64,000 nt of DNA from Natrialbaceae archaeon AArc-T1-2 (GTDB lineage Archaea; Halobacteriota; Halobacteria; Halobacteriales; Natrialbaceae). Under the pieces are notes generated by a model. That model did no database searches. It worked only from the letters and a program-made list of their open reading frames with translations, and had not been told where the DNA came from. A program made the position numbers and the translations under genes. This document shows positions 1-64,000 of the stretch, piece by piece. The stretch's first letter is position 1; every line of letters begins with the position of its first letter. The stretch is taken from the NCBI RefSeq assembly GCF_030273315.1, contig NZ_CP127174.1:806001-870000 (forward strand), given 5' to 3'.

Positions 1-262
1 GGCGCTCGGCCGGCGTCGACTCGCGCTGGAACGCGCCGTCGGGGTCGCTCGAGGCGGTCTTCTCCGCGCTCTCGAGCAGGAAGGCGTGCGACGACCGTTG
101 CCTGCCGTTGGTCCGTCCGGTCAGGGCCGCGTAGGCCGCAAGCGGCGTCACGTCGACGGCAAGCGTCGCGGCGGTTCGGACGACGACGGGGCGGTCTGTC
201 TCGTCGCCAGCGAACTCGATAAACGCCTCCCGGGAGAGTTCGAGTTCGGGTTCGTCGGTCAT
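1..262 (-). CDS. trpE: Anthranilate synthase component I, N-terminal part (cut by window edge)
   Basis: The first 87 codons of a minus-strand gene are present; the rest lies beyond base 1. The start codon ATG at 260-262 overlaps the trpF stop by 4 nt (ATGA), the usual translational coupling. The visible protein begins MTDEPELELSREAFIEF and continues with a VTPLAAYAAL segment and an FLLESAEK segment, which match the N-terminal tryptophan-binding region of TrpE. TrpE makes anthranilate from chorismate with ammonia delivered by TrpG. Position directly behind trpD and trpF supports the call. The catalytic domain cannot be seen. Confidence 0.9.
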   Translation of the reverse strand, partial: MTDEPELELSREAFIEFAGDETDRPVVVRTAATLAVDVTPLAAYAALTGRTNGRQRSSHAFLLESAEKTASSDPDGAFQRESTPAER

Positions 263-921
263 ACTGACTTCCTCCGTTCGACTCGTCCGCGGGCCGTCGT
301 CGCTCGCTCGATGAACGACCGGACAGCGGCCTCGTCTTTGATCCCGCCGCTTGCTTCGACGCCGCTTGCGACATCGACGGCGAACGGCTCGACCGTCTCT
401 ATCGCGTCGGTCACGTTTCCTGGCTCGAGTCCGCCCGCGAGGACCACCGGCGACGCGAGGTCGGTCGTCGCTTCCGCCGTTCGGTCCCAGTCGTGGGTCT
501 CGCCCGTGCCGCCGCCGCCGTCTCCGTCGACGGAGTCGACGACGAGCGCGTCGGCGACATCGTCGTAGGTGCGTGCCGTCTCGAGGTCGTCGGCGTCGAC
601 CGCGCGAAACACGTCGACCCCGACGCGCTCCCGGAGTTCGGCGAGCTCGTCAACGCCGAGTCCGTCGTGGACCTGTACCGCGTCCGGCTCGATTGCCTCG
701 ACGAGGGAAACTGCGTCCTCGAGATCCGCGGGCATCGTCACCAGCACGCTCGTCACGAACGGCGGGACGGCATCGACGAGTTCGCGTGCCCGTTCTCGCG
801 AAACCTCCCGCGGCGTCTCGACCGGCACCGAACAGACGACGCCGACCGCGTCCGCACCCGCTGTGACGGCCGTCTCGAGGTCGTCCTCGCGAGTGAGCCC
901 GCAGATTTTCACGCGCGTCAT
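259..921 (-). CDS. trpF: Phosphoribosylanthranilate isomerase
   Basis: A 220-residue protein beginning MTRVKICGLTREDD. The KICGLT motif contains the catalytic Cys of TrpF, and the phosphate-binding strand VVLAGGLEPGNV near residue 165 and VDVASGVEASGGIKD near residue 190 are typical of this TIM-barrel isomerase. It converts phosphoribosylanthranilate to CdRP in tryptophan synthesis. The start overlaps the trpD stop by 4 nt and its own stop overlaps the trpE start by 4 nt, so D, F and E form one transcript. Length is normal for the family. Confidence 0.96.
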   Translation of the reverse strand: MTRVKICGLTREDDLETAVTAGADAVGVVCSVPVETPREVSRERARELVDAVPPFVTSVLVTMPADLEDAVSLVEAIEPDAVQVHDGLGVDELAELRERVGVDVFRAVDADDLETARTYDDVADALVVDSVDGDGGGGTGETHDWDRTAEATTDLASPVVLAGGLEPGNVTDAIETVEPFAVDVASGVEASGGIKDEAAVRSFIERATTARGRVERRKSV

Positions 922-1925
922 CGTGCCTCTTGGGCGCTCCGGAGCCGCTCGAGCGTCGCCGCCGCCTCGCCGTCGTCGATCGCCTGTCGGGCGCGTTCGG
1001 CCCCGTCCTCGAGACTGTGGGCGACGCCGGCGACGTACAGTGCTGCGCCCGCGTTCGCGAGGATGACGTCTCGTTTCGCCCCGTCGCGTTCGCCCGCGAC
1101 GATCGCGCGCATGTCCGTGGCGTTCGCTTCGGGGCTCCCGCCTGCGATGTCGCCGATCGCGTGTCGCTCGAGGCCGAGGTCGGCCGGTTCGAGTTCGTAG
1201 GTCTCGACGTCCTCGCGGGAGACCTCGGCGACGGTCGTCTCGCCGTGGATCGCGATCTCGTCGGTACCGGAGCCGTGAACGACCAGCGCGCGCTCGACGT
1301 CCATCCGGGCGAGCGCGTCCGCGAGCACGGGCACGAGATCGGGGTCGTAGACGCCGACGACCTGGGCATCCGCGCCGGCGGGGTTGGTCAGCGGACCGAG
1401 CACGTTGAAGACCGTCCGCATCCCGAGTTCCTTGCGCGGGCCGATGACGGCTTTCATCGCGGGGTGGAAGACCGGCGCGAGCATGAACCCGATCCCGTCG
1501 CGTTCGATGGCGGCCTCGACCGCCGGCGGCTCGGCCTCGACCTCGACGCCGACCGCCTCGAGAACGTCCGCACTGCCCGAGGACGACGAGACCGAGTAGT
1601 TACCGTGTTTCGCGACCGGGACGCCCGCCCCGGCGGCGACGATCGCGCTCGTCGTCGAGACGTTGATCGTGTCGTAATCGTCCCCGCCGGTCCCGCAGGT
1701 GTCGACCAGCGGCTCGCGGTCGGGGTCGATCCGGCGGGCGACCTCGCGCATCCCCTCGGCGAAGCCGGCGATCTCGGCTTCCGTCTCCCCTTTCGCGCGC
1801 AGCCCCGCCAGCAGCGCACCGATCTGTGCCTCCGTCGCGTCCTCGAAGACCGCACTCGAGGCCGCTCGAGCCTCCGTCTGGGTCAGGTCGCGTCCGTCCG
1901 TGACGCGTTCGACGTATTCCTGCAT
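918..1925 (-). CDS. trpD: Anthranilate phosphoribosyltransferase
   Basis: A 335-residue protein starting MQEYVERVTDGRDLTQ at the ATG at 1923-1925. An in-frame upstream extension to 2042 is possible but lacks family similarity and would run through the likely promoter. Seen motifs are DTCGTGGDD (PRPP pyrophosphate site, about residue 75), the KHGNYSVSSSSGSADVLE segment, and RKELGMRTVFNVLGPLTNP. The enzyme joins anthranilate to PRPP. It is the first gene of the trpDFE transcript. Confidence 0.96.
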   Translation of the reverse strand: MQEYVERVTDGRDLTQTEARAASSAVFEDATEAQIGALLAGLRAKGETEAEIAGFAEGMREVARRIDPDREPLVDTCGTGGDDYDTINVSTTSAIVAAGAGVPVAKHGNYSVSSSSGSADVLEAVGVEVEAEPPAVEAAIERDGIGFMLAPVFHPAMKAVIGPRKELGMRTVFNVLGPLTNPAGADAQVVGVYDPDLVPVLADALARMDVERALVVHGSGTDEIAIHGETTVAEVSREDVETYELEPADLGLERHAIGDIAGGSPEANATDMRAIVAGERDGAKRDVILANAGAALYVAGVAHSLEDGAERARQAIDDGEAAATLERLRSAQEAR

Positions 1926-1977
1926 AGTGAACACCAATGTACGCTGTTGTGTTGTGATGATCAAATCCGTACATCCA

Positions 1978-1984
1978 CTTAAGC
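1978..1984 (-). promoter_or_regulatory. Candidate TATA box of the trpDFE operon
   Basis: On the minus strand this reads GCTTAAG, a good haloarchaeal TATA match, 53-59 nt upstream of the trpD ATG, implying a leader of about 30 nt. A second AT-rich stretch at 1958-1966 is closer to the start and is an alternative. Confidence 0.35.
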
Positions 1985-2089
1985 GTGTCGTCGACGAGCC
2001 GTGGTGGATCTTCGCGTGCGTCGTCCGATTCGAAACCTTCAATTACACCCGCGGGCAACGAACGAGTGCAGCAGGGAAACACGCCAGGC

Positions 2090-2164
2090 GGGTTGGTGGT
2101 CTAGTCTGGTTATGACACCTCCTTGACATGGAGGAGGCCGGCAGTTCAAATCTGCCCCAACCCA
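2090..2164 (+). tRNA. tRNA-Val (anticodon GAC)
   Basis: The 75-nt sequence folds as a cloverleaf. The acceptor arms GGGTTGG and CCAACCC pair perfectly with discriminator A2164. The anticodon stem CCTCC/GGAGG encloses the loop TTGACAT with anticodon GAC, reading GUC Val codons. The T arm is GGCAG/CTGCC with loop TTCAAAT. There is no intron and no encoded CCA. Confidence 0.96.
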
Positions 2165-2169
2165 CTAAT

Positions 2170-2199
2170 TTTACGCCGAACAAACTCGTGAGGCGTAAA
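2170..2199. terminator. Stem-loop just downstream of tRNA-Val
   Basis: A perfect 8-bp inverted repeat, TTTACGCC at 2170-2177 and GGCGTAAA at 2192-2199, with a 14-nt loop, begins 6 nt after the tRNA. It may serve as a 3' processing or termination structure, or belong to the att-like remnant that follows. Confidence 0.4.
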
Positions 2200-2265
2200 T
2201 TCGTTATGTTGGTCAGTTTGAACTAGGCCGGAGTTCTGCGCCGCAGGCGCAGGTTCTCGGGCGTC

Positions 2266-2281
2266 GTTCAAATCTGCCCCA
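2266..2281 (+). repeat. Direct repeat of tRNA-Val 3' part (att-like)
   Basis: The 16 nt GTTCAAATCTGCCCCA are identical to tRNA-Val bases 2144-2159 (T loop, T-stem 3' arm and start of the acceptor). They are followed by CCCA, like the acceptor end. The copies lie 122 bp apart. Between them is a second hairpin at 2236-2252 (7-bp stem CTGCGCC/GGCGCAG with a 3-nt loop). No integrase is nearby. This fits an old attachment-site remnant or a decayed second tRNA. Confidence 0.55.
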
Positions 2282-2313
2282 CCCATTACGTTTGCTGCGA
2301 GCAGGCAAATCCG

Positions 2314-2883
2314 TCACGCGGACTCTTCCTCGAGTGGCTCCGGCGTCGATCGGTCCTGGAGGTCGACCGTCGTCGCGAAGACGAACCCCAACAACAGCCC
2401 GAAGACGAGGTGGCCGACGAGACTCTCGACGGCGAAGGCGGGAAAGCCTGCAGCGGGATCCGCGCCGAACACCTCGACCCAAAGCGGCAGAACGACCACG
2501 GGAAGGATCGACCAGACGGCGAGCCCGTAGACGAAGCCGGCGGCCGTGACGCGGGCCATCTCACCGGTCGAGGCGATCGCGTCGGTCTCGACGTCGGTCC
2601 GGATGATCCCGAGAAACAGGTCTCGGGTGACGAGAAAGCCGAAGACGATACCGAGCGCCGCGCCGTGAACGAGGTGGATAAGCCAGCCGCCGACGCCCGT
2701 CGCCTCGAGGCCGTAGATACCGGGGACGGCGTCCTCGACGATCGCCGGATCGATCAGCCAGATCAGGAGTCCGAACACGGCAGCGCCGACCACGCCGCCG
2801 ACCGCACCGCCGATCGGCCATCCGACGCGGCTGCTGATTCCGAACCCGGTCGTGCTGTCGGCCGTGTCTGACTCGGTGCTCAT
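2314..2883 (-). CDS. Conserved haloarchaeal membrane protein, unknown function
   Basis: A 189-residue protein from the ATG at 2881-2883; an upstream in-frame start at 2952 adds a basic tail without similarity and was not used. After a short polar N-terminus there are about four hydrophobic helices (near residues 20-42, 60-82, 105-130 and 140-165), with the acidic tail LEEESA. The function is not recognised. It is monocistronic and divergent from the GNAT gene. Confidence 0.75.
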   Translation of the reverse strand: MSTESDTADSTTGFGISSRVGWPIGGAVGGVVGAAVFGLLIWLIDPAIVEDAVPGIYGLEATGVGGWLIHLVHGAALGIVFGFLVTRDLFLGIIRTDVETDAIASTGEMARVTAAGFVYGLAVWSILPVVVLPLWVEVFGADPAAGFPAFAVESLVGHLVFGLLLGFVFATTVDLQDRSTPEPLEEESA

Positions 2884-3004
2884 AACGCGACCTATCACGA
2901 GCGCGTCCAAAAGGGTTCGACCGGCACGTTCCGGGCTGGTCGGCGACCGCAATACGGCGTCCTCGAGCGTGAACGATTAGGCGTACACGACCGAACACGT
3001 CCCC

Positions 3005-3556
3005 GTGGAGTACGAGATACTGGGCTGGCCGCCCGACGGGCCGAAGCTTCCGCTGGATCACGAGCGGTTCAGTTACGCCGGCAAGTTCGTCATGACGAAC
3101 ACGGGGAAGGCGGTCGCCCGCGAGGGAGACGGGATCGTCGCCGCCGCCGCGTTCAACGAGGACCGGACCGACTCCGCGACGCTATGGCTGCGGTATGTCA
3201 CCGTCGCCCGCGACCGACGCGGCGAGGGAATCGGTCCCGAGCTGCTCGGACTCGTCCGTGACCGCGCCAAAGAGCGCGGCTACGATCGGCTCCGGATCGC
3301 CGTCAACAACCCCTACGCATACGAGGCGCTTCATCGCGTCGGCTTTACCTACACCGGCGAGACGACCGGGATCGCCGAACTCGTCCTCGAGTATCCCGCC
3401 GACTGCGACCTCGAGACGCCGGCCGAGGCCGAGTCGTATCGGGCGGGGCTCGCGGCGTTTCGCGATCGGGACCTCACGGACGACGAACGGGCGTTCCTCG
3501 AGGATCGTCTCGAGCGCGGGCCGCCGGTGCCGGATGTGAGAGACGACGGTCGGTGA
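3005..3556 (+). CDS. GNAT-family N-acetyltransferase
   Basis: A 183-residue protein from a GTG start. The acetyl-CoA-binding motif A is visible as VTVARDRRGEGIGPELL (RxxGxG, about residues 68-84), followed by the NNPYAYEALHRVGFTYTGET segment typical of GNAT C-terminal halves. The acceptor substrate is unknown. Its stop overlaps the first possible start of the downstream protease gene by 3 nt. Confidence 0.85.
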   Translation: MEYEILGWPPDGPKLPLDHERFSYAGKFVMTNTGKAVAREGDGIVAAAAFNEDRTDSATLWLRYVTVARDRRGEGIGPELLGLVRDRAKERGYDRLRIAVNNPYAYEALHRVGFTYTGETTGIAELVLEYPADCDLETPAEAESYRAGLAAFRDRDLTDDERAFLEDRLERGPPVPDVRDDGR

Positions 3557-3624
3557 CGACCCCGCAGGCTGACTGGGGCCGAGAAAACGTTACGTCGGTC
3601 GCGCCCCGTCGATCGAGTAGGGCC

Positions 3625-4914
3625 ATGCTCGTCGCACACGTCGCGTTTCTCGTCTTGTTCGTCGGTACGACGGCGTTTTTCACCATCCTGTCGATCCTGA
3701 ACCTTCGTCACGGACAGCGAGCCCTCGAGCGCGAGCGAGGGTGGGTCGAGGACCGACTCGGACTCACAGAACCCGACCGAATCCTCGCCTACCAGCGGGC
3801 GAAGTCCCGGTTCGGGCAGAGCCGGACGTGGGCGTTCGTGGGACTGGTCCTGCTCGCGTTGTACTCCGGCGCGCTCGCTCGCGTCGTCGAGGGACTTGAG
3901 GGACTGGGCTACGGCTCCGTACTCACCGGTGTGGTCTTTTTCGTCGGGGTTGCCGTTGCCCTCCGGCTGTTTTCGTTACCGTTCGAGGCCTACGAGGCAT
4001 TCGTGATCGAAGAGCGCTTCGAGTTCAACAACCTGACGCCAGGACTGTTCGTACGAGACGCGGTCGTCGGAACGACCGTCACGGTGGCGTTTACGGTCGT
4101 CCTCGCTGGGGGCGTCCTCTGGGCCATCGCGTTCGTCCCCGACTGGTGGTGGCTCGCCGTCCTCGCACTGTTCGTCGCGTTCTCGCTTGCGATGCTCGTG
4201 ATCTACCCGCGGGTGATCGCCCCGCTTTTCAACGACTTCGAACCGGTCGAAGGCGGCGAGCTGCGCGAGGCCGTCGAACGGGTCTTCGATCGCGCCGGCT
4301 TCTCGTGTGAGGGGATCTACGTCATGGACGCGAGTCGTCGCTCCAGCCACGCGAACGCGTACTTCGTCGGCTTCGGACGAGCCAAACGCGTCGTCCTGTT
4401 CGATACGCTCGTCGAGCGGATGACACTACCCGAGATCGAAGCCGTCCTCGCTCACGAACTCGCCCACTGGAAACGAGCCCACGTCTGGAAGAGCCTCGGA
4501 GCGAGTACGGTCCGCATCGGTGCTCTCCTGTTCGTGCTCTGGTACCTGCTCGGGACGAGGTGGCTCTACGAGATGTTCACGCTCCCCGAGACCGCCTACG
4601 CCGGACTCGCCGTCGGAGCGCTGTGGATCCAGCCGCTTTCGAAACTCAGCCGCCCCCTCGAGAACAGGCTCTCGCTGGCCCACGAACGCGAGGCCGACGC
4701 CGTCGCGACCGACGTGATGGGTGAGGGCGACCCGCTCGTGGACGCCCTCTGTCGGCTCACGGGCGAGAATCTCTCGAACCCGTTCCCCCATCCGCTGTAC
4801 GCCGCGTTTCACTACACCCACCCGCCGGTCCCCGAGCGGATCCGGTACATCCGAGAACTGGACGGAACCGACTCGAGCGATGCGCCGTCTCCGGCGACCG
4901 TCGGATCGGGGTGA
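3625..4914 (+). CDS. M48-family zinc metalloprotease (HtpX / CAAX protease 1-like)
   Basis: A membrane protease of 429 residues from the ATG at 3625 (MLVAHVAFLVLF). A GTG at 3553 that overlaps the GNAT stop would give 453 residues. The ATG is preferred because it begins a transmembrane helix and has an AT-rich box about 33 nt upstream. The zinc site HELAHW lies near residue 277, with the third-ligand region HEREADAVATDV near residue 353. Several transmembrane helices precede the catalytic domain, as in Ste24/HtpX. It probably degrades or processes membrane proteins. Confidence 0.9.
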   Translation: MLVAHVAFLVLFVGTTAFFTILSILNLRHGQRALERERGWVEDRLGLTEPDRILAYQRAKSRFGQSRTWAFVGLVLLALYSGALARVVEGLEGLGYGSVLTGVVFFVGVAVALRLFSLPFEAYEAFVIEERFEFNNLTPGLFVRDAVVGTTVTVAFTVVLAGGVLWAIAFVPDWWWLAVLALFVAFSLAMLVIYPRVIAPLFNDFEPVEGGELREAVERVFDRAGFSCEGIYVMDASRRSSHANAYFVGFGRAKRVVLFDTLVERMTLPEIEAVLAHELAHWKRAHVWKSLGASTVRIGALLFVLWYLLGTRWLYEMFTLPETAYAGLAVGALWIQPLSKLSRPLENRLSLAHEREADAVATDVMGEGDPLVDALCRLTGENLSNPFPHPLYAAFHYTHPPVPERIRYIRELDGTDSSDAPSPATVGSG

Positions 4915-5005
4915 TCCGGCCGCGGCTTTATCACGCACGGGCGTATGTACTATCTACTACGGCGACCGACCTCGCCGTCCGTGCCGAGGAACGCACACCA
5001 ACACG

Positions 5006-6232
5006 ATGTCACCACCACGACCCGACGACCGGACGAGACGTCCCCGAACCGCACTCGAGGGAGACGTCGATCGGCGAACGTTCCTGCAGATGGCCACGGC
5101 GGTCGGGGCCGTGACCGGCTCTCTCGTGGCTGCCGGCTGTCTCGGCCGCCGTGACGACGACGGCATCACGGTCGAGACAGTGGCCGACGGATTCGCCCAT
5201 CCCTGGGCCGTCGCCTTCCTGCCGGGTGACTCACGGGTGCTCGTCACGGAACGGGAGGGACGCCTGAACGTCCTCGACCGCGAGGACGGAACCGTCGAGC
5301 CCGTCGACGGTACGCCCGACGTCTACGCCGCCGGCCAGGGCGGGCTGCTCGACGCGGCGGTACACCCCGACTTCCCGGACGAGTCCTGGATCTACCTGAC
5401 ATACGCGGCGACGAACGACGACGGCGAGTCGGCCACCCACCTCGGCCGGGGCCGACTCGCACTCGAGGGGCCCGAACTCGAGTCGTTCGAGGAGCTGTTC
5501 GTCGCCGAGCCGTTCGTCGACTCCGACGCTCACTACGGCTCTCGAGTCGTCTTCGGCGAGGACGGGATGGTCTACGTCACGACCGGCGACCGCCAGTTCA
5601 AGGACTTCGGACCCGACCACGTCTCACAAGACAGGACGAACGAACTCGGCGCGACGGTTCGACTCGAGCCCGACGGCTCGATCCCCGAGGACAACCCGTT
5701 CGTTACCGACCCCGGCGTCGCCGACGCGATCTACAGCTACGGGCACCGCAATGCCCAGGGGATGACGGTCCACCCCGAGACGGGCGCGATCTGGCAGAGC
5801 GAACACGGCGAGGAAGACGGCGACGAACTCAACGTCGTCGAGGGCGGGGGCAACTACGGCTGGCCGATCGCTCACACCGGCTGTGCGTACGGCACCGACG
5901 AACCGGTCGGCGACGATCCACACGACCGCGAAGACGTGGTCGACCCGGTCTACTACTGGGAGTGTGAGAGCGGCGGCTTTCCGCCAGCCGGAATGACGTT
6001 CTACGACGGCGATGCGTTCCCCGACTGGGAGGGTGACCTGTTTGTCGGCAACCTGGCCGGGCAGTACCTCGGCCGCTTTACCGTCGACGGCACGGACGTC
6101 GACGAACGCGAGCCGTTACTCGACGGTCGTGGCTGGCGGATCCGCGACGTCGGGGTCGCACCCGACACCGGACACCTCTACGTGGCGGTCGATGCGGGCG
6201 ACGCGCCGATCGTCCGTCTGGGACCCGACTGA
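5006..6232 (+). CDS. PQQ-dependent sugar dehydrogenase (GSDH family) lipoprotein
   Basis: A 408-residue protein from the ATG at 5006; the open frame extends much further upstream over the protease gene and is not coding there. The N-terminus has a twin-arginine start (DRRTFLQMATAVG) and a lipobox ending VAAGC near residue 47, so it is probably Tat-exported and lipid-anchored. The body has the six-bladed propeller hallmarks of soluble glucose/sorbosone dehydrogenases: FAHPWAVAFLPG, GGLLDAAVHPDF, VYVTTGDR, YGHRNAQGM, WQSEHGEEDGDELN and NYGWP. It likely oxidises sugars outside the membrane with PQQ. The true substrate is unknown. Confidence 0.88.
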   Translation: MSPPRPDDRTRRPRTALEGDVDRRTFLQMATAVGAVTGSLVAAGCLGRRDDDGITVETVADGFAHPWAVAFLPGDSRVLVTEREGRLNVLDREDGTVEPVDGTPDVYAAGQGGLLDAAVHPDFPDESWIYLTYAATNDDGESATHLGRGRLALEGPELESFEELFVAEPFVDSDAHYGSRVVFGEDGMVYVTTGDRQFKDFGPDHVSQDRTNELGATVRLEPDGSIPEDNPFVTDPGVADAIYSYGHRNAQGMTVHPETGAIWQSEHGEEDGDELNVVEGGGNYGWPIAHTGCAYGTDEPVGDDPHDREDVVDPVYYWECESGGFPPAGMTFYDGDAFPDWEGDLFVGNLAGQYLGRFTVDGTDVDEREPLLDGRGWRIRDVGVAPDTGHLYVAVDAGDAPIVRLGPD

Positions 6233-6251
6233 CGACACGGGCTCGACTGCG

Positions 6252-7406
6252 TCAAGAGTTTCTGGCCTCGAGCACCGTCCGATACCGCGTTCCCGCGTCG
6301 TCGTCGGCCGACAGCGCCTGCCGGATCGGGTCGCGAATCCACTCGCGGCTTCCGTCGTCGACGCCGTCGGCGGGCGGCCCCTCGAAGTCCGCCGGTCGGA
6401 GAGCGGACGGGAGGTACCGCTCGTAGACGGGCAGGCGCTCGCGCAAGGGAACGCCCGCCGTCTCGGCGACGGCCTCGAGTTCACACAGCTCGGGCCAGGC
6501 GTAGTCGGGGTTGACGTGGTCGTCGGTCACGGGCGAGACCCCGCCGAGGTCGTCGATGCCACAGTCGACGAGCTCTCGGGCGGGCGCGAGGTTCGGCGGC
6601 ACCTGGACCGACACCGCCGGGGGCAGCGCCGCCCGGGCCATCGCCGTCGCGTGCCGGAGCGTCTCGAGGTCGGGCGTCCCGCCGTGCCAGCGCTCGTTCT
6701 CGACGACGGGCTGGACGATCACCTCTTGGACGTGGTCGTAGCGGTCGTGCAGATCGGCGATCGCGAGCAGGCTCTCGGCCCGGTCTCGCGGACTCTCGCC
6801 GATGCCGACGAGAATGCCGGTGGTGAAGGGGACGGCGAGTTCGCCCGCGTTCTTGATCGTTCGCAGGCGCTGGCCCGGCTCCTTTCTGCGTGGCCCGGCG
6901 TGGGCGTCGACCTCGGCGGTCGTCTCGAGCATCGTTCCCATACTGGCGTTGACGTCGGCGACTGCGGCCATCTCCTTGCGGGTCTGGTCGCCGGGGTTCG
7001 CGTGGGGGAGCAGTCCCTCCTCGAGGGCGACTTCACAGGCCGCCCGCAGGTAGTCGTGGATCGAGTCGTAGCCCCACTCGGCGAGTCGGGCGTGGATCTC
7101 GGTGTAGCGGTCGTCGGGGTCGTCGCCGAAGGTAAACAGCGCCTCCGTACAGCCGGCGTCGGCCCCGCGACGACAGATCTTCCGGACCTCCGCGAGTGAG
7201 AGCAGCGACGCCTCGCCGGGCGGATCGAAGTACGTACAGTAGGTGCAGGTGTACCGACACGCCGTCGTCAGCGGCACGAAGACGTTCCGGGCGAAGCTCA
7301 GTTCCGGGGCGGACGAGACGCTCTCGGGTGTGACCGCAAGCAGGCGTTCGATCTCGGCGTCGTCGATCGAGACGTCGACGTCTTCCTCCTCGACCCCGGG
7401 GATCAT
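6252..7406 (-). CDS. cofG: 7,8-didemethyl-8-hydroxy-5-deazariboflavin synthase, CofG subunit
   Basis: A radical SAM enzyme of 384 residues. The start is the ATG at 7404-7406 because a TATA box lies 25-31 nt upstream; an alternative ATG at 7439 lies upstream of that box. The 4Fe-4S motif is CRYTCTYCTY near residue 50, followed by LLSLAEVRKICRRGADAGCTEALFTFGD, the CofG pattern. With CofH it makes the F420 chromophore Fo from tyrosine and a flavin precursor. CofH is not in the window. The end is convergent with the dehydrogenase gene. Confidence 0.95.
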   Translation of the reverse strand: MIPGVEEEDVDVSIDDAEIERLLAVTPESVSSAPELSFARNVFVPLTTACRYTCTYCTYFDPPGEASLLSLAEVRKICRRGADAGCTEALFTFGDDPDDRYTEIHARLAEWGYDSIHDYLRAACEVALEEGLLPHANPGDQTRKEMAAVADVNASMGTMLETTAEVDAHAGPRRKEPGQRLRTIKNAGELAVPFTTGILVGIGESPRDRAESLLAIADLHDRYDHVQEVIVQPVVENERWHGGTPDLETLRHATAMARAALPPAVSVQVPPNLAPARELVDCGIDDLGGVSPVTDDHVNPDYAWPELCELEAVAETAGVPLRERLPVYERYLPSALRPADFEGPPADGVDDGSREWIRDPIRQALSADDDAGTRYRTVLEARNS

Positions 7407-7430
7407 CACGTCGGAGTGACGTCGCCTCGA

Positions 7431-7437
7431 GTATAAC
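7431..7437 (-). promoter_or_regulatory. TATA box of cofG
   Basis: GTTATAC on the minus strand is centred 28 nt upstream of the cofG ATG at 7406, the spacing of a leaderless haloarchaeal transcript. It supports that start. Confidence 0.6.
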
Positions 7438-7507
7438 ACTCCCGGTCGTCGATGCCGGCCTGCCGCGTTGGCGATGTCGTCCGGGTCGAACGGCGCGCTT
7501 GAGGAAC

Positions 7508-7514
7508 GTTTATT
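7508..7514 (+). promoter_or_regulatory. Candidate TATA box of the first acs gene
   Basis: GTTTATT lies 31-37 nt upstream of the ATG at 7545 in an otherwise GC-rich region, giving a leader of a few nucleotides. Confidence 0.45.
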
Positions 7515-7544
7515 CGTCTCAGTTTCTTCGGTTCGGACGAGAGC

Positions 7545-9518
7545 ATGGTCGATCGGAACGGGCAGGGCCGGGACGTGTCACCGTCCGGTTCGCCCACACG
7601 CCCTCCATCGTCGTTCGTCGAACAGGCGAACGTCACTGACGAGGGGATTTACGAGACGTTCGAAGACGAGTGGCCGGAGTGTTGGGATCGAGCCGGATCC
7701 CTGCTCGAGTGGGATCAGGAGTACGAGACGATCCTCGACGATTCCGACGCACCGTTTTACCGGTGGTTTCCGGACGGCAAACTGAACGCGTCGTACAACT
7801 GCCTCGATAGACACCTCGAGGCCGGCCGGAAGAACCACGCCGCGATCTGGTGGGAGGGCAAACGCGGCGAGTCAGAGACCTACACGTACCGGGAGCTGTT
7901 CGTCGCGGTAAACGAGTTCGCGGCGGCGCTTCGCGAACTGGGCGTCGAGGAAGACGACGTCGTGACGATCTACCTGCCGATGATCCCCGAGCTCCCGGTC
8001 GCGATGCTTTCGTGTGCCCGCATCGGCGCACCCCACTCGGTCGTCTTCGCCGGGCTCTCTGCGGATGCGCTCGCGACCCGGATGGAAGCCGCCGACAGCG
8101 AGTACCTGCTCACCTGTGACGGCTACTACCGCCGTGGCGACGCGTTCAACCAGAAGAGCAAAGCCGACAACGCCTTGCTCTCGCTCTCACAGGACGTCTC
8201 GACGGTCGTCGTCGACCGACTGGGCGAGGACTTGCCTCACGTCTTAGGTGAGAACCAGTACGACTACGACGATCTCACGGCCGCCCACGAGGGCGAGACC
8301 GTCGAGCCGGTCACCCGAGACGCCGAGGACATGCTGTTTCTGATGTACACCTCGGGGACGACCGGCGAGCCGAAAGGCGTCGTTCACTCGACCGGCGGCT
8401 ATCTCTCGTATGCAGCCTGGACCTCCCACGCTGTCTTGGACATCAAGCCGGACGATACACACTGGTGTTCGGCCGACATCGGCTGGATCACCGGCCATTC
8501 GTACATCGTCTACGGGCCGCTCGCGCTCGGGACGACGACGGTGATGTACGAGGGCACGCCGGACTATCCCGACCGGGACCGCCTCTGGGAGATCGTCGAT
8601 CGCAACGCTGTCGACGTCTTCTACACCGCGCCGACGGCAATCCAGGCGTTCATGAAGTGGGGCACAGAGTACCCAGACCGTCACGACCTCACCTCGCTGC
8701 GCCTGCTCGGCAGCGTCGGCGAGCCGCTTAGCCCCCGTCCCTGGCGGTGGTACCACGAACATATCGGCGGCGGAGAGTGCCCGATCGTCGACACCTGGTG
8801 GCAGACCGAAACCGGCGGCATCGCGATCACGACGTTGCCAGGCGTCAGCGAGATGAAACCAGGCGCTGCGGGGCCGCCGTTGCCGAGCATCGACGCACGC
8901 GTTGTCGACGACGACGGGGCGGCGGTCGGCCCCGGCGAGGACGGCTACCTCACCATCCAGACGCCCTGGCCCGGTATGGCGACGACGCTGTACGACGGCG
9001 ACGACGAGTTCGTCGAGGAGTACTGGCGACAATTCTCCGAGTCCGAAGACGACGAGTGGGTGTACTTCAGCGGCGACGCGGCCCAGGTGGACGAGGACGG
9101 CTACGTCACCATCCTCGGCCGCGTCGACGACGTGATCAACGTCGCCGGCCACCGGCTTAGCACGATGGAGATCGAATCGGCGATCTTAGACGTCGACGGC
9201 GTCGCCGAGGCCGCCGTCGTCGGCGGTACCTCGGGGGCAAACAGGACCGACGTCTACGCGTACGTTAGCACCGAAAACGACTACGAGCCCGGCGACGCGC
9301 TCTCGAGAACGATCGTCTCGACCGTCGAGGCGGCGATCGGTCCGATCGCGAGACCCGAAGAAGTTATCTTCACCTCCGAACTACCGAAGACGCGCTCGGG
9401 CAAGATCATGCGTCGCCTCCTCGAGGACATCGCAAGCGGCGACGAACTCGGCGACACGAGTGCGCTGCGAAACCCCGAGATCGTCGGGGAGATCCAGGCG
9501 GCGACTCGAACGGAGTAA
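7545..9518 (+). CDS. acs: Acetate-CoA ligase (AMP-forming), paralogue 1
   Basis: A 657-residue acetyl-CoA synthetase. Motifs in order: the NASYNCLDRHLE N-terminal signature, the AMP-binding P-loop MYTSGTTGEPKG near residue 268, DTWWQTETGG near residue 418, GRVDDVINVAGHRL near residue 525, and the catalytic-lysine motif PKTRSGKIMRR near residue 615. It activates acetate (or a similar acid) to acyl-CoA through an acyl-adenylate. It is one of two paralogues flanking the regulator at 9670. Parts of the two genes are identical at DNA level, for example 8461-8518. Confidence 0.94.
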   Translation: MVDRNGQGRDVSPSGSPTRPPSSFVEQANVTDEGIYETFEDEWPECWDRAGSLLEWDQEYETILDDSDAPFYRWFPDGKLNASYNCLDRHLEAGRKNHAAIWWEGKRGESETYTYRELFVAVNEFAAALRELGVEEDDVVTIYLPMIPELPVAMLSCARIGAPHSVVFAGLSADALATRMEAADSEYLLTCDGYYRRGDAFNQKSKADNALLSLSQDVSTVVVDRLGEDLPHVLGENQYDYDDLTAAHEGETVEPVTRDAEDMLFLMYTSGTTGEPKGVVHSTGGYLSYAAWTSHAVLDIKPDDTHWCSADIGWITGHSYIVYGPLALGTTTVMYEGTPDYPDRDRLWEIVDRNAVDVFYTAPTAIQAFMKWGTEYPDRHDLTSLRLLGSVGEPLSPRPWRWYHEHIGGGECPIVDTWWQTETGGIAITTLPGVSEMKPGAAGPPLPSIDARVVDDDGAAVGPGEDGYLTIQTPWPGMATTLYDGDDEFVEEYWRQFSESEDDEWVYFSGDAAQVDEDGYVTILGRVDDVINVAGHRLSTMEIESAILDVDGVAEAAVVGGTSGANRTDVYAYVSTENDYEPGDALSRTIVSTVEAAIGPIARPEEVIFTSELPKTRSGKIMRRLLEDIASGDELGDTSALRNPEIVGEIQAATRTE

Positions 9519-9669
9519 CTCTGACTCGACGTATCGATCGACTGATTTCGCTATTCCTGTAACTGCGAAACGAAACACGCACGCCCGAACGGTAGTTTAA
9601 TTCACGCTTCGGGGTTTCGGGCTGTACCGTAAGAAATACTTGCCTTCGAAGCGTCGGAAAACGCGAAGG

Positions 9670-11865
9670 ATGAGTCTCGAGGAGCCGCGTTCCGACCCCG
9701 ACGTCCTCTCCCGCGAGCAGTACGACGCGCTCCTCGATGCGGCGGCGACCTACCGCGAGGCGCTCGTCGTTCGTCTCGCCGGCGAGGTCGGCCTGCGTCC
9801 GGCAGAGCTCGCTCGGATCAGACCGGGCGACGTCACGCGCGCGCAAGTCGACCCGTTACGGTATCTCCTCACCGTTCCGACCGAGGACGGCGACGACGAC
9901 CGGGCCGCGTATCTCCCGACCGGCGTCGAGCGGGAGCTACGACGGTACGTCAGGAGCAACGACATTGACGACGACGAGCCGATCTTTTCGGTCACGCCAC
10001 GACGACTCCAGATGCTCGTCTCGGACGTCGCCGACCGCGCTGCCGACCTCCACGCGGAGCCACGTCTCGAGTCAGTCTCGACGAGCGACCTGCGACGACG
10101 GTTCGCGTACGCCTCGCTCGTCGAACACGAGATCAATCCCCGCGTCGTCAAGGCCGTCGGCGGCTGGCAGAGCTTCGAGGGACTCGAGCCGTACCTGTCC
10201 GAGCCGAACGAGGACGCGATCGTCGACGCCTTCGAGACGATCGAGGGAAACGACGAGGACACGGCGTCGACGTCGGTCAGCGACGACAGCATCGTCCAGT
10301 CGCTGCTCGCGGCGAGTGACGGCTACGCGTTGATCCGACTCGACGAGGACGGATACGTCGACCGCTGGAACCGAAGTGCCGCGACGATGTTCGGCTATCG
10401 GGCGGGGGAGATCATCGGCACGCACGTCTCGGCGTTTTACACCGACGACGACGTCGAACGCGGCGTTCCCGACCGAATGCTCTCTGCCGCAGCCGAGGGC
10501 TCCGGTGTCGAAGAGGAAGGCTGGCGCGTCGGTAAGGACGGCTCGACGTTTTTCGCGAGCGAGGTCGTCTCCCCCATCAGGGACGATCGAGGTCGCCACC
10601 GCGGGTTCGCCGTGCTCGTCGCCGACGCCTCCGAGTTCCAGGATCGACTCGAGACGACCCGACGCGAACGCGACGAACTCGAGAGCCGACTCTCGATCGC
10701 CCGACTCCTCCGGGCGGTCACCGGGGTGCTGTTCGACGCCTCGACGCACGAAGAGATCGAAACCGACGTCACCGCCGTCGTCGCCGACGCCGACGTCTAC
10801 GACTTCGCCTGGATCGATCGGCGAACGTTCTCGGGTACTCGTCTCGAGTGGCGCGCAACGAGTGGCATCGAACCGGACGACGTCGAACGACTCTCGTCGA
10901 CGCTCGACGATCCGTCCGGAACAACTGACGAGGACGAGCCGTCGATCCGGCTCTCGGTCGACCGCGACGTCGCCGTCGATCACTCGAAGAGCGGTCGATT
11001 CGAGGGTGCAGTCGCGGCCATACCCCTCGAGTACGGCGATACGGTCTACGGCACGCTCCGGATCGGAACGAGCCGAAACGACGCCTTCGACGACGACGAA
11101 CGCGCGTGGCTCGAGACGATCGGCCGTCAGGTGGGCTACGGCATCGCCGCAGTCAGACGTCGTAACCTCCTGCTTTCTGATACGCTCGTCGAGCTCGAGA
11201 TCGCCTGTCGCGACGCCGATTCCTTTTTCGTCGACGCGACCGACCGGCTCGACTGTCGGTTCGAACTCGACTCGCTCGTTCCGATCTCGGAGTCGACACA
11301 CCTCTACTACGTCCACCTCGAAGGCTCCCAGCCGGCCGAGGTCTTCGAACTCGCCGAAGACGACGACGGCATCGAGGACTTCCGACTCGTCGAGAGCTAC
11401 GAGGACGGCTACCGTCTCGAGTTCGTCGTCCACGGCTCCTCGCCGACGTTGACGTTGACCGAGTACGGTGCGACCGTTCTCGAAACCGTCGTCGAAGACG
11501 GTGAGGCGACGATCGTCGCTGAGTGTGCAGCAGACGCCGACCTCCGGACGATCGTCGACGGCCTCCGGTCGCGGTTCCCCGGATCGGAGCTGCTCGGCAA
11601 ACGGGAGGTCGAACGCTCGGTCCAGACCGCCCGGGAGTTCCGGGAGGGGCTCGAAGATCGACTCACCGACCGGCAGGAAGCGGCACTTCGAGCGGCGTAC
11701 TTCGGCGGCTACTACGACTGGCCCCGCGAGAGTACGGCCGAAGAGATCGCCGACGCGATGGGCGTCTCGTCGCCGACGCTGCACAACCACCTTCGGAAGG
11801 CACAACACGAACTGCTTCGGACGTTCTTCGACGAGTCGACGGTCGAGGACAGAACGCGACAGTGA
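9670..11865 (+). CDS. Bat-type HTH-10 regulator with recombinase-like, PAS and GAF domains
   Basis: A 731-residue protein from the ATG at 9670 (MSLEEPRSDPDV); a TTG at 9640 is less likely. Residues about 15-195 resemble the tyrosine-recombinase catalytic fold: GLRPAELARIRPGDV (box I Arg) and SDLRRRFAYASLVEHEINP...GGWQSFEGLEPYL (box II). The usual His of HxxR is Ser and the LGH His is Trp, so recombination activity is doubtful. A PAS domain follows at about 215-335, then a coiled linker, a GAF-like domain at about 350-500, a bacterio-opsin-activator domain, and a C-terminal HTH-10 (LTDRQEAALRAAYFGGYYDWPRES, ending SPTLHNHLRKAQHELL). It probably senses a signal and controls the adjacent acs genes; that role is inferred from position only. 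Confidence 0.85.
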   Translation: MSLEEPRSDPDVLSREQYDALLDAAATYREALVVRLAGEVGLRPAELARIRPGDVTRAQVDPLRYLLTVPTEDGDDDRAAYLPTGVERELRRYVRSNDIDDDEPIFSVTPRRLQMLVSDVADRAADLHAEPRLESVSTSDLRRRFAYASLVEHEINPRVVKAVGGWQSFEGLEPYLSEPNEDAIVDAFETIEGNDEDTASTSVSDDSIVQSLLAASDGYALIRLDEDGYVDRWNRSAATMFGYRAGEIIGTHVSAFYTDDDVERGVPDRMLSAAAEGSGVEEEGWRVGKDGSTFFASEVVSPIRDDRGRHRGFAVLVADASEFQDRLETTRRERDELESRLSIARLLRAVTGVLFDASTHEEIETDVTAVVADADVYDFAWIDRRTFSGTRLEWRATSGIEPDDVERLSSTLDDPSGTTDEDEPSIRLSVDRDVAVDHSKSGRFEGAVAAIPLEYGDTVYGTLRIGTSRNDAFDDDERAWLETIGRQVGYGIAAVRRRNLLLSDTLVELEIACRDADSFFVDATDRLDCRFELDSLVPISESTHLYYVHLEGSQPAEVFELAEDDDGIEDFRLVESYEDGYRLEFVVHGSSPTLTLTEYGATVLETVVEDGEATIVAECAADADLRTIVDGLRSRFPGSELLGKREVERSVQTAREFREGLEDRLTDRQEAALRAAYFGGYYDWPRESTAEEIADAMGVSSPTLHNHLRKAQHELLRTFFDESTVEDRTRQ

Positions 11866-12159
11866 CTACCTGTCTCCCTGTTCATCCGCCGAGAGACTAG
11901 AGTCACCAGTTCTGCATGATTGATGATCCTAGGCTTCTAGAGTAGCCGGTCGAAACCGCTGCTGTCTTACCGCCCACCGTGTCAGAAATACATCTATTAT
12001 GGCGATCGACGACGGTGTGATTCGACACCAAACCGTTCGATCGGAATTATTTCGATTACTATTGTAGAAATACAACAAGATTATCCCGGGCAATATGTGG
12101 CGGTTTTGCACACCTAGATTCGGGATTTACTATGATAATAGCACATTGAATCGAGTACC
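11866..12159. other. AT-rich regulatory gap upstream of the second acs gene
   Basis: This 294-bp stretch has no supported gene and is much richer in A and T than its neighbours. It has short inverted repeats, such as GGTGT-GATTCG-ACACC near 12014-12029, and repeated TTCGAT words. Its position between the regulator and acs makes it the natural place for regulator binding sites. Confidence 0.5.
12132..12140 (+). promoter_or_regulatory. Candidate TATA box of the second acs gene
   Basis: ATGATAATA lies 20-28 nt before the ATG at 12160, a spacing compatible with a leaderless or very short leader transcript. Confidence 0.4.
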
Positions 12160-14145
<1,986 letters not shown>

Positions 14146-14216
14146 CCGAGCCGTGAGCCGACATCCAATCACGATGAGAGATACGAACGCAACTCACGAC
14201 AACAGAGGCACCAACA

Positions 14217-14582
14217 ATGTCAGACGATAATACAGAAACCGATGGCGGTACTGCCACGGTGAGAGAAGGGGGACAGACTGTCAACTACCTCGAGAAAGAG
14301 ATCAACCTGTTCAAGCCTGCGACGCCGTTCATGCGGGACAACCTGAAGATGATCTTCGGGTTGTTCGCCATCTGGCTGGTGGCCGTCTTCGGGCCGGCAG
14401 TGGCGAGTTACATGGCACCGGAGTTCATGTTCGAGACGCGGGTGCTGGGTGGCTATCCGCTTAACTTCTTCCTCACCGCGATCGTCTCGCCGTCCGCCGC
14501 GCTGGTGCTATCGGGGATCTATGCCTGGTACCGGGACAAGCTCGACGAGAAGTACGACATTAGCCACGGAGGTGGACAATGA
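14217..14582 (+). CDS. DUF4212 small subunit of sodium/solute symporter
   Basis: A 121-residue protein with a polar N-terminus, the NYLEKEINLFKPATPFMRDN stretch near residues 24-43 and two transmembrane helices (about 48-70 and 83-105). This matches the DUF4212 family, which is regularly encoded just before SSS-type carboxylate symporters. Its stop overlaps the next ATG by 4 nt (ATGA at 14579-14582). It is thought to be an accessory subunit of the transporter. Confidence 0.9.
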   Translation: MSDDNTETDGGTATVREGGQTVNYLEKEINLFKPATPFMRDNLKMIFGLFAIWLVAVFGPAVASYMAPEFMFETRVLGGYPLNFFLTAIVSPSAALVLSGIYAWYRDKLDEKYDISHGGGQ

Positions 14583-16264
14583 TAGAGCCAGTCGTTCTCC
14601 AGTACGAGACCGCAGTCGACATCGGGTTCAAGACGATCCCGGCGCTGACGATCGTCGGAATGATGCTGCTGTTTCTCGGTATCGGGTACTTCTTCCGCGT
14701 CGCGGCGGTCGACGACCTGTGGGTCGCCGGCCGCTCGATCGGCCCGTGGGAAAACGGGATGGCGATCGCAGCAAACTGGATGAGTGCCGCGTCGTATCTC
14801 GGCGTCGCAGCACTGGTCGCGACGGCGGGATACTACGGTCTGGGCTTCGTCGTCGGCTGGACGACGGGATACTTCATCCTGCTGATCTTCCTGGCCGCGC
14901 AGTTCCGCCGGTTCGGGAAATACACCGCACCCGACTTCGTCGGTGACCGGTTCTACTCCGACCGCGCACGCGGCATCGCCGCGTTCACGACGCTCGTGAT
15001 CGCGCTCGTCTACGCGATCGGCCAGGGGAGTGGCATGGGCTACATGGCCCAGTACATCCTCGGGCTCTCCTACGAGGCCGGTGTCATCCTGTTCATGGGT
15101 GTCACAATCGCCTACGTCGCCCTCTCCGGGATGCTGGGTGCGACCAAGAACATGGCAGCCCAGTACATCATTCTGATCATCGCGTTCCTGGCCGGCCTGT
15201 ACGCAGTCGGCTGGAGCCAGGGCTGGTCGACGTTCCTGCCGTACCTCGAGGCTGGTCCACAGACGGCACTGCTCATCGACGAGTTCCACGCGCAGTTCGC
15301 AGAGCCCTTCGCCGTCAACAGCGCCTACATGTGGTTCGCGCTGGTCGTCAGCCTGATCCTGGGTACGTGTGGACTGCCACACGTCCTCGTGCGCTTTTAC
15401 ACGGTCGACAACGAGCGCACTGCTCGCTGGTCGACCGTCACCGGACTGCTGTTCATCTGCCTGCTGTACTGGGGTACCGCGGCCTACGCCGTCTTCGGTG
15501 GGTTGCTGTACGAAGAACCGGCAAGCGGCGACGAAACGGGCGTGACGGCTGGTGCAGTCGATAGCTTCGCAGAGATGCCCGCAGCCGACAGCGACGCGCT
15601 GGTCGCACTGACCGTCCAGCTCGCGGACATGCCCGAATGGCTGGTCGGCATCGTCGCCGCCGGTGCGGTCGCAGCCGCACTCGCGACGACTGCTGGCCTG
15701 TTCGTCTCCGCGTCGTCGGCTGCAGCCCACGACATCTACACGAACCTCTACAAGAAAGACGCCAGTCAGCGCGAGCAGATGGTCGTCGGTCGAACGACGA
15801 TTCTCGTGATCGGTATCCTCACCGCCATCATCGCGCTGAACCCGCCAGCGCTGATCGGCGAGCTGGTCGCGATGTCGTTCGCGATCGCCGCCAGTGTGTT
15901 CTTCCCGGTGTTCTTCCTCGGTCTCTGGTGGGAGAACGCCACCAAGGAAGGCGCACTCGCTGGCATGATCACCGGTATCGTTATCTCGTTCGGCGCCATC
16001 GCAAACGACACCGCGATTCCGATGTACACTGGCGTCGAAGACGCCGTCATTCCGGCACTCGCCCAGTGGGTGCCCGGCCTGGCCTCGGGACTCGTCGGTG
16101 TCCCGATCGTCTTCGCCGTCATCATCGTCGTCTCGCTGGTCACGGAGAGTCCGCCGGAGAGCGTCAAACGCCTCGTCCGGCAGTGTCACAGCCCCGAACC
16201 GATGGAGCAGATGCAGACCGCCGAAGACGTCGCAACCGACGGCGGTACCCCCTCGGATGACTGA
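14579..16264 (+). CDS. Sodium:solute symporter, large subunit (acetate-type, ActP-like)
   Basis: A 561-residue membrane protein with about 13 hydrophobic helices. The segment LWVAGRSIGPWENGMAIAAN near residues 42-61 and the glycine-rich YAIGQGSGMGYMAQY near 150 are SSS-family features found in the VC_2705 and ActP branch. Translational coupling to the DUF4212 subunit and the two acs genes upstream suggest uptake of acetate or another short carboxylate. The ion (Na+ or H+) cannot be read from sequence. Confidence 0.9.
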   Translation: MIEPVVLQYETAVDIGFKTIPALTIVGMMLLFLGIGYFFRVAAVDDLWVAGRSIGPWENGMAIAANWMSAASYLGVAALVATAGYYGLGFVVGWTTGYFILLIFLAAQFRRFGKYTAPDFVGDRFYSDRARGIAAFTTLVIALVYAIGQGSGMGYMAQYILGLSYEAGVILFMGVTIAYVALSGMLGATKNMAAQYIILIIAFLAGLYAVGWSQGWSTFLPYLEAGPQTALLIDEFHAQFAEPFAVNSAYMWFALVVSLILGTCGLPHVLVRFYTVDNERTARWSTVTGLLFICLLYWGTAAYAVFGGLLYEEPASGDETGVTAGAVDSFAEMPAADSDALVALTVQLADMPEWLVGIVAAGAVAAALATTAGLFVSASSAAAHDIYTNLYKKDASQREQMVVGRTTILVIGILTAIIALNPPALIGELVAMSFAIAASVFFPVFFLGLWWENATKEGALAGMITGIVISFGAIANDTAIPMYTGVEDAVIPALAQWVPGLASGLVGVPIVFAVIIVVSLVTESPPESVKRLVRQCHSPEPMEQMQTAEDVATDGGTPSDD

Positions 16265-16267
16265 CCC

Positions 16268-16729
16268 ATGTACGAGAGAATACTCATCCCGACGGACGGA
16301 AGCGAAGTCGCAGAGAACGCAGTCACCCACGCGCTCGACATCGCCAGCCAGTACGGGGCCGAGGTACACACGATGTACGTCATCGACGTCGACGCGATCG
16401 ACGTCAGCCTCGGCACCGAACAGGTCCAGCGCATCAAGGAGGGACAGTTCGACGAGATGCCGGAACTGCAGGCACAAGCACAAGCGGCCATGGACACCGT
16501 CGCCGAACGTGGCGAAGACCTCGGCGTCGAGGTTACCGAGTCGATCACCGCGGGCCAACCTCACCGCCAGATCAGCCGCTACGCGGAGGACAACGACGTC
16601 GATCTGGTCGTAATGGGATCGGCCGGACGCAGCGGCGTCCGCCGTGCCCTGCTCGGTAGCGTCGCCGAACGGACGCTCCGGACCACGAAGATTCCGGTGA
16701 TGGTCGTCGACATCCACGACGAAGAGTAG
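16268..16729 (+). CDS. Universal stress protein, UspA family
   Basis: A 153-residue protein starting MYERILIPTDGSEVAENAV. The C-terminal ATP-binding pattern GSAGRSGVRRALLGSVAERTLR (G-2x-G-9x-G-S) is intact near residues 118-139, so it belongs to the nucleotide-binding type. It begins 3 nt after the symporter stop and is probably co-transcribed. UspA genes next to transporters are often regulatory partners; that is inference here. Confidence 0.93.
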   Translation: MYERILIPTDGSEVAENAVTHALDIASQYGAEVHTMYVIDVDAIDVSLGTEQVQRIKEGQFDEMPELQAQAQAAMDTVAERGEDLGVEVTESITAGQPHRQISRYAEDNDVDLVVMGSAGRSGVRRALLGSVAERTLRTTKIPVMVVDIHDEE

Positions 16730-16749
16730 CGATCCCGTCGCCGGTCACG

Positions 16750-16755
16750 TTTTTT
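16750..16755 (+). terminator. T-run terminator of the symporter-usp transcript
   Basis: Six T residues in a GC-rich context lie 20 nt after the usp stop and before a convergent gene. This is the usual oligo(dT) archaeal termination signal. Confidence 0.45.
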
Positions 16756-16796
16756 GTGCATCGTCGGACAGCCTCGAGCGGCTGCCGTCGACGTCG

Positions 16797-17075
16797 CTAT
16801 CCTTGCTTGCCGCTTTTCGCGAGCTCGAGGTTCCAGAACAACCCGAAGTAAGCGACGATACCGGCGACCATCATCGCGTAGTAGGCCCAGGTCGGTCCAT
16901 CCAGCACCTGGAAGATGATCTCGACCATCGTCACCCAGACGATCGCGAACACGAGGTCGACGAATATTCCCCACTTCTCCTCCCGGGCGGTCGCGATCCA
17001 CTCCCTGACGGTCGTCACCGTGTACTCACCCGTCTCGCCGTCGTGTACGTCATGTACACGAGTACGGAAGGACAC
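16797..17075 (-). CDS. Small haloarchaeal membrane protein, unknown function
   Basis: A 92-residue protein from a GTG at 17073-17075. A polar N-terminus with an amphipathic stretch (TVTTVREWIATAREEKWG) precedes two hydrophobic segments, about residues 36-57 and 62-82, and a short basic tail. The function is not recognised. It is divergent from trm56 and convergent with usp. The start is uncertain because no clear TATA box was found. Confidence 0.65.
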   Translation of the reverse strand: MSFRTRVHDVHDGETGEYTVTTVREWIATAREEKWGIFVDLVFAIVWVTMVEIIFQVLDGPTWAYYAMMVAGIVAYFGLFWNLELAKSGKQG

Positions 17076-17118
17076 TCAAAAAGCCTACTGTCACGGTCCG
17101 TCCCCGAATCCGAACCCA

Positions 17119-17124
17119 CATATG
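17119..17124 (+). promoter_or_regulatory. TATA-like box of trm56
   Basis: CATATG is centred about 25 nt upstream of the ATG at 17146, consistent with a leaderless transcript. Confidence 0.45.
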
Positions 17125-17145
17125 CGAACCGGGCGAACGACCGGC

Positions 17146-17706
17146 ATGAACGAGACGCCCGAGGTCGCCGTGCTTCGACTCGGCCATCGTCCCGGCCGGG
17201 ACGATCGCATGACGACCCACGTCGGCCTGACCGCCCGCGCACTCGGGGCGGACCGGGTGATCTTCCCCGACAACGCCGGCGGCTCCCTCGAGACGGTCGC
17301 GGACATCACGGACCGGTTCGGCGGCCCCTTCGAGGTCGAACTCACGGACTCGCCTCGGGGAGTCGTCCGGAACTGGGAGGGACAGATCGTCCACCTGACG
17401 ATGTACGGCGAGCGGATTCAGGACGTCGAAGCCGAGGTCCGCGAGACGAGTCGGACAGAACCGCTTCTCGTCGTCGTCGGCTCCGAGAAGGTTCCGTTCG
17501 ACGTCTACGAGGCCGCCGACTGGAACGTCGCCGTGACGAACCAGCCCCACTCCGAGGTCGCCGGGCTAGCCGTCTTCCTGGACCGACTGTTCGAGGGCGA
17601 GGAACTCGAACGGGAGTGGAACGACGCCGACCGACGGGTGGTACCCCAGGAGACCGGCAAACGGGTCGAGTCGGTCGAGCCGAACTCGGAGCCGACGGAC
17701 AAGTAG
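17146..17706 (+). CDS. trm56: tRNA (cytidine(56)-2'-O)-methyltransferase
   Basis: A 186-residue protein starting MNETPEVAVLRLGHRPGRDDRMTTH, matching archaeal aTrm56. The GLTARALGADRVIF region near residue 27, RNWEGQIVHLTMYGERI near 75, and the cofactor-knot segments VVVGSEKVPFDVYEAADWNVAVTNQPHSEVAGLAVFLDRL (about 107-146) are SPOUT-fold features. It 2'-O-methylates C56 in the T loop of tRNAs. The upstream open frame to 16915 is antisense to the small membrane gene and was not used. Confidence 0.93.
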   Translation: MNETPEVAVLRLGHRPGRDDRMTTHVGLTARALGADRVIFPDNAGGSLETVADITDRFGGPFEVELTDSPRGVVRNWEGQIVHLTMYGERIQDVEAEVRETSRTEPLLVVVGSEKVPFDVYEAADWNVAVTNQPHSEVAGLAVFLDRLFEGEELEREWNDADRRVVPQETGKRVESVEPNSEPTDK

Positions 17707-17755
17707 CGAATTCCGGCACCAACCTATTTCCCTCCGGTCGGTGGTCGGTTGCTGT

Positions 17756-18004
17756 ATGGCCGAAACGACCGACTACGACGACGAGATCTCGAGAGAAGAG
17801 GCATCGGAGCTGATAGAAGAACTCGCTCACGAACTCCGCGGGGACGGACCGACGAACGTTCGCGTCGGGAACAAACGCGTGCGGCTGTCGCCGGGAGACG
17901 TCCTCGAGTACCACGTCGAGGTCGAAGAACGATCGCCGATGTTCGGCGGGAACCGCCAGTCGATCACCCTCTCCCTCGAGTGGCGTGCCGACGAGAAGGG
18001 ATGA
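17756..18004 (+). CDS. Amphi-Trp domain protein
   Basis: An 82-residue acidic protein from the ATG at 17756, with an AT-rich box (CCTATTTC) about 30 nt upstream. The pattern ISREEASELIEELAHELR followed by VRLSPGDVLEYHVEVEE and a final SITLSLEWR strand matches the amphi-Trp domain, named for an amphipathic strand ending in Trp. Its role is unknown. A second member is encoded at 38493-38777. Confidence 0.8.
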   Translation: MAETTDYDDEISREEASELIEELAHELRGDGPTNVRVGNKRVRLSPGDVLEYHVEVEERSPMFGGNRQSITLSLEWRADEKG

Positions 18005-18019
18005 TCGCGGCTCAAAAGA

Positions 18020-18027
18020 CTTAATGG
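18020..18027 (+). promoter_or_regulatory. TATA box of tfe-DUF2110
   Basis: CTTAATGG is centred 28 nt upstream of the tfe ATG at 18051, the expected distance for a leaderless transcript. Confidence 0.55.
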
Positions 18028-18050
18028 CTACATGGCGTTACGGATAGGTA

Positions 18051-18563
18051 ATGGCTTTTGAGGAGCTGCTCGAGGATCCGGTCGTCCAGAAGTACTTGCA
18101 CGAGCTGGTCGGTCCCAAGGGGATGCCCGTCGCGGCAGCACCGCCGGACGGGGAAGTGACCGACGAGGAGCTCGCCGAAGAGCTCGACCTCGAGTTGAAC
18201 GACGTTCGCCGCGCGCTGTTTATCCTCTACGAGAACGATCTCGCGTCGTACCGCCGACTGCGCGACGAGGATTCGGGGTGGCTGACCTATCTCTGGACGT
18301 TCGAGTACGACAACATTCCGGAGAATCTAGAAGAGGAGATGTACCGCCTCCACGAGGCGCTCGAGGCTCGTCAGGAGTACGAGCGAACCCACGAGTTTTA
18401 CCTCTGTGAGATCTGCTCGATCCGGTTCGAGTTCGAGGAGGCGATGGACTTCGGATTCGAGTGTCCCGAGTGTGGCTCGCCGCTTGAATCGATGGACAAC
18501 GACAGGCTCGTGAACGCGATGGAAGACCGAATCGCAGAGCTCGAATCCGAGCTCAACGTATAA
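18051..18563 (+). CDS. tfe: Transcription initiation factor TFE (TFIIE alpha subunit)
   Basis: A 170-residue protein. Residues about 1-90 form the winged-helix domain (DPVVQKYLHELVG, TDEELAEELDLELNDVRRALFIL), followed by a coiled linker (EEMYRLHEALEARQEYERTH). A C-terminal zinc ribbon has CEIC and CPEC pairs near residues 120-145. TFE helps TBP/TFB and RNA polymerase open promoters. Its stop TAA shares one base with the ATG of the next gene. Confidence 0.97.
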   Translation: MAFEELLEDPVVQKYLHELVGPKGMPVAAAPPDGEVTDEELAEELDLELNDVRRALFILYENDLASYRRLRDEDSGWLTYLWTFEYDNIPENLEEEMYRLHEALEARQEYERTHEFYLCEICSIRFEFEEAMDFGFECPECGSPLESMDNDRLVNAMEDRIAELESELNV

Positions 18564-19237
18564 TGGTCGTACTCGCGACGAAAGTGTACGTCGACGGCGA
18601 CGCACGCGAGCGCGCGCTCGATTCGTTACGGTCGCTCGTCGACAACGCCGTCGGCGACCTCGAGGTCGAGACGGACGTCGGGGTTCGCCACGACCAGTTC
18701 CCGTCGGTCACGATCGAGGGCGACGACGCCGTGGTCGCGCGCAACGTCCTCCGCGAGGAGTGGGGCGAGATCGTCCCCGATCTCGAGGCCGGCGAGAGCT
18801 ACGTCGGCACGCTCGAGTCCTGGGACGAGGGCGGGTTCGTCCTCGATGCGGGCCAGCCGGTCCGGATTCCCACAGACGAGATCGGTCTCGGGCCGGGGTC
18901 GCCCTCGCAGATCCGCGAACGGTTCGGACTCGTCCAGCACGTTCCATTACGGTTCGTCTACGGCGACGACGACCCCTCGCGACTCGCCGAGGCGGAACGG
19001 GACCGACTCTACGAGTGGACCAGAAGCGAGAACGGGCGACTGAACGTAAACAGCGCCACCCGTGCGGAGGTACGGGCCACGCTCAACCGTGCCGGACACG
19101 CACGGGACGTGGTGACGATCGAACGGCTCGGTCTGCTCGAGCAAAGCGTCATCACGACCGAGGATACGGACCCGCCGGGGCTGCTCGCAAGCGTCGGGGA
19201 GTACCTCCCCGCGGAGCTACGCTGTGTCGTTCCCTAG
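18563..19237 (+). CDS. DUF2110 family protein
   Basis: A 224-residue protein starting MVVLATKVYVDGDARERALDSL. It matches the archaeal DUF2110 family, commonly found directly behind tfe as here, where stop and start share one base. The central S1-like segment YVGTLESWDEGGFVLDAGQPVRIPTDEIG may bind nucleic acid. Function is not established; the conserved link to tfe suggests a transcription or RNA-related role. Confidence 0.85.
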   Translation: MVVLATKVYVDGDARERALDSLRSLVDNAVGDLEVETDVGVRHDQFPSVTIEGDDAVVARNVLREEWGEIVPDLEAGESYVGTLESWDEGGFVLDAGQPVRIPTDEIGLGPGSPSQIRERFGLVQHVPLRFVYGDDDPSRLAEAERDRLYEWTRSENGRLNVNSATRAEVRATLNRAGHARDVVTIERLGLLEQSVITTEDTDPPGLLASVGEYLPAELRCVVP

Positions 19238-19238
19238 T

Positions 19239-20012
19239 ATGAATCGACGTCTCGTCTTCGCCGTGATCGCCGTCGCCGCGCTCGCGACGCTCGCCGGCTG
19301 TGCGGCGATCTTCGGTGGCATCTCCGACGAGGACCTCGACCGCGAACAGGAGTACGACGACCTCAAAGACCGCAACGCGGACGTCGTCATCTCCATCGAG
19401 GACGTCGGGCTGGTCCGCAGCGGCGAGTTCCGTGCGGTGTACGATCTCAACGACACCGACGAGCTCTCGCTCCATCGATCCACGTTCTACCGCGATCGGG
19501 CGATGGACGTCCACAGCGTCCGGTACTGGTACCCGAACGGGACGGAGGTGACCGGCTCGGAGCTCGACGTCGATCAGGGACGCTCGAACACCGACGTCCG
19601 GGTGCCGGACGGGAACGGCACGCTCGCCTTTACCGGCAGCGCCGGGAGTCGGACGTTCCAGCTGCCGGCGTTCAAAGCGGGGTCGTACGAAGTGATGCTT
19701 GCGGACGGCTACCGGACGTCGAACTTCCTGTTCGGGGCCGTCAGTCCGGGCGGCTACGAGCGGGAGGTCGTCGACGACCGGGAACACCTTCACTGGGAAG
19801 AAAACGGCGGAACGATCTCGCTGCGGTACTACCTCCCGCGGGACGTGACGGTGTTTACCGGGCTCGTCGTCGTGGTCGTCACCCTCGGCGGAGCTGGCGT
19901 CGCCTACTACTACCGACAGGTGAAACGGCTGCGGGAACGACGCGAGGAGATGGGCCTCGACGTCGAGATCGACGACGACGACGACAGCGGACCGCCGCCC
20001 GGAATGCGGTAA
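19239..20012 (+). CDS. DUF5803 family lipoprotein
   Basis: A 257-residue protein from the ATG at 19239, 1 nt after the DUF2110 stop. An earlier GTG at 19224 overlaps that gene and would only lengthen the signal peptide. The signal sequence ends in the lipobox ATLAGC near residue 20. A mainly beta extracellular region follows. A single transmembrane helix lies near residues 207-230, followed by a basic then Asp-rich cytoplasmic tail. Function is unknown. Confidence 0.8.
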   Translation: MNRRLVFAVIAVAALATLAGCAAIFGGISDEDLDREQEYDDLKDRNADVVISIEDVGLVRSGEFRAVYDLNDTDELSLHRSTFYRDRAMDVHSVRYWYPNGTEVTGSELDVDQGRSNTDVRVPDGNGTLAFTGSAGSRTFQLPAFKAGSYEVMLADGYRTSNFLFGAVSPGGYEREVVDDREHLHWEENGGTISLRYYLPRDVTVFTGLVVVVVTLGGAGVAYYYRQVKRLRERREEMGLDVEIDDDDDSGPPPGMR

Positions 20013-20100
20013 CCGTACTCATACGGACCGTTGTACGTCTGTCCCGGTGCAACCGTAGAACGGTCGCGGTTTCGCCGGTACATCGGTACAGCAATCCGTA

Positions 20101-20547
20101 TCACTCGTTGATCCGTTTCGCATCGAGCCAGAGCGCACGCTCTCTCCCGGCCTGGCGGTCGAGGTCGACCCGTCCGCGGACGAACCGGGAGTGGCCGACC
20201 GTCTTCTCGAGCGTCGACGGAGCGACGGCCGAGGGACTTCCGACGGCGTCGACGAGCCACCCGTACCGCGAGCCGTCCGCGTCGGTCGATGTGAACACCA
20301 CCAGTTTCGGATCGGCCGACCGTGCTGGCGTCCCGGAGCCGACCACCCGCCCGAGATCGACGACGCGGACGCGCGTTCCGTCGGTAGTGAACTCTCCTGC
20401 GTACCAGGGGTCGGTCGCGTCGGCCGGGACGGCCTCGCGGTCGACGCCGAGTACCGACCTGACGCGATCGACGTCGACACAGTAGCGTTCTCCCTCGAGT
20501 TCGAACGGCAGCACCATCGGACCCGACTGCTCGTCGGTGTCGGTCAT
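20101..20547 (-). CDS. CheW-like adaptor, stand-alone paralogue
   Basis: A 148-residue protein starting MTDTDEQSGPMVLPFELEGERYCVDVDRVRSVL. The CheW-domain order is visible: strand FELEGERYCVDVDRV, the WYAGEFTTDGTRVRVVDLGRVVG loop, and YGWLVDAVGSPSAV. It is divergently transcribed from the main che cluster. It could couple a specific receptor to CheA, or be a CheV-like scaffold without receiver. It ends in ALWLDAKRINE instead of the usual L-D strand. Confidence 0.82.
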   Translation of the reverse strand: MTDTDEQSGPMVLPFELEGERYCVDVDRVRSVLGVDREAVPADATDPWYAGEFTTDGTRVRVVDLGRVVGSGTPARSADPKLVVFTSTDADGSRYGWLVDAVGSPSAVAPSTLEKTVGHSRFVRGRVDLDRQAGRERALWLDAKRINE

Positions 20548-20670
20548 CTCGAGAACGTTTCTCGGTTCGGGAGATCAATCTGACGACCAGCCGCCGATCG
20601 ACTGACGGCTCCGCCGAACGGGGGTCAACGTTTTGGTCGTGGAATCTGAGATACGGGTACGAACGAAATC

Positions 20671-21396
20671 ATGTCACCGGACCTCTCCGAGACACTCCAG
20701 GGGATCAGCATCGGCGAGCCGAGCGAGGAGCGCTCCCGGGACGACGCCGACGACGAGGACCTCGAAGAACGCGAGCGGTTCGTCGTCTTCGAACTCGGGG
20801 AACGTCGTCTCGCCGTCTCCGTCGACGACGTCGGAACGACCACGGCCGTCCCGTCGTCGATAACGCGTGTGCCTCGGTCTCCGGACGCGATCGAGGGGGT
20901 GACGGATCTGCGCGGTGACGTCACGGCGGTGGTCGATCCCCGGGCGCACTTTCCGACGCACGAACCGCCCACCGCCGACCAGGATTTGCTCGTCTTCGAT
21001 CGACCGAGCGATCGACAGTCGGCCGGCATCCGTGTCGACGACGTCCGCGGCGTCGAGAGCGTTCCGACGTCGAACGTCCTCCGGGACGGGGAGTTCGACG
21101 AGGGCGACCTCCTCGAGTACGGACTCGACGCCGAGTCGCTCGTCGACAGGACCGCCCATCCGCTCGTCGCCGGGATCGTCCTCACGAGCGAACGCGACGA
21201 ACCGACCGAGACCGAAACTGAAGCCGATGGACTGCTCGAGGGCGACGACGAGAGCCCAGGGACGACCTTCGAACTCGAGATCGAGGACGAGGACGACGAG
21301 GAACGCGAGGACGAGTCGACGAACGTCGTCTACGAGGCGACGATGCTGATCGACGTCGAGCGGATGTTACTCGCCGCTGGTCACGAACAGGAGTAA
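20671..21396 (+). CDS. cheW: Chemotaxis adaptor CheW
   Basis: A 241-residue CheW, longer than the usual 150-180. The conserved core runs from RFVVFELGERRLAVSVDDVG (about 37-56) through EGVTDLRGDVTAVVDPRAHF to DDVRGVESVP. It is interrupted by an acidic insertion of about 45 residues (around 170-212, rich in E, D and T). The final strand YEATMLIDVERML follows. It links receptors to CheA. It is the first plus-strand gene of the cluster, about 120 bp upstream of cheY, which has its own promoter. Confidence 0.9.
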   Translation: MSPDLSETLQGISIGEPSEERSRDDADDEDLEERERFVVFELGERRLAVSVDDVGTTTAVPSSITRVPRSPDAIEGVTDLRGDVTAVVDPRAHFPTHEPPTADQDLLVFDRPSDRQSAGIRVDDVRGVESVPTSNVLRDGEFDEGDLLEYGLDAESLVDRTAHPLVAGIVLTSERDEPTETETEADGLLEGDDESPGTTFELEIEDEDDEEREDESTNVVYEATMLIDVERMLLAAGHEQE

Positions 21397-21470
21397 GCTG
21401 TCGGGTCGTCGCGTTCGTTCGGTGCCGATGTCAACGCCATCACTTATCACGTCTGATAATCGGGAGACAG

Positions 21471-21479
21471 CATTTATGG
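21471..21479 (+). promoter_or_regulatory. TATA box of the cheY-cheR transcript
   Basis: CATTTATGG lies 37-45 nt upstream of the cheY ATG. A start about 25 nt downstream would leave a leader near 15 nt. The following che genes are tightly coupled and probably rely on it. Confidence 0.45.
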
Positions 21480-21515
21480 TCGTCGTATCGCAACCGAACC
21501 ATGGTGTACAATTGA

Positions 21516-21893
21516 ATGTCGACAGGGGTGCTCATCGTAGACGACTCTCATTTTATGCGTAATTTACTGGGCCAGATCTTACAGCAGGATTACCACATCG
21601 TCGGAGAAGCCGAAAACGGCGCGAAGGCGGTCAAGATGTACAAAGAACACGACCCCGACGTCGTGATGATGGACATCGTGATGCCGAAAGCGAACGGGAT
21701 CAAAGCGACCGCGGCGATCAAAAAGATCGATCCCGACGCGAAGGTTATTATGTGCACGAGCGTCGGTCAGCGAGAGAAGATGAAACTCGCCGTCAAGGCA
21801 GGTGCCGACGGCTACGTGACGAAACCGTTCGAGGAAGAGAGCGTCCGGAAAGCCCTGACAGACGTCGTGGAATCGGAACCGTCGGCTGTATGA
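21516..21893 (+). CDS. cheY: Chemotaxis response regulator CheY
   Basis: A 125-residue single receiver domain. The acidic pair DD at 9-10, phosphoacceptor Asp53 (VVMMDIVMPK), the Thr/Ser of MCTSVG near 82, and Lys103 in VTKPF are all present. In haloarchaea phosphorylated CheY reaches the archaellum motor through adaptor proteins. The stop overlaps the cheB ATG by 4 nt. Confidence 0.97.
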   Translation: MSTGVLIVDDSHFMRNLLGQILQQDYHIVGEAENGAKAVKMYKEHDPDVVMMDIVMPKANGIKATAAIKKIDPDAKVIMCTSVGQREKMKLAVKAGADGYVTKPFEEESVRKALTDVVESEPSAV

Positions 21894-23074
21894 CCAGCGT
21901 ACTCGTTGTCGACGACTCGCGGTTCATGCGAACAGTCGTCGGCAACGCACTCGAGCGAGCGGGCTATGAGGTCTCGCTGGCTTCGAACGGACTCGAGGCC
22001 GTCGACCGCGTCAGGACGGATCGCCCAGACGTCGTGACGATGGACGTGGAAATGCCGGAACTCGGCGGGATCGAGGCTGTCGAGCGGATCATGTCGACGT
22101 ATCCGACGCCGATTCTGATGCTTAGTGCGTACACGGACGACGGTGCCGACGCGACCCTCGACGCGCTCGAACGCGGTGCCGCCGACTTCCTGCCGAAACC
22201 CGACGGCTCCTCGCGGACAGTCGTCGATCTCACGGCGGAGGTGACGGAGAAAGTCGACGAGCTCGCAGCGACGGACGTCTCCTCGCTCGCACTCGCCCGT
22301 GCCGCCGCTGCGATCGAGTCGATAGAGTTGGGGTCGAACGGACGCGATCTCGAGGCCGCCGCCGGGCCGACAGCCGCGGTCGACGCTGGGTCCGTGCCCG
22401 CGTCCGCGTCTGCGTCCGGATCCGACGCGATCGACACCGGTGACGGAACGGCAGTCGACTCGAGCGACGCAGGCGAGGAGGTCGTCGGCGACGACCCGCT
22501 CGTCGTCGTCGGTGCGTCGACTGGCGGACCGAAGATCGTCGAACAGCTACTCGCCACGTTACCCCGCGAACTCGGCGCGAAACTGCTCGTCGTCCAGCAC
22601 ATGCCGCCGGCGTTTACCGGACGGCTCGCCGACAGACTCGACCGGATCAGCGAGTACCGCGTTCGCGAGGCTCGCGACGGCGACCGAATCGGTCCCGGAG
22701 ACGCGCTGGTCGCTCCCGGTGGCTACCACCTCGAGGTGGTAGACGGTACCGGCGGTCGCGTGCAGGTCGGCCTCGACGAGAGCGAGCCGCGACACGGCGT
22801 CAAACCCGCGATCGACGTTACGATGGAGACGGCGGCTACACGGGCCGGCGATCCCCTCGTCGGCGTCGTCCTGACGGGCATGGGACGCGACGGCGCGGCC
22901 GGGATTGAGGCGATCAAAGCCGCCGGCGGCCGGACGATCGCACAGGACGAACAAACGAGTCCGGTCTTTGGCATCCCCTGTCAGGCGATCGAAACGGGCT
23001 GTGTCGACGACGTCGTTCCAGCCGGCGCCATCGCCGACAGTATCGTCAGTGCATGCGGTGAGAACCATGAGTGA
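21890..23074 (+). CDS. cheB: Chemotaxis protein-glutamate methylesterase CheB
   Basis: A 394-residue protein with an N-terminal receiver (phosphoacceptor in VVTMDVEMPELGG), an Ala/Ser-rich linker of about 60 residues, and a C-terminal methylesterase. The catalytic triad is visible as Ser in VGASTGGP (about 208), His in QHMPPAFTGRLADRL (about 235) and Asp in GMGRDGAAG (about 331). It demethylates or deamidates receptors during adaptation. The start at 21890 overlaps cheY, and its end overlaps the cheA start by 8 nt. Confidence 0.97.
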   Translation: MTSVLVVDDSRFMRTVVGNALERAGYEVSLASNGLEAVDRVRTDRPDVVTMDVEMPELGGIEAVERIMSTYPTPILMLSAYTDDGADATLDALERGAADFLPKPDGSSRTVVDLTAEVTEKVDELAATDVSSLALARAAAAIESIELGSNGRDLEAAAGPTAAVDAGSVPASASASGSDAIDTGDGTAVDSSDAGEEVVGDDPLVVVGASTGGPKIVEQLLATLPRELGAKLLVVQHMPPAFTGRLADRLDRISEYRVREARDGDRIGPGDALVAPGGYHLEVVDGTGGRVQVGLDESEPRHGVKPAIDVTMETAATRAGDPLVGVVLTGMGRDGAAGIEAIKAAGGRTIAQDEQTSPVFGIPCQAIETGCVDDVVPAGAIADSIVSACGENHE

Positions 23075-26000
23075 GTACGTCAGCGAGTTCGTAGAGGAGA
23101 GTCAAGAACAAATCACGGAGCTGAACAACCGGCTGCTCGAGCTCGAACGCTCCCCGGAGAACGAGGAGTCGATGGACGCCATCTTCCGGATCGCTCACAC
23201 GCTCAAGGGCAACTGCGGTGCGATGGGGCTTGCCCGGGCGAGCGAGCTCGCACACGCGATCGAAGACCTCCTCGATGCGGTCCGGGCCGGCACCGTCGAG
23301 GTGTCACCCGAACTCATGGACGCCATCTTCGACGGCGTCGACGAACTCGAGGCGATGGTCGACGAGGTCGCGTCCGACGGGGAGGTCCGGACCGATCCGA
23401 CGCCGACGATCGAGACGCTCCGGGCGACCCTCGACGACGAGGAGTTCTCGACGCCGGGCGACGAGGCGATCGACGCCGTCCTCGAGGGGGTCGATCCGCC
23501 GGCCGAAACCCACAGGGCCTACTTCGTGCGGCTCGCGGTCGACGAGACGGACGGTCGAAGCGGCACGCTCGTCGTCGCGGCGCTGGTCGACGCTTTCGAC
23601 CTGCTCGCAACCGATCCCCCTCGAGAAGAGATCGAGGCAGGCGAGTACGGCGACGGCTTCGACGCCGTCTTCGGAACACCCGTGAGCGAAGATGCGATCG
23701 CCGCCGCGCTCGATCCAGTCGACGTCGTCGTCGAGTTCGAGATCGTCGACGTCACCGACCGGTTCGACGCGTTCGACGGTGACGCCAGCAACGAAGACGC
23801 CGGCGAGCTCTCGACGACTGACGCGGCCGAGATGGACGTCGACGAGTTACTCGACGAGTTCGACGAGTTCGACGACCTCGATCGGATGGTCGAGGACGTC
23901 GAGGACGTAAGCGCCTTCGAGGACATGGGCGACGCGGGCTCGTTCGACGACCTCCTCGCGGACGAAGACGAGATCGATCCCGGTCTCGAGCCGGGCGTCC
24001 CCAGCGTGGACGGTCCCGTCGAGGGCGAGGTGGACGACGATAGAGCCGAGACGGTCGGCGACGACGCCCCCGCTACCGCCGTCGACGAAACAGACGACCC
24101 AGCCGTAGCCGACGAGGTCGACGGCGATGCAAACGCCGTCTTCAACGAACTCAAAGACGAGGTCGAGCAGGTCGAGTTCGACGAACTGCAAGCGGAGCTC
24201 GACGACCTCGAGTTCGACGAGTACGACGAGGAGGAAGTCGGCATGGACGAGTTACTCGATGACGACGTCGACGGCGGGACATCCCTCGCGGAGGGGTCCG
24301 ACGGCGACGAAATCGACGAGGTCCCCGGCGAAACGGAGTCGTCGGCTGTCGAGGCGGAACCGTCAGCAGACGACGAGACGGGGCCGTTGCCCGACGAGAC
24401 GGCGGACGAAGTGTTCGCTGAGATGGCGTCGTCGGCGGACGACGAGCGAGTGGACGAAACGGTCACGATAGAGCCGTCGGCGGACGAACACGCCGGTACG
24501 GCGTCGGAGCCGGAATCGGAGAGCGACGACGAATCGACGGACGTGACGTTCCAGTTCGGCGACGTCGAATCGGCCGACGAGCACTCAGGCGAGGAGCTAG
24601 AACCGGCGTCGGAGTCGGACGCACTCGAGGCGTCGGCGGACGCCGATTGGGAGACCATCGAGACCGACGATGACGACGATCGCGTCGACGCCGACGACGC
24701 GCCGGCCGCTGGCGACGACGATGCGGAGACGAACGCGTTCGTCGACGACGGACTCGAGCCATCGACGGACGCCGGTTGGGACGTCGACTCGGCCGACGAC
24801 GAGTTCGACGTCGGCTCCGGGTTCGACGAGACGACGGTCGCCGATACGTCCGACTACGAGGAGTCGTCTGCAGTTTCGGATCCGTCTCTCGAGACGGACG
24901 CGTCGACGATCGACGACGCCGACGACACCGACGACGTCGGCGAATTCGATCCACCAGCTGCCAGCGCCGGCGGCTTCACGGAGCCGGAAGCCGGCGACGA
25001 CGCGTTCGACGTCGACGTCGACCTCGACGACGGCGGTTTCGACGACACACTCGAGACGGCGGCCGAGCCGGATGCGGGAACCGACGAGACGACGCCGGAG
25101 ACGGAGATAGAGACAGAGACGCCGGAATCGCTCGACGAGTCGGCGTCGACGGACGTCGAGCCGCCGGAGGCCCCCGACATCTCCCTCCCCGACGTCGAGG
25201 AGACGTCGACGGCCGACGACGAGCGCGACCGGACCGCGACACAGCAGTCCGTTCGCGTCGACGCCGACCAGGTCGACTCCCTGCTCACCCTCGTCGAGGG
25301 ACTGGTTACGAGCCGCGTCCGGCTGCGACACGCGATCGAGTCCGACGCGGGTCCGAAGACGGTAGAGCGGGAGCTCGACGACCTCGAGGACATCACGACG
25401 GAACTCCAGGAGACGGTGATGGACATTCGACTCGTCCCCCTCCAGTCCGTCACGAACAGACTGCCACGTGTCGTCCGCGACGTCGCCAGAGAACGGGACA
25501 AGGAGGTCTCTCTCGAGGTGTCGGGTGAGACGGTCGAACTCGACCGGAGCATCCTCGGTCGGCTCGACGATCCGTTGATCCACGTGGTCCGAAACGCCGT
25601 CGACCACGGGATCGAACCGCCGGACGAGCGCGAGGCGGCGGGCAAACCCCGTGAGGGAACCGTCGAGCTTCGGGCCGACCGATCGCGCGATCGGGTGACG
25701 ATCGAGATCGAAGACGACGGCAGCGGGCTCGACCCCGACCGGCTCCGGGACGAGGCCGTCGACGCCGGCGTCGTAAGCGAGACGGAAGCTACGGAGCTGA
25801 CCGACGAGGAGGCCCACGAGCTGATCTTCCACCCCGGGCTGTCGACGGCCGAGGAGGTCACCGACGTCAGCGGCCGCGGCGTCGGGATGGACGTCGTCAA
25901 ACGAACGATCGACGAACTCGACGGCGCCGTCTCGGTCGAGAGCGAACCCGGCGACGGAACGACGTTCACGCTGACACTCCCCGTGACGGTGGCGATTACG

Positions 26001-26369
26001 GACGTCCTGTTCGTCGAAAGCGGCGACGAGACGTTCGGCATCCCCTCGAAGGCGATCGAAGACGTCGAGACGACGACCGCACTCGAGATCGACGACGGGC
26101 GGTTACGTCGAGGAGACGACGAGGAGCTCCCGATCGTCGACCTCGCGACGGCGCTTGATACCCCCGAACCCGGAGCGGACGACGGAATGATCGTCCGCGC
26201 TCGAGAGGAGGTCCGGCCCGTCGCGATCCGCTGTGACGAGATCGGCGGTCAGCAGGAGGTCGTGGTCAAACCGTTCGAAGGGTTCATGGCCGACATTCCG
26301 GGGCTAAGCGGTGCGACCGTCCGGGGTCGTGGCGAAGTGGTTAACATTCTGGACGTGAAGACACTATGA
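23067..26369 (+). CDS. cheA: Chemotaxis histidine kinase CheA with very long acidic linker
   Basis: An 1100-residue kinase from the ATG at 23067 (MSEYVSEFVEES), inside the end of cheB. The domains are P1 with phospho-acceptor His44 (FRIAHTLKGN), a P2-like region (about 145-235), a highly acidic low-complexity linker (about 235-724), P3 dimerisation (VDSLLTLVEGLVTSRVRLR), P4 ATPase with VVRNAVDHGIE near 838 and GRGVGMDVVK near 936, and P5 CheW-like (about 970-1100). Known haloarchaeal CheA proteins are generally nearer 650-700 residues, so the linker is unusually expanded. It phosphorylates CheY and CheB. Confidence 0.96.
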   Translation: MSEYVSEFVEESQEQITELNNRLLELERSPENEESMDAIFRIAHTLKGNCGAMGLARASELAHAIEDLLDAVRAGTVEVSPELMDAIFDGVDELEAMVDEVASDGEVRTDPTPTIETLRATLDDEEFSTPGDEAIDAVLEGVDPPAETHRAYFVRLAVDETDGRSGTLVVAALVDAFDLLATDPPREEIEAGEYGDGFDAVFGTPVSEDAIAAALDPVDVVVEFEIVDVTDRFDAFDGDASNEDAGELSTTDAAEMDVDELLDEFDEFDDLDRMVEDVEDVSAFEDMGDAGSFDDLLADEDEIDPGLEPGVPSVDGPVEGEVDDDRAETVGDDAPATAVDETDDPAVADEVDGDANAVFNELKDEVEQVEFDELQAELDDLEFDEYDEEEVGMDELLDDDVDGGTSLAEGSDGDEIDEVPGETESSAVEAEPSADDETGPLPDETADEVFAEMASSADDERVDETVTIEPSADEHAGTASEPESESDDESTDVTFQFGDVESADEHSGEELEPASESDALEASADADWETIETDDDDDRVDADDAPAAGDDDAETNAFVDDGLEPSTDAGWDVDSADDEFDVGSGFDETTVADTSDYEESSAVSDPSLETDASTIDDADDTDDVGEFDPPAASAGGFTEPEAGDDAFDVDVDLDDGGFDDTLETAAEPDAGTDETTPETEIETETPESLDESASTDVEPPEAPDISLPDVEETSTADDERDRTATQQSVRVDADQVDSLLTLVEGLVTSRVRLRHAIESDAGPKTVERELDDLEDITTELQETVMDIRLVPLQSVTNRLPRVVRDVARERDKEVSLEVSGETVELDRSILGRLDDPLIHVVRNAVDHGIEPPDEREAAGKPREGTVELRADRSRDRVTIEIEDDGSGLDPDRLRDEAVDAGVVSETEATELTDEEAHELIFHPGLSTAEEVTDVSGRGVGMDVVKRTIDELDGAVSVESEPGDGTTFTLTLPVTVAITDVLFVESGDETFGIPSKAIEDVETTTALEIDDGRLRRGDDEELPIVDLATALDTPEPGADDGMIVRAREEVRPVAIRCDEIGGQQEVVVKPFEGFMADIPGLSGATVRGRGEVVNILDVKTL

Positions 26370-26391
26370 TCGAGAGTGCACGGAGGAACCT

Positions 26392-26997
26392 ATGACGCTG
26401 AAAGTCGACATCCGAAAACTGAGTTTGATAAACGAAATGGCGAAAGTCGGGACGAACGGCGTGGCCGACAACATGGGAAAGCTGACCGGCAAAGACGCCA
26501 GAATGGAGGTCACGACGACGAACTTCATCGACGTCGACGACCTCGGTTCCCAGCTCGAGCCCGGCAAGCGCGTCGGCGTTCGCGTTCGGCTGCTCGATCC
26601 CCCACACGGACACATTCTCGTTCTCTTTCCCGAAGCGAGTGCGAAGAAAATCACGGCGCTCATGCTCCGGGACGTCACCGACGACATGTCGAACGTCTCG
26701 GGGAAGATGGCACGAAGCGCCGTCGAGGAGATGGGCAACATGATGGCAAGTGGCTTCATCGACGGCTGGGCAGACGTTCTGGGACGGGCGATCGACATCG
26801 CTGCTCCCCAGCTCGTCTACGCCCCCGTCGACGAGATCGTCGTCCGGACCGCCGAACGGGACGGTGACGACCTCGCGTTGTTCTTCGACTCGGATCTCAC
26901 CGTTCCGAGTTACCAGATCGAAGCCGAGATCTACGCGTTTCCCGACCTGGAAGCGTTCGTCGAGATGATAAACGGTATGGACGTGACCGAAGCATGA
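26392..26997 (+). CDS. cheC: CheC-family CheY-P phosphatase / adaptation protein
   Basis: A 201-residue single-unit CheC. The C-terminal active-site motif SAVEEMGNMMASGF keeps the Glu and Asn needed for CheY-P dephosphorylation. The N-terminal counterpart INEMAKVGTNGVADN keeps Glu but has Lys where Asn is expected, so probably one working site remains. It follows cheA after 22 nt and overlaps the next gene by 4 nt. It may interact with CheD encoded two genes on. Confidence 0.9.
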   Translation: MTLKVDIRKLSLINEMAKVGTNGVADNMGKLTGKDARMEVTTTNFIDVDDLGSQLEPGKRVGVRVRLLDPPHGHILVLFPEASAKKITALMLRDVTDDMSNVSGKMARSAVEEMGNMMASGFIDGWADVLGRAIDIAAPQLVYAPVDEIVVRTAERDGDDLALFFDSDLTVPSYQIEAEIYAFPDLEAFVEMINGMDVTEA

Positions 26998-28229
26998 AAC
27001 TCGACACCGACGCACTCGGGACGTTTTATCGGATCGCCAGGGAAGGCGCTGGACTCGCGGCCGGCAGGCTGACGCGGCTGACCGGCGTCGATACCAGAGT
27101 CGGCGTGACGAAGGTCAACTTCACGCGCGGGGCGGACATTCGCCGAGACTTCACGGACGGCGCGGAGAAGGTCGGCGTCCGGGTCGAACTCAGCGGCGGT
27201 CTCGACGGCTACTCGCTCATCGTCTTCGATCGAGACAGCGCTGTACAGATCGTCGAGACGATCGTCTCGGCCTCCGACGTCGAAGACGTCGAGGAGATGG
27301 ACAAAAGCGCCACGACCGAGGTCGGCCACATCATAAACAGCGGTCTGATCGACGGCTGGGCGGACGTCCTCGAGACCGCGATCGAACTCTCGACACCGGA
27401 GTACGTCGTGGGAGCCTCCGCCGAGCCGTTCGTCGACGACATCGACCACGCGCCCGGAGACGACGACCTCGCGTTGCTCTTTCAGAGCACTATCGAGGCC
27501 GTCGGCACCGAGATCGGGTTCGACCACTATCTGTTTCCCGAACGCGAGTCGATGGCGTCGCTGCTCGAGCAACTTCGGACGAGCGAGGGTATCGACTACG
27601 ACAAACTCGACGGCTTCGATCGGATGGCCGAGCAGGGCGCAGAGGAGGTCGCGGAGACGGCGACGACGCTGACCGGAATCGACACGACCGTCGAGATTCG
27701 TCGACTGAACTTCGTCTCGCTCGAGACCATTCCCGAGACCGTCGCGAACGAGACCCTCGTCGGCGTCGCCTTCGAATTCGACGGCACCCCGAGTGGGTAT
27801 CTGCTCTTTCTGTTCGACGAGGAGTCGGCCCACGAGATCGTCGACGCGATGGTCCCGACCGCGACCGACGCGGACGGATTCGACGAGATGGGACAAAGCG
27901 CTATCATGGAACTCGGAAACATCATGGCGAGTGGCTTTCTGGACGGCTGGGCGAACGTCCTCGATACGACGATCGACCACTCGACGCCGGAGTTCGTCCA
28001 CGATACCGGCGCTGCGGCGGTCGATCCGGTCGTCGTTCAACTCGGCGAAAGCCAGGAATTCGCGTTCGTCTTCGACACCGTCGTGACGGCCGACGGACGC
28101 GACCTCGATTGCCAGATCTACGCGATTCCCGACGAGGACGACCTCGAGCGCGCGCTCGACGATCTCGACACCGACCGCATCGACGACACGCCGACGACCG
28201 CGGAGTTCGAAGAGATCGAAAACGCATGA
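26994..28229 (+). CDS. Double CheC-domain protein
   Basis: A 411-residue protein made of two CheC-like units (about 1-195 and 200-400), each ending in the GLIDGWADVL / GFLDGWANVL signature. In unit 1 the active-site pattern reads TEVGHIINSG, with His in place of Asn. In unit 2 MELGNIMASG is intact. The N-terminal half-sites of both units lack the Glu/Asn pair. It is probably a scaffold with one active phosphatase site. Haloarchaea carry several CheC types; the exact name is not assigned. It overlaps both neighbours by 4 nt. Confidence 0.88.
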   Translation: MKLDTDALGTFYRIAREGAGLAAGRLTRLTGVDTRVGVTKVNFTRGADIRRDFTDGAEKVGVRVELSGGLDGYSLIVFDRDSAVQIVETIVSASDVEDVEEMDKSATTEVGHIINSGLIDGWADVLETAIELSTPEYVVGASAEPFVDDIDHAPGDDDLALLFQSTIEAVGTEIGFDHYLFPERESMASLLEQLRTSEGIDYDKLDGFDRMAEQGAEEVAETATTLTGIDTTVEIRRLNFVSLETIPETVANETLVGVAFEFDGTPSGYLLFLFDEESAHEIVDAMVPTATDADGFDEMGQSAIMELGNIMASGFLDGWANVLDTTIDHSTPEFVHDTGAAAVDPVVVQLGESQEFAFVFDTVVTADGRDLDCQIYAIPDEDDLERALDDLDTDRIDDTPTTAEFEEIENA

Positions 28230-28741
28230 AAACGTACGGAACCGAACCCGGCGCACCCGATCCGGTACAGGTCGGCATCGCAGAGCTCGTCGTCAGCGAC
28301 GGCGACGACACGCTTCGGTCGTACGGACTCGGATCGTGTCTGGCAATCGCCCTCTACGAGCCCGATACCGGCATCGGCGGACTCGCACACGTGATGCTAC
28401 CGAACGGCGACGAGGTCGAAACCAGCGACGAAACGCCCGGCAAGTACGCAGACACCGCAATCCGGGCGTTACTTCGACGGATGGTCGAACGCGGAGCGAG
28501 TTACGTCGACGTCGAAGCGAAGATCGCAGGTGGAAGCGACATGTTCGAATTCGAAAGCTTCGACGAGGGCGTCGGAGAGCGAAACGTCGAGGCGGCACGG
28601 GCGGAACTCGAGAAACTCGGCGTCCCGCTCGTCGCCGAAGACGTCGGCGGTGACCGCGGCCGGACCGTCGAGTTCTCCCCCGGAACCGGAGTCCTCGTCG
28701 TCACATCGAGCACCGACGACGGCGGAGTGACAGAGCTGTGA
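28226..28741 (+). CDS. cheD: Chemoreceptor glutamine deamidase CheD
   Basis: A 171-residue protein from the ATG at 28226. The catalytic Cys38 is in YGLGSCLAI and His55 in GGLAHVMLP, the CheD signature. The KIAGGSDMF segment near residue 97 is also conserved. CheD deamidates receptor glutamines and is recruited by CheC. It overlaps the double CheC gene and the cheR start by 4 nt each. Confidence 0.95.
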   Translation: MKTYGTEPGAPDPVQVGIAELVVSDGDDTLRSYGLGSCLAIALYEPDTGIGGLAHVMLPNGDEVETSDETPGKYADTAIRALLRRMVERGASYVDVEAKIAGGSDMFEFESFDEGVGERNVEAARAELEKLGVPLVAEDVGGDRGRTVEFSPGTGVLVVTSSTDDGGVTEL

Positions 28742-29562
28742 CGAACGAGACGGCGGCACTCGAGTCGATTCTCGAGTACGTCGAGTCGGAGTTGGCGTTC
28801 GCGAGCAGTCACTACAACGACAGCTATCTCGATCGTCGCGTCTCCTCGCGCGTTCGCCGTGCCGACGTCGGGGGATACGAGGACTACCTCGAGTTGCTCC
28901 GGACCGACCTCGACGAGCAGGAGGCCCTGCTCGACGCCTTGAGCATCAACGTCACCGGATTCTTTCGCAACCCCGACGTCTGGGAGGGCATCCGCGACGT
29001 GTTGCGAACGCTTTCTGACGACCGAAAGCGCGGTCGGATCCGCGCCTGGAGTGCGGCCTGTGCCGACGGTCGTGAGCCCTACTCACTGTCGATACTCGCA
29101 CACGCGGATCCGGCTATCGACGAATCGGCCGTTCACGTTCTGGCGACGGACATCAGCGAGACGGCGCTACAGACGGCCCGCGAGGGCGTCTACGAGGACA
29201 CACGGACCACCGACATCGACGATCAACTCTCGGTGTTGAAAGATTACGAACGGTTCGTCGACCGATCGGGCGACACCTTTCGCGTTCGAGACCGGGTCAA
29301 ACGCTCCGTCACGTTCGAACGGCACGACCTCATCAACGACGACCCGAAATCCGACTTCGATCTGATCATCTGTCGAAACCTGTTCATCTACATCGACAAC
29401 GAGTACAAGACGCCGATGCTCGAGACGATCGCGGACTCGCTTCGCCCCGGTGGCTACCTCGTGATCGGCAAATCCGAGACGATCCCCCCGTCGCTTACGT
29501 CGGTGTTTTCCGTTTGTGACGGCCGCCTTCGGATCTATCGGCGAGAGCCGACCGGTTCGTAG
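28738..29562 (+). CDS. cheR: Chemoreceptor methyltransferase CheR
   Basis: A 274-residue protein from a GTG that overlaps the cheD stop. The N-terminal helical domain ends at LSINVTGFFRNPDVWEG (about 68-84). The SAM-binding part has WSAACADGREPYSLSI near 102, and CRNLFIYIDNEYKTPML near 213 is diagnostic. It methylates receptor glutamates with SAM. It is the last gene of the chemotaxis run; no receptor or archaellum gene follows in the window. Confidence 0.96.
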   Translation: MTNETAALESILEYVESELAFASSHYNDSYLDRRVSSRVRRADVGGYEDYLELLRTDLDEQEALLDALSINVTGFFRNPDVWEGIRDVLRTLSDDRKRGRIRAWSAACADGREPYSLSILAHADPAIDESAVHVLATDISETALQTAREGVYEDTRTTDIDDQLSVLKDYERFVDRSGDTFRVRDRVKRSVTFERHDLINDDPKSDFDLIICRNLFIYIDNEYKTPMLETIADSLRPGGYLVIGKSETIPPSLTSVFSVCDGRLRIYRREPTGS

Positions 29563-29708
29563 CCGGGATCGACGTCTCGCGTTCGTCGTAACGTCCTCGA
29601 GGTCGATTGATCACTCACGGCTGGCCTCTCGGAGCGACAGGCCGGATACCCAGTGGTCGGAGCCGAGCGAACGAAACCGTCTTGTACGCAAGCCCCGACG
29701 GATCCGGT

Positions 29709-29951
29709 GTGACCGAGGTTGGCATCGACCTGGCGCTGTTTCTGTTCGCCCAGCCCATCGTCGCCTGGCTCGTCTACGACGAGTTTCTCGCGTACGGCCA
29801 GGCCCCGTCGGTGGCGCTTGCACTCCTCGTCGTCCTCGCAAGCGTAGGAGCCGCCGTTCTGGTCGGTCAGCTGTTGCTCGTACTCTTTCTCCAGGCCGCG
29901 GTGATCGGACTCTACGCTGGCGTCCGCTCTCGGGTCCGGGCCGTCGGCTGA
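29709..29951 (+). CDS. Small membrane protein, unknown function
   Basis: An 80-residue protein from a GTG at 29709. Two long hydrophobic helices (about 6-28 and 35-70) and a short basic tail (GVRSRVRAVG) are visible. Function is not recognised. It lies between cheR and the M24 peptidase with separate spacing. An earlier start at 29607 in the same frame gives a basic, non-haloarchaeal extension and was rejected. Confidence 0.6.
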   Translation: MTEVGIDLALFLFAQPIVAWLVYDEFLAYGQAPSVALALLVVLASVGAAVLVGQLLLVLFLQAAVIGLYAGVRSRVRAVG

Positions 29952-29971
29952 TGATCGATCGATCCCACGTC

Positions 29972-29978
29972 GTTATAG
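29972..29978 (+). promoter_or_regulatory. TATA box of the M24 peptidase gene
   Basis: GTTATAG is centred 26 nt before the ATG at 30001, indicating a leaderless transcript. Confidence 0.55.
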
Positions 29979-30000
29979 GCCCGGACGCACACCCTCGCGT

Positions 30001-31185
30001 ATGGACCCAGACCGCTCGACGCTGCAGGCGTATCTCGCCGAGGAAGGGCTCGACGGCTACCTCATCGACGCCGACTCCACGGATCCCGACCAGCGGTACG
30101 TCTCGGGGTTCGAAGCGCCCGATCCCTTCCAGACGCTGGTGACCGACGACGGCGTGTCCCTGCTCGTCTCGGAACTCGAGTACGGCCGCGCAGTCACGGA
30201 GGCCGACGCCGACGTCGTCGCGCGGTTGTCAGAGTACGGGTACCGGGATCTGCTCGAGGAACACGGCCGCTACGAGGCTCGCATCCGGACCGTCGCCGCC
30301 TTCCTCGCAGATCACGACGTCGACGCCGTCGCCGTTCCCAGGGGATTTCCGACCGGAACGGCAGACGGCCTACGCGAGCACGGTGTTTCGGTAACCGTCG
30401 AACCCGCGGGGATCGTCGAGGACGTTCGCGCGGTCAAGACGGCATCCGAGATAGACCACGTCCGGACGACCCAGCGAGCAAACGAGGCCGCGATGGCCAC
30501 GGCCGAAACGCTGATCGCCGAAGCCGACGTCGAAGACGGCCGGCTCGTCTACGACGGCGAGACACTCACCAGCGAACGGGTCACACGAGACCTCGAGATC
30601 GAACTCCTCCGACGCGGCTGTACGCTCGAGGACACCATCGTCGCCTGTGGCGAAGACGCCGCCGATCCCCACGACCGCGGTAGCGGCCCGCTCGAGGCCG
30701 GCGAGGCGATCGTCGTCGACATCTTCCCACAGGACAAAGAGACGAAGTACTTCGCCGACATGACCCGGACGTTCCTCCGTGGTGAGCCGACCGACGAACT
30801 TCGACGGCGCTACGAGGTCGTCCACGACGCCCACCAGGCCGCCCTCGAGGCCGTCGAACCCGGCGTCACGGGCGCCGACGTCCACGACGTAGCCTGTGAC
30901 GTGATCGAGACGGCCGGCTACGAAACCCTTCGGAGTAACCCCGACGCCGAAACGGGCTTTATCCACGGTACGGGCCACGGCGTCGGACTGGCGATTCACG
31001 AACGCCCCACCGTCTCGCCGGGCGGGGGCGAGCTCGAGCCCGGCCACGTGATCACGATCGAGCCCGGCCTCTACGATCCCGAGATCGGCGGCATCCGCAT
31101 CGAAGACCTCGTCGTCGTCCGCGAGGACGGCTACGAGAACCTGACGGAGTATCCGATCTCGCTCGAGCCGTCCGCTCGTCGGTGA
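30001..31185 (+). CDS. M24-family aminopeptidase (Xaa-Pro aminopeptidase-like)
   Basis: A 394-residue protein with an N-terminal creatinase-like domain (about 1-150) and the pita-bread catalytic domain. The metal ligands can be placed in VVDIFPQ and ADMTRTF (Asp), the HGTGHGVGLAIHE stretch (His), TIEPGLY (Glu) and IRIEDLVVV (Glu). It likely removes N-terminal residues before proline. The gene ends 4 bp from the end of convergent cbf5. Confidence 0.92.
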   Translation: MDPDRSTLQAYLAEEGLDGYLIDADSTDPDQRYVSGFEAPDPFQTLVTDDGVSLLVSELEYGRAVTEADADVVARLSEYGYRDLLEEHGRYEARIRTVAAFLADHDVDAVAVPRGFPTGTADGLREHGVSVTVEPAGIVEDVRAVKTASEIDHVRTTQRANEAAMATAETLIAEADVEDGRLVYDGETLTSERVTRDLEIELLRRGCTLEDTIVACGEDAADPHDRGSGPLEAGEAIVVDIFPQDKETKYFADMTRTFLRGEPTDELRRRYEVVHDAHQAALEAVEPGVTGADVHDVACDVIETAGYETLRSNPDAETGFIHGTGHGVGLAIHERPTVSPGGGELEPGHVITIEPGLYDPEIGGIRIEDLVVVREDGYENLTEYPISLEPSARR

Positions 31186-31189
31186 GTTC

Positions 31190-32095
31190 TCACACCAGGA
31201 CGCGCTCGAGGTCGACGACCGTCCCCGAGTCGGCGTCGGGATCGCCGACGAGTCGACCCAGACAGACGGCCGCGTCGTTCGGTGTGAAACAGGCCACAAG
31301 GTCGTCGCAGTCGGCCGGGTCGGCCTCGAGGACGCCCGGGGCGTACACCGGAGCTCCGTTGGCGACCTCCCGGGCCGCGCTCTCGGCGATCGTCACCGCC
31401 GGCAGGTCCGCGAGAATCCGTTCTGCCGGCTCGACGGCGTCGTACAGCGGTCCGGGATCGTCGTCCTCGAGCCAGAACGCGAGTGCGTCGACGAGGTCGT
31501 AGGCGCTGTGAAGCTCTCGGTCGTCGAACGGCTCGGTCGCGGTCCGGCGTAAGTCGCCCATGTGAGCGCCCGTTCCAAGCGCCAGTCCGAGGTCGTGACA
31601 GAGTTTGCGGACGTAGGTCCCGCTCTCACAGCGGATCCGCACGAGTGCTTGCCGATCGTCGGTCTCGAGCAACTCGAGTGCGTGGATCTCGCGGGTTCGC
31701 AGCCGACGGGCGACGGCGCTCTTTCGGGGTGGCTTCTGGTAGATCTCGCCTTCGAACTCGGCGATGACGGCCTCGGCGTCGGCCGGCACGGGGGCGTGAC
31801 ACTCCAGCACGGTGACGTACTCCTTTTTCCCCTCGAGAAACACCGGCGCGAGCCTGGTCGCCGTTCCGAGCATGACCGGCAGACAGCCCGTCACCTTCGG
31901 ATCGAGCGTCCCCGCGTGGGCTGCCTTTTCGACGGTCGTCGCCGCGTCGGCGTCCTCGAGTGCGTCGGCGACGGCGTCGCGGATCCAGCCGCTCACCTGG
32001 TGGGAGGAGGGTCCCGGCGGCTTGTCCAGCGCGACGACGCCGAATGCGAGCAGTTCGGCCGGCGACCGATCTTCGGGTGGGCCACGCAGACTCAT
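31190..32095 (-). CDS. cbf5: tRNA/rRNA pseudouridine synthase Cbf5 (TruB family)
   Basis: A 301-residue protein with catalytic Asp65 in HAGTLDPKVTGCLPV, the KPPG motif near the N-terminus, YQKPPRKSAVARR near 138, and a C-terminal PUA domain (about 215-295). In archaea Cbf5 is the catalytic subunit of H/ACA guide ribonucleoproteins and also makes pseudouridine 55 in tRNA. The start shares one base with the end of cmk, so it is the distal gene of the cmk-cbf5 transcript. Confidence 0.95.
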   Translation of the reverse strand: MSLRGPPEDRSPAELLAFGVVALDKPPGPSSHQVSGWIRDAVADALEDADAATTVEKAAHAGTLDPKVTGCLPVMLGTATRLAPVFLEGKKEYVTVLECHAPVPADAEAVIAEFEGEIYQKPPRKSAVARRLRTREIHALELLETDDRQALVRIRCESGTYVRKLCHDLGLALGTGAHMGDLRRTATEPFDDRELHSAYDLVDALAFWLEDDDPGPLYDAVEPAERILADLPAVTIAESAAREVANGAPVYAPGVLEADPADCDDLVACFTPNDAAVCLGRLVGDPDADSGTVVDLERVLV

Positions 32096-32673
32096 CAGAA
32101 GTCGTAGTCGACGTCGGTGACGGGAGTCATCCCTTCGTCGCCCGCGGGCTCGTACTCCTCGACGGCGGTCACGAGCATATCGAGGACGGCGTCTGGCTCC
32201 CAGCGTGCGGTGTTCACCGAGAGATCGTAGATCGTCAGATCCCGGATGTCGATGTTGTAGTACTCCTCGTACCGCATGGCTTCGCTCGCCTCACGGGCTC
32301 GCGTCTCCTCGGTCGCACGCTCTGGATCTTTCCCTTCGCGGTCGGCGATGCGCTCGCCACGGACCGACGCGGGCGCGTCGAGCCAGAACCGAAAGTCCGC
32401 GTACTCGCCGGCGAGCCAGCCCGCGAGCCGGGACTCGAGCACCAGGTCGTCGCGTTCGATCGCGATCTCGCGCAGCCGACGGTCGAGATCCCGGTCGATC
32501 TCGTCGTCTTCCTCCGCGAGCTTGTTGAACTCGAGGGGGCTGTAGCCCCGTTCGTCGGCCAACTCGCGGAAGATGTCGCCGCCGCTTACGTGCTCGAGGT
32601 CGAACTCGTCGGCGAGCAACGCTGCGGTGGTGCTCTTCCCGCTGCCCGGCGGGCCGGAGACGGTAAGTAACAT
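32095..32673 (-). CDS. cmk: Cytidylate kinase
   Basis: A 192-residue protein starting [24 protein letters not shown], with the P-loop at residues 7-14. [14 protein letters not shown] and [11 protein letters not shown] are typical of archaeal CMP kinase, which phosphorylates CMP and dCMP. The gene lies between the DUF106 gene and cbf5 on the minus strand, the order commonly seen in haloarchaea. Confidence 0.94.
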
Positions 32674-32721
32674 AGTCGATCTGTGCCGTGGCCGGTAAAA
32701 GGGGTTGTGGATCGGTCGGCG

Positions 32722-33669
32722 TCAGCTCGTCGAGGGCGTCATGTTGATGTTCAACGACTTTCGAAGCAGCTGGGTAAAGCCCATCGAGCACAGGAAGTAC
32801 CAGACGATCCAGGCCCGGAGCGGTCCGACCACGCCCGACCCCCACTCGATGGTGCCGACCATGGGCATGACCACCGACTCTTCGATCTGGTGTGGGCCGG
32901 GATCGTGGATCTTCCACCACATCCACAGAAACAGCGGGATCGTAAAGAGCATGATCCAGACCATCGGCCGGAACTGCTCTTTGAACATCCCCATGTTCTC
33001 GGCCATCGCCTCCATCTGTTCTTCCTGGACCTGCTCCATCTCCTCGTCGATGCGCTCGAGTTCCGCTTCGCTCGCGTCGCGCTCTTTGGCCTCTTTCTTT
33101 CGTTCCTGGATCTCCTTTCGCTTCTCCTGGACGGCTTTCATCCGCTGTTGGTACTTCGCCATCCGGTCGGGATTCATCAGATTCGCCTGCAACAGCGACG
33201 AGTAAAGCCCCGTAAGCAACGCGACGGAGAGAATCACCGCGTAAAACGGCAACGCGGCGTCGAGTGGTGCAAGCAGGAGGTCGATCGTCCCGCCGACGGT
33301 GTCCCGGATCGAGTCGAACCAGTAGCCGACCATCAACAGGACGGCCCCGCCAGCCGCCATCTTGTCCCACTGGGACCATTGCGATTCTTCCTCGTCGATG
33401 TCGACGTCCGGGATACCGGTCTCGACCTCCCCGTCGAGAGCCTCGTCGAAGGCCTCCCGATCGGCGATGACGAACCCCTCCTCGCCGTCGACCAGGACGC
33501 CCTTCTCGATCAGCCGGCCCCACTGCCCACTCGAGAGTTCGTCGTTGACGTCGCCCCACGCGACCTCCCCGCCGTTCTCGTCGGCCGTCTCGCGGATCGT
33601 CTCGAGGGCGTCGGCCATCGAGGCGTCCTCGCGAACGAGGGCGTCGATCTTCTCCGCTGTACGCGTCAT
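32722..33669 (-). CDS. DUF106 membrane protein (Oxa1/EMC3 superfamily)
   Basis: A 315-residue protein. An N-terminal soluble region with a winged-helix look (about 1-85) is followed by a hydrophobic helix near 103-122, another near 140-160, a long charged coiled coil (NPDRMAKYQQRMKAVQEKRK through EQMEAMAENM, about 167-232), and helices near 240-258 and 285-302. This is the archaeal DUF106 topology, related to Oxa1/YidC insertases and eukaryotic EMC3. It likely helps membrane-protein insertion. A TATA-like box (TTGTATACC) lies about 28 nt upstream of its ATG. Confidence 0.9.
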   Translation of the reverse strand: MTRTAEKIDALVREDASMADALETIRETADENGGEVAWGDVNDELSSGQWGRLIEKGVLVDGEEGFVIADREAFDEALDGEVETGIPDVDIDEEESQWSQWDKMAAGGAVLLMVGYWFDSIRDTVGGTIDLLLAPLDAALPFYAVILSVALLTGLYSSLLQANLMNPDRMAKYQQRMKAVQEKRKEIQERKKEAKERDASEAELERIDEEMEQVQEEQMEAMAENMGMFKEQFRPMVWIMLFTIPLFLWMWWKIHDPGPHQIEESVVMPMVGTIEWGSGVVGPLRAWIVWYFLCSMGFTQLLRKSLNINMTPSTS

Positions 33670-33886
33670 CTGTTCGGGACTAGGTTACGTCCGGTATACA
33701 AGCCTTTTTCTTCGCGTGGCGGCGCGTACAGGCGTCGTCGACGTCGGCTCGCAACGGCCGGCGACCCCAAATGACGCCAGAGCGGTCCCGATGGTCGGTT
33801 TCAAGCGGCCGTTGACTCGTGATGATGTGTGCCTGAACGCGGCGGGTGTCCATCAACCCGACTGCCGGCCGGTCAAACGGCCGATT

Positions 33887-33896
33887 GATATATACC
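33887..33896 (+). promoter_or_regulatory. TATA box upstream of the first DUF7289 gene
   Basis: GATATATACC is a strong match, but lies 55-64 nt upstream of the GTG start at 33951. The predicted transcription start is near 33916, close to the short leader ORF at 33919. Confidence 0.5.
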
Positions 33897-33918
33897 AGTG
33901 TAATTCATGCCAACGAAC

Positions 33919-33954
33919 ATGAACGAGTTGGTCCTCGAGGGGGAGAGACAGTGA
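33919..33954 (+). CDS. Possible leader peptide overlapping the DUF7289 start
   Basis: ATG at 33919 opens an 11-codon frame (MNELVLEGERQ) whose TGA overlaps the GTG start of the DUF7289 gene in the GTGA arrangement. The predicted transcript start falls within a few bases of this ATG, so a leaderless leader peptide could feed reinitiation at the GTG. A Shine-Dalgarno-like GGGGGAGA also precedes the GTG. Whether it is translated is unknown. Confidence 0.3.
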   Translation: MNELVLEGERQ

Positions 33955-35555
33955 CGAGCGAGCGCGCCCAGACTGCGGTGCTCGGCGTCGTCCTGCTCGT
34001 CGGCGTCGTTGCGATCGCCTCCGTCGGAATTCTCATGCTCGCTGCGGAGACGACGGAGGAACTCGAGCAGCAGGCCGAAAACGAGCGCATCGAGCAGTCG
34101 TTCGTCGAGTTGAGCCAGACGATGTCGACGACATCTGCGACCGGTGATACGACCGAAGTCGTAGACTTCGCTGCGGGTGAGCATGGTGCAGTCGTGATGA
34201 CCGAGACGGGGCACATCAACATCAGCGCCGACGGTCCCGCCGACTTCGAGGAGAATATTTCGATCGGTACGATCGAGTACGAGGCCGACGACGGAACTCG
34301 GATCGCCTACCAGGCTGGCGGCGTCTTCCGGGAAACCGGTACCGAAACGCGGGTCGTCACCGCGCCGCCGATTCACTACCACGACGACACCAGCACGTTC
34401 TCGTTCCCGATCGTCGAAGTCGAAGAGGAAGCACAGATCAACTCCGGAGACGTCACGATCTCACACGCCGACACCGAGACGTACCGAAATCTCACTCGCA
34501 TCGAAGACAGCGTCGTCCAGATCAACGTCACGAGTGATTACTGCGTGGGATGGGAGAACTACTTCCGAGGTCAGACCCAGGCAGGCGCTATTCAGGAGTC
34601 CTGTGACGAGAATACGGACGATCAGGTCGTTGTCGAGCTTGGGCTTACTGACCTGAAAGGTGCCTACGAGCAGGGACTCTATGCTGTTGGTGAAACAGGC
34701 GTTGATCTCCGATGCGAGTCTGCACATCAAATTATAGCTGGTCCAGTTGCAATCGAGGGGGGTGTTGACAATGATGCCAAAGAATGTATTGATGAGGATT
34801 GGAGAGACGATGCTATTGGCATTGATCCCGATGAGACACTTCCACCACTCGACAGAGTTATCGAAAAAATGAATGAATCTGTCAAAGATAGCGAGGCTAA
34901 AAGTTTCGATGGCAGTGACAACCTCGAAGGGGGGAACACCTACTATGCAGATGATGGAGTTACGATTGATGGTCAGGGTGCAAATGCTATTGAGGCAAAC
35001 TTAGATGAAGGTGATATCACCCTTGTGATTGATGGAGATCTCAATATCGATGGTGAGTTAGAAATTAAAGAATATGAAGATAGCAGATCACTAGATATCT
35101 ATCTAACAGGAAATTTAACTATTGACGGTACTGCAGCCACTGACGATTTCGAATTTGAGGATCCAGATGGACAACATATAAGCATATATGGAACATCATC
35201 AATGATCGTTGGCGGGCAGGGTAGCGAGTTTGAGGGAACAATCTTAGCACCTCGGCATGAGGCAGCACTTAATGAGTCTCCCAACACTGCTTATTCTGGT
35301 AATCAGGAGGACGATTGTGAAATAGAAGAGACTGGCGAATATGCAGACGTTTGTATTGATGGTGGAAATACAGAAATTGGAGGAGCAATCATTGCCGGTC
35401 CAACATTAATCAACGCTGACCAAGGGAATATCGCTCTGAGATGGGATGAGGATCTAGAGGACCACGATCCCAAGTTACCAACTGACGAAATCGTCCTCCC
35501 TCCAGATCTCACCTACTTCAACATTGTCGAACACAAGGTTGATGTAGAGAACTAA
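33951..35555 (+). CDS. DUF7289 family pilin-like surface protein, copy 1
   Basis: A 534-residue protein from a GTG with a GGGGGAGA box 8-15 nt upstream. The N-terminus MTSERAQTAVLGVVLLVGVV resembles archaeal type IV pilin signals: a charged stub and then a long hydrophobic helix (about 9-30). The body is extracellular and acidic with Cys pairs. The C-terminal half (YYADDGVTIDGQG, SIYGTSSMIVGG, IGGAIIAGP, LPPDLTYFNIVEHKVDV) resembles beta-helical polymer-forming domains. DNA composition switches to AT-rich from about 34690 to the end, unlike copy 2. Function is unknown. Confidence 0.82.
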   Translation: MTSERAQTAVLGVVLLVGVVAIASVGILMLAAETTEELEQQAENERIEQSFVELSQTMSTTSATGDTTEVVDFAAGEHGAVVMTETGHINISADGPADFEENISIGTIEYEADDGTRIAYQAGGVFRETGTETRVVTAPPIHYHDDTSTFSFPIVEVEEEAQINSGDVTISHADTETYRNLTRIEDSVVQINVTSDYCVGWENYFRGQTQAGAIQESCDENTDDQVVVELGLTDLKGAYEQGLYAVGETGVDLRCESAHQIIAGPVAIEGGVDNDAKECIDEDWRDDAIGIDPDETLPPLDRVIEKMNESVKDSEAKSFDGSDNLEGGNTYYADDGVTIDGQGANAIEANLDEGDITLVIDGDLNIDGELEIKEYEDSRSLDIYLTGNLTIDGTAATDDFEFEDPDGQHISIYGTSSMIVGGQGSEFEGTILAPRHEAALNESPNTAYSGNQEDDCEIEETGEYADVCIDGGNTEIGGAIIAGPTLINADQGNIALRWDEDLEDHDPKLPTDEIVLPPDLTYFNIVEHKVDVEN

Positions 35556-35742
35556 TGTCCCTAGGAATACATCTCTCAGGTTATAACCATGTCGTAGTAT
35601 CTTCTCCTGGGTGTTATAGAATTAAGTCACAGAAATAATCTATCTCAGAATTGGCAGGCCAGTTGAACTGCAGTCGTCCCTCTTTTCTATCTGGTGACGA
35701 TAACCGAACGATACTTCACCACTGACAGTCATACTCTTCGAT
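35556..35742. other. AT-rich gap between the DUF7289 copies
   Basis: This 187-bp gap continues the AT-rich composition of the end of copy 1. It contains T-rich runs (CTCTTTTCTATC near 35681-35692) that could stop transcription, and a TATA-like CGATACTT about 30 nt before copy 2. No gene is supported. Confidence 0.45.
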
Positions 35743-37269
35743 ATGACTGCGGCGGATACCGAGTCGGGCGGCGACGAGAGAGCACAATCGGCGGTCCTCG
35801 GCGTCGTGCTCCTGATCGGTGTCGTCGCGATCGCTTCCGTCGGTCTCCTCATGCTCGCCGCGGAGACGACCGAGAGCCTCGAGCAGGATGCCGAAAACGA
35901 ACGCATCGAACAGTCGTTCGTCGAGTTGAGCCAGACGATGGCGTCGACGGCCGCGACGGGAGATACGACCGAAGTGCTTGACTTCGCCGCGGGCGAACAC
36001 GGCGCAGTCGTGAAGAAAGACACCGGAAACATCCACCTCGAGGGCGGCGACGTCGACACGAATCTCTCTATCGGTGCGATCGAGTACGAGGCAGACGACG
36101 GGACTCGAGTCGCCTACCAGGCCGGCGGCGTCTTCTACGAAACCGGCAACCAGACACGGCTCGTTTCCGCACCACCAGTCCACTACGATTCCGCCACCGA
36201 AACCTTCTCGTTTCCGGTGACGACGGTAAGCGGCGAGACGAGTCTCAGCTCCGGAGAGATCGCCATCAAACACGACCGAACCGATCCGCACCGGAACGCC
36301 ACTGTCGTCGAGGACGACTCCGTGACGATCACGATCGAGAGCGTCTACTACCGTGGCTGGCAGGAGTACTTCGAACGACAGGCCGGTGACGCGTCGGTTC
36401 GAAACGTCACACACCCCGAAGCCGACGGTGAGCCCGGAACCGTCGAAGTCATGGTCGGGTACGTCGAGATTGACGAAGCGTTCGAAGAGGGACTGATCGT
36501 TGGTGACGACGATGGCTTCAGCGAACAGGGAAGCACTGGTCTCAGTGACGACGACTGGGACGCTGCACCGATGCCGGAACTCGACGAGATGATCGAGATG
36601 ATGGTCGAGGATGCCAAAAGCGGCTCCTACGAAGGCGGCATCGACGAGGATCTCGAAACGTATGAGGGTGGCACGTTGACAAGCGGTTCGTACTACGCAG
36701 ACGAAGTCGATCTCGATGAAGAACTTACCGCCGAGCTCGAGGACGGGAACGTGACGCTCATCGTCGACGGGAACGTGACGGTCGACGACGCGGCCATCGA
36801 CGTCGATCCTGCTGGCACGAACAACGAGTTTAGTATCTGGACGACTGAACACGTCGACGTCAGCAGCCAAGACGCCTGTGTCAACGATTGTCCAGATTCT
36901 GCCGAGGATGCCGACGCAAGCCAGCTACAGATCTACGGTACTTCTGATTCGCACGTAAGCCTCGGTCCGGGGACGTCGACGTTCGAAGGAGCGATCTACG
37001 TCGCGGGCGATGACGACCCCGATGAAAACGTCGTCCACGATACGGGTGAGGGACAGTGTAGTTCGCAGGTGTGCATCCACTCCGACGTCGATTTCTACGG
37101 TGCGATCGTCGCCTCGTCGATCCACGCCCAGGGGGGCGAAGGAAGTATCGACTTCGGATACGATTCAGATCTCGCCGATATCGACATCTACCCGAAAGGG
37201 TACCAGCTCCCGCCTCAGCTCACGTATCTCAACGTCGTCCACCACGAGGTCGACGTCAAACAGCGATAA
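35743..37269 (+). CDS. DUF7289 family pilin-like surface protein, copy 2
   Basis: A 508-residue full-length paralogue of copy 1 with the N-terminus ERAQSAVLGVVLLIGVVAIA forming the pilin-like helix. It ends in the same LPPQLTYLNVVHHEVDV motif. The first third is close to copy 1 at DNA level (30-nt exact match at 34095-34124 and 35911-35940). Composition stays GC-rich throughout. Both copies lie on the opposite strand between adk and the DUF106 gene. It is probably a surface-exposed, membrane-anchored protein; its role is unknown. Confidence 0.82.
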   Translation: MTAADTESGGDERAQSAVLGVVLLIGVVAIASVGLLMLAAETTESLEQDAENERIEQSFVELSQTMASTAATGDTTEVLDFAAGEHGAVVKKDTGNIHLEGGDVDTNLSIGAIEYEADDGTRVAYQAGGVFYETGNQTRLVSAPPVHYDSATETFSFPVTTVSGETSLSSGEIAIKHDRTDPHRNATVVEDDSVTITIESVYYRGWQEYFERQAGDASVRNVTHPEADGEPGTVEVMVGYVEIDEAFEEGLIVGDDDGFSEQGSTGLSDDDWDAAPMPELDEMIEMMVEDAKSGSYEGGIDEDLETYEGGTLTSGSYYADEVDLDEELTAELEDGNVTLIVDGNVTVDDAAIDVDPAGTNNEFSIWTTEHVDVSSQDACVNDCPDSAEDADASQLQIYGTSDSHVSLGPGTSTFEGAIYVAGDDDPDENVVHDTGEGQCSSQVCIHSDVDFYGAIVASSIHAQGGEGSIDFGYDSDLADIDIYPKGYQLPPQLTYLNVVHHEVDVKQR

Positions 37270-37380
37270 CGATAGTATCGACAGCGGCCGTCGTTTCCAG
37301 TCGCGCTGTTACGCCCGCCGGTCGTTGCATTCGATGGGAGACGCAGCTGGTCTGAGAATCTGTTCCCAGTCGAGACGCAT

Positions 37381-38016
37381 TCAGGCCGCGTTCTCGATCG
37401 TTTCCTTCACCTCTGCCCAGACCTCGTCGGGTGCCTGCTCGCCGTCGACGCGCTCGAGCAGTCCCTCCGTCTCGTAGTGTTCCACCACGGGCTCGGTGTT
37501 CTCCTCGTAGACGCTGAGGCGTTCGCGGACGGTCTCTTCGTCGTCGTCGTCGCGCTGGACGAGTCGCTCCTCGATCTCGGGGTCCTCCGGCGGGTTGTAC
37601 TCGACGTGGTAGATCTCGCCCGTCTCGGGGTCGAGCCGGCGACCCGTCAGCCGGTGGACGAGCTCTTCCTCGCTGACGTCGAGCATCAGCGCGAGATCGA
37701 GCTCGGTCATCTCCGCGAGTTCCTCGGCCTGCTCTAAGTTCCGGGGGTAGCCGTCGAGCACGAAGCCGTCGGCCTGGGAGAGGGCCTCGTCGACGATGGC
37801 GTTGACGACCGCGTCGGGGACGAGTTCGCCCTTGTCCATGTACTCTCGTGGGGTGTCGTACTCCGTGTCCATCTCCGAGATGTCCATGTCCTTGTTCGCA
37901 CGGAGTGCGTCGCCGGTGGTGACGTGCTCGACGTCGAACTCGTCGACGATGTTCGCACTCTGTGTTCCTTTGCCTGCCCCCGGCGCACCGAGGATGAGGA
38001 GTCGTGGCTGTGCCAT
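37381..38016 (-). CDS. adk: Adenylate kinase
   Basis: A 211-residue protein starting [23 protein letters not shown], with the P-loop at residues 10-17, the NMP-binding segment [24 protein letters not shown] near 86 and the LID region [20 protein letters not shown]. The enzyme interconverts AMP, ADP and ATP. In haloarchaea it usually precedes DUF106-cmk-cbf5. Here two opposite-strand genes intervene. Confidence 0.97.
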
Positions 38017-38038
38017 GATCTACCGTTTACAACCGTCA

Positions 38039-38053
38039 CGTAAATGCTTAAAG
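38039..38053. promoter_or_regulatory. Overlapping divergent TATA boxes for adk and the gene at 38076
   Basis: CTTAAAG at 38047-38053 is centred 26 nt before the ATG at 38076. CATTTACG, read on the minus strand from 38046-38039, is centred 27 nt before the adk ATG at 38016. The two boxes are only a base apart, so the promoters may compete. Confidence 0.5.
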
Positions 38054-38075
38054 AATCGCGTCCGATCGGATACGT

Positions 38076-38477
38076 ATGACCCGCTTCGACGCGGCTGACC
38101 CTGCCGACCGACGAAAACTCTTTGTCGACGCGATCACGGCTCACCGGACCCGCGCCAGTCCGTTCCTGACGATCGAAGTCGACAAGGAGACGCTCGAGAG
38201 CGACGACCCCAAGCTCGACGCGCCGTGGCTTCAGTTTGCCGACGGGATCGTCAACCTCGACTGTACTGACGCGGAGCTCGAGTCCCTCAAGGACCTGCTC
38301 GGAGAGTTTCCGGCGTTCAAAATCGACGAGATCACTCGCTCCGATAGTACCGAGGGAGTTAACGTACGCGTGAGCGCGAAGGCCGATCCGAACCGGATCG
38401 CCCAGTTCGTCGACGCCACGTTCCAGAGGGTCTACGACTGTCCCGACGAGTTTCGGGCGTGGGTCGTCGCCGTCTGA
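38076..38477 (+). CDS. Conserved haloarchaeal protein, unknown function
   Basis: A 133-residue acidic soluble protein starting MTRFDAADPADRRKLFVDAI. It has mixed alpha/beta character with the strand-rich centre PWLQFADGIVNLDCTDAELESL and ends in FRAWVVAV. No catalytic motif or membrane segment is seen, and the family was not recognised with certainty. The gene is divergent from adk and ends 15 bp from the convergent amphi-Trp gene. Confidence 0.72.
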   Translation: MTRFDAADPADRRKLFVDAITAHRTRASPFLTIEVDKETLESDDPKLDAPWLQFADGIVNLDCTDAELESLKDLLGEFPAFKIDEITRSDSTEGVNVRVSAKADPNRIAQFVDATFQRVYDCPDEFRAWVVAV

Positions 38478-38492
38478 CCACCGACCGCGTGG

Positions 38493-38777
38493 TTACTCGA
38501 TGCTAAGGCCGCCGCCGTCACCGTCGGTCTCTCCGTCGTCCCACTCGAGTTCGAACTCGACGGACAGCTCTGCAGGACCGCCGCTGCTCGAGGTTTCGCG
38601 CTCGGCTTTGATCTCGAAGGTCGGACGAGACGGCGGCTCCATCGTCACCGACTCGCTGCCGGATTCGAGTTCGATCGCGTCGCCGCGCTCGAGGTTGTCG
38701 GCGACAGTACGCAGATACGAGGCGATCTCCGAACGGTCCATCGAACCTTCGAATTTGAAGAGGACTTCTTCGGGCAT
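38493..38777 (-). CDS. Amphi-Trp domain protein, second member
   Basis: A 94-residue protein starting MPEEVLFKFEGSMDRSEIASYLRTVADNL. The order helix, short strand, then ELSVEFELEWDD matches the amphi-Trp domain and the protein at 17756. A TATA-like box (CCTATAGG at 38803-38810) lies about 29 nt upstream of the ATG. Role is unknown. Confidence 0.78.
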   Translation of the reverse strand: MPEEVLFKFEGSMDRSEIASYLRTVADNLERGDAIELESGSESVTMEPPSRPTFEIKAERETSSSGGPAELSVEFELEWDDGETDGDGGGLSIE

Positions 38778-39167
38778 GGGTGAGCTGAGAACTCGAGAGC
38801 ACCTATAGGTACTGGAACGGGAATGGTCCTGACCGACGACATCTCGAGTTGGATTGTACTGTTTATATCAATTAACATTATCCGTGTACTACCTTCAAAA
38901 TCCAGCAATTTTATACACTCAACATCGTATTTCGGAGGATGAGTAGAGGAAATATGTTCGTTATAATAATATGTGTTATAATTAGATTAGTATATATGAT
39001 ATTATCGTAAACATACTCTTATATAAAATACATGAAGACAAATATCACGATAAACAGATTCTATTCTCCGTTGAAGGCCCGTACGGCGCGGCGACGCTCG
39101 CAGCCGAGTCCCAAAATAAATAAATACCTAGTCTCTGAATGGGCGAGATAACACGCTCACAATCGAG
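38778..39167. other. AT-rich island upstream of the cytochrome oxidase genes
   Basis: This 390-bp gap is strikingly AT-rich from about 38860 to 39065. Two short frames (39 and 23 codons) can be read but have no family features and are rejected. The last 100 bp return to normal GC and hold the cox promoter. No RNA fold was recognised. It may be a regulatory region or the scar of an insertion. Confidence 0.5.
39113..39127 (+). promoter_or_regulatory. TATA region of the cytochrome oxidase operon
   Basis: AAAATAAATAAATAC is centred about 48 nt upstream of the coxB GTG, implying a leader near 20 nt. A GAGGTG element that overlaps the GTG may help ribosome binding. Confidence 0.5.
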
Positions 39168-39965
39168 GTGAATACGATCTTCAACGAAATACATCCGATG
39201 CAGACACGCGTTGACGTGTTCGAGGAGATGTTCCTCCTCTTCCTCGGGCTCGGCACGCTCGTCGGCATCATAGTTGTACTGTACACGTTGTACAATGCCT
39301 ATAAGTATCGGGACTCGGACGATCGCGAGGCCGGTGAAGACCTGCCTTCGGTCGGTGAGTTACCGACCGGTGGCGTCGGTGGGAAGAAGCTCTTCCTGTC
39401 GTTCGGTCTGAGCGCGATAATCGTTATCTCGCTCGTCGTCTGGTCGTACGGGATGTTGCTGTACGTCGAGGATCCCGGCGACAACCCCGGAGATGACGGG
39501 ATCGAAGTCGAGGTCGAAGGCTGGGCGTTCGACTGGGACTTTTACTACAACGACGGTGTCGACACCGAGATCGACACGACAGTCCAGACGACGTCCGTGA
39601 CTGAGCCGATGCGGGTACCAGCCGATACAAAGGTCTGGGTAAACGTGACCTCGACTGACGTCTGGCACACCTTTGGCATCTCCGAGCTCCGTGTGAAAGC
39701 GGACGCGATTCCGGGTGAATACGACCAGACCTGGTTCGAAGCGAGCGAACCCGGTGAGGAGTACACCATCGAGTGTTTCGAACTCTGTGGACCCGGCCAC
39801 TCCGATATGGAAGCCGATATGCTCGTGATGGAACAAGACGAGTTCGACGACTGGCTGGAAGAAGAAGCCGAAGAACAGGCTGACGACGGCGACGACGAAG
39901 AGGAAGAGGAAGAAACGGATGAAGACGACGACAACGACGATTCCAACGACGGAGGTGACGACTGA
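39168..39965 (+). CDS. coxB: Cytochrome c oxidase subunit II
   Basis: A 265-residue protein from a GTG; an internal ATG at 39198 would remove ten residues. Two transmembrane helices (about 22-45 and 73-98) precede a cupredoxin domain. CuA ligands are visible: His in TSTDVWHTFGI and the CFELCGPGHSDM motif near 205-216 (Cys, Cys, His, Met). A long Asp/Glu-rich tail follows. It receives electrons and passes them to subunit I. The stop overlaps the next ATG (TGATG). Confidence 0.95.
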   Translation: MNTIFNEIHPMQTRVDVFEEMFLLFLGLGTLVGIIVVLYTLYNAYKYRDSDDREAGEDLPSVGELPTGGVGGKKLFLSFGLSAIIVISLVVWSYGMLLYVEDPGDNPGDDGIEVEVEGWAFDWDFYYNDGVDTEIDTTVQTTSVTEPMRVPADTKVWVNVTSTDVWHTFGISELRVKADAIPGEYDQTWFEASEPGEEYTIECFELCGPGHSDMEADMLVMEQDEFDDWLEEEAEEQADDGDDEEEEEETDEDDDNDDSNDGGDD

Positions 39966-42445
39966 TGGGTGAAGACCTGCCGCCGAAGACGTCGATCAAA
40001 CGCTGGCTCGTCACCACGAATCACAAGGACGTCGGTCAGCTCTATCTGGCGACGTCGCTCGCCATTCTACTGATCGCCGGCGTGCTCGCTCTTGCCTTCC
40101 GGTACCACCTGTTCGAGCCGGGTGGAACCGGCCTCCTCGGTGAAGGGAGCGACGGCGATATGTTCAACCAGTTCGTGACAGCCCACGGGCTGTTGATGGT
40201 GTTTTGGTTCTTCTCCCCGATCGGGGTCGCCTTCGCGAACTACTTCATCCCCCTGCAGATCGGGGCGGAAGACCTCGCGTTCCCGCGACTGAACGCGATG
40301 AGCTACTGGTTCTACCTGTTCTCCGCTATCCTCGTCATCGGATCGTTCTTCCAGGGCGGGACCTACGCTGGTGGCTGGACGCTGTACGCGCCGCTTAACG
40401 TCCCGACCTACACGCCCGCGATGGAGGCGACGACGGGTGGGAACGCGACCATCCTCGGGTTGTTTATGTTCATCATCTCAGTGACGATGGGGACGGTGAA
40501 CTTCATGACCACCATCCACCGTCACAGAGCCGAGGGAATGGGCCTCTGGAACATGCCCATGTTCACGTGGTCGATCCTGCTGACCGTCTGGATGATGTTG
40601 TTCGCGTTCGCGGCGCTGCTCGCTGCGGTCTTCATGCTGTCGGCAGACCGCATCCTCCTGACTCAGTACTTCGCGACTGATCAGGGATCGGGCCTGCTGT
40701 GGGCACACCTCTTCTGGTTCTTCGGCCACCCCGAGGTGTACATCGTCTTCTTCCCCGCACTCGGGGTCATGTTCGAGACGTTCCAGACCTTCTGTGGTCG
40801 ACGGCTCGTCGGTCGCAAGTGGGTCATCATCGCGATGGTGCTGGTGACGGTCCAGTCGTTCCTCGTCTGGATGCACCACATGTTCCTGACGACCATCAAC
40901 CTCGAGGTCAAGACGCTGATCATGGCGACGACGATCGGGATCTCCCTGCCGTTCGATCTGATGGTCTTCGCGATGATCTACACGATGGTCAAAGGGCGCG
41001 TTCGCTTTACCACACCGTTCCTGTTCAACCTCGGCGCGCTCGTGTTGTTCATCCTCGGTGGGATCACCGGCGTCTTCCTCGGTGCCGTCGTACTCGACTA
41101 CGAGTTCCGTGGCACCTACTGGGTCGTCGCACACTTCCACTACGTGATGGTCGCCGGGGTGACAGCTCTCATCGGCGGCGTCTTCTACTGGTGGCCGAAG
41201 ATGACCGGGAAGATGTACAGCGAGTTCCTTGGGAAGCTTAGCTTCGCCGTCTACTTCGTCGGGTTCAACCTGGTGTACTTCCCGATGTTCCTCGCCTGGG
41301 AGACGCCTCGCCGTGTCTTCCACTACGCGGAGGGCATGCACCTCTACCACCAGATCTCGACCGTCGGCGCGTTCGTCCTCGGGGCCGGCGTCGTGCTGGC
41401 GATCGTAACGCTCGTCCACAGCCTCCGCTGGGGCCCCGATGCGCCTGCCAATCCCTGGGAGTTCTCCCGGACGGCCGAGTGGGCAGTCTCCTCACCGCCG
41501 CCGCTCGAGAACTGGCCCGGCCGCCCCTCCTACGCGAGTGGCAAACTCGAGTTCGTCGACGACACGCCCGCCACCGACGGCGGGACGGCGACGGCAAGCG
41601 ACGCCGCTGCCGTCGAACACGAAGAACACGCCGACCACGCAAGCATCTGGCCGTTCGGCATCGCAGTCGGAACCTTCCTGCTGTTCCTCGGGCTGGCCGG
41701 GCTGACGCCCACGATGGTCGAGCTTATCGAGCCGTATCACCCCGATCCCGGTTCGATCACTACCGCCGGTGAGATCGGGTATCTCTACCCCGCGATCACC
41801 GTCCTCGGTGTGTTGACCCTCGGATTCACCCTCTTCAAGCTCGGCGTCGAGGACTTCAACGTGCCCGAACCACGCGTGGCCGAGCGCTGGCCGTTCGAGG
41901 GCATGGGCGACACCAAGTTCGGGATGTGGGTCTTCCTCGCATCCGACGTCGTCCTGTTCGGCGCGGTCATCGGGGCGTATCTGTTCATGCGCATCCACGC
42001 CGGCTGGGGTAACTTCGAGACCATCCCGCCGGCGGCCTGGCCCGGCCTGTTGAACACGTACGTCCTGTTGACCTCGAGTTTCACCGTCATCATGGCGCTG
42101 GTAATGGCAGAACGTGGCAACAAGAAGGGGCTGCTGGGCTTCCTTGGTGCGACAATCCTGCTCGCGCTTACCTTCATGGGCGTGAAGGCCTACGAGTACA
42201 GCGCCAAGTTCGCCGAGGGTGAGTTCTGGTTCAACGGCGTCGAGTACTCGATGTACTACTTCACCACCGGTCTGCACGGTCTACACGTCATCTTCGGCGT
42301 GCTCATCGCCAGCTTCATGCTCTATCGGATCATCACGGTCGACGCCTACCTCGATGACGAGCGGCCGGTCGAGTTCTTCGGACTCTACTGGCACTTCGTC
42401 GACATCGTCTGGGTGTTCCTCTTCCCCATCTTCTACCTGATGTAG
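39965..42445 (+). CDS. coxAC: Cytochrome c oxidase subunits I and III, fused
   Basis: An 826-residue fusion. Subunit I (about 1-530) keeps the heme a ligand His in VTAHGLLMVFWFF (about 73), the CuB His and Glu in FFGHPEVYIV (about 253), the HH pair near 303 and HFH near 390. A hydrophilic linker with an HEEH stretch follows (about 505-560). Subunit III (about 560-826) then begins, with FGMWVFLASDVVLFGAV and GLHGLHVIFGV, ending WHFVDIVWVFLFPIFYLM. The fusion is known in other haloarchaea and thermophiles. It reduces O2 to water and pumps protons. Confidence 0.96.
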   Translation: MGEDLPPKTSIKRWLVTTNHKDVGQLYLATSLAILLIAGVLALAFRYHLFEPGGTGLLGEGSDGDMFNQFVTAHGLLMVFWFFSPIGVAFANYFIPLQIGAEDLAFPRLNAMSYWFYLFSAILVIGSFFQGGTYAGGWTLYAPLNVPTYTPAMEATTGGNATILGLFMFIISVTMGTVNFMTTIHRHRAEGMGLWNMPMFTWSILLTVWMMLFAFAALLAAVFMLSADRILLTQYFATDQGSGLLWAHLFWFFGHPEVYIVFFPALGVMFETFQTFCGRRLVGRKWVIIAMVLVTVQSFLVWMHHMFLTTINLEVKTLIMATTIGISLPFDLMVFAMIYTMVKGRVRFTTPFLFNLGALVLFILGGITGVFLGAVVLDYEFRGTYWVVAHFHYVMVAGVTALIGGVFYWWPKMTGKMYSEFLGKLSFAVYFVGFNLVYFPMFLAWETPRRVFHYAEGMHLYHQISTVGAFVLGAGVVLAIVTLVHSLRWGPDAPANPWEFSRTAEWAVSSPPPLENWPGRPSYASGKLEFVDDTPATDGGTATASDAAAVEHEEHADHASIWPFGIAVGTFLLFLGLAGLTPTMVELIEPYHPDPGSITTAGEIGYLYPAITVLGVLTLGFTLFKLGVEDFNVPEPRVAERWPFEGMGDTKFGMWVFLASDVVLFGAVIGAYLFMRIHAGWGNFETIPPAAWPGLLNTYVLLTSSFTVIMALVMAERGNKKGLLGFLGATILLALTFMGVKAYEYSAKFAEGEFWFNGVEYSMYYFTTGLHGLHVIFGVLIASFMLYRIITVDAYLDDERPVEFFGLYWHFVDIVWVFLFPIFYLM

Positions 42446-42468
42446 CGCCCTCGCGGCGCTCTCGCTGG

Positions 42469-42495
42469 CCGGAGCCGGACTCGTCCCGGTTCCGG
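42469..42495 (+). terminator. Hairpin terminator of the cox operon
   Basis: CCGGAGCCGG (42469-42478) pairs with CCGGTTCCGG (42486-42495) with a single wobble and a 7-nt loop, 24 nt after the coxAC stop. A pyrimidine-rich, T-rich stretch follows to about 42537. Confidence 0.5.
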
Positions 42496-42817
42496 TCATC
42501 AGTTCTCCGCTCTTCGTTTCGCGTGTTTCGCTTTTCACTCGGTGGCGCCGATCGAGAGCATTAGAGGTTCCCTAATCGCCACCGGCAAGCCGTAACCGGA
42601 CCCCGAAGACGGCACGTGCGGGCAACGGCACGATCGGTCATAGATCGACTGCGAAAACCGATACGACGGGAAGACCGCAGATTCAAGAGGGCGTCGGACT
42701 CGCCAGGGCCTTAGAACGTTCTAGACCGACACAACCGGATGAACTCGGGACAACCGAACGAAACGCTCGACCGTCTATATCCCATCGGCTTTCGAACGAG
42801 CAGATCACGAAGCCACG
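42496..42817. other. Gap after cox with two small palindromes
   Basis: No gene is supported in this 322-bp stretch. It holds ATTAG-AGGTTCC-CTAAT at 42560-42576 and the perfect 12-nt palindrome TAGAACGTTCTA at 42712-42723. A TATA-like CTATATC near 42774-42780 probably serves the small gene at 42818. Confidence 0.5.
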
Positions 42818-43081
42818 ATGTCCAGTTCCACCACCCACGACCGACGAACGACGTCGTCTCGCGACGAAGATACGTCCGATCGGAAGACACTCGAGCGGAT
42901 CGCTCCCGGACTCGCAACGCCTGTCCGCGTCATGAGCTTCTGGATGGCGATCGTCCTTCCCTTTCTGTACGTCCCGTTGCTCGTGACAGGGCTCTCAGAT
43001 GCCGCCGAGACGGTCACGTTTCTCGGGCTTTTCGTAGCGAACCTCGTTGCGCTCTACGTCGGCCACTCGCATCGTCGCTAA
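42818..43081 (+). CDS. Small two-helix membrane protein
   Basis: An 87-residue protein. A polar, Thr/Ser/Asp-rich N-terminus (about 1-30) is followed by two hydrophobic helices (about 38-60 and 64-82) and ends with HSHRR. Function is not recognised; small proteins near terminal-oxidase genes are sometimes assembly factors, but nothing in the sequence proves this. A long inverted repeat starts 14 nt after its stop. Confidence 0.65.
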   Translation: MSSSTTHDRRTTSSRDEDTSDRKTLERIAPGLATPVRVMSFWMAIVLPFLYVPLLVTGLSDAAETVTFLGLFVANLVALYVGHSHRR

Positions 43082-43094
43082 GCGGGCGTCGACA

Positions 43095-43132
43095 GTACAC
43101 TACTGTACGTACCTCACTCTGCAGTAGTGTAC
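43095..43132. terminator. 11-bp perfect inverted repeat between convergent units
   Basis: GTACACTACTG (43095-43105) and CAGTAGTGTAC (43122-43132) are perfect inverted copies with a 16-nt spacer. They lie between the plus-strand gene ending at 43081 and the minus-strand micro-operon ending at 43207, so a bidirectional terminator is the simplest reading. A protein-binding site is possible. Confidence 0.5.
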
Positions 43133-43206
43133 CGAAGAAAGACCGCAGACGTGCCAACAGCGCCCCGTCCTCGGCAGAATGAGTCGGGGTCCTGTGGAGC
43201 TGGAAG

Positions 43207-43302
43207 CTATAGCGTTTCGAGCCGGACCACTCGACGGTCGTCGACACGATCAGCAACGGCGACGGTAATCTCGCGTTTCTCGCTCGAGGGCTGCTCGCTC
43301 AT
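43207..43302 (-). CDS. Micro-protein D of the tRNA-Pro-proximal operon
   Basis: A 31-codon frame (MSEQPSSEKREITVAVADRV, then DDRRVVRLETL). Its ATG overlaps the stop of the upstream micro-gene by 4 nt (ATGA at 43299-43302), which is the main reason to believe it. It has no Cys. Function is unknown, and it could be a chance frame. Confidence 0.4.
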   Translation of the reverse strand: MSEQPSSEKREITVAVADRVDDRRVVRLETL

Positions 43303-43451
43303 GTCGAACCATCCCGCGCGGCACCGCAGACACACCGACTACCCGCTTTCGAGCACTCGAAACAAAGCTGGTTGTACGGGTGATCCGGGTCACGGTCGAC
43401 CGCGTACCCCGTGTGACCGTTCTCGAGGTTGACGACGTAGCCGGTCGTCAC
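43299..43451 (-). CDS. Micro-protein C, Cys-rich, putative zinc binder
   Basis: A 50-residue protein from a GTG at 43449-43451, beginning MTTGYVVNLENGHTGYAVD. Four Cys in LCFECSKAGSRCVCG (CxxC and CxC, near residues 30-42) suggest a small zinc knuckle. It starts 15 nt after the stop of micro-protein B and overlaps D by 4 nt. No family was recognised. Confidence 0.5.
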   Translation of the reverse strand: MTTGYVVNLENGHTGYAVDRDPDHPYNQLCFECSKAGSRCVCGAARDGST

Positions 43452-43466
43452 GGCTGCTCACCCTCG

Positions 43467-43694
43467 TCAGTGACCGCCGCGCGCGAACGTTCGAGGGTAC
43501 TCCTCGAGTGGGTCGGGATGGGTAACCGATAGACCGGCGGCACTTCCCTTCGCAATTCGCTCGAGCGTATCGCACTCGGGACAGCGGTGGGCGACGTCGT
43601 TATCGTCTCTCTGCGACCGCCGGAACTCGGGCGTGACGTGCGAGCCACAGCAGCGACAGCACCGCGGGTCACGATCGACCTCGAGGCGCATCAT
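43467..43694 (-). CDS. Micro-protein B, DUF7563-like zinc-finger protein
   Basis: A 75-residue protein from the ATG ATG pair at 43694. CCRCCGSHVTPEF and HRCPECDTLERIAKGSAAG give two CxxC pairs about 22 residues apart, the pattern of the small DUF7563-type zinc-finger proteins found in haloarchaeal chromosomes, plasmids and viruses. A longer in-frame reading to 43961 is basic and runs through tRNA-Pro, so it was rejected. The start overlaps the stop of micro-protein A (ATGA). Confidence 0.62.
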   Translation of the reverse strand: MMRLEVDRDPRCCRCCGSHVTPEFRRSQRDDNDVAHRCPECDTLERIAKGSAAGLSVTHPDPLEEYPRTFARGGH

Positions 43695-43810
43695 GGCTGA
43701 CACACCCCGTCGTCTTTCGCGGGACACTCCTGGCCGACTTCCTCGATTGCGAACCCACAGAATCGACACATGTGGACCGCTGGCGGGAGGTCCTCGGCAT
43801 CGGAACTCAC
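43691..43810 (-). CDS. Micro-protein A, zinc-ribbon-like
   Basis: A 39-residue protein from a GTG at 43808-43810 (MSSDAEDLPPAVHMCRFCGF). It has CRFC near residues 14-17, then single Cys residues near 29 and 37, a possible zinc site. It is the first of four tightly packed minus-strand frames. The promoter-like region directly upstream contains a palindrome. It is too short for a confident family call. Confidence 0.5.
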   Translation of the reverse strand: MSSDAEDLPPAVHMCRFCGFAIEEVGQECPAKDDGVCQP

Positions 43811-43826
43811 GCAGACCACCCCTGCT

Positions 43827-43842
43827 TAAACACGGGTGTTTA
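43827..43842. promoter_or_regulatory. Palindromic operator-like site upstream of the micro-operon
   Basis: TAAACAC-GG-GTGTTTA is a perfect 7-bp inverted repeat with a 2-nt spacer. It overlaps the AT-rich TATA-like elements 17-34 nt upstream of the first micro-gene, so a dimeric repressor bound here would block transcription. Confidence 0.5.
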
Positions 43843-43870
43843 GTCCACCTATCGCCAAAGAGAATTTTGA

Positions 43871-43893
43871 GACGACAGAGTACTCTCCCTGTC
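43871..43893. repeat. Nested inverted repeat downstream of tRNA-Pro
   Basis: CGACAG and CTGTCG flank the internal 10-nt palindrome AGAGTACTCT. The element lies between the tRNA-Pro 3' end and the micro-operon promoter. It may terminate tRNA transcription or bind a protein. Confidence 0.4.
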
Positions 43894-43920
43894 GTAATTT
43901 TCATCCGGCAAAACGTTGAA

Positions 43921-43991
43921 TGGGACCGCCGAGAGTCGAACTCGGGTCCTACGGACCCCATCCGCAGAGGATACCACTACCCCACGGTCCC
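43921..43991 (-). tRNA. tRNA-Pro (anticodon GGG)
   Basis: The 71-nt minus-strand sequence folds with acceptor arms GGGACCG and CGGTCCC plus discriminator A. The anticodon stem TGCGG/CCGTA (one G-T pair) encloses the loop ATGGGGT with anticodon GGG, and the T arm CCGAG/CTCGG encloses TTCGACT. No intron and no encoded CCA are present. No second copy of its 3' end was found nearby. Confidence 0.95.
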
Positions 43992-44112
43992 GCACGTGAA
44001 ACGACGAGTGTCTTCCGTTTAAGGGTGTCGCTTCACCGGTGGGCTGTCACTCGGTCTCGAGCGTTGGCAACCATAACAAAATTAGTATACGATCACTTCG
44101 TGAGCGAACCCT

Positions 44113-44787
44113 ATGAACCGGCGGACGTACCTCTCGCTGGCGAGTGGAATCGGGACGGCACTCTGGGCCGGCTGTCTCGACGTGGCCGGACTGAACGACG
44201 AAAACGGCGAGACGGCCGATCCTTCGAACGAGGACGACGGTTCATCCGGATCCGGGTCCGGCGACTCGGCCGACGACCGACCGTACGCTGACGTGTCGCC
44301 GGAAGACCTCCTGCTGACGCCGGCGGACCTTCCCGAATCGGAGTGGACGACCTTCAACGAGGAAACGACCGACGGGGGCGAGGTCAACAGACGCGATTAC
44401 CACTTCGAGTACGAGGTGGTAGCTGGTCCTGACGTACTCTGTGAGGTTCGCTCCGGCGTCTACCGTCAGGGCGAGTTCGGCGTCGTCGCGGGAATCGACG
44501 TCGGGACGATCGGATCGTACGACGAGTTCGTGACCACGTTCGAACGCGAACGCGAACTCGTCGAGGACGGGGAGATGTACGCTGTCAGTCGAGGGCTGGA
44601 CGTCGCGGACAGTGGCTTCGCGATGGTCCTCGAGGAGACGACGGTTCGAGCCGACTTCCGTGCCGGAAACACTTGGGGAAAAGTTATGGTTTCGCTCGCG
44701 AGCGGTCGAGAAGAGCACGCACCGCTGGCGCCGTCACTCGATCAGGTCGAGACGCTCGTCGCCGAGAAGTACGACGGTTGGCACTAA
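44113..44787 (+). CDS. Secreted lipoprotein, unknown function
   Basis: A 224-residue protein. MNRRTYLSLASGIGTALWAGC carries a twin-Arg start and a lipobox with Cys21, so it is a Tat-type lipoprotein. A Ser/Gly/Asp-rich linker (about 30-55) leads to a globular domain with LLLTPADLPESEWTTFNEE, a form seen in haloarchaeal exported proteins of unknown role. A TATA box (AGTATAC at 44083-44089) lies about 27 nt upstream of the ATG. Confidence 0.8.
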   Translation: MNRRTYLSLASGIGTALWAGCLDVAGLNDENGETADPSNEDDGSSGSGSGDSADDRPYADVSPEDLLLTPADLPESEWTTFNEETTDGGEVNRRDYHFEYEVVAGPDVLCEVRSGVYRQGEFGVVAGIDVGTIGSYDEFVTTFERERELVEDGEMYAVSRGLDVADSGFAMVLEETTVRADFRAGNTWGKVMVSLASGREEHAPLAPSLDQVETLVAEKYDGWH

Positions 44788-45030
44788 CTGGCAGCCAGAC
44801 GGCTGACATCGCCCCCGTCCGCCCAAACGAGTCCATGCCAGTCGCGATCGACCGGCTCGGAGACCGTGGGAACTGTCACCGGCTTCGCTTGAGACGAATC
44901 GCTGTAACTGGTTACCGGGGCAACCGCCAGACGTGTCACGGTTGTCCCGGAACGGACTGACAGCAGTCAGTATGAGAGAGTTCGGAAAGTCCAAGACCGA
45001 TCCCGCCGTACGACGGGACGGATCCGTTCG

Positions 45031-46263
45031 GTGACCGACTCGAGTAGCTCCCGTAGCGTCGTTCTCGCCGTCGTCGCGAGCACGTTCTTCGTCGGCTTCG
45101 GCGGCGGTGTGGTGTTTCCGATTCTGCCGAACCTCGAGGCGGCACTCGGCATCTCGGCGGTTATGGTCGGGCTCATCTTGAGCGCGAACCGGTTCGTCCG
45201 ACTGGTGAGCAACGCGCCGGCGGGAGCACTCGTCGACCGCGTCGGGACGCGAACGCCGTTCGTCGCCGGACTCGCGATCGAGGGCGTCGCGACCTTTGGC
45301 TACGTAATTGCGCTTCACTCCGGCGCGCCGGAAGCGTGGTTTCTCCTCGCGCGGGTTCTCTGGGGAGTGGGTAGCGCGCTCGTATTCGCGACCGCGTACA
45401 CGATCACGGCAGACGTCAGCGAGGCCGACTCGCGGGGGGCGAGCATGGGCATCGTCCGGGCCGGCATCACCTTCGGCTTCCCGGCTGGGCTCGTCCTCGG
45501 AGGTGTCGTCAGCGACCTCTACGGCAACTCAGAGGCGTTCGTGCTGGCCGCCGCCTTCGCCGCGTTCGCGAGCGTCATCGCCTACCTGATCGTTCCGGAG
45601 ACACACGTCGAGAACCCGAAGGGCTCGGTCAAACCCTGGGACGTCGAGACGACCGTCCCCGCACTCACCGTTGGCCTCGTCAACTTCGGGCTCTACTTCG
45701 CGTACATCGGCGTGTTGTTCTCGACGCTCGTCCTCCTGCTCGGAGCCCGCGAGGTCGCCGTCTTCGGGCTCGACGCCCAGGGTACCTCCGGTATGTTGAT
45801 GGCCGTAACCGTGCTCGCAGGCGCGACGTTTACGATCGGCGGCGGCGTCTTGAGCGATACGGTCGGCGCGCGCGTTCCGGTGTTGATCGTCTTCCTCCTG
45901 ACGACGTGTGTCGGCTTCGCCGTCCTCGCGTTCGCCTCCTCGCTCGAGGTGCTCGTGCTCGCCTGTCTCCTGATCGGCGCAGGCCAGGGCGGCGTCGGCG
46001 GTCCGCTCACCGCCTTGCTCGCCGATCTCACGCCCGACGAGCGGATGGGCCGCGCCGTGGGGACGAACAACGTCCTGGGTGACGTCGGCGGCGGGCTCGG
46101 GCCGCTCGTCTCGCTGCCGCTCGTCAGAACCGTCGGCTTCGAGGCCGTCTACGCCGCGAGTGCGATCGTTCCGGCGCTCGCCGGCGTGATCCTCCTCGCC
46201 GGCATCTACCGTCACACGGGACGGATCAACCCGACGGTTGCGGAGTCGGCCGATCCCTCGTAA
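45031..46263 (+). CDS. MFS transporter
   Basis: A 410-residue protein from a GTG with 12 predicted helices. The loop 2-3 motif NAPAGALVDRVGTRTPFVAG (GxxxDRxGxR) near residues 58-77 is the major facilitator signature. GAGQGGVGGPLTALLADLTPDERMG near 320-345 is its C-terminal repeat counterpart. The substrate is unknown; such proteins are often efflux permeases. It is followed after 32 bp by thiI, which has its own promoter. Confidence 0.88.
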   Translation: MTDSSSSRSVVLAVVASTFFVGFGGGVVFPILPNLEAALGISAVMVGLILSANRFVRLVSNAPAGALVDRVGTRTPFVAGLAIEGVATFGYVIALHSGAPEAWFLLARVLWGVGSALVFATAYTITADVSEADSRGASMGIVRAGITFGFPAGLVLGGVVSDLYGNSEAFVLAAAFAAFASVIAYLIVPETHVENPKGSVKPWDVETTVPALTVGLVNFGLYFAYIGVLFSTLVLLLGAREVAVFGLDAQGTSGMLMAVTVLAGATFTIGGGVLSDTVGARVPVLIVFLLTTCVGFAVLAFASSLEVLVLACLLIGAGQGGVGGPLTALLADLTPDERMGRAVGTNNVLGDVGGGLGPLVSLPLVRTVGFEAVYAASAIVPALAGVILLAGIYRHTGRINPTVAESADPS

Positions 46264-46267
46264 CCCC

Positions 46268-46273
46268 CTTAAG
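46268..46273 (+). promoter_or_regulatory. TATA box of thiI
   Basis: CTTAAG is centred about 25 nt before the ATG at 46296, directly after the MFS stop, so thiI is transcribed separately as a leaderless mRNA. Confidence 0.55.
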
Positions 46274-46295
46274 CGGCGACCAACTACCTCGAAGC

Positions 46296-47474
46296 ATGCA
46301 TCCGCCGGGAGCCGACGTCGTGCTCGTTCGCCACGGCGACGTGAACGTAAAGAGCACGCAGGTCAAGCGGTACATGGTTGGGCTGCTCGTCGAGCACCTC
46401 GAGGCCCTGCTCGCGGACCGGTCGGTTCCCGGCGAGGTCGACCGGCGCTGGAACCGGCTGCTCGTCCACACCGACGAGGCGTCGGTCGCCGAGGCGGCGG
46501 CGACGGCCGCCGACGCGTTCGGCGTCGTCTCGGCCAGTCCGGCACGGGCCGTCACGCCCGAACGGGAAGCCATCTACGAGGCCCTCGCCGAGACCGCCCG
46601 CGAGTGTTACGACGGCGGCTCCTTCGCCGTCGACGCCCGCCGGGCCGACAAGGACCTGCCGTTTACGAGCGAGGACCTCGCTCGCGAGGGCGGCGACGAA
46701 ATCTGGGCCGCCGTCGAGGACGAGTTCGAGCCCGAGGTCGACCTCGAGGATCCAGACCTCACCTTCGGCGTCGAAGTCCGCGAGGACGCCGCCTACGTCT
46801 ACCTCGAGGAACTCGACGGGCCCGGCGGGCTCCCGCTTGGCTCGCAGGCTCCGATGGTCGCGCTGATCAGCGGCGGCATCGACTCGCCGGTCGCGGCCTA
46901 CGAGGTGATGTGTCGGGGCAGTCCCGTGGTCCCGGTCTACGTCGACCTCGGGGAGTACGGCGGGGTCGACCACGAGGCACGCGCGATGGAGACAGTTCGC
47001 TCGCTCGCACACTACGCCCCGAACTTCGACATGCGCGTCTACCGGGTACCCGGCGGGAACGCCGTGGAGCGACTCGTCGAGACGATGGAGGAAGGACGCA
47101 TGCTCTCGCTGCGGCGCTTCTTCTATCGCGTCGCCGAGGAAATCGCCGCGGAGGTCGACGCAAGCGGCATCGTCACCGGCGAGGCCCTCGGCCAGAAGTC
47201 GAGCCAGACCGCCCAGAACCTCGGCGTCACGAGTCGGGTCACCGACATCCCCATCCACCGGCCGCTTTTGACCTGGGACAAACAGGACATCGTCGCCCGT
47301 GCCCGCGAGATCGAGACGTTCACCGACTCGACGATCCCGGCGGGCTGTAACCGGGTCGCCCCCGACCGCGCCGAGACAAACGCCCGTCTCGAGCCACTGC
47401 TCGCGGCCGAGCCCGACGACGTACTCGAGTACGCCGTGCGGGCGGCCGCGAACGCGGACCGCGTCGAGCCGTAA
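46296..47474 (+). CDS. thiI: tRNA 4-thiouridine synthase ThiI
   Basis: A 392-residue protein with an N-terminal ferredoxin-like/THUMP region (LVRHGDVNVKSTQVKRYMV, and FAVDARRADKDLPFTSEDLA near 110) and a PP-loop ATPase SGGIDSPVAAYE near residue 191. GEALGQKSSQTAQNL near 292 and IPAGCNRV near 350 (with a Cys) are typical. There is no C-terminal rhodanese domain, as expected in archaea. It makes s4U8 in tRNA. Confidence 0.94.
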   Translation: MHPPGADVVLVRHGDVNVKSTQVKRYMVGLLVEHLEALLADRSVPGEVDRRWNRLLVHTDEASVAEAAATAADAFGVVSASPARAVTPEREAIYEALAETARECYDGGSFAVDARRADKDLPFTSEDLAREGGDEIWAAVEDEFEPEVDLEDPDLTFGVEVREDAAYVYLEELDGPGGLPLGSQAPMVALISGGIDSPVAAYEVMCRGSPVVPVYVDLGEYGGVDHEARAMETVRSLAHYAPNFDMRVYRVPGGNAVERLVETMEEGRMLSLRRFFYRVAEEIAAEVDASGIVTGEALGQKSSQTAQNLGVTSRVTDIPIHRPLLTWDKQDIVARAREIETFTDSTIPAGCNRVAPDRAETNARLEPLLAAEPDDVLEYAVRAAANADRVEP

Positions 47475-47525
47475 GCTGCACCCGAAGGCGAAACCGACAT
47501 TACGCTCTCGCTCCCACGTGAGACA

Positions 47526-48044
47526 GTGACCCGCGTCTGTTTCATCGGCTCCCCGGACGTGAACCTGCGGTACGAACTCCTCTCGCGGGAGACCTCTCGG
47601 GAGGCCCTCGCGACCTACGACCTCGAATGCCCCTTCGAGAACACGCTCGCCGTCCGGACGGTCAGCGTCGGCGCGGCCGTCTCTCTTCTCAACGATCTCG
47701 AGTGGTACCTCGTCCGGTTCGTCGACGAGGCACTGCTCCAGGAGCCAAGCGTCAGCGAGGCGGAGTGGCTCTCACGCGAGCTCGCGGAGTCGCTTCGAAG
47801 CGGCGAGATCACGCCCGAGGAGACGGGCGAGTATCTGAAGATCTACGGCGTCGAGTCGGCCGAGGAGGACGACACCGCAGGCGGTTCCGAGAGCGGACCC
47901 GGTGGCGCGACCCTCACGGCACCCGTCCGGCTCGTCGAACCGCTGTACGCCCGCCGGACCGACGGCAACGTCCCCGCCTACGACCTCCGGGACGTCGCCG
48001 AGACGCTGGTCGTTCGGCTCACGGAGGCTGAGTTTTCCGCATGA
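47526..48044 (+). CDS. DUF5804 family protein
   Basis: A 172-residue acidic protein from a GTG (MTRVCFIGSPDVNLRYELLS). It resembles the haloarchaeal DUF5804 family, with the conserved LNDLEWYLVRFVDEALLQEP and SGEITPEETGEYLKIYGVE. A disordered Gly/Ser insert lies near 118-132. Function is unknown. The end overlaps the hydrolase ATG by 4 nt, so the two are coupled. Confidence 0.75.
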   Translation: MTRVCFIGSPDVNLRYELLSRETSREALATYDLECPFENTLAVRTVSVGAAVSLLNDLEWYLVRFVDEALLQEPSVSEAEWLSRELAESLRSGEITPEETGEYLKIYGVESAEEDDTAGGSESGPGGATLTAPVRLVEPLYARRTDGNVPAYDLRDVAETLVVRLTEAEFSA

Positions 48045-48892
48045 GTGGCACCGGAATCACGACGGTCGACGGACGACGTATCGCCTACCAGCGGGCCGGA
48101 ACGGACGGCCCACCCGTCGTCTTGCTCCACGGTGGCGGCGTCGACGACTCGCGACTCTCGTGGCGACACACGATCGACGCCGTAGCCGAGGAGTATCGGG
48201 TGTACGCCCCCGACTGGCCCGGGTACGGCGACAGCGAGGACGGGATCACCCACACGACGGAAGCCTACGTCGACGTCCTCGCCGGCTTTCTCGAGGCGGT
48301 CGGCCTCGAGCGAGCGACACTCGCCGGCATTTCGATGGGCGGAGCCGCGGCGCTCGGATACGCGCTCGAACGGCCCGAGCGGGTCGATCGACTGGCGCTC
48401 GTCGACAGCTACGGGCTCGGACGGGAGATCCCGGCCGGCCCGTTCTGGAAGACCGCCGCATACGTCCCGGGATCGAACGCGATGGCCTGGTCCGCGATCG
48501 GCACCTCGAAACAGGCAACGCGGCTAGGACTTGGAAACGTCGTCGCGAACCCTCACAACCTCTCGGACGAGTTCGTCGAGGCCGTCCGATCGCGGGCGAG
48601 CCGGCCGGGTGCCGGAACGGCGTTCGAAGCGTTCCAGCGCAACGAACTCGGCCCCGACGGGACGGCCGCGACGAGCTACCTCGAGGACCTCGAGTTCTTG
48701 TCCGTTCCTACGCTGCTCGTCCACGGTGCCGAGGATCCGCTCTTTCCCGTCCGCTGGTCGAAACGCGCCGCGGCGAAGATTCCCGAGGCCGACCTCGAGA
48801 TCCTCGACGACTGCGGTCACTGGACGCCGCGGGAACGGCCCGAACGGTTCAACGAGATCTTGCGGGGGTTTCTCGAGCGTGAGAGCCGGTAG
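48041..48892 (+). CDS. Alpha/beta hydrolase
   Basis: A 283-residue protein. The oxyanion motif VLLHGGG near 29, nucleophile Ser in AGISMGGAA (about 100), Asp in HGAEDPLFPV (about 230) and His in CGHWTPRE (about 260) complete the triad. The substrate is unknown; candidates are esters or C-C bonds as in other small hydrolases. It is translationally coupled to the DUF5804 gene. Confidence 0.92.
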   Translation: MSGTGITTVDGRRIAYQRAGTDGPPVVLLHGGGVDDSRLSWRHTIDAVAEEYRVYAPDWPGYGDSEDGITHTTEAYVDVLAGFLEAVGLERATLAGISMGGAAALGYALERPERVDRLALVDSYGLGREIPAGPFWKTAAYVPGSNAMAWSAIGTSKQATRLGLGNVVANPHNLSDEFVEAVRSRASRPGAGTAFEAFQRNELGPDGTAATSYLEDLEFLSVPTLLVHGAEDPLFPVRWSKRAAAKIPEADLEILDDCGHWTPRERPERFNEILRGFLERESR

Positions 48893-48904
48893 GAATCGAC
48901 GCCG

Positions 48905-49498
48905 TCACTCCTCGTCGGCCATCGACTCGAAGACCGCGTCGGCGTCGGCGGGAACGTCGAAGTCGTGGAAGTGTTCGCCCTTTTCTTTCGTGAGCACGTT
49001 GAGCGCGGCAGCCGCGCCGTCGCCGGCGGCGATGACTGCCTGCCACTCCTCGGCCCGGACCATCGCACCCGTCGCGTAGGCGTCCGCGACGTTCGTCTCC
49101 ATCGTCACGTCGACGTCGACGATGTCTCCGTCGAAGTCACAGCCCAACGACTCCGCCAAGTCGCGGTTCGCGCCGGTCGCGAGGATCACGTAGTCGGCGT
49201 CTTCTTCGCCGTCGTCCGTCTCGACGCGGAAGCCGTCGTCGGTTTCGGTCACGTCCGTTACCTCCTCCTGTCTGCGCTCGACGCCGAAGCTGTCGACCTG
49301 TTCGCGGGCGGTCTCCATGAACGCCGACCCGTCCCGGGAGCCGATGCCGAGGTAGTTGAAGAGGTGGGCCTTGTGCATCCACGTTTCGTCCGTATCGAAG
49401 ACGGTCGTCTCGAGGCCATTCTTCTGGGTGAACAATGCGCCACTGAGGCCGGCGGGGCCGCCGCCGACGACGATCACGTCCGGGTCGGAATCGCTCAT
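48905..49498 (-). CDS. Small FAD-dependent oxidoreductase lacking the CxxC redox pair
   Basis: A 197-residue protein with an N-terminal FAD-binding GGGPAGLSGALFTQKNG (about 12-28) and the C-terminal NVADAYATGAMV region of thioredoxin-reductase-like proteins. It is much shorter than the usual 300-320 residues because the NADPH-binding domain with the CxxC pair is absent. It may work with another partner. The truncation is a clean full-length frame, not a frameshift. Confidence 0.82.
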   Translation of the reverse strand: MSDSDPDVIVVGGGPAGLSGALFTQKNGLETTVFDTDETWMHKAHLFNYLGIGSRDGSAFMETAREQVDSFGVERRQEEVTDVTETDDGFRVETDDGEEDADYVILATGANRDLAESLGCDFDGDIVDVDVTMETNVADAYATGAMVRAEEWQAVIAAGDGAAAALNVLTKEKGEHFHDFDVPADADAVFESMADEE

Positions 49499-49592
49499 AC
49501 GACGCGGCTTCCACTACCATCGATAAAATACCACGCGGGGTATTTCAGAATCCGATGGTTTCACGCGTTTGCACGATTCGGTGGTAGTCGAG

Positions 49593-50570
49593 TCAGTCGA
49601 ACAGACCGGTCGAGAGGTAGCGTTCGCCGCTGTCCCAGAAGACTGTCACGACGAGCGGACAGTCCTCGACGTCACCCCCGTCGGCCTCCGTCGGTGTCCC
49701 GAACTGCCGTTCGAAGGGGTCGGGCAGGGTCGGACACTCGCGATCCGGATCGGCGATCTCGCTGGCGACTCGCTGGGCGACGAGACTCGTCGCGCCGCTG
49801 GATTGGCCGACGAGCACCCCCTCCTCGCGGGCGAGACGGCGACACTCGGCTTCGGCGTCCTCGAGTCGAACCGTCTCGACGGAATCGATCAGATCGGTAT
49901 CGAGGTTCTCGCTGACGAAGCCGGGTCCCATCCCCTGGAAGTCGTCGTCGCCGGCTTCGCCGGTCGAGAGTACGGCGTTTCGTTCGGGCTCGACGGCGAC
50001 GATCTCGACGTCGGGAAACGCCTCGCGGAGCCGCCGGCCGGCACCCGACAGCGTCCCCCCGGTACCCACGCCCGCGACGAAGACGTCGACCTCGCGGTCG
50101 CCGACCTGTTCGACGATCTCCTCGCCGGTCGTCCGGTAGTGAGCCTCGGGATTCGCCGGGTTGTCGAACTGGCCGAGCTGGACCGCGCCCTCGGCCTCAA
50201 TCTCGTCGGCCCGCTCGCGGGCGTCGGTCATGTCGCCCTCGACGAGCTCGAGGTCGGCCCCGTAGGCGGCCATGATCTGCCGTCGTTCCTCGGACTTGGA
50301 GGCGGGCATGACGATCGTGAGGTCGTAGCCGCGAGCGGCACAGACGAGTGCGAGCCCGATCCCCGTGTTTCCGCTCGTCGGTTCGACGATCCGGTCGCCC
50401 GGCTCGAGCGTGCCGTCTTCCTCGGCCGCCCGGACCATCGCCATGGCGGGGCGATCTTTGGCCGATCCACCGGGATTGAACGACTCGACCTTGGCGGCGA
50501 CGGTCGTCCCCTCGGGTGAGTCGACCTGGACCAGCGGCGAGCCGATGGTGTCCAGGATACTCGCTTTCAT
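49593..50570 (-). CDS. cysK: Cysteine synthase (O-acetylserine sulfhydrylase type)
   Basis: A 325-residue PLP enzyme from the ATG at 50568-50570, supported by the TATA box 22-30 nt upstream. The PLP lysine is Lys38 in NPGGSAKDRPAM. TSGNTGIGLAL near 65 and GVGTGGTLSGAGRRL near 165 bind substrate and PLP phosphate. It makes cysteine from an activated serine and sulfide. Longer in-frame starts to 50756 were rejected because they run through the promoter. Confidence 0.93.
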   Translation of the reverse strand: MKASILDTIGSPLVQVDSPEGTTVAAKVESFNPGGSAKDRPAMAMVRAAEEDGTLEPGDRIVEPTSGNTGIGLALVCAARGYDLTIVMPASKSEERRQIMAAYGADLELVEGDMTDARERADEIEAEGAVQLGQFDNPANPEAHYRTTGEEIVEQVGDREVDVFVAGVGTGGTLSGAGRRLREAFPDVEIVAVEPERNAVLSTGEAGDDDFQGMGPGFVSENLDTDLIDSVETVRLEDAEAECRRLAREEGVLVGQSSGATSLVAQRVASEIADPDRECPTLPDPFERQFGTPTEADGGDVEDCPLVVTVFWDSGERYLSTGLFD

Positions 50571-50591
50571 CGCCTCCCGGTACGCATCGGA

Positions 50592-50642
50592 GACGTAAAC
50601 CCGTACTGGACCTCGGCAGGCCGTGCCGGTGGAGTTATATTT
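50592..50642. promoter_or_regulatory. Divergent promoters of cysK and the membrane hydrolase
   Basis: GTTTACGTC (minus strand, 50600-50592) is centred 27 nt before the cysK ATG. GTTATATT at 50634-50641 is centred 28 nt before the ATG at 50666. Both spacings fit leaderless transcripts. Confidence 0.55.
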
Positions 50643-50665
50643 CGCTGGCGCCTCACACTGTCCAG

Positions 50666-51157
50666 ATGTACCAGGCTGGACACGTCGGCGCGGCACTGCT
50701 CGCGTACACGCCGCTTGGCGTGGCCACCGCGCTTGCGGGCCACGAATCGGTGGCAATCGGCGGCGCGCTCGTCTCGATCGCGCTCGCGACGCTACCCGAC
50801 GTCGATCACCAGCTGCCGTCTATCGAACATCGAGGACCGACTCACACCGTGTTGTTCGCCGTACTGGTCGGAATCGTCGTTTCCGTCGCGGCGACCGTCG
50901 CCGTCGGTCCGTCCTCGACCGTCGGCGGCGTTTCGATCGGCGCGTTCGCTTTCGTCGTCGGGACGCTCGCGATCGTCTCACACCTGCTGGCCGACGCGAT
51001 CACACCGATGGGGATTCGACCGTTCTGGCCCGTGTCGGACCGACACTACACGCTCGATCTCACGCGGGCGGCGAACCCGGTCGCAAACTACGCGCTCCTT
51101 ACAGTCGGCGTCGTCGCCGTCTCTCTCGGTGCTGGCGTCGTCTCCGCACTCGGCTGA
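50666..51157 (+). CDS. YdjM-type membrane-bound putative metal-dependent hydrolase
   Basis: A 163-residue protein with four hydrophobic helices. His in MYQAGHVGAALL, Asp/His in LPDVDHQLPSIEHRGPTHT and His in SHLLADAITPMGIRPFWP are the conserved metal-ligand-like residues of the YdjM/LexA-binding membrane family. Its biochemical activity is not established. It is divergent from cysK. Confidence 0.88.
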   Translation: MYQAGHVGAALLAYTPLGVATALAGHESVAIGGALVSIALATLPDVDHQLPSIEHRGPTHTVLFAVLVGIVVSVAATVAVGPSSTVGGVSIGAFAFVVGTLAIVSHLLADAITPMGIRPFWPVSDRHYTLDLTRAANPVANYALLTVGVVAVSLGAGVVSALG

Positions 51158-51736
51158 CTAGCGGCCGGTATCGTACTTGTACGTCGCCGAATCGGGGTCA
51201 ATACCGAAGTCTTCGGCCGTCTCGCCGTCGTCTTCGTCGTCCTGGCGTGCCGTTGCACGTTTGAACGCCTCGCGGAGTCGTTCCGGCATCCGGAACCGGC
51301 CGACCTCGATCCGTAACGGGACCGCGTTCGGATCCGTCTCCTCGCGTTTCTCCTCGAGGCGATCGGCGAGCGGTGCCGGAAGCCTCCCTTCCTCGATGGG
51401 ACGGAAACCAAACTGCATAAGATACTCTACCTCGCCAGTCAGCGCGTACACGGCCTCGAAGCCGTCGTCGCCGGCGTACTCGAGTAAGCGTTCGATCACG
51501 TGGGCACCGACGCCCTGGCCGCGCCACTCCTCGAGGACGCCGATACTCGTGAGTTCACAGACGTCCACCTCGCCTTTGTGGACCCGGATGCGACCGAAGC
51601 CTGCCTTCGTGCCGGAGTTCTCGTCGATCGCGACGACGTAATCGCGCGAGCGGAACGCCGTGTCGTCGAGCTCCATCGACTCGATCTGCTCGAGCAGCCA
51701 GACCTCCTCTCTGTTTTTCGCGTCCCGCACGTACAT
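51158..51736 (-). CDS. GNAT-family N-acetyltransferase
   Basis: A 192-residue protein. Motif A is visible as SIGVLEEWRGQGVGAHVIERLL near 64-85 (RGQGVG), followed by VYALTGEVEYLMQFGFRPIE. The C-terminal 50 residues form an acidic extension. The layout resembles the N-acetylglutamate synthase-like branch, but the substrate cannot be assigned. A TATA-like GATTTAGG lies about 27 nt upstream. It is convergent with the YdjM-like gene. Confidence 0.88.
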   Translation of the reverse strand: MYVRDAKNREEVWLLEQIESMELDDTAFRSRDYVVAIDENSGTKAGFGRIRVHKGEVDVCELTSIGVLEEWRGQGVGAHVIERLLEYAGDDGFEAVYALTGEVEYLMQFGFRPIEEGRLPAPLADRLEEKREETDPNAVPLRIEVGRFRMPERLREAFKRATARQDDEDDGETAEDFGIDPDSATYKYDTGR

Positions 51737-51863
51737 GATTCGAGATACGGCATCCGTAACCTAAATCGTTTGTGGAGGGTCGAACAGCGACTCGAGCGAT
51801 GGCGAGTCGATGTGACTGGTGACAACTTTCTTCGCGTATGGTGTGAAACAGTGACAATGAGCC

Positions 51864-53972
51864 ATGGAGAACGATTCGGTCGACGAAATCGTCCACGAAC
51901 CGGCCCAGGAGTTCGTCGAATCGACGAACGTCTACGCGTTCATGCAGGAGTACGGCATCGACGACTACGACGAACTCATCGAGCGCACCACAACGGAGGT
52001 CGACGGCGTCGACGAAAGCGGCGTCGGCTGGTTCTGGGACGAGCTAGTCGACTACCTCGGGATCGAGTTCGACGAGGAGTACGACGAGGTCAGAGACGAC
52101 AGCGAGAGCGAGACACGAAGCGTCTCAGCGGGTGCGAGCGATGAACCCGCGAGCCGCGGGGGGCCACAGTTCACCGACTGGTATCCCGGTGGGAAGATAA
52201 ACATCGCCCACAACGTCCTGGATCGCCACGCCGACCTCGAGGCGGAGACCCGAAACAGGGTCGCCTGCATCTGGGAGGGCGAAGACGGCGAGGTTCGGGA
52301 GGTAACCTACCACGACCTGCATCGCCAGTCGAACAAGGTAGCAAACGCCTTAGAAGAGCGGGGCGTCGAGACGGGCGATACGGTTGCACTCTACATGCCG
52401 ATGGTGCCCGAGGTCGTCTCGATCCTCTATGGCTGTTTCAAAGTCGGTGCGATCGTGGTGCCGATCTTCTCGGGTTTCGGCGTCGAGGCCGCCGCGACGC
52501 GGATCGAAGACAGTGAGCCCGCCGTCTTGTTCACCGGCGACGGCTTCTACCGCCGGGGAGACCACGTCCTGTTGAAGGAGTCGGCAGACGAGGCTATCGA
52601 CGAGGCGGGCCACGTCGAACACACGATCGTCGTCGATCGCCTCGGTGCCAGCGACGACGACGTCGACCTCGAGATTCCCTGGACCGACCGCGACGAGTGG
52701 TGGGCCGAGGCCGTCGAGCGCCAGGACGACGCCTACGAAACGGCGTCCCTGCCCTCGGACCAGGAGTCGATGTTGCTGTACTCCTCGGGGACGACCGGCA
52801 AGCCGAAGGGGATCGTCCACACCCACGCCGGCGCGTTGATGCAGTGTGCCAAGGAGGTGTACTTCGGCTTCGATCTGAAACCCTCGGACCGCTTTTTCTG
52901 GGTGTCGGACATCGGCTGGATGATGGGGCCGTGGACGCTCATCGGCACCCACACCTTCGGCGGGACGACGTTCATGTACGAGGGCGCACCCGACCATCCC
53001 GAACCCGACCGATTCTGGGAGATGATCGACCGCCACGCGATCACCCAGTTCGGTATCTCGCCGACCGCCATTCGGGCGCTTCGCAAACACGGCACGCGTC
53101 AGACGTCGTCTGACGAGCCATCCGGCTCCGGAGAAGCCGGAGACGACGAGTGGGTCGAGGGCCACGACCTCTCCTCGCTACGCCTGCTCGGCTCGACCGG
53201 CGAACCCTGGGATCCCGAGTCCTGGCAGTGGTTCTACGAGAACGTCGGCAACGAGGAGACACCGATCATCAACATCTCTGGCGGCACCGAGATCTGTGGC
53301 TGTTTCCTCATGCCGATGCCGATCCAGCCGCTGAAACCCTGCACCCTCGGCGGCCCCGGACTCGGGATGGACGTCGACATCGTCGACTCCTCGGGCGAGT
53401 CCATCGCCGACACGAACGAACGGGGCTTTCTCGTCGCGCGTGACTCCTGTCCGTCGATGACCAAGTCGCTCTGGAGTGGCGACGAACGCTACCTGGAAGA
53501 GTACTGGTCCTCCTGGGAGGACCTCTGGGACCACGGCGACTGGGCACAGAAAGACGAGGACGGATTCTGGTTCCTCCACGGCCGGGCCGACGACGCCCTC
53601 AACGTGGCAGGTCGGAAGGTCGGCCCCGCCGAGATCGAAGGCGTGCTCATCGACCACGACGCGGTCAACCAGGCCGCCGCCGTCGGCGTTCCCGACGAGA
53701 CGACGGGCACTGCCGTCGTCGCCTACGTCATCTTAGAGGAGGGCGAAGAACCCTCCAAGGAGCTCCGCGAGGAACTGCGCGCCCAGGTCGGCGAGGAACA
53801 CGGCAAGCCGTTTCGCCCCCGCGAGCTCCTCTTCGTCGACGAGTTCCCGAAAACGCAATCCGGCAAAGTCATTCGCCGGGCGATCGAAGCCGCCTACACC
53901 GGCGAAGACCTGGGAGATCTCTCGAGTCTCGAGAACCCCGACGCCCTGGCGGCACTCGAGGAGGCGAGTTGA
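51864..53972 (+). CDS. Acyl-CoA synthetase (AMP-forming), third acs-like gene
   Basis: A 702-residue ACS-family enzyme. Motifs are YSSGTTGKPKGIVHTH near 306, NISGGTEICGCF near 471 (acs1 and acs2 have the WWQTETGG form), GRADDALNVAGRKVG near 573 and PKTQSGKVIRR near 671. An acidic insertion (TSSDEPSGSGEAGDDEWVEG) interrupts the region near 415. The altered substrate-pocket motif suggests an acid other than acetate, such as propionate or a longer acid. It stands alone between a divergent GNAT gene and a pilin gene. Confidence 0.9.
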   Translation: MENDSVDEIVHEPAQEFVESTNVYAFMQEYGIDDYDELIERTTTEVDGVDESGVGWFWDELVDYLGIEFDEEYDEVRDDSESETRSVSAGASDEPASRGGPQFTDWYPGGKINIAHNVLDRHADLEAETRNRVACIWEGEDGEVREVTYHDLHRQSNKVANALEERGVETGDTVALYMPMVPEVVSILYGCFKVGAIVVPIFSGFGVEAAATRIEDSEPAVLFTGDGFYRRGDHVLLKESADEAIDEAGHVEHTIVVDRLGASDDDVDLEIPWTDRDEWWAEAVERQDDAYETASLPSDQESMLLYSSGTTGKPKGIVHTHAGALMQCAKEVYFGFDLKPSDRFFWVSDIGWMMGPWTLIGTHTFGGTTFMYEGAPDHPEPDRFWEMIDRHAITQFGISPTAIRALRKHGTRQTSSDEPSGSGEAGDDEWVEGHDLSSLRLLGSTGEPWDPESWQWFYENVGNEETPIINISGGTEICGCFLMPMPIQPLKPCTLGGPGLGMDVDIVDSSGESIADTNERGFLVARDSCPSMTKSLWSGDERYLEEYWSSWEDLWDHGDWAQKDEDGFWFLHGRADDALNVAGRKVGPAEIEGVLIDHDAVNQAAAVGVPDETTGTAVVAYVILEEGEEPSKELREELRAQVGEEHGKPFRPRELLFVDEFPKTQSGKVIRRAIEAAYTGEDLGDLSSLENPDALAALEEAS

Positions 53973-54137
53973 GTTCGCGTCGGCTGTGGATTCTCGCGGT
54001 CGCGTCGACGAACCGCACGGCGGCGTCGGCGGGAACGCAACGGATTCGCGAGGCATCGTAGACGGGACGGTCGTTGTTCTCTAGGCGTTCTCCGATGGGC
54101 GCAAGTGATTTAGCGGGTGCGCCTGTATGGTCGGTCG

Positions 54138-54566
54138 ATGAGCCCGCGTCGTCCCCTCACAGACGAGGACGATGGTCTGTCGCCCGTCGTCGGCGTCGTG
54201 TTACTCGTCGGAATCGTGGTCTCGGCGATGTCACTGATCCTGTTCGCGGTCTCGGGGTACGGCGTGTTCGAGTCCGAACCGAGCGCCGATCTGGTGTACT
54301 ACGAGGATAGTACCGGTGGTGGTCTCGAGGTGACGATCGCCGTCTCCGAGGCGGATCGCCTCTCCGAAGGGAACACACGTGTCCAGGTCGACGGCGAGCG
54401 CTGTGACGATGTCTGGGACGGAAGTGGGGAGGTCGAGCCCGGAGACGTCGTAACGTTCGACTGTGGCGGCGGTATCGACGAGGGTGATACGGTGCAGATC
54501 GTCTGGTCTGACGGGCCCGGATCCCACGAGACGCTGATCGACACCTACGACGTACGCGACGACTGA
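54138..54566 (+). CDS. Type IV pilin-like protein
   Basis: A 142-residue protein. MSPRRPLTDEDDGLSPVVGV begins a class III prepilin signal: a charged leader, then the LSPVVGVVLLVGIVVSAMSL helix (about 14-33). The rest is an acidic beta-rich head with one Cys pair (CDDVWDG and TFDCGGG). It is probably a minor pilin or surface anchor protein. A TATA-like GATTTAGC lies about 30 nt upstream, and a strong hairpin lies 20 nt downstream. Confidence 0.82.
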   Translation: MSPRRPLTDEDDGLSPVVGVVLLVGIVVSAMSLILFAVSGYGVFESEPSADLVYYEDSTGGGLEVTIAVSEADRLSEGNTRVQVDGERCDDVWDGSGEVEPGDVVTFDCGGGIDEGDTVQIVWSDGPGSHETLIDTYDVRDD

Positions 54567-54586
54567 TACGGTCTGTTGTGATTCGG

Positions 54587-54624
54587 TACCGGTGATCGCT
54601 CGAACGGGGCAGCGGTCACCGGTA
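54587..54624 (+). terminator. Strong 14-bp hairpin after the pilin gene
   Basis: TACCGGTGATCGCT (54587-54600) pairs with AGCGGTCACCGGTA (54611-54624) with one G-T pair and a 10-nt loop. It lies 20 nt after the pilin stop, without a long T-run. It may be a terminator, an mRNA stabiliser or a protein-binding site. Confidence 0.5.
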
Positions 54625-54785
54625 ACACGTTACAACGATCCGTATGACCGCTCGAGGCCGGAAACTGGGCGTCCCTCTCGACAGGGCCGCTCCAGCAGCG
54701 CACCATGTCTCTCGCGAAACGTCGTCGGGACTGGTATCTCTGCGTTCGAGGACGTCGCGGTTGCCGACGCATAACTCCCGAGACG

Positions 54786-54793
54786 AATATATG
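54786..54793 (+). promoter_or_regulatory. TATA box of the UDG-like gene
   Basis: AATATATG is centred 26 nt before the GTG at 54816. It decides between this GTG and the longer open frame from 54705. Confidence 0.5.
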
Positions 54794-54815
54794 CCGGCCG
54801 GGCGTATCCGGCCCC

Positions 54816-55445
54816 GTGAAACACGTCACGGACAGGGTGAGCAATCCCTTCGGGATGGCTCCGCCGTGTGAGCACAGTCCGGACGCCGGACGCCCCGTTT
54901 TCGGCTACGGCGACGCCAACGCCGACTTCCACCTGATCGGCGACCACCCGGGCGTCCACGGCGGCGAAACGACCGGCGTCCCGTTCACCGGGACCGACTC
55001 CGGCGACGCCGTCTACGAGCTGACCGTCGACCTCGGATTCGCGAGCGGGCCACGGAATCGTCCCGTCGTGGCGAATCTGTTCGCGAGCTATCTCCACCTG
55101 TGCCCGCTCCCCGACGGACGCGACCCGACCGACGAGGAGTACGCTTCCCTCGAGCCCGTCTTCGACGCGGAGCTGCGGGCGATCAACGCCCACGTCCTCC
55201 TGCCGGTCGGCGACCGCGCGACCGATCACGTCCTCCGGGCGTACACGACCCAGCGCGACCGCCTCGACCTCGAGATGGCTGACCTCCACGCCAGCGAGAT
55301 TCGCGGACGGGGCGTTCTGGTCGTCCCGATCAGGGAGCCGACCGAGTGGGAGACAAACGAGCGCGAGACGATTCGCGAGACGCTCGCGGAGATCCTCGCG
55401 TCCGATTACCGCCAGACGAAAGGCGTGTCGACGCGAGTCGGGTGA
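54816..55445 (+). CDS. Uracil-DNA glycosylase family protein
   Basis: A 209-residue protein from the GTG at 54816. FHLIGDHPGVHGGETTGVPFTGTDSG near 45-70 resembles the motif A region of UDG-superfamily enzymes. VVANLFASYLHLCPLPDGRDPT and HVLLPVGDRATDHVL follow the same fold order. The four Cys cluster of family 4 is not clearly present. It may remove damaged or deaminated bases; the specificity is uncertain. Confidence 0.72.
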   Translation: MKHVTDRVSNPFGMAPPCEHSPDAGRPVFGYGDANADFHLIGDHPGVHGGETTGVPFTGTDSGDAVYELTVDLGFASGPRNRPVVANLFASYLHLCPLPDGRDPTDEEYASLEPVFDAELRAINAHVLLPVGDRATDHVLRAYTTQRDRLDLEMADLHASEIRGRGVLVVPIREPTEWETNERETIRETLAEILASDYRQTKGVSTRVG

Positions 55446-55452
55446 AGTGGCG

Positions 55453-56745
55453 TCATCGCCCGGTTCGTCGCCTGACGGCCATCCGTAGCGACAGACCGAA
55501 CGCGCCGGCAAGTGGCAGGACGACGAACGCGAGCAGATCCACGGCGATCGGCGACGACCGGGGGACGGCCGCGCCGACAGCGAACGCGACTGCCGGGGCG
55601 AAGACGGCGAGGACGTAGCCGTACGACGGTGACCAGCCGGGGAGTTTTCGCGTCCGGTGGATGGTCCACCCGAACAGCAACGGCATGAGGACGGCACCGG
55701 CGAGCAACGGTCCGCCGACGAGGACGGTCGTCAAGCCGATTACGACTGCGAGTGCGGCCATCTCCCCCGTCGAGACCGGCCCTCGTCGGCTCCGGACGAT
55801 GCGCGTCCCGGCGAGGAGGGCGGACGACAGCGCGACGACGCCGGCGGCGACGCCGATCCCCGCTACCGGTGTAACGGATGGCACGACCGGCTCGAGTTCC
55901 GTGAGGACTCCGCCAGGGGTGGCGATCTCGTGGCGACCGCTGGTGAGAACCGTCCACGCGCCCGCCGGGTCCGCGCCGACCGCGGCGAGTTCCGTCCCGA
56001 GCGTCGACAACACGGCCGCGTTCTCGAGGACGAGGTGGACGAGCCCGGCGAGGTACGTAAGCGTCGACGCCCAGATGAGCGCCCAGGCGGCGTTCACGTT
56101 CGGGTCCCGAACCCATCCGACGAACGCGGTGTCGGTGTTCGACTCGTCACGAGGAGGCGTCGACGCTTCGGTCGACGTCCCCGTCGGCTCGTGCGTCGAC
56201 GACGCCGTCCCGCTGGCGGCCGCCGTCCTCGAGGCGGTCGCACTCGAGGTGGCCGTCGACGCGGTCGCCGTGCCCGCAGCCGTTGGGCCAGTGCCGGACG
56301 TGGCCGCTGTGCTCGACGACGTCGACGCGCCGGCTCCGGTAGCGGACGCGTCGTCCGAGGTGGCGTCCGTACTCGAGGACGAGCCCCGTCTCTCCGTCCG
56401 ATCGCTGGATTCGTCGCCGGTCGAGGTCGACGCCGTCTCCGAGGACGGTTCGTCGTCGGTGTCAGTGTCGGCATCGGCGTCGGTCCCGAAGACGTCTGCC
56501 GACGGGAGCCCGGAGGTCCGTTTCGCGACGTACGTTTCGTGACCGAGGCGATCGTACGCCTGTCGTTCGGTCGGATCGTCGAGGACGTCGTAGGCCTTCT
56601 TGAGCGCCACGAACTGCGCCTGGGCGCGGTCGTCGTCGTTCAGGTCGGGGTGATACACCCGGACCTGTTCGCGAAACGCCGCCGTGATCTCCTCCTGGGA
56701 GGCGTCCTCGGGCACGTCGAGCAGGTCGTAGAAGTCCTCGGTCAT
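55453..56745 (-). CDS. J-domain membrane protein
   Basis: A 430-residue protein with an N-terminal J domain (MTEDFYDLLDVPEDASQEEI, HPD motif in VYHPDLNDDDRAQA near 31-45). A low-complexity Asp- then Ser/Thr/Ala-rich linker follows (about 90-205). Some six hydrophobic helices fill the C-terminal half (about 225-420). It lacks the Gly/Phe and zinc domains of DnaJ, so it is probably a membrane-tethered recruiter of DnaK. The end is convergent with the UDG-like gene. Confidence 0.88.
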   Translation of the reverse strand: MTEDFYDLLDVPEDASQEEITAAFREQVRVYHPDLNDDDRAQAQFVALKKAYDVLDDPTERQAYDRLGHETYVAKRTSGLPSADVFGTDADADTDTDDEPSSETASTSTGDESSDRTERRGSSSSTDATSDDASATGAGASTSSSTAATSGTGPTAAGTATASTATSSATASRTAAASGTASSTHEPTGTSTEASTPPRDESNTDTAFVGWVRDPNVNAAWALIWASTLTYLAGLVHLVLENAAVLSTLGTELAAVGADPAGAWTVLTSGRHEIATPGGVLTELEPVVPSVTPVAGIGVAAGVVALSSALLAGTRIVRSRRGPVSTGEMAALAVVIGLTTVLVGGPLLAGAVLMPLLFGWTIHRTRKLPGWSPSYGYVLAVFAPAVAFAVGAAVPRSSPIAVDLLAFVVLPLAGAFGLSLRMAVRRRTGR

Positions 56746-56825
56746 GGCTCGCTGGCGACTGGTGTACTCTCGAGTATGTCCACGGAGGTTATAAATACGA
56801 GGCGGATTGCCGGCGTTCTAACGGA

Positions 56826-58091
56826 TCACGAGAAGTCCTCGAGCGACGTCTGTCCGTCCGCGGCCGTCTCCGAGGCGAGCGAGGCATCCGTCCCGTCGGC
56901 ACCGGCGGACGACCCTCGGTCACCCGCCGACCAGCCGTCGAGACTCGCTTGATCTGTCGCGGCGAACTCGAGGTTCGAGACCCTGACGCCGAGCTTTCGG
57001 ACGCGTCGGTCGTCGAACTCGGTGAGCAGCTCGAGGGCGATCTCGGAGACGAGGTCGGGATCGTCGACCGGCCCCGGGAGCGATCGTTCGCGGGTGTGGA
57101 CGTCGTACGGTGGCGTGACGGCTTTGACGCCGACGGTACGGTACATCGCACCTTCCCGGCGCGCCCGATCGGCGACGGCGGCCGCGAGCGTCTCGATTCC
57201 CTCGCGTTTCGGGCCGGGTTCCTCGACGGGCGAACCGAACGCCGACTCTCGCGAGAAGCTCTTGGGTCGTCCTCGTGGCTCGACCTCGCGGTCGTCCTCA
57301 CCGCGGGCACGGTCGTAGATCTCCCGGCCGCGCTCGCCGAAGCGTTCGACGAGCGGTCCGGGATCGGCCGCGGCGACGTCGCCGGCCGTCTCGAGTCCCA
57401 GTTCGCGAAGCTCTCGAGCGGTGACGGGGCCGACGCCGTAGAGCAGGTCGACCTCGAGCGGGGACAGAAACTCGCGAACCTCGTCCGGGCGGACGACGGT
57501 GAGCCCGTCCGGTTTGTCGAAATCGCTCGCAATCTTGGCCGCGCTCATCGTCGGCGCGACGCCGATACTGACGGTGATGCCGACCTCGCGACGAACCCGG
57601 TCTTTCACGTGGCGTGCGAAGCCGTCGACCACTTCCCAGGCGGTGCGGTCGGTGACGTCGAGGTAGGCTTCGTCGACGCTGACCTCACGGACGACGTCGG
57701 CACAGTCGTGGAGAATCGCCTTGACCTCGGCGGCGACTGATTCGTAGTGGTCCATGTCGACCGGGCGGTAGTGACCCGTCTCGGCGCGGGTGAGTTCGGG
57801 ATCGTCCTGGAGGTCCGCCCGGCGGGGGAGTCGCTCGAGGGCAGTCGAGATCGCTTGTGCGCTCTCGACGCCGAACTCGCGGGCCTCGTAGCTCGCGGTG
57901 GCGACGGCACCGACGGTCTCGCCCGGCTCGTAACCCATGCCGACGACGACGGGCTCACCGCGTAAGTCGGGGTCGCGGAGCCGCTCACAGGCAGCATAGA
58001 AGCAGTCGGCGTCGACGTGGAGGACGATGCGATTTTCCTCGTCCTCGTCCACATCGCCGGCGACGCCCGGAAGCTGCGGTCCGTCTGCCAT
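56826..58091 (-). CDS. dinB: DNA polymerase IV (Y family, DinB/Dbh)
   Basis: A 421-residue translesion polymerase from the ATG at 58089-58091; the frame stays open to 58625 but runs antisense over the next gene. Catalytic motifs are HVDADCFYAACE (about 24-35) and REVSVDEAYLDVTD (about 130-143). The helix-hairpin-helix YGVGPVTARELRELG is near 215. The C-terminus QTSLEDFS is a likely PCNA-binding PIP box. An Ala/Ser/Gly-rich spacer joins it to the little finger. Confidence 0.95.
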   Translation of the reverse strand: MADGPQLPGVAGDVDEDEENRIVLHVDADCFYAACERLRDPDLRGEPVVVGMGYEPGETVGAVATASYEAREFGVESAQAISTALERLPRRADLQDDPELTRAETGHYRPVDMDHYESVAAEVKAILHDCADVVREVSVDEAYLDVTDRTAWEVVDGFARHVKDRVRREVGITVSIGVAPTMSAAKIASDFDKPDGLTVVRPDEVREFLSPLEVDLLYGVGPVTARELRELGLETAGDVAAADPGPLVERFGERGREIYDRARGEDDREVEPRGRPKSFSRESAFGSPVEEPGPKREGIETLAAAVADRARREGAMYRTVGVKAVTPPYDVHTRERSLPGPVDDPDLVSEIALELLTEFDDRRVRKLGVRVSNLEFAATDQASLDGWSAGDRGSSAGADGTDASLASETAADGQTSLEDFS

Positions 58092-58208
58092 GGTCGTGGC
58101 TTCTCGCGAACGGACGTCAACGTTGTGTCCTTCCGATCGACGCTTCGGCGTTCTCGGCGCTCGATCGAAGCCGCAACCGTTAGGATTCACGACGGGAAAC
58201 GTCGATTC

Positions 58209-58814
58209 GTGGGACTGTACGAACGGTACCTCGCTTTCCGCATCCGCCGTCGCGTCGGCGATCCGCCGGAGCACGTCGCGCTCGTCATCACCGAACGCGA
58301 CCTCCTCGAGCAAGGGGCCTACGAGACGCTCGTCGACTTCTTCGAGTGGGCGTTCGAGTACGCGAGGCAGGTGACCGTCTACGTGAGTGTCCTCGACACC
58401 GCGGCAGTGCCGACGCTTCGTCGACAGCTCGAAGAGCTCGAGACGCCTCGCGACGTCGCGGTTCGGGGACCGGACGATCGGGACCGGGCGGATGCGCCGA
58501 TCCGGATCGGGATCGGACTCGGCGGAAAACACGAGTTCACGAGCGCCGTTCGAACGCTCGCAGAGGGCGTCGCGGCCGGCGAACTCGAGCCCGGCGAGAT
58601 CGACGACGAGGACGTCGAACGTCACCTCGTCTTTCCGTCCGAACCCGATCTCGTCATCAAAACCGGTGCGGAACGGCTCTCGGATTTTATGATCTGGCAG
58701 TCGGTGTACTCCGAACTGTACTTCACCGACGTCAACTGGCGTGACTTCCGCGAGCGAGACTTCCTACGAGCGGTTCTCGAGTTCTGTACCCGGTCGCGGC
58801 GGTTCGGACGGTAG
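58209..58814 (+). CDS. Cis-prenyltransferase (UppS)-like protein without the catalytic Asp
   Basis: A 201-residue protein from the GTG at 58209 (MGLYERYLAFRIRRRVGDPP). The C-terminal half matches undecaprenyl diphosphate synthase: PDLVIKTGAERLSDFMIWQSV, then SELYFTDVNWRDF and a final RRFG. The N-terminal HVAxxMDGNxRWA motif is replaced by EHVALVITERDLLEQGA, so the catalytic Asp and allylic-substrate site are missing. This is the pattern of non-catalytic subunits such as NgBR/Nus1. It may pair with an active UppS encoded elsewhere. Confidence 0.82.
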   Translation: MGLYERYLAFRIRRRVGDPPEHVALVITERDLLEQGAYETLVDFFEWAFEYARQVTVYVSVLDTAAVPTLRRQLEELETPRDVAVRGPDDRDRADAPIRIGIGLGGKHEFTSAVRTLAEGVAAGELEPGEIDDEDVERHLVFPSEPDLVIKTGAERLSDFMIWQSVYSELYFTDVNWRDFRERDFLRAVLEFCTRSRRFGR

Positions 58815-58826
58815 GGAGGGCTCGTA

Positions 58827-59681
58827 CTACGCCAGTCGTCTCGCCGACCAGTACCAGTAGGCCGTGACTATCACGAGTACGAGCAATCCGCCCAGGAAAA
58901 AGAGGAGTCCGGGCGGCAGCGTCGTCGCGGTCTCGAGTGCGTCCGGTCCGGCGTCGGTGACGACCGGTACCTCCCCGTCCGGCGCGGCCGGATCGCCGAC
59001 GTCGTCGGCGTCCTCGAACGCGACGTCTTCCTCGTCGGCATCGTCCGCCTCGGGCTCTTCGTCGGCTACGTCCTCGTCTTCGTCGGCCGCCGGCTCGTCG
59101 TCCGGGCTGGCGAACGCGTCGACCTCGTCGTCCGTGTCGTCTGTCGGTTCGTCCTCGGTCGCCGGCTCGTCGGCCGGTTCGTCGTCGGTCGCCGTCGGCG
59201 CGGGATCGGCGGTCGGACCCGTGTACTCCTCGACGGTGGGGCTGAAAAACTGCCGGGCACCGTACTGGACGAGCAGGCTCCCGCCTGCAAGCGCCGCGAG
59301 TCCGCCGACGAACCGCGAGAGCGCGTCTTTGAGCTTCGTCGCCGTCGACTCGTTTCCGGTGACGATCAGTGGACCGTTCGCCGTCGCGTAGACGCTCATC
59401 TCGTTGCCCTTCTCGGAGTACCAGGTGTCGACGACGTCGACCAGCCCCGCCTCCTCGAGTTTCTCGAGGTGATAGCGGACGTTCTGGATCGAGGAGTCGA
59501 TCGATTCGGCGACGTCACTCGGCGTCCCGGGTTCCTCGTCGAGTCGCGCGTAGATCTCCCGGGCCGTCGTCGACGAGAGCGCGCTGAACACCGCGTCGGC
59601 GTCCTCACCCGCCAGATCGACGACCCGCGGCTGCCCTTCCTCCGAAGACGTCTCAGACCGGAAGGGAAACAGACGGGCCAT
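58827..59681 (-). CDS. Membrane-anchored ArsR-like winged-helix protein
   Basis: A 284-residue protein. An N-terminal winged helix (ALSSTTAREIYARLDEEPGT, VAESIDSSIQNVRYHLEKLE) spans about 25-95, with a hydrophobic helix near 125-145. A low-complexity Asp/Glu region runs from about 160-245, and a C-terminal transmembrane helix (LPPGLLFFLGGLLVLVIVTA) sits at 256-275. A DNA-binding domain on a membrane protein suggests signal-linked gene control. A TATA-like box (CGTATACTC, minus strand) lies about 30 nt upstream. Confidence 0.82.
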   Translation of the reverse strand: MARLFPFRSETSSEEGQPRVVDLAGEDADAVFSALSSTTAREIYARLDEEPGTPSDVAESIDSSIQNVRYHLEKLEEAGLVDVVDTWYSEKGNEMSVYATANGPLIVTGNESTATKLKDALSRFVGGLAALAGGSLLVQYGARQFFSPTVEEYTGPTADPAPTATDDEPADEPATEDEPTDDTDDEVDAFASPDDEPAADEDEDVADEEPEADDADEEDVAFEDADDVGDPAAPDGEVPVVTDAGPDALETATTLPPGLLFFLGGLLVLVIVTAYWYWSARRLA

Positions 59682-59904
59682 GCTCTTCTCTCGAGTTCGA
59701 TTCCCGACACGTATACTCCTTTCTATAGCTCAAAACGCGATTTTACCTTCCCCGTTCGTCGGTGAAGCAGTCGTTTCTATCTCGGAAAACCCGGCGAGCG
59801 GACACCTCGTCGGTGATGACGAGATCTCTTCAACAGTCTCGTTCGAAGGGAAAATCTCGTCCGAAAGGAAAGAGTTACCAAACTCCGATCCGCCAGGGTC
59901 GTGC

Positions 59905-60144
59905 ATGCGTCGTCTCGAACTCGGAGTCTGGGTTGCGGTCGCGGTGATCCTCACCTCCCTCTCGCTGCCGTGGTTTCTCTGGGGATCGGCGACCGTCGTC
60001 GCCGGCCTCCCGGTGTGGGTGTGGTGGCACGCTGGCTGGATGGTGCTCACGTCTATCGTCTTCTGGCTGTTCGCGACGCGAGCGTGGGGAATCGGCATCG
60101 AATCGGCCGGAGACGCCTCCGGCCGGCGGGGTGATCTCGAGTGA
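59905..60144 (+). CDS. DUF3311 small subunit of SSS symporter
   Basis: A 79-residue protein starting MRRLELGVWVAVAVILTSLS, with two helices and the LPWFLWG / VWVWWHAGWMVLTS pattern of DUF3311. This family precedes SSS symporters, as here, where its stop overlaps the symporter GTG by 4 nt. It is a presumed accessory subunit analogous to DUF4212 at 14217. Confidence 0.85.
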   Translation: MRRLELGVWVAVAVILTSLSLPWFLWGSATVVAGLPVWVWWHAGWMVLTSIVFWLFATRAWGIGIESAGDASGRRGDLE

Positions 60145-61691
60145 CCGCTGCGCTTCAGATCGGGATCGTCCTGGCGTACATGCTGATCGCGCTGGCGGTC
60201 GGACTCGTCGCCTACCGCCTCGCCGAACGCACGGCCGAGGACTTCTACCTCGCGAGTCGGACCTTCGGCACGATCGTTCTCCTGTTTACGACGTTCGCGA
60301 CGCTGCTGTCCGCATTTACCTTCTTCGCCGGGCCGAACATCGCCTACCACCAGGGTCCCGAGTGGATTCTCGTGATGGGGCTGATGGACGGGATCATCTT
60401 CGCGATCCTCTGGTACGTGATCGGCTACAAACAGTGGTTACTCGGCAGACAGCACGGCTACGTCACCCTCGGCGAGATGCTCGGCGACCGGTTCGGCTCG
60501 CCGGCGTTGCGCGCCCTGATTGCCGTCGTCGGCCTCCTGTGGCTGTTTCCCTACGTGATGCTCCAGCAGGTCGGGGCCGGCACCGCACTCGAGGCGCTGA
60601 CCGAGGGTGCGGTCTCTTACGGCGTCGGGGCCGGGCTCATCACCGTCTTCATGATCCTCTACGTCGTCGTCGCCGGGATGCGTGGCATCGCCTGGACCGA
60701 CACGCTCCAGGGCGCGTTCATGCTCGTCGTCACCTGGGTTGCGCTGATCTGGGTGCTTGCCGCCGTCGGCGGCCCCGGCGTCGCCACGGCCGAACTCGAG
60801 GCCGCCGCGCCGGGTCACCTCACCTTCGGGAGCGACTTCTACACGCCCCAGTGGATGCTCTCGACGGCGATCACGATCGGCTTCGGCGTCGCGATGTTCC
60901 CACAGGTGAACCAGCGCTTTTTCGCGGCCGGATCGAAGACGGTGCTCAAACGGTCGTTCGCGCTCTGGCCGATTCTCTGTCTCCTGTTGTTCCTCCCGGC
61001 GTTCATGCTCGGCGCGTGGGGACGCGGACTCGGCGTCGAGGTCCCCGAAGGCGGCAACGTCTTGCCCGCCGTTCTCGCCGAGTACACGCCCGTCTGGTTC
61101 GTCGCGCTCGTCATCGCCGGCGCGATGGCCGCGATGATGTCCTCTTCGGACTCGATGTTGCTCTCGGGCTCGTCGTATTTCACCCGAGACATCTACCGGC
61201 CGTTCGTCGATCGGGGGGTCTCCGCCCGCCGTGAGGACACGATCGCCCGGGTCGGTGTCGCCGTTTTCGCGACCGCCGCCTTCGTCGCGAGTCTGTACAA
61301 CCCCGCCACGCTGTTCGAACTCGGCGACGCCGCCTTCTCCGGGTTCGCCCAGCTCGCGCTCCCGGTGATGGTCGCGCTCTACTGGCGACGGACGACCCGT
61401 GCCGGGATCACCGTCGGGATCGTCGCCAGCCAGCTGTTTTACCTCACGGCGCTGTTTATCGAATCAATCGTCGCCGTGATTACAGCCCTCGGCAGCGTCG
61501 TCGGTACCTTCCCCGCCAGCGCGCTGATCGCCGTCCTCGAGTTCGTCTTCCGTGCGAGTTACGCCGGCTGGACGCCCGGCATCGTCGGCATGCTGCTCGG
61601 ACTGATCCTCACGGTCGGGGTTTCGGCGCTGACGTCGCCTGCCGCCGACGAACGACAGGCGCGGTACTTCGAGGGGCTGGGCGCGGACTGA
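60141..61691 (+). CDS. Sodium:solute symporter (PanF-like branch)
   Basis: A 516-residue membrane protein from a GTG, with about 13 helices. AERTAEDFYLASRTFGTIVL near 27-46, the glycine-rich segment near 75-90 and MAAMMSSSDSMLLSGSSYFTRDIY near 330-352 are SSS features. Its DUF3311 partner suggests a pantothenate/carboxylate-type porter. The substrate is unknown. It is the second two-subunit SSS system in the window. Confidence 0.88.
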   Translation: MTAALQIGIVLAYMLIALAVGLVAYRLAERTAEDFYLASRTFGTIVLLFTTFATLLSAFTFFAGPNIAYHQGPEWILVMGLMDGIIFAILWYVIGYKQWLLGRQHGYVTLGEMLGDRFGSPALRALIAVVGLLWLFPYVMLQQVGAGTALEALTEGAVSYGVGAGLITVFMILYVVVAGMRGIAWTDTLQGAFMLVVTWVALIWVLAAVGGPGVATAELEAAAPGHLTFGSDFYTPQWMLSTAITIGFGVAMFPQVNQRFFAAGSKTVLKRSFALWPILCLLLFLPAFMLGAWGRGLGVEVPEGGNVLPAVLAEYTPVWFVALVIAGAMAAMMSSSDSMLLSGSSYFTRDIYRPFVDRGVSARREDTIARVGVAVFATAAFVASLYNPATLFELGDAAFSGFAQLALPVMVALYWRRTTRAGITVGIVASQLFYLTALFIESIVAVITALGSVVGTFPASALIAVLEFVFRASYAGWTPGIVGMLLGLILTVGVSALTSPAADERQARYFEGLGAD

Positions 61692-61732
61692 TCCCGTCAG
61701 TTCGAAGGCGTCTCACTACCGATATACGACCG

Positions 61733-62371
61733 ATGGCAACCCCGCTTCCGGAGCCGTTTCGTGACGTCTGGCGGGTTGCGGGTACCCGCACCAGCCAGCG
61801 CAAACTCGGATTCGTCTCGAGCACCGCCGAAACGACGCTTTTCGAACACGGACCGACCGCCGACGCTGCGCCCGCGATCGGACGAGCCGCGGACGATCGA
61901 CTTCCGGCTCGGTCGCTGTTCGCAGTCGAGTTGGTGCTTTCCCCGTCGCTGCCGTCGATCGGCATCGCGCCTGCGGCGGTCCTCGAGATGGCTGCACCAC
62001 GGGCGAAACGCCAGTTCCTCGAGACGGTCGCGTCGGCGGGACTCGTCGTCGAGGACGAACGCGAAGCGACGCGGTTCGAACGTGCCGACGGGACGACCGG
62101 GAAGCGGTACGTCCTCGAGACCGCGTCCCGAACCGACACCGATCGGGCGAGCGCGGACGCGATCGCCGCCGAGACCCACGTCGCCGTCTGGCCGACCGAC
62201 GAGGCCTACGGGATGGCCGGCGGGACGCTCCCGCTCGAAGATGGTGACCTCGATACGCTCGACGCCGACCTCGAGATCGCCCCTGGACGAGAGCGCAAGC
62301 GTGTCTACGAGTTCGTTCGGACCGTCGACCCCGGATCCGGCTGCGAATCGCCGGTCGACCGGGACGGGTGA
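61733..62371 (+). CDS. Conserved haloarchaeal protein, unknown function
   Basis: A 212-residue soluble protein starting MATPLPEPFRDVWRVAGTRT. It has no recognised motif; the central SLPSIGIAPAAVLEMAAPRAKRQFLETVASAGL region and ETHVAVWPTDEAYGMAGGTLP are mostly alpha/beta. It lies 41 nt after the symporter in the same direction. The family was not identified. Confidence 0.7.
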   Translation: MATPLPEPFRDVWRVAGTRTSQRKLGFVSSTAETTLFEHGPTADAAPAIGRAADDRLPARSLFAVELVLSPSLPSIGIAPAAVLEMAAPRAKRQFLETVASAGLVVEDEREATRFERADGTTGKRYVLETASRTDTDRASADAIAAETHVAVWPTDEAYGMAGGTLPLEDGDLDTLDADLEIAPGRERKRVYEFVRTVDPGSGCESPVDRDG

Positions 62372-62429
62372 CACCGGGGCTTGCGCGCTCCGGGCCAGCC
62401 GTTACCCCGCCGGCCCCGATAGAGCGGGT

Positions 62430-62633
62430 ATGGCACTCCAACGACTTCTCGGTTCGCGGGCGACTCGATCGGTAACCGTACTGTCGGTGTTGCTCGAGGC
62501 GAAACGGGCGTTCGACCGGAACAACACCGTTCGAGCGGCCGCGTTGCTCGGCGTCGCGGCCCTCGCCTGGAAGTGGACGATGCTCGGGATGGCGGCACAG
62601 GGCATCGTCAAACTGTTGCGTGGCGGCCGATAA
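62430..62633 (+). CDS. Small protein with one hydrophobic helix
   Basis: A 67-residue, unusually basic protein from the ATG at 62430 (MALQRLLGSRATRSVTVLSV). A hydrophobic stretch (VRAAALLGVAALAWKWTMLG, about 34-53) may span or lie on the membrane. It ends in KLLRGGR. Function is unknown. Confidence 0.55.
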   Translation: MALQRLLGSRATRSVTVLSVLLEAKRAFDRNNTVRAAALLGVAALAWKWTMLGMAAQGIVKLLRGGR

Positions 62634-62705
62634 CTCGATGGCGTAGTGGTCGCGCGTCGGGTTCTGCGAGTCGAGTTTCGACGAGAACGTGCCGATTCTT
62701 GGACG

Positions 62706-63080
62706 TCACGGTGGACGCCAGGTACCGGTATCGAGTCCGAAAGGGGCCCACTCGAACAGGAGAAGTATGACATTGTTGAAAACAAAAAGAACGTACAGTG
62801 CGACTAGCGCTGCGACGAACACCACGTCCGATGGATTGGGAAGGAAGTTTCCGACGATGATAACGAGAGCAACGTAGCAACAGGCAGCGAGCACGATTCC
62901 GGGTATTCCGAACAACGTGTAGAAAAACACGGTGACAGGGTTGAGTTCGACCGCGTACGGGACCAGAATCAAGAACACGGCAGTGATCGTATCGACGGCC
63001 CACAGAAGGAGAAAGGTCCGGCGAAGCAACGGGGAGTTCGGTGGCGTTACGTACCGGTTCGAACGAATCCGACCTGACAT
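62706..63080 (-). CDS. Small multi-helix membrane protein, unknown function
   Basis: A 124-residue protein with a polar start (MSGRIRSNRYVTPPNSPLLR) and three hydrophobic helices (about 20-42, 48-76 and 84-108). It ends with WAPFGLDTGTWRPP. No family is recognised. It lies 19 nt downstream of the DUF5518 gene on the same strand and may be co-transcribed. Confidence 0.68.
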   Translation of the reverse strand: MSGRIRSNRYVTPPNSPLLRRTFLLLWAVDTITAVFLILVPYAVELNPVTVFFYTLFGIPGIVLAACCYVALVIIVGNFLPNPSDVVFVAALVALYVLFVFNNVILLLFEWAPFGLDTGTWRPP

Positions 63081-63099
63081 ACAACACCTCGAGTCGGTC

Positions 63100-63504
63100 T
63101 TACGCTCGCGTGCCGGCCGTCGCTTTCGCGGTCCGACGGTGTCTTGCCCACGAGCCGATCACGCCACCCAGCGCGCCGGGGATGGCGTACAACGCAAGCA
63201 GGAGGGCCCCAAGGACGAGTACACCGAACGATGCGACGAGCCCCGAAAATAGCAGGGTCGTAACCGTCACAATGGTCACCAGGACTAGCGATCCGAAGGC
63301 GGTCGCGATACCGCCGTGGACCGCACCGGAACTCGCTGCTCCGCCAGCGAGGTATCCGGCAGTGAGACCACCGATCAGCCCGATTCCGCCCCAGTACAGC
63401 ACCACGATCGAGATTCCTGACCCGACGGAGACGGGGCCGCTGATAGACCCTGCCACGAGGCTCACGACGAATCCGGTCAGAACAGCTCTCCAGTTGACGC
63501 CCAT
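63100..63504 (-). CDS. DUF5518 membrane protein
   Basis: A 134-residue protein starting MGVNWRAVLTGFVVSLVAGS. Four hydrophobic helices with glycine-rich turns (YWGGIGLIGGLTAGYLAGGA, GAVHGGIATAFGSLVL) match the haloarchaeal DUF5518 family. It has a basic tail. Function is unknown; members are common as small membrane proteins in haloarchaea. Confidence 0.78.
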   Translation of the reverse strand: MGVNWRAVLTGFVVSLVAGSISGPVSVGSGISIVVLYWGGIGLIGGLTAGYLAGGAASSGAVHGGIATAFGSLVLVTIVTVTTLLFSGLVASFGVLVLGALLLALYAIPGALGGVIGSWARHRRTAKATAGTRA

Positions 63505-63579
63505 GTCCAGCCGTCACTACGTTGTCAGTAGAGATAAACCTCGTTCAGCGAAGACGGACAGTTCGATCCACGTCCCGTA

Positions 63580-64000
63580 TCAGCTCGTAGCGAGCCAGGT
63601 TTCGATCTCCTCGGCTAACGCACCTCGTCGGTGAATCTTTCCGCTCGAGACGTCGACGACGGTACTCTCGGTCCCCTCGGTCTCGCCCCCGTCGAGGACG
63701 ACCGCCGCCGCCTCGACGATCTCCGGATCGAGTTCCTCGACGCGACGAGCGCTGTCTCGCCCGCTGACGTTCGCGCTCGTCGCCGTCACCGCGGTCCCGG
63801 CTCGCTCGAGAAAGCGCAGCGCGCCCTGGTGGTCCGGAACCCGGACGCCGACGCGGTCGCGGCCGGCGACCAGTTCCGTCGGAACCGCCTCGCGGCGTCG
63901 ACAGAGCACCGTCACGGGGCCGGGGAGAAACGCCGCCATGAACCGACGTTCACGGTCGCTCGCGCGGACGTACTCGAGTGCCGACGGTACCGAGGGGACC
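63580..64000 (-). CDS. Threonylcarbamoyl-AMP synthase Sua5/YrdC, C-terminal part (cut by window edge)
   Basis: The frame continues to the window edge; about 139 codons are visible. RRFMAAFLPGPVTVLCRR, RVGVRVPDH, GTAVTATSANVSGRDSARRVEEL and GTESTVVDVSSGKIHRRG are YrdC-domain motifs, including the ATP/carbamoyl-threonine site SANVSG. It makes threonylcarbamoyl-AMP for t6A37 of tRNA. No Sua5 C-terminal domain follows, so it is the YrdC-only type or ends early. The N-terminus lies outside the window. Confidence 0.92.
   Translation of the reverse strand, partial: VPSVPSALEYVRASDRERRFMAAFLPGPVTVLCRRREAVPTELVAGRDRVGVRVPDHQGALRFLERAGTAVTATSANVSGRDSARRVEELDPEIVEAAAVVLDGGETEGTESTVVDVSSGKIHRRGALAEEIETWLATS

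Follow-up and report, generated by a model that had tools for sequence, protein, structure and literature searches.

The small reading frames behind the tRNA-Pro(GGG) gene are very likely the attL-side stub of a betapleolipovirus-type provirus, which was once inserted in that tRNA gene. The stretch of DNA that we analyzed (64,000 nt, called the window) has four minus-strand frames, A to D, downstream of the 3' end of the tRNA (Table 1). An earlier note on this DNA had described them as a four-gene operon that might be a domesticated regulatory module. The coordinates in that description are correct: the frames have 39, 75, 50, and 31 codons, with ATGA overlaps at A/B and C/D and a gap of 15 nt between B and C, and pairs of cysteines are present in A, B, and C. 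However, the set is better described as a provirus stub than as an operon or a domesticated module: a deletion in B came with a frameshift, C is internally deleted, and D is unsupported as a gene. Because the SNJ2-type integrase and attR are missing, we classify the locus as a provirus relic of a known kind, not as a provirus.

Table 1. Features of the locus, by position in the window
Feature	Position	Strand	Evidence or remark
tRNA-Pro(GGG) gene, integration target	43921-43991	-	ARAGORN; B is 182-312 nt downstream of the same tRNA in at least 29 other family genomes
att core, 13 bp, CTCGGCGGTCCCA, at the 3' end of the tRNA (attL)	43921-43933	-	Also present at the L040 junction on the integrase side
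Remnant (3' part) of the attP-bridging CDS (SAVPFNVLPDENYDRESTL...), which stops early at 43849	43849-43920	-	In-frame similarity to L041 and L042
Palindrome TAAACAC-N2-GTGTTTA	43827-43842		Only TAAAC...TTTAAG is conserved
Gene A, 39-aa Cys4 microprotein, GTG start, SD-like site GGGGTGGT	43691-43810	-	att-linked family
Gene B, DUF7563 / PHROG 7550, 75 aa, with its four Cys but without the tail	43467-43694	-	
Fossil of the usual B tail (AAVTDEGEQP, then stop), +1 frame	43448-43480	-	Stop overlaps the GTG of C
Frame C, GTG start, 50 aa, relative of the HJTV-4 gp5 family, 25-codon in-frame deletion	43299-43451	-	
Frame D, 31 codons, without relatives; truncated or a chance continuation on the side of the deletion	43207-43302	-	
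Gene E, conserved chromosomal small membrane protein, boundary, outside the relic	42818-43081	+	All 61 sampled family genomes have a relative

In the window, the stretch that begins at the 3' end of the tRNA and includes A can be aligned with an integrase-att-A-B junction from another genus, which identifies the site as an attL with a 13-bp core. In this junction (locus L040 of genome G061), the end of the integrase gene is followed by CTCGGCGGTCCCATTCAACGTTTTG and then by the same stretch, the SD-like site, and A and B as in the window. An alignment of five elements, which compares the window with such junctions or attL sites in G061, G120, and G030, is continuous from the end of the tRNA into A, and A lies between att and B in the window as it does in these three genomes. 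Between the core and A is the 3' part of an attP-bridging CDS, which has an early stop here. CDSs that bridge attP are described in pleolipoviruses in section 3.7 of PMC7911831. Cores of 13 bp were also reported for an SNJ2-type element (PMC8371274) and, in a passage of PMC7911831, for Humcor2 at tRNA-Pro. Integrase-att-A-B junctions occur inside chromosomes where two pleolipovirus-type elements are in tandem at one att, as at L041/L042 (G120) and L136/L040 (G061).

The resemblance of B to DUF7563, which the earlier note had pointed out, was borne out: B matches the Pfam family (PF24444) with E = 3e-12 and 46.2 bits, against a curated cut-off of 27, and it matches a viral protein family (PHROG 7550) with E = 4e-23. 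None of A, C, or D matched a curated family above its cut-off. In a phage collection, B matched only pleolipoviruses, namely HRPV-9, SNJ2, and Harhisp1. In all three, B is the first gene past attP on the side opposite the integrase (in HRPV-9, the frame that matches B differs from the annotated one). Given this order, an integrated copy of B must adjoin the tRNA, and it does so. Relatives of B are present in 121 of 125 family genomes, and in at least 30 of the 122 where tRNA-Pro(GGG) was found, including the window's, B lies 182-312 nt downstream of this tRNA and on the same strand (at least 29 besides the window, with matches to B listed to about E = 1e-12). Among the matches listed, B was on the wrong side or strand of tRNA-Pro(GGG) in none of the 122. 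The suggested link to tRNA-associated integrated elements is borne out.

The cysteines of B that are of the zinc-ligand type (positions 13, 16, 38, and 41) are all intact, and their spacing makes B a candidate zinc-binding protein. The AlphaFold model of B (pLDDT of 54) is too poor for judging the zinc site, and we treated the GATA-type fingers from a PDB profile search (E = 0.24-0.76) as noise. Scans of genome and viral contigs using B alone gave no match, and a literature search for DUF7563 found no paper.

The C-terminal tail of B is shortened. In the nearest relatives, B has 90-98 amino acids and mostly ends with (V/I)ATDGGExxx, versus 75 amino acids in the window. The usual ending can be read only in the +1 frame, with a stop that overlaps the start of C, so a stretch was lost from B together with a frameshift. 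This loss need not be fatal, as short-tailed B proteins are normal in SNJ2. Also, the near-invariant Gly29 (Gly in 62 of 65 sequences) is Arg in the window. Pairwise dN between the window's B and three relatives is 0.34-0.37, as compared to 0.25-0.28 among those relatives; this suggests, from pairwise dN rather than a formal branch test, that B, but not A, changed faster on the window's branch. Other copies of B beside a tRNA are broken as well: L174 lacks one of the zinc-ligand cysteines, and L112 and L123 match in two frames. The TDGGE of the tail (as in L040, L044, and L045) is encoded by GGGGGTGAG, which probably is the next gene's Shine-Dalgarno site, and it may be conserved for that reason rather than for the protein.

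Gene A belongs to an undescribed family of microproteins of about 40 amino acids, with four cysteines, that is almost locked to att sites. A profile of A, run against 293 genomes of the order, found relatives in 94 of them and in 39 of 87 genera. We scored 41 distinct loci, drawn from the best matches: A was directly behind the 3' end of a tRNA, on the same strand, at 32 of them and directly behind an integrase at 4, while 5 had neither a tRNA nor an integrase. A was followed by B at 13 of the 41 loci and was misplaced at none. At nearly all of the A loci, the start follows an SD-like GGNGGTG(G/A) at a distance of a few bases. For A, dN/dS is about 0.16-0.31 against three relatives; it is undamaged and not fast-evolving. 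Comparisons of A with Pfam and PHROGs found no convincing family match, phage records yielded nothing convincing, and a PDB profile search gave nothing below E = 0.16, which we treated as noise.

On the circular plasmid PL23 (L181, 2988-3074), A lies between the integrase and the next gene, in the attP region, with overlapping junctions. No annotated gene covers it there (PLSDB's gene table has known gaps), which agrees with the earlier remark that such small genes are missed by annotation. A plasmid of Halomicrobium urmianum (L182, 1841-1924) has A in the same place, directly after the integrase. On contig C4 of G336, A matches at 1823, 15900, 29977, and 53788, and the spacing among the first three is exactly 14,077 bp, which suggests a 14-kb element in tandem or a mis-assembly.

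Frame C is an internally deleted copy of a tailed-virus gene. It matches both ends of a viral family of 75-aa proteins (the N-terminal 16 and the C-terminal 30 or so residues) and lacks the 25 central codons, including two of the family's cysteines. A member of this family that we used as a query is 91% identical to gp5 of HJTV-4, and the family is found in HJTV-4-like regions of other genomes. The neighborhood of B and C recurs in another genome: at L130 (9621-9982), a DUF7563-like gene is directly upstream of a full-length homologue of C. Frame D had only chance-level matches and is unsupported as a gene; the idea that it is a truncated HJTV-4 gp6 was rejected, as no similarity was visible by eye. 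Conservation in relatives, the lack of which would have spoken against the frames according to the earlier note, is clear for A and B but was not seen for D, and C has homologues but is deleted. The earlier note had also named dN/dS near 1 and frameshifts in close strains as signs against the frames: the former was not seen for A or B, but the frameshift of B relative to its nearest relatives touches on the latter.

Two repeats that were thought to frame the genes are less informative. The palindrome across the putative promoter is exact. However, relatives keep only one part of it (TAAAC...TTTAAG) and not the symmetry, and the window contains 103 palindromes with 7-bp arms and loops of up to 4. 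We rejected a conserved operator because only half is conserved and such palindromes are common by chance. The 11-bp inverted repeat that was said to close the 3' side (43095-43105 and 43122-43132) is exact too, but it is one of three in the window, is outside the range of the frames and the palindrome (43207-43842), and is just behind the stop of the unrelated chromosomal gene E (43081). It probably belongs to the end of gene E rather than to the relic.

The right end of the element is missing. The 13-bp core is single copy in the genome, with no second exact match. In the 20 kb downstream, we found no integrase, as the earlier note had observed, and no betapleolipovirus gene besides B (no spike protein, NTPase, or replication genes). 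Together, these absences indicate that the right end was lost. A duplicate of the tRNA's 3' end within the window was considered as attR and rejected, as the longest shared words are 11 nt. Among 23 related loci with B beside a tRNA, 6 have a second exact core, and at 9 an integrase gene lies within 20 kb; several others retain hardly more than the window does. At L166, L174, L179, and L180, the B behind tRNA-Pro(GGG) is accompanied by few other pleolipovirus genes or by none. In contrast to such stubs, L051 is a provirus of 18 kb that runs from tRNA-Pro(TGG) and B to an SNJ2-type integrase. The window's own genome has a near-complete SNJ2-like provirus (L054, C1 at about 3.026-3.042 Mb) and a partial one (L053, C1 at about 1.340-1.352 Mb), which is at tRNA-Pro(TGG) and has no recognized spike gene.

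Since gene E is present in every sampled family genome, it bounds the relic at about 850 bp, and the 3-kb stretches around E in the sampled genomes contain no other gene of the locus. On the other side, the gene that lies upstream of the tRNA (44113-44787, plus strand) encodes a protein of 224 aa whose start is lipoprotein-like, and none of 124 family genomes has a relative of it. Neither neighbor thus led to an empty site in synteny. The genus has only one further genome, which is 67% complete and in which we did not find the tRNA-Pro pattern.

On the circle of such elements, the integrase, the attP-bridging CDS, A, B, and then variable genes come in this order, tightly packed on one strand. 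As the first four are co-directional and overlap or nearly do, they are likely co-transcribed on the circle. Integration splits the bridging CDS and moves A and B from the integrase to just behind the host's tRNA gene. We propose that, in the window, the rest of the element, including the integrase and attR, was lost later, presumably by deletion. At most about 850 bp (43082-43933) would be left of it: what remains of the bridging CDS (its 3' part), A, the shortened B, C as a tailed-virus gene with its internal deletion, and D as an orphan frame. In active elements, A and B may bind zinc and regulate lysogeny or the integration state; both are candidates for zinc or DNA binding, and their separation from the integrase could work as an expression switch. 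A more specific scenario, which we consider rather doubtful, is that A is expressed with the integrase operon while on the viral circle but, once integrated, from its place behind the host's tRNA, and could report or set the integration state by controlling directionality or immunity. Orphan pairs of A and B, such as the one in the window, could then be retained by the host to guard the tRNA site.

Alternatively, the host might have kept A and B after the provirus decayed, for example by using them to repress or exclude related viruses at the same tRNA. A is undamaged, B's cysteines are all intact, its dN/dS is below 1, and the SD-like site is still there, which leaves room for such a function after the loss; a bare B behind tRNA-Pro(GGG) at L166, L174, L179, and L180 would also fit with retention by the host. 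However, the tail of B is gone, as is a near-invariant glycine, C is deleted, copies of B beside tRNAs are broken at L174, L112, and L123, and the window's B is more diverged from its three relatives than they are from each other. When compared to relatives from other genera, A and B both have a dN/dS well below 1; these values mix the periods before and after the virus was lost and mostly reflect time in active viruses. Host use of A and B is improbable, and nothing here favors it.

It is far less probable that the locus is a minimal integrative element (a satellite) that uses the integrase of other proviruses in the cell. Two other proviruses of this type are in the genome, and short tRNA-A-B-integrase arrangements do exist (L047), but the locus has no replication gene, and without a second exact att core in the genome, excision by the known route is impossible. 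We give the least weight of all to chance open reading frames in high-GC DNA. This does hold for D, as far as is visible, but it is refuted for A and B, which have hundreds of relatives, a conserved order, and dN/dS below 1, and in C both ends of a viral family are still present.

As the remains of a betapleolipovirus-type provirus, a puzzling micro-operon becomes a recognizable scar. B just behind tRNA-Pro(GGG) marks a present or past insertion of a pleolipovirus in about a quarter of the family's genomes. And with gene A, which was unnamed and missed by annotation, a published question about the role of genes at the attP junction becomes directly testable.

Compared to known systems, C shares the N-terminal 16 and C-terminal 30 or so residues of the gp5 family of HJTV-4, a tailed haloarchaeal virus, but not the 25 central codons and their two cysteines. 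B is a DUF7563 protein (PF24444) above the curated cut-off with all four cysteines, and differs by its shortened tail and the change of Gly29 to Arg. In the pleolipovirus arrangement of section 3.7 of PMC7911831, an attP-bridging CDS is followed by a CxxC gene; the window has the 3' part of such a CDS and a CxxC gene (B) in the same place, with A in between, a gene that is not named in the text of that section. Unlike the betapleolipoviruses SNJ2, HRPV-9, and Harhisp1, the window has just the att-side stub, with A between att and B and without integrase, replication, or virion genes. It is like these viruses and their proviruses in the homologue of B that comes first past attP, in an att site at the 3' end of a tRNA, and in a core of 13 bp, the length reported for an SNJ2-type element and for Humcor2.
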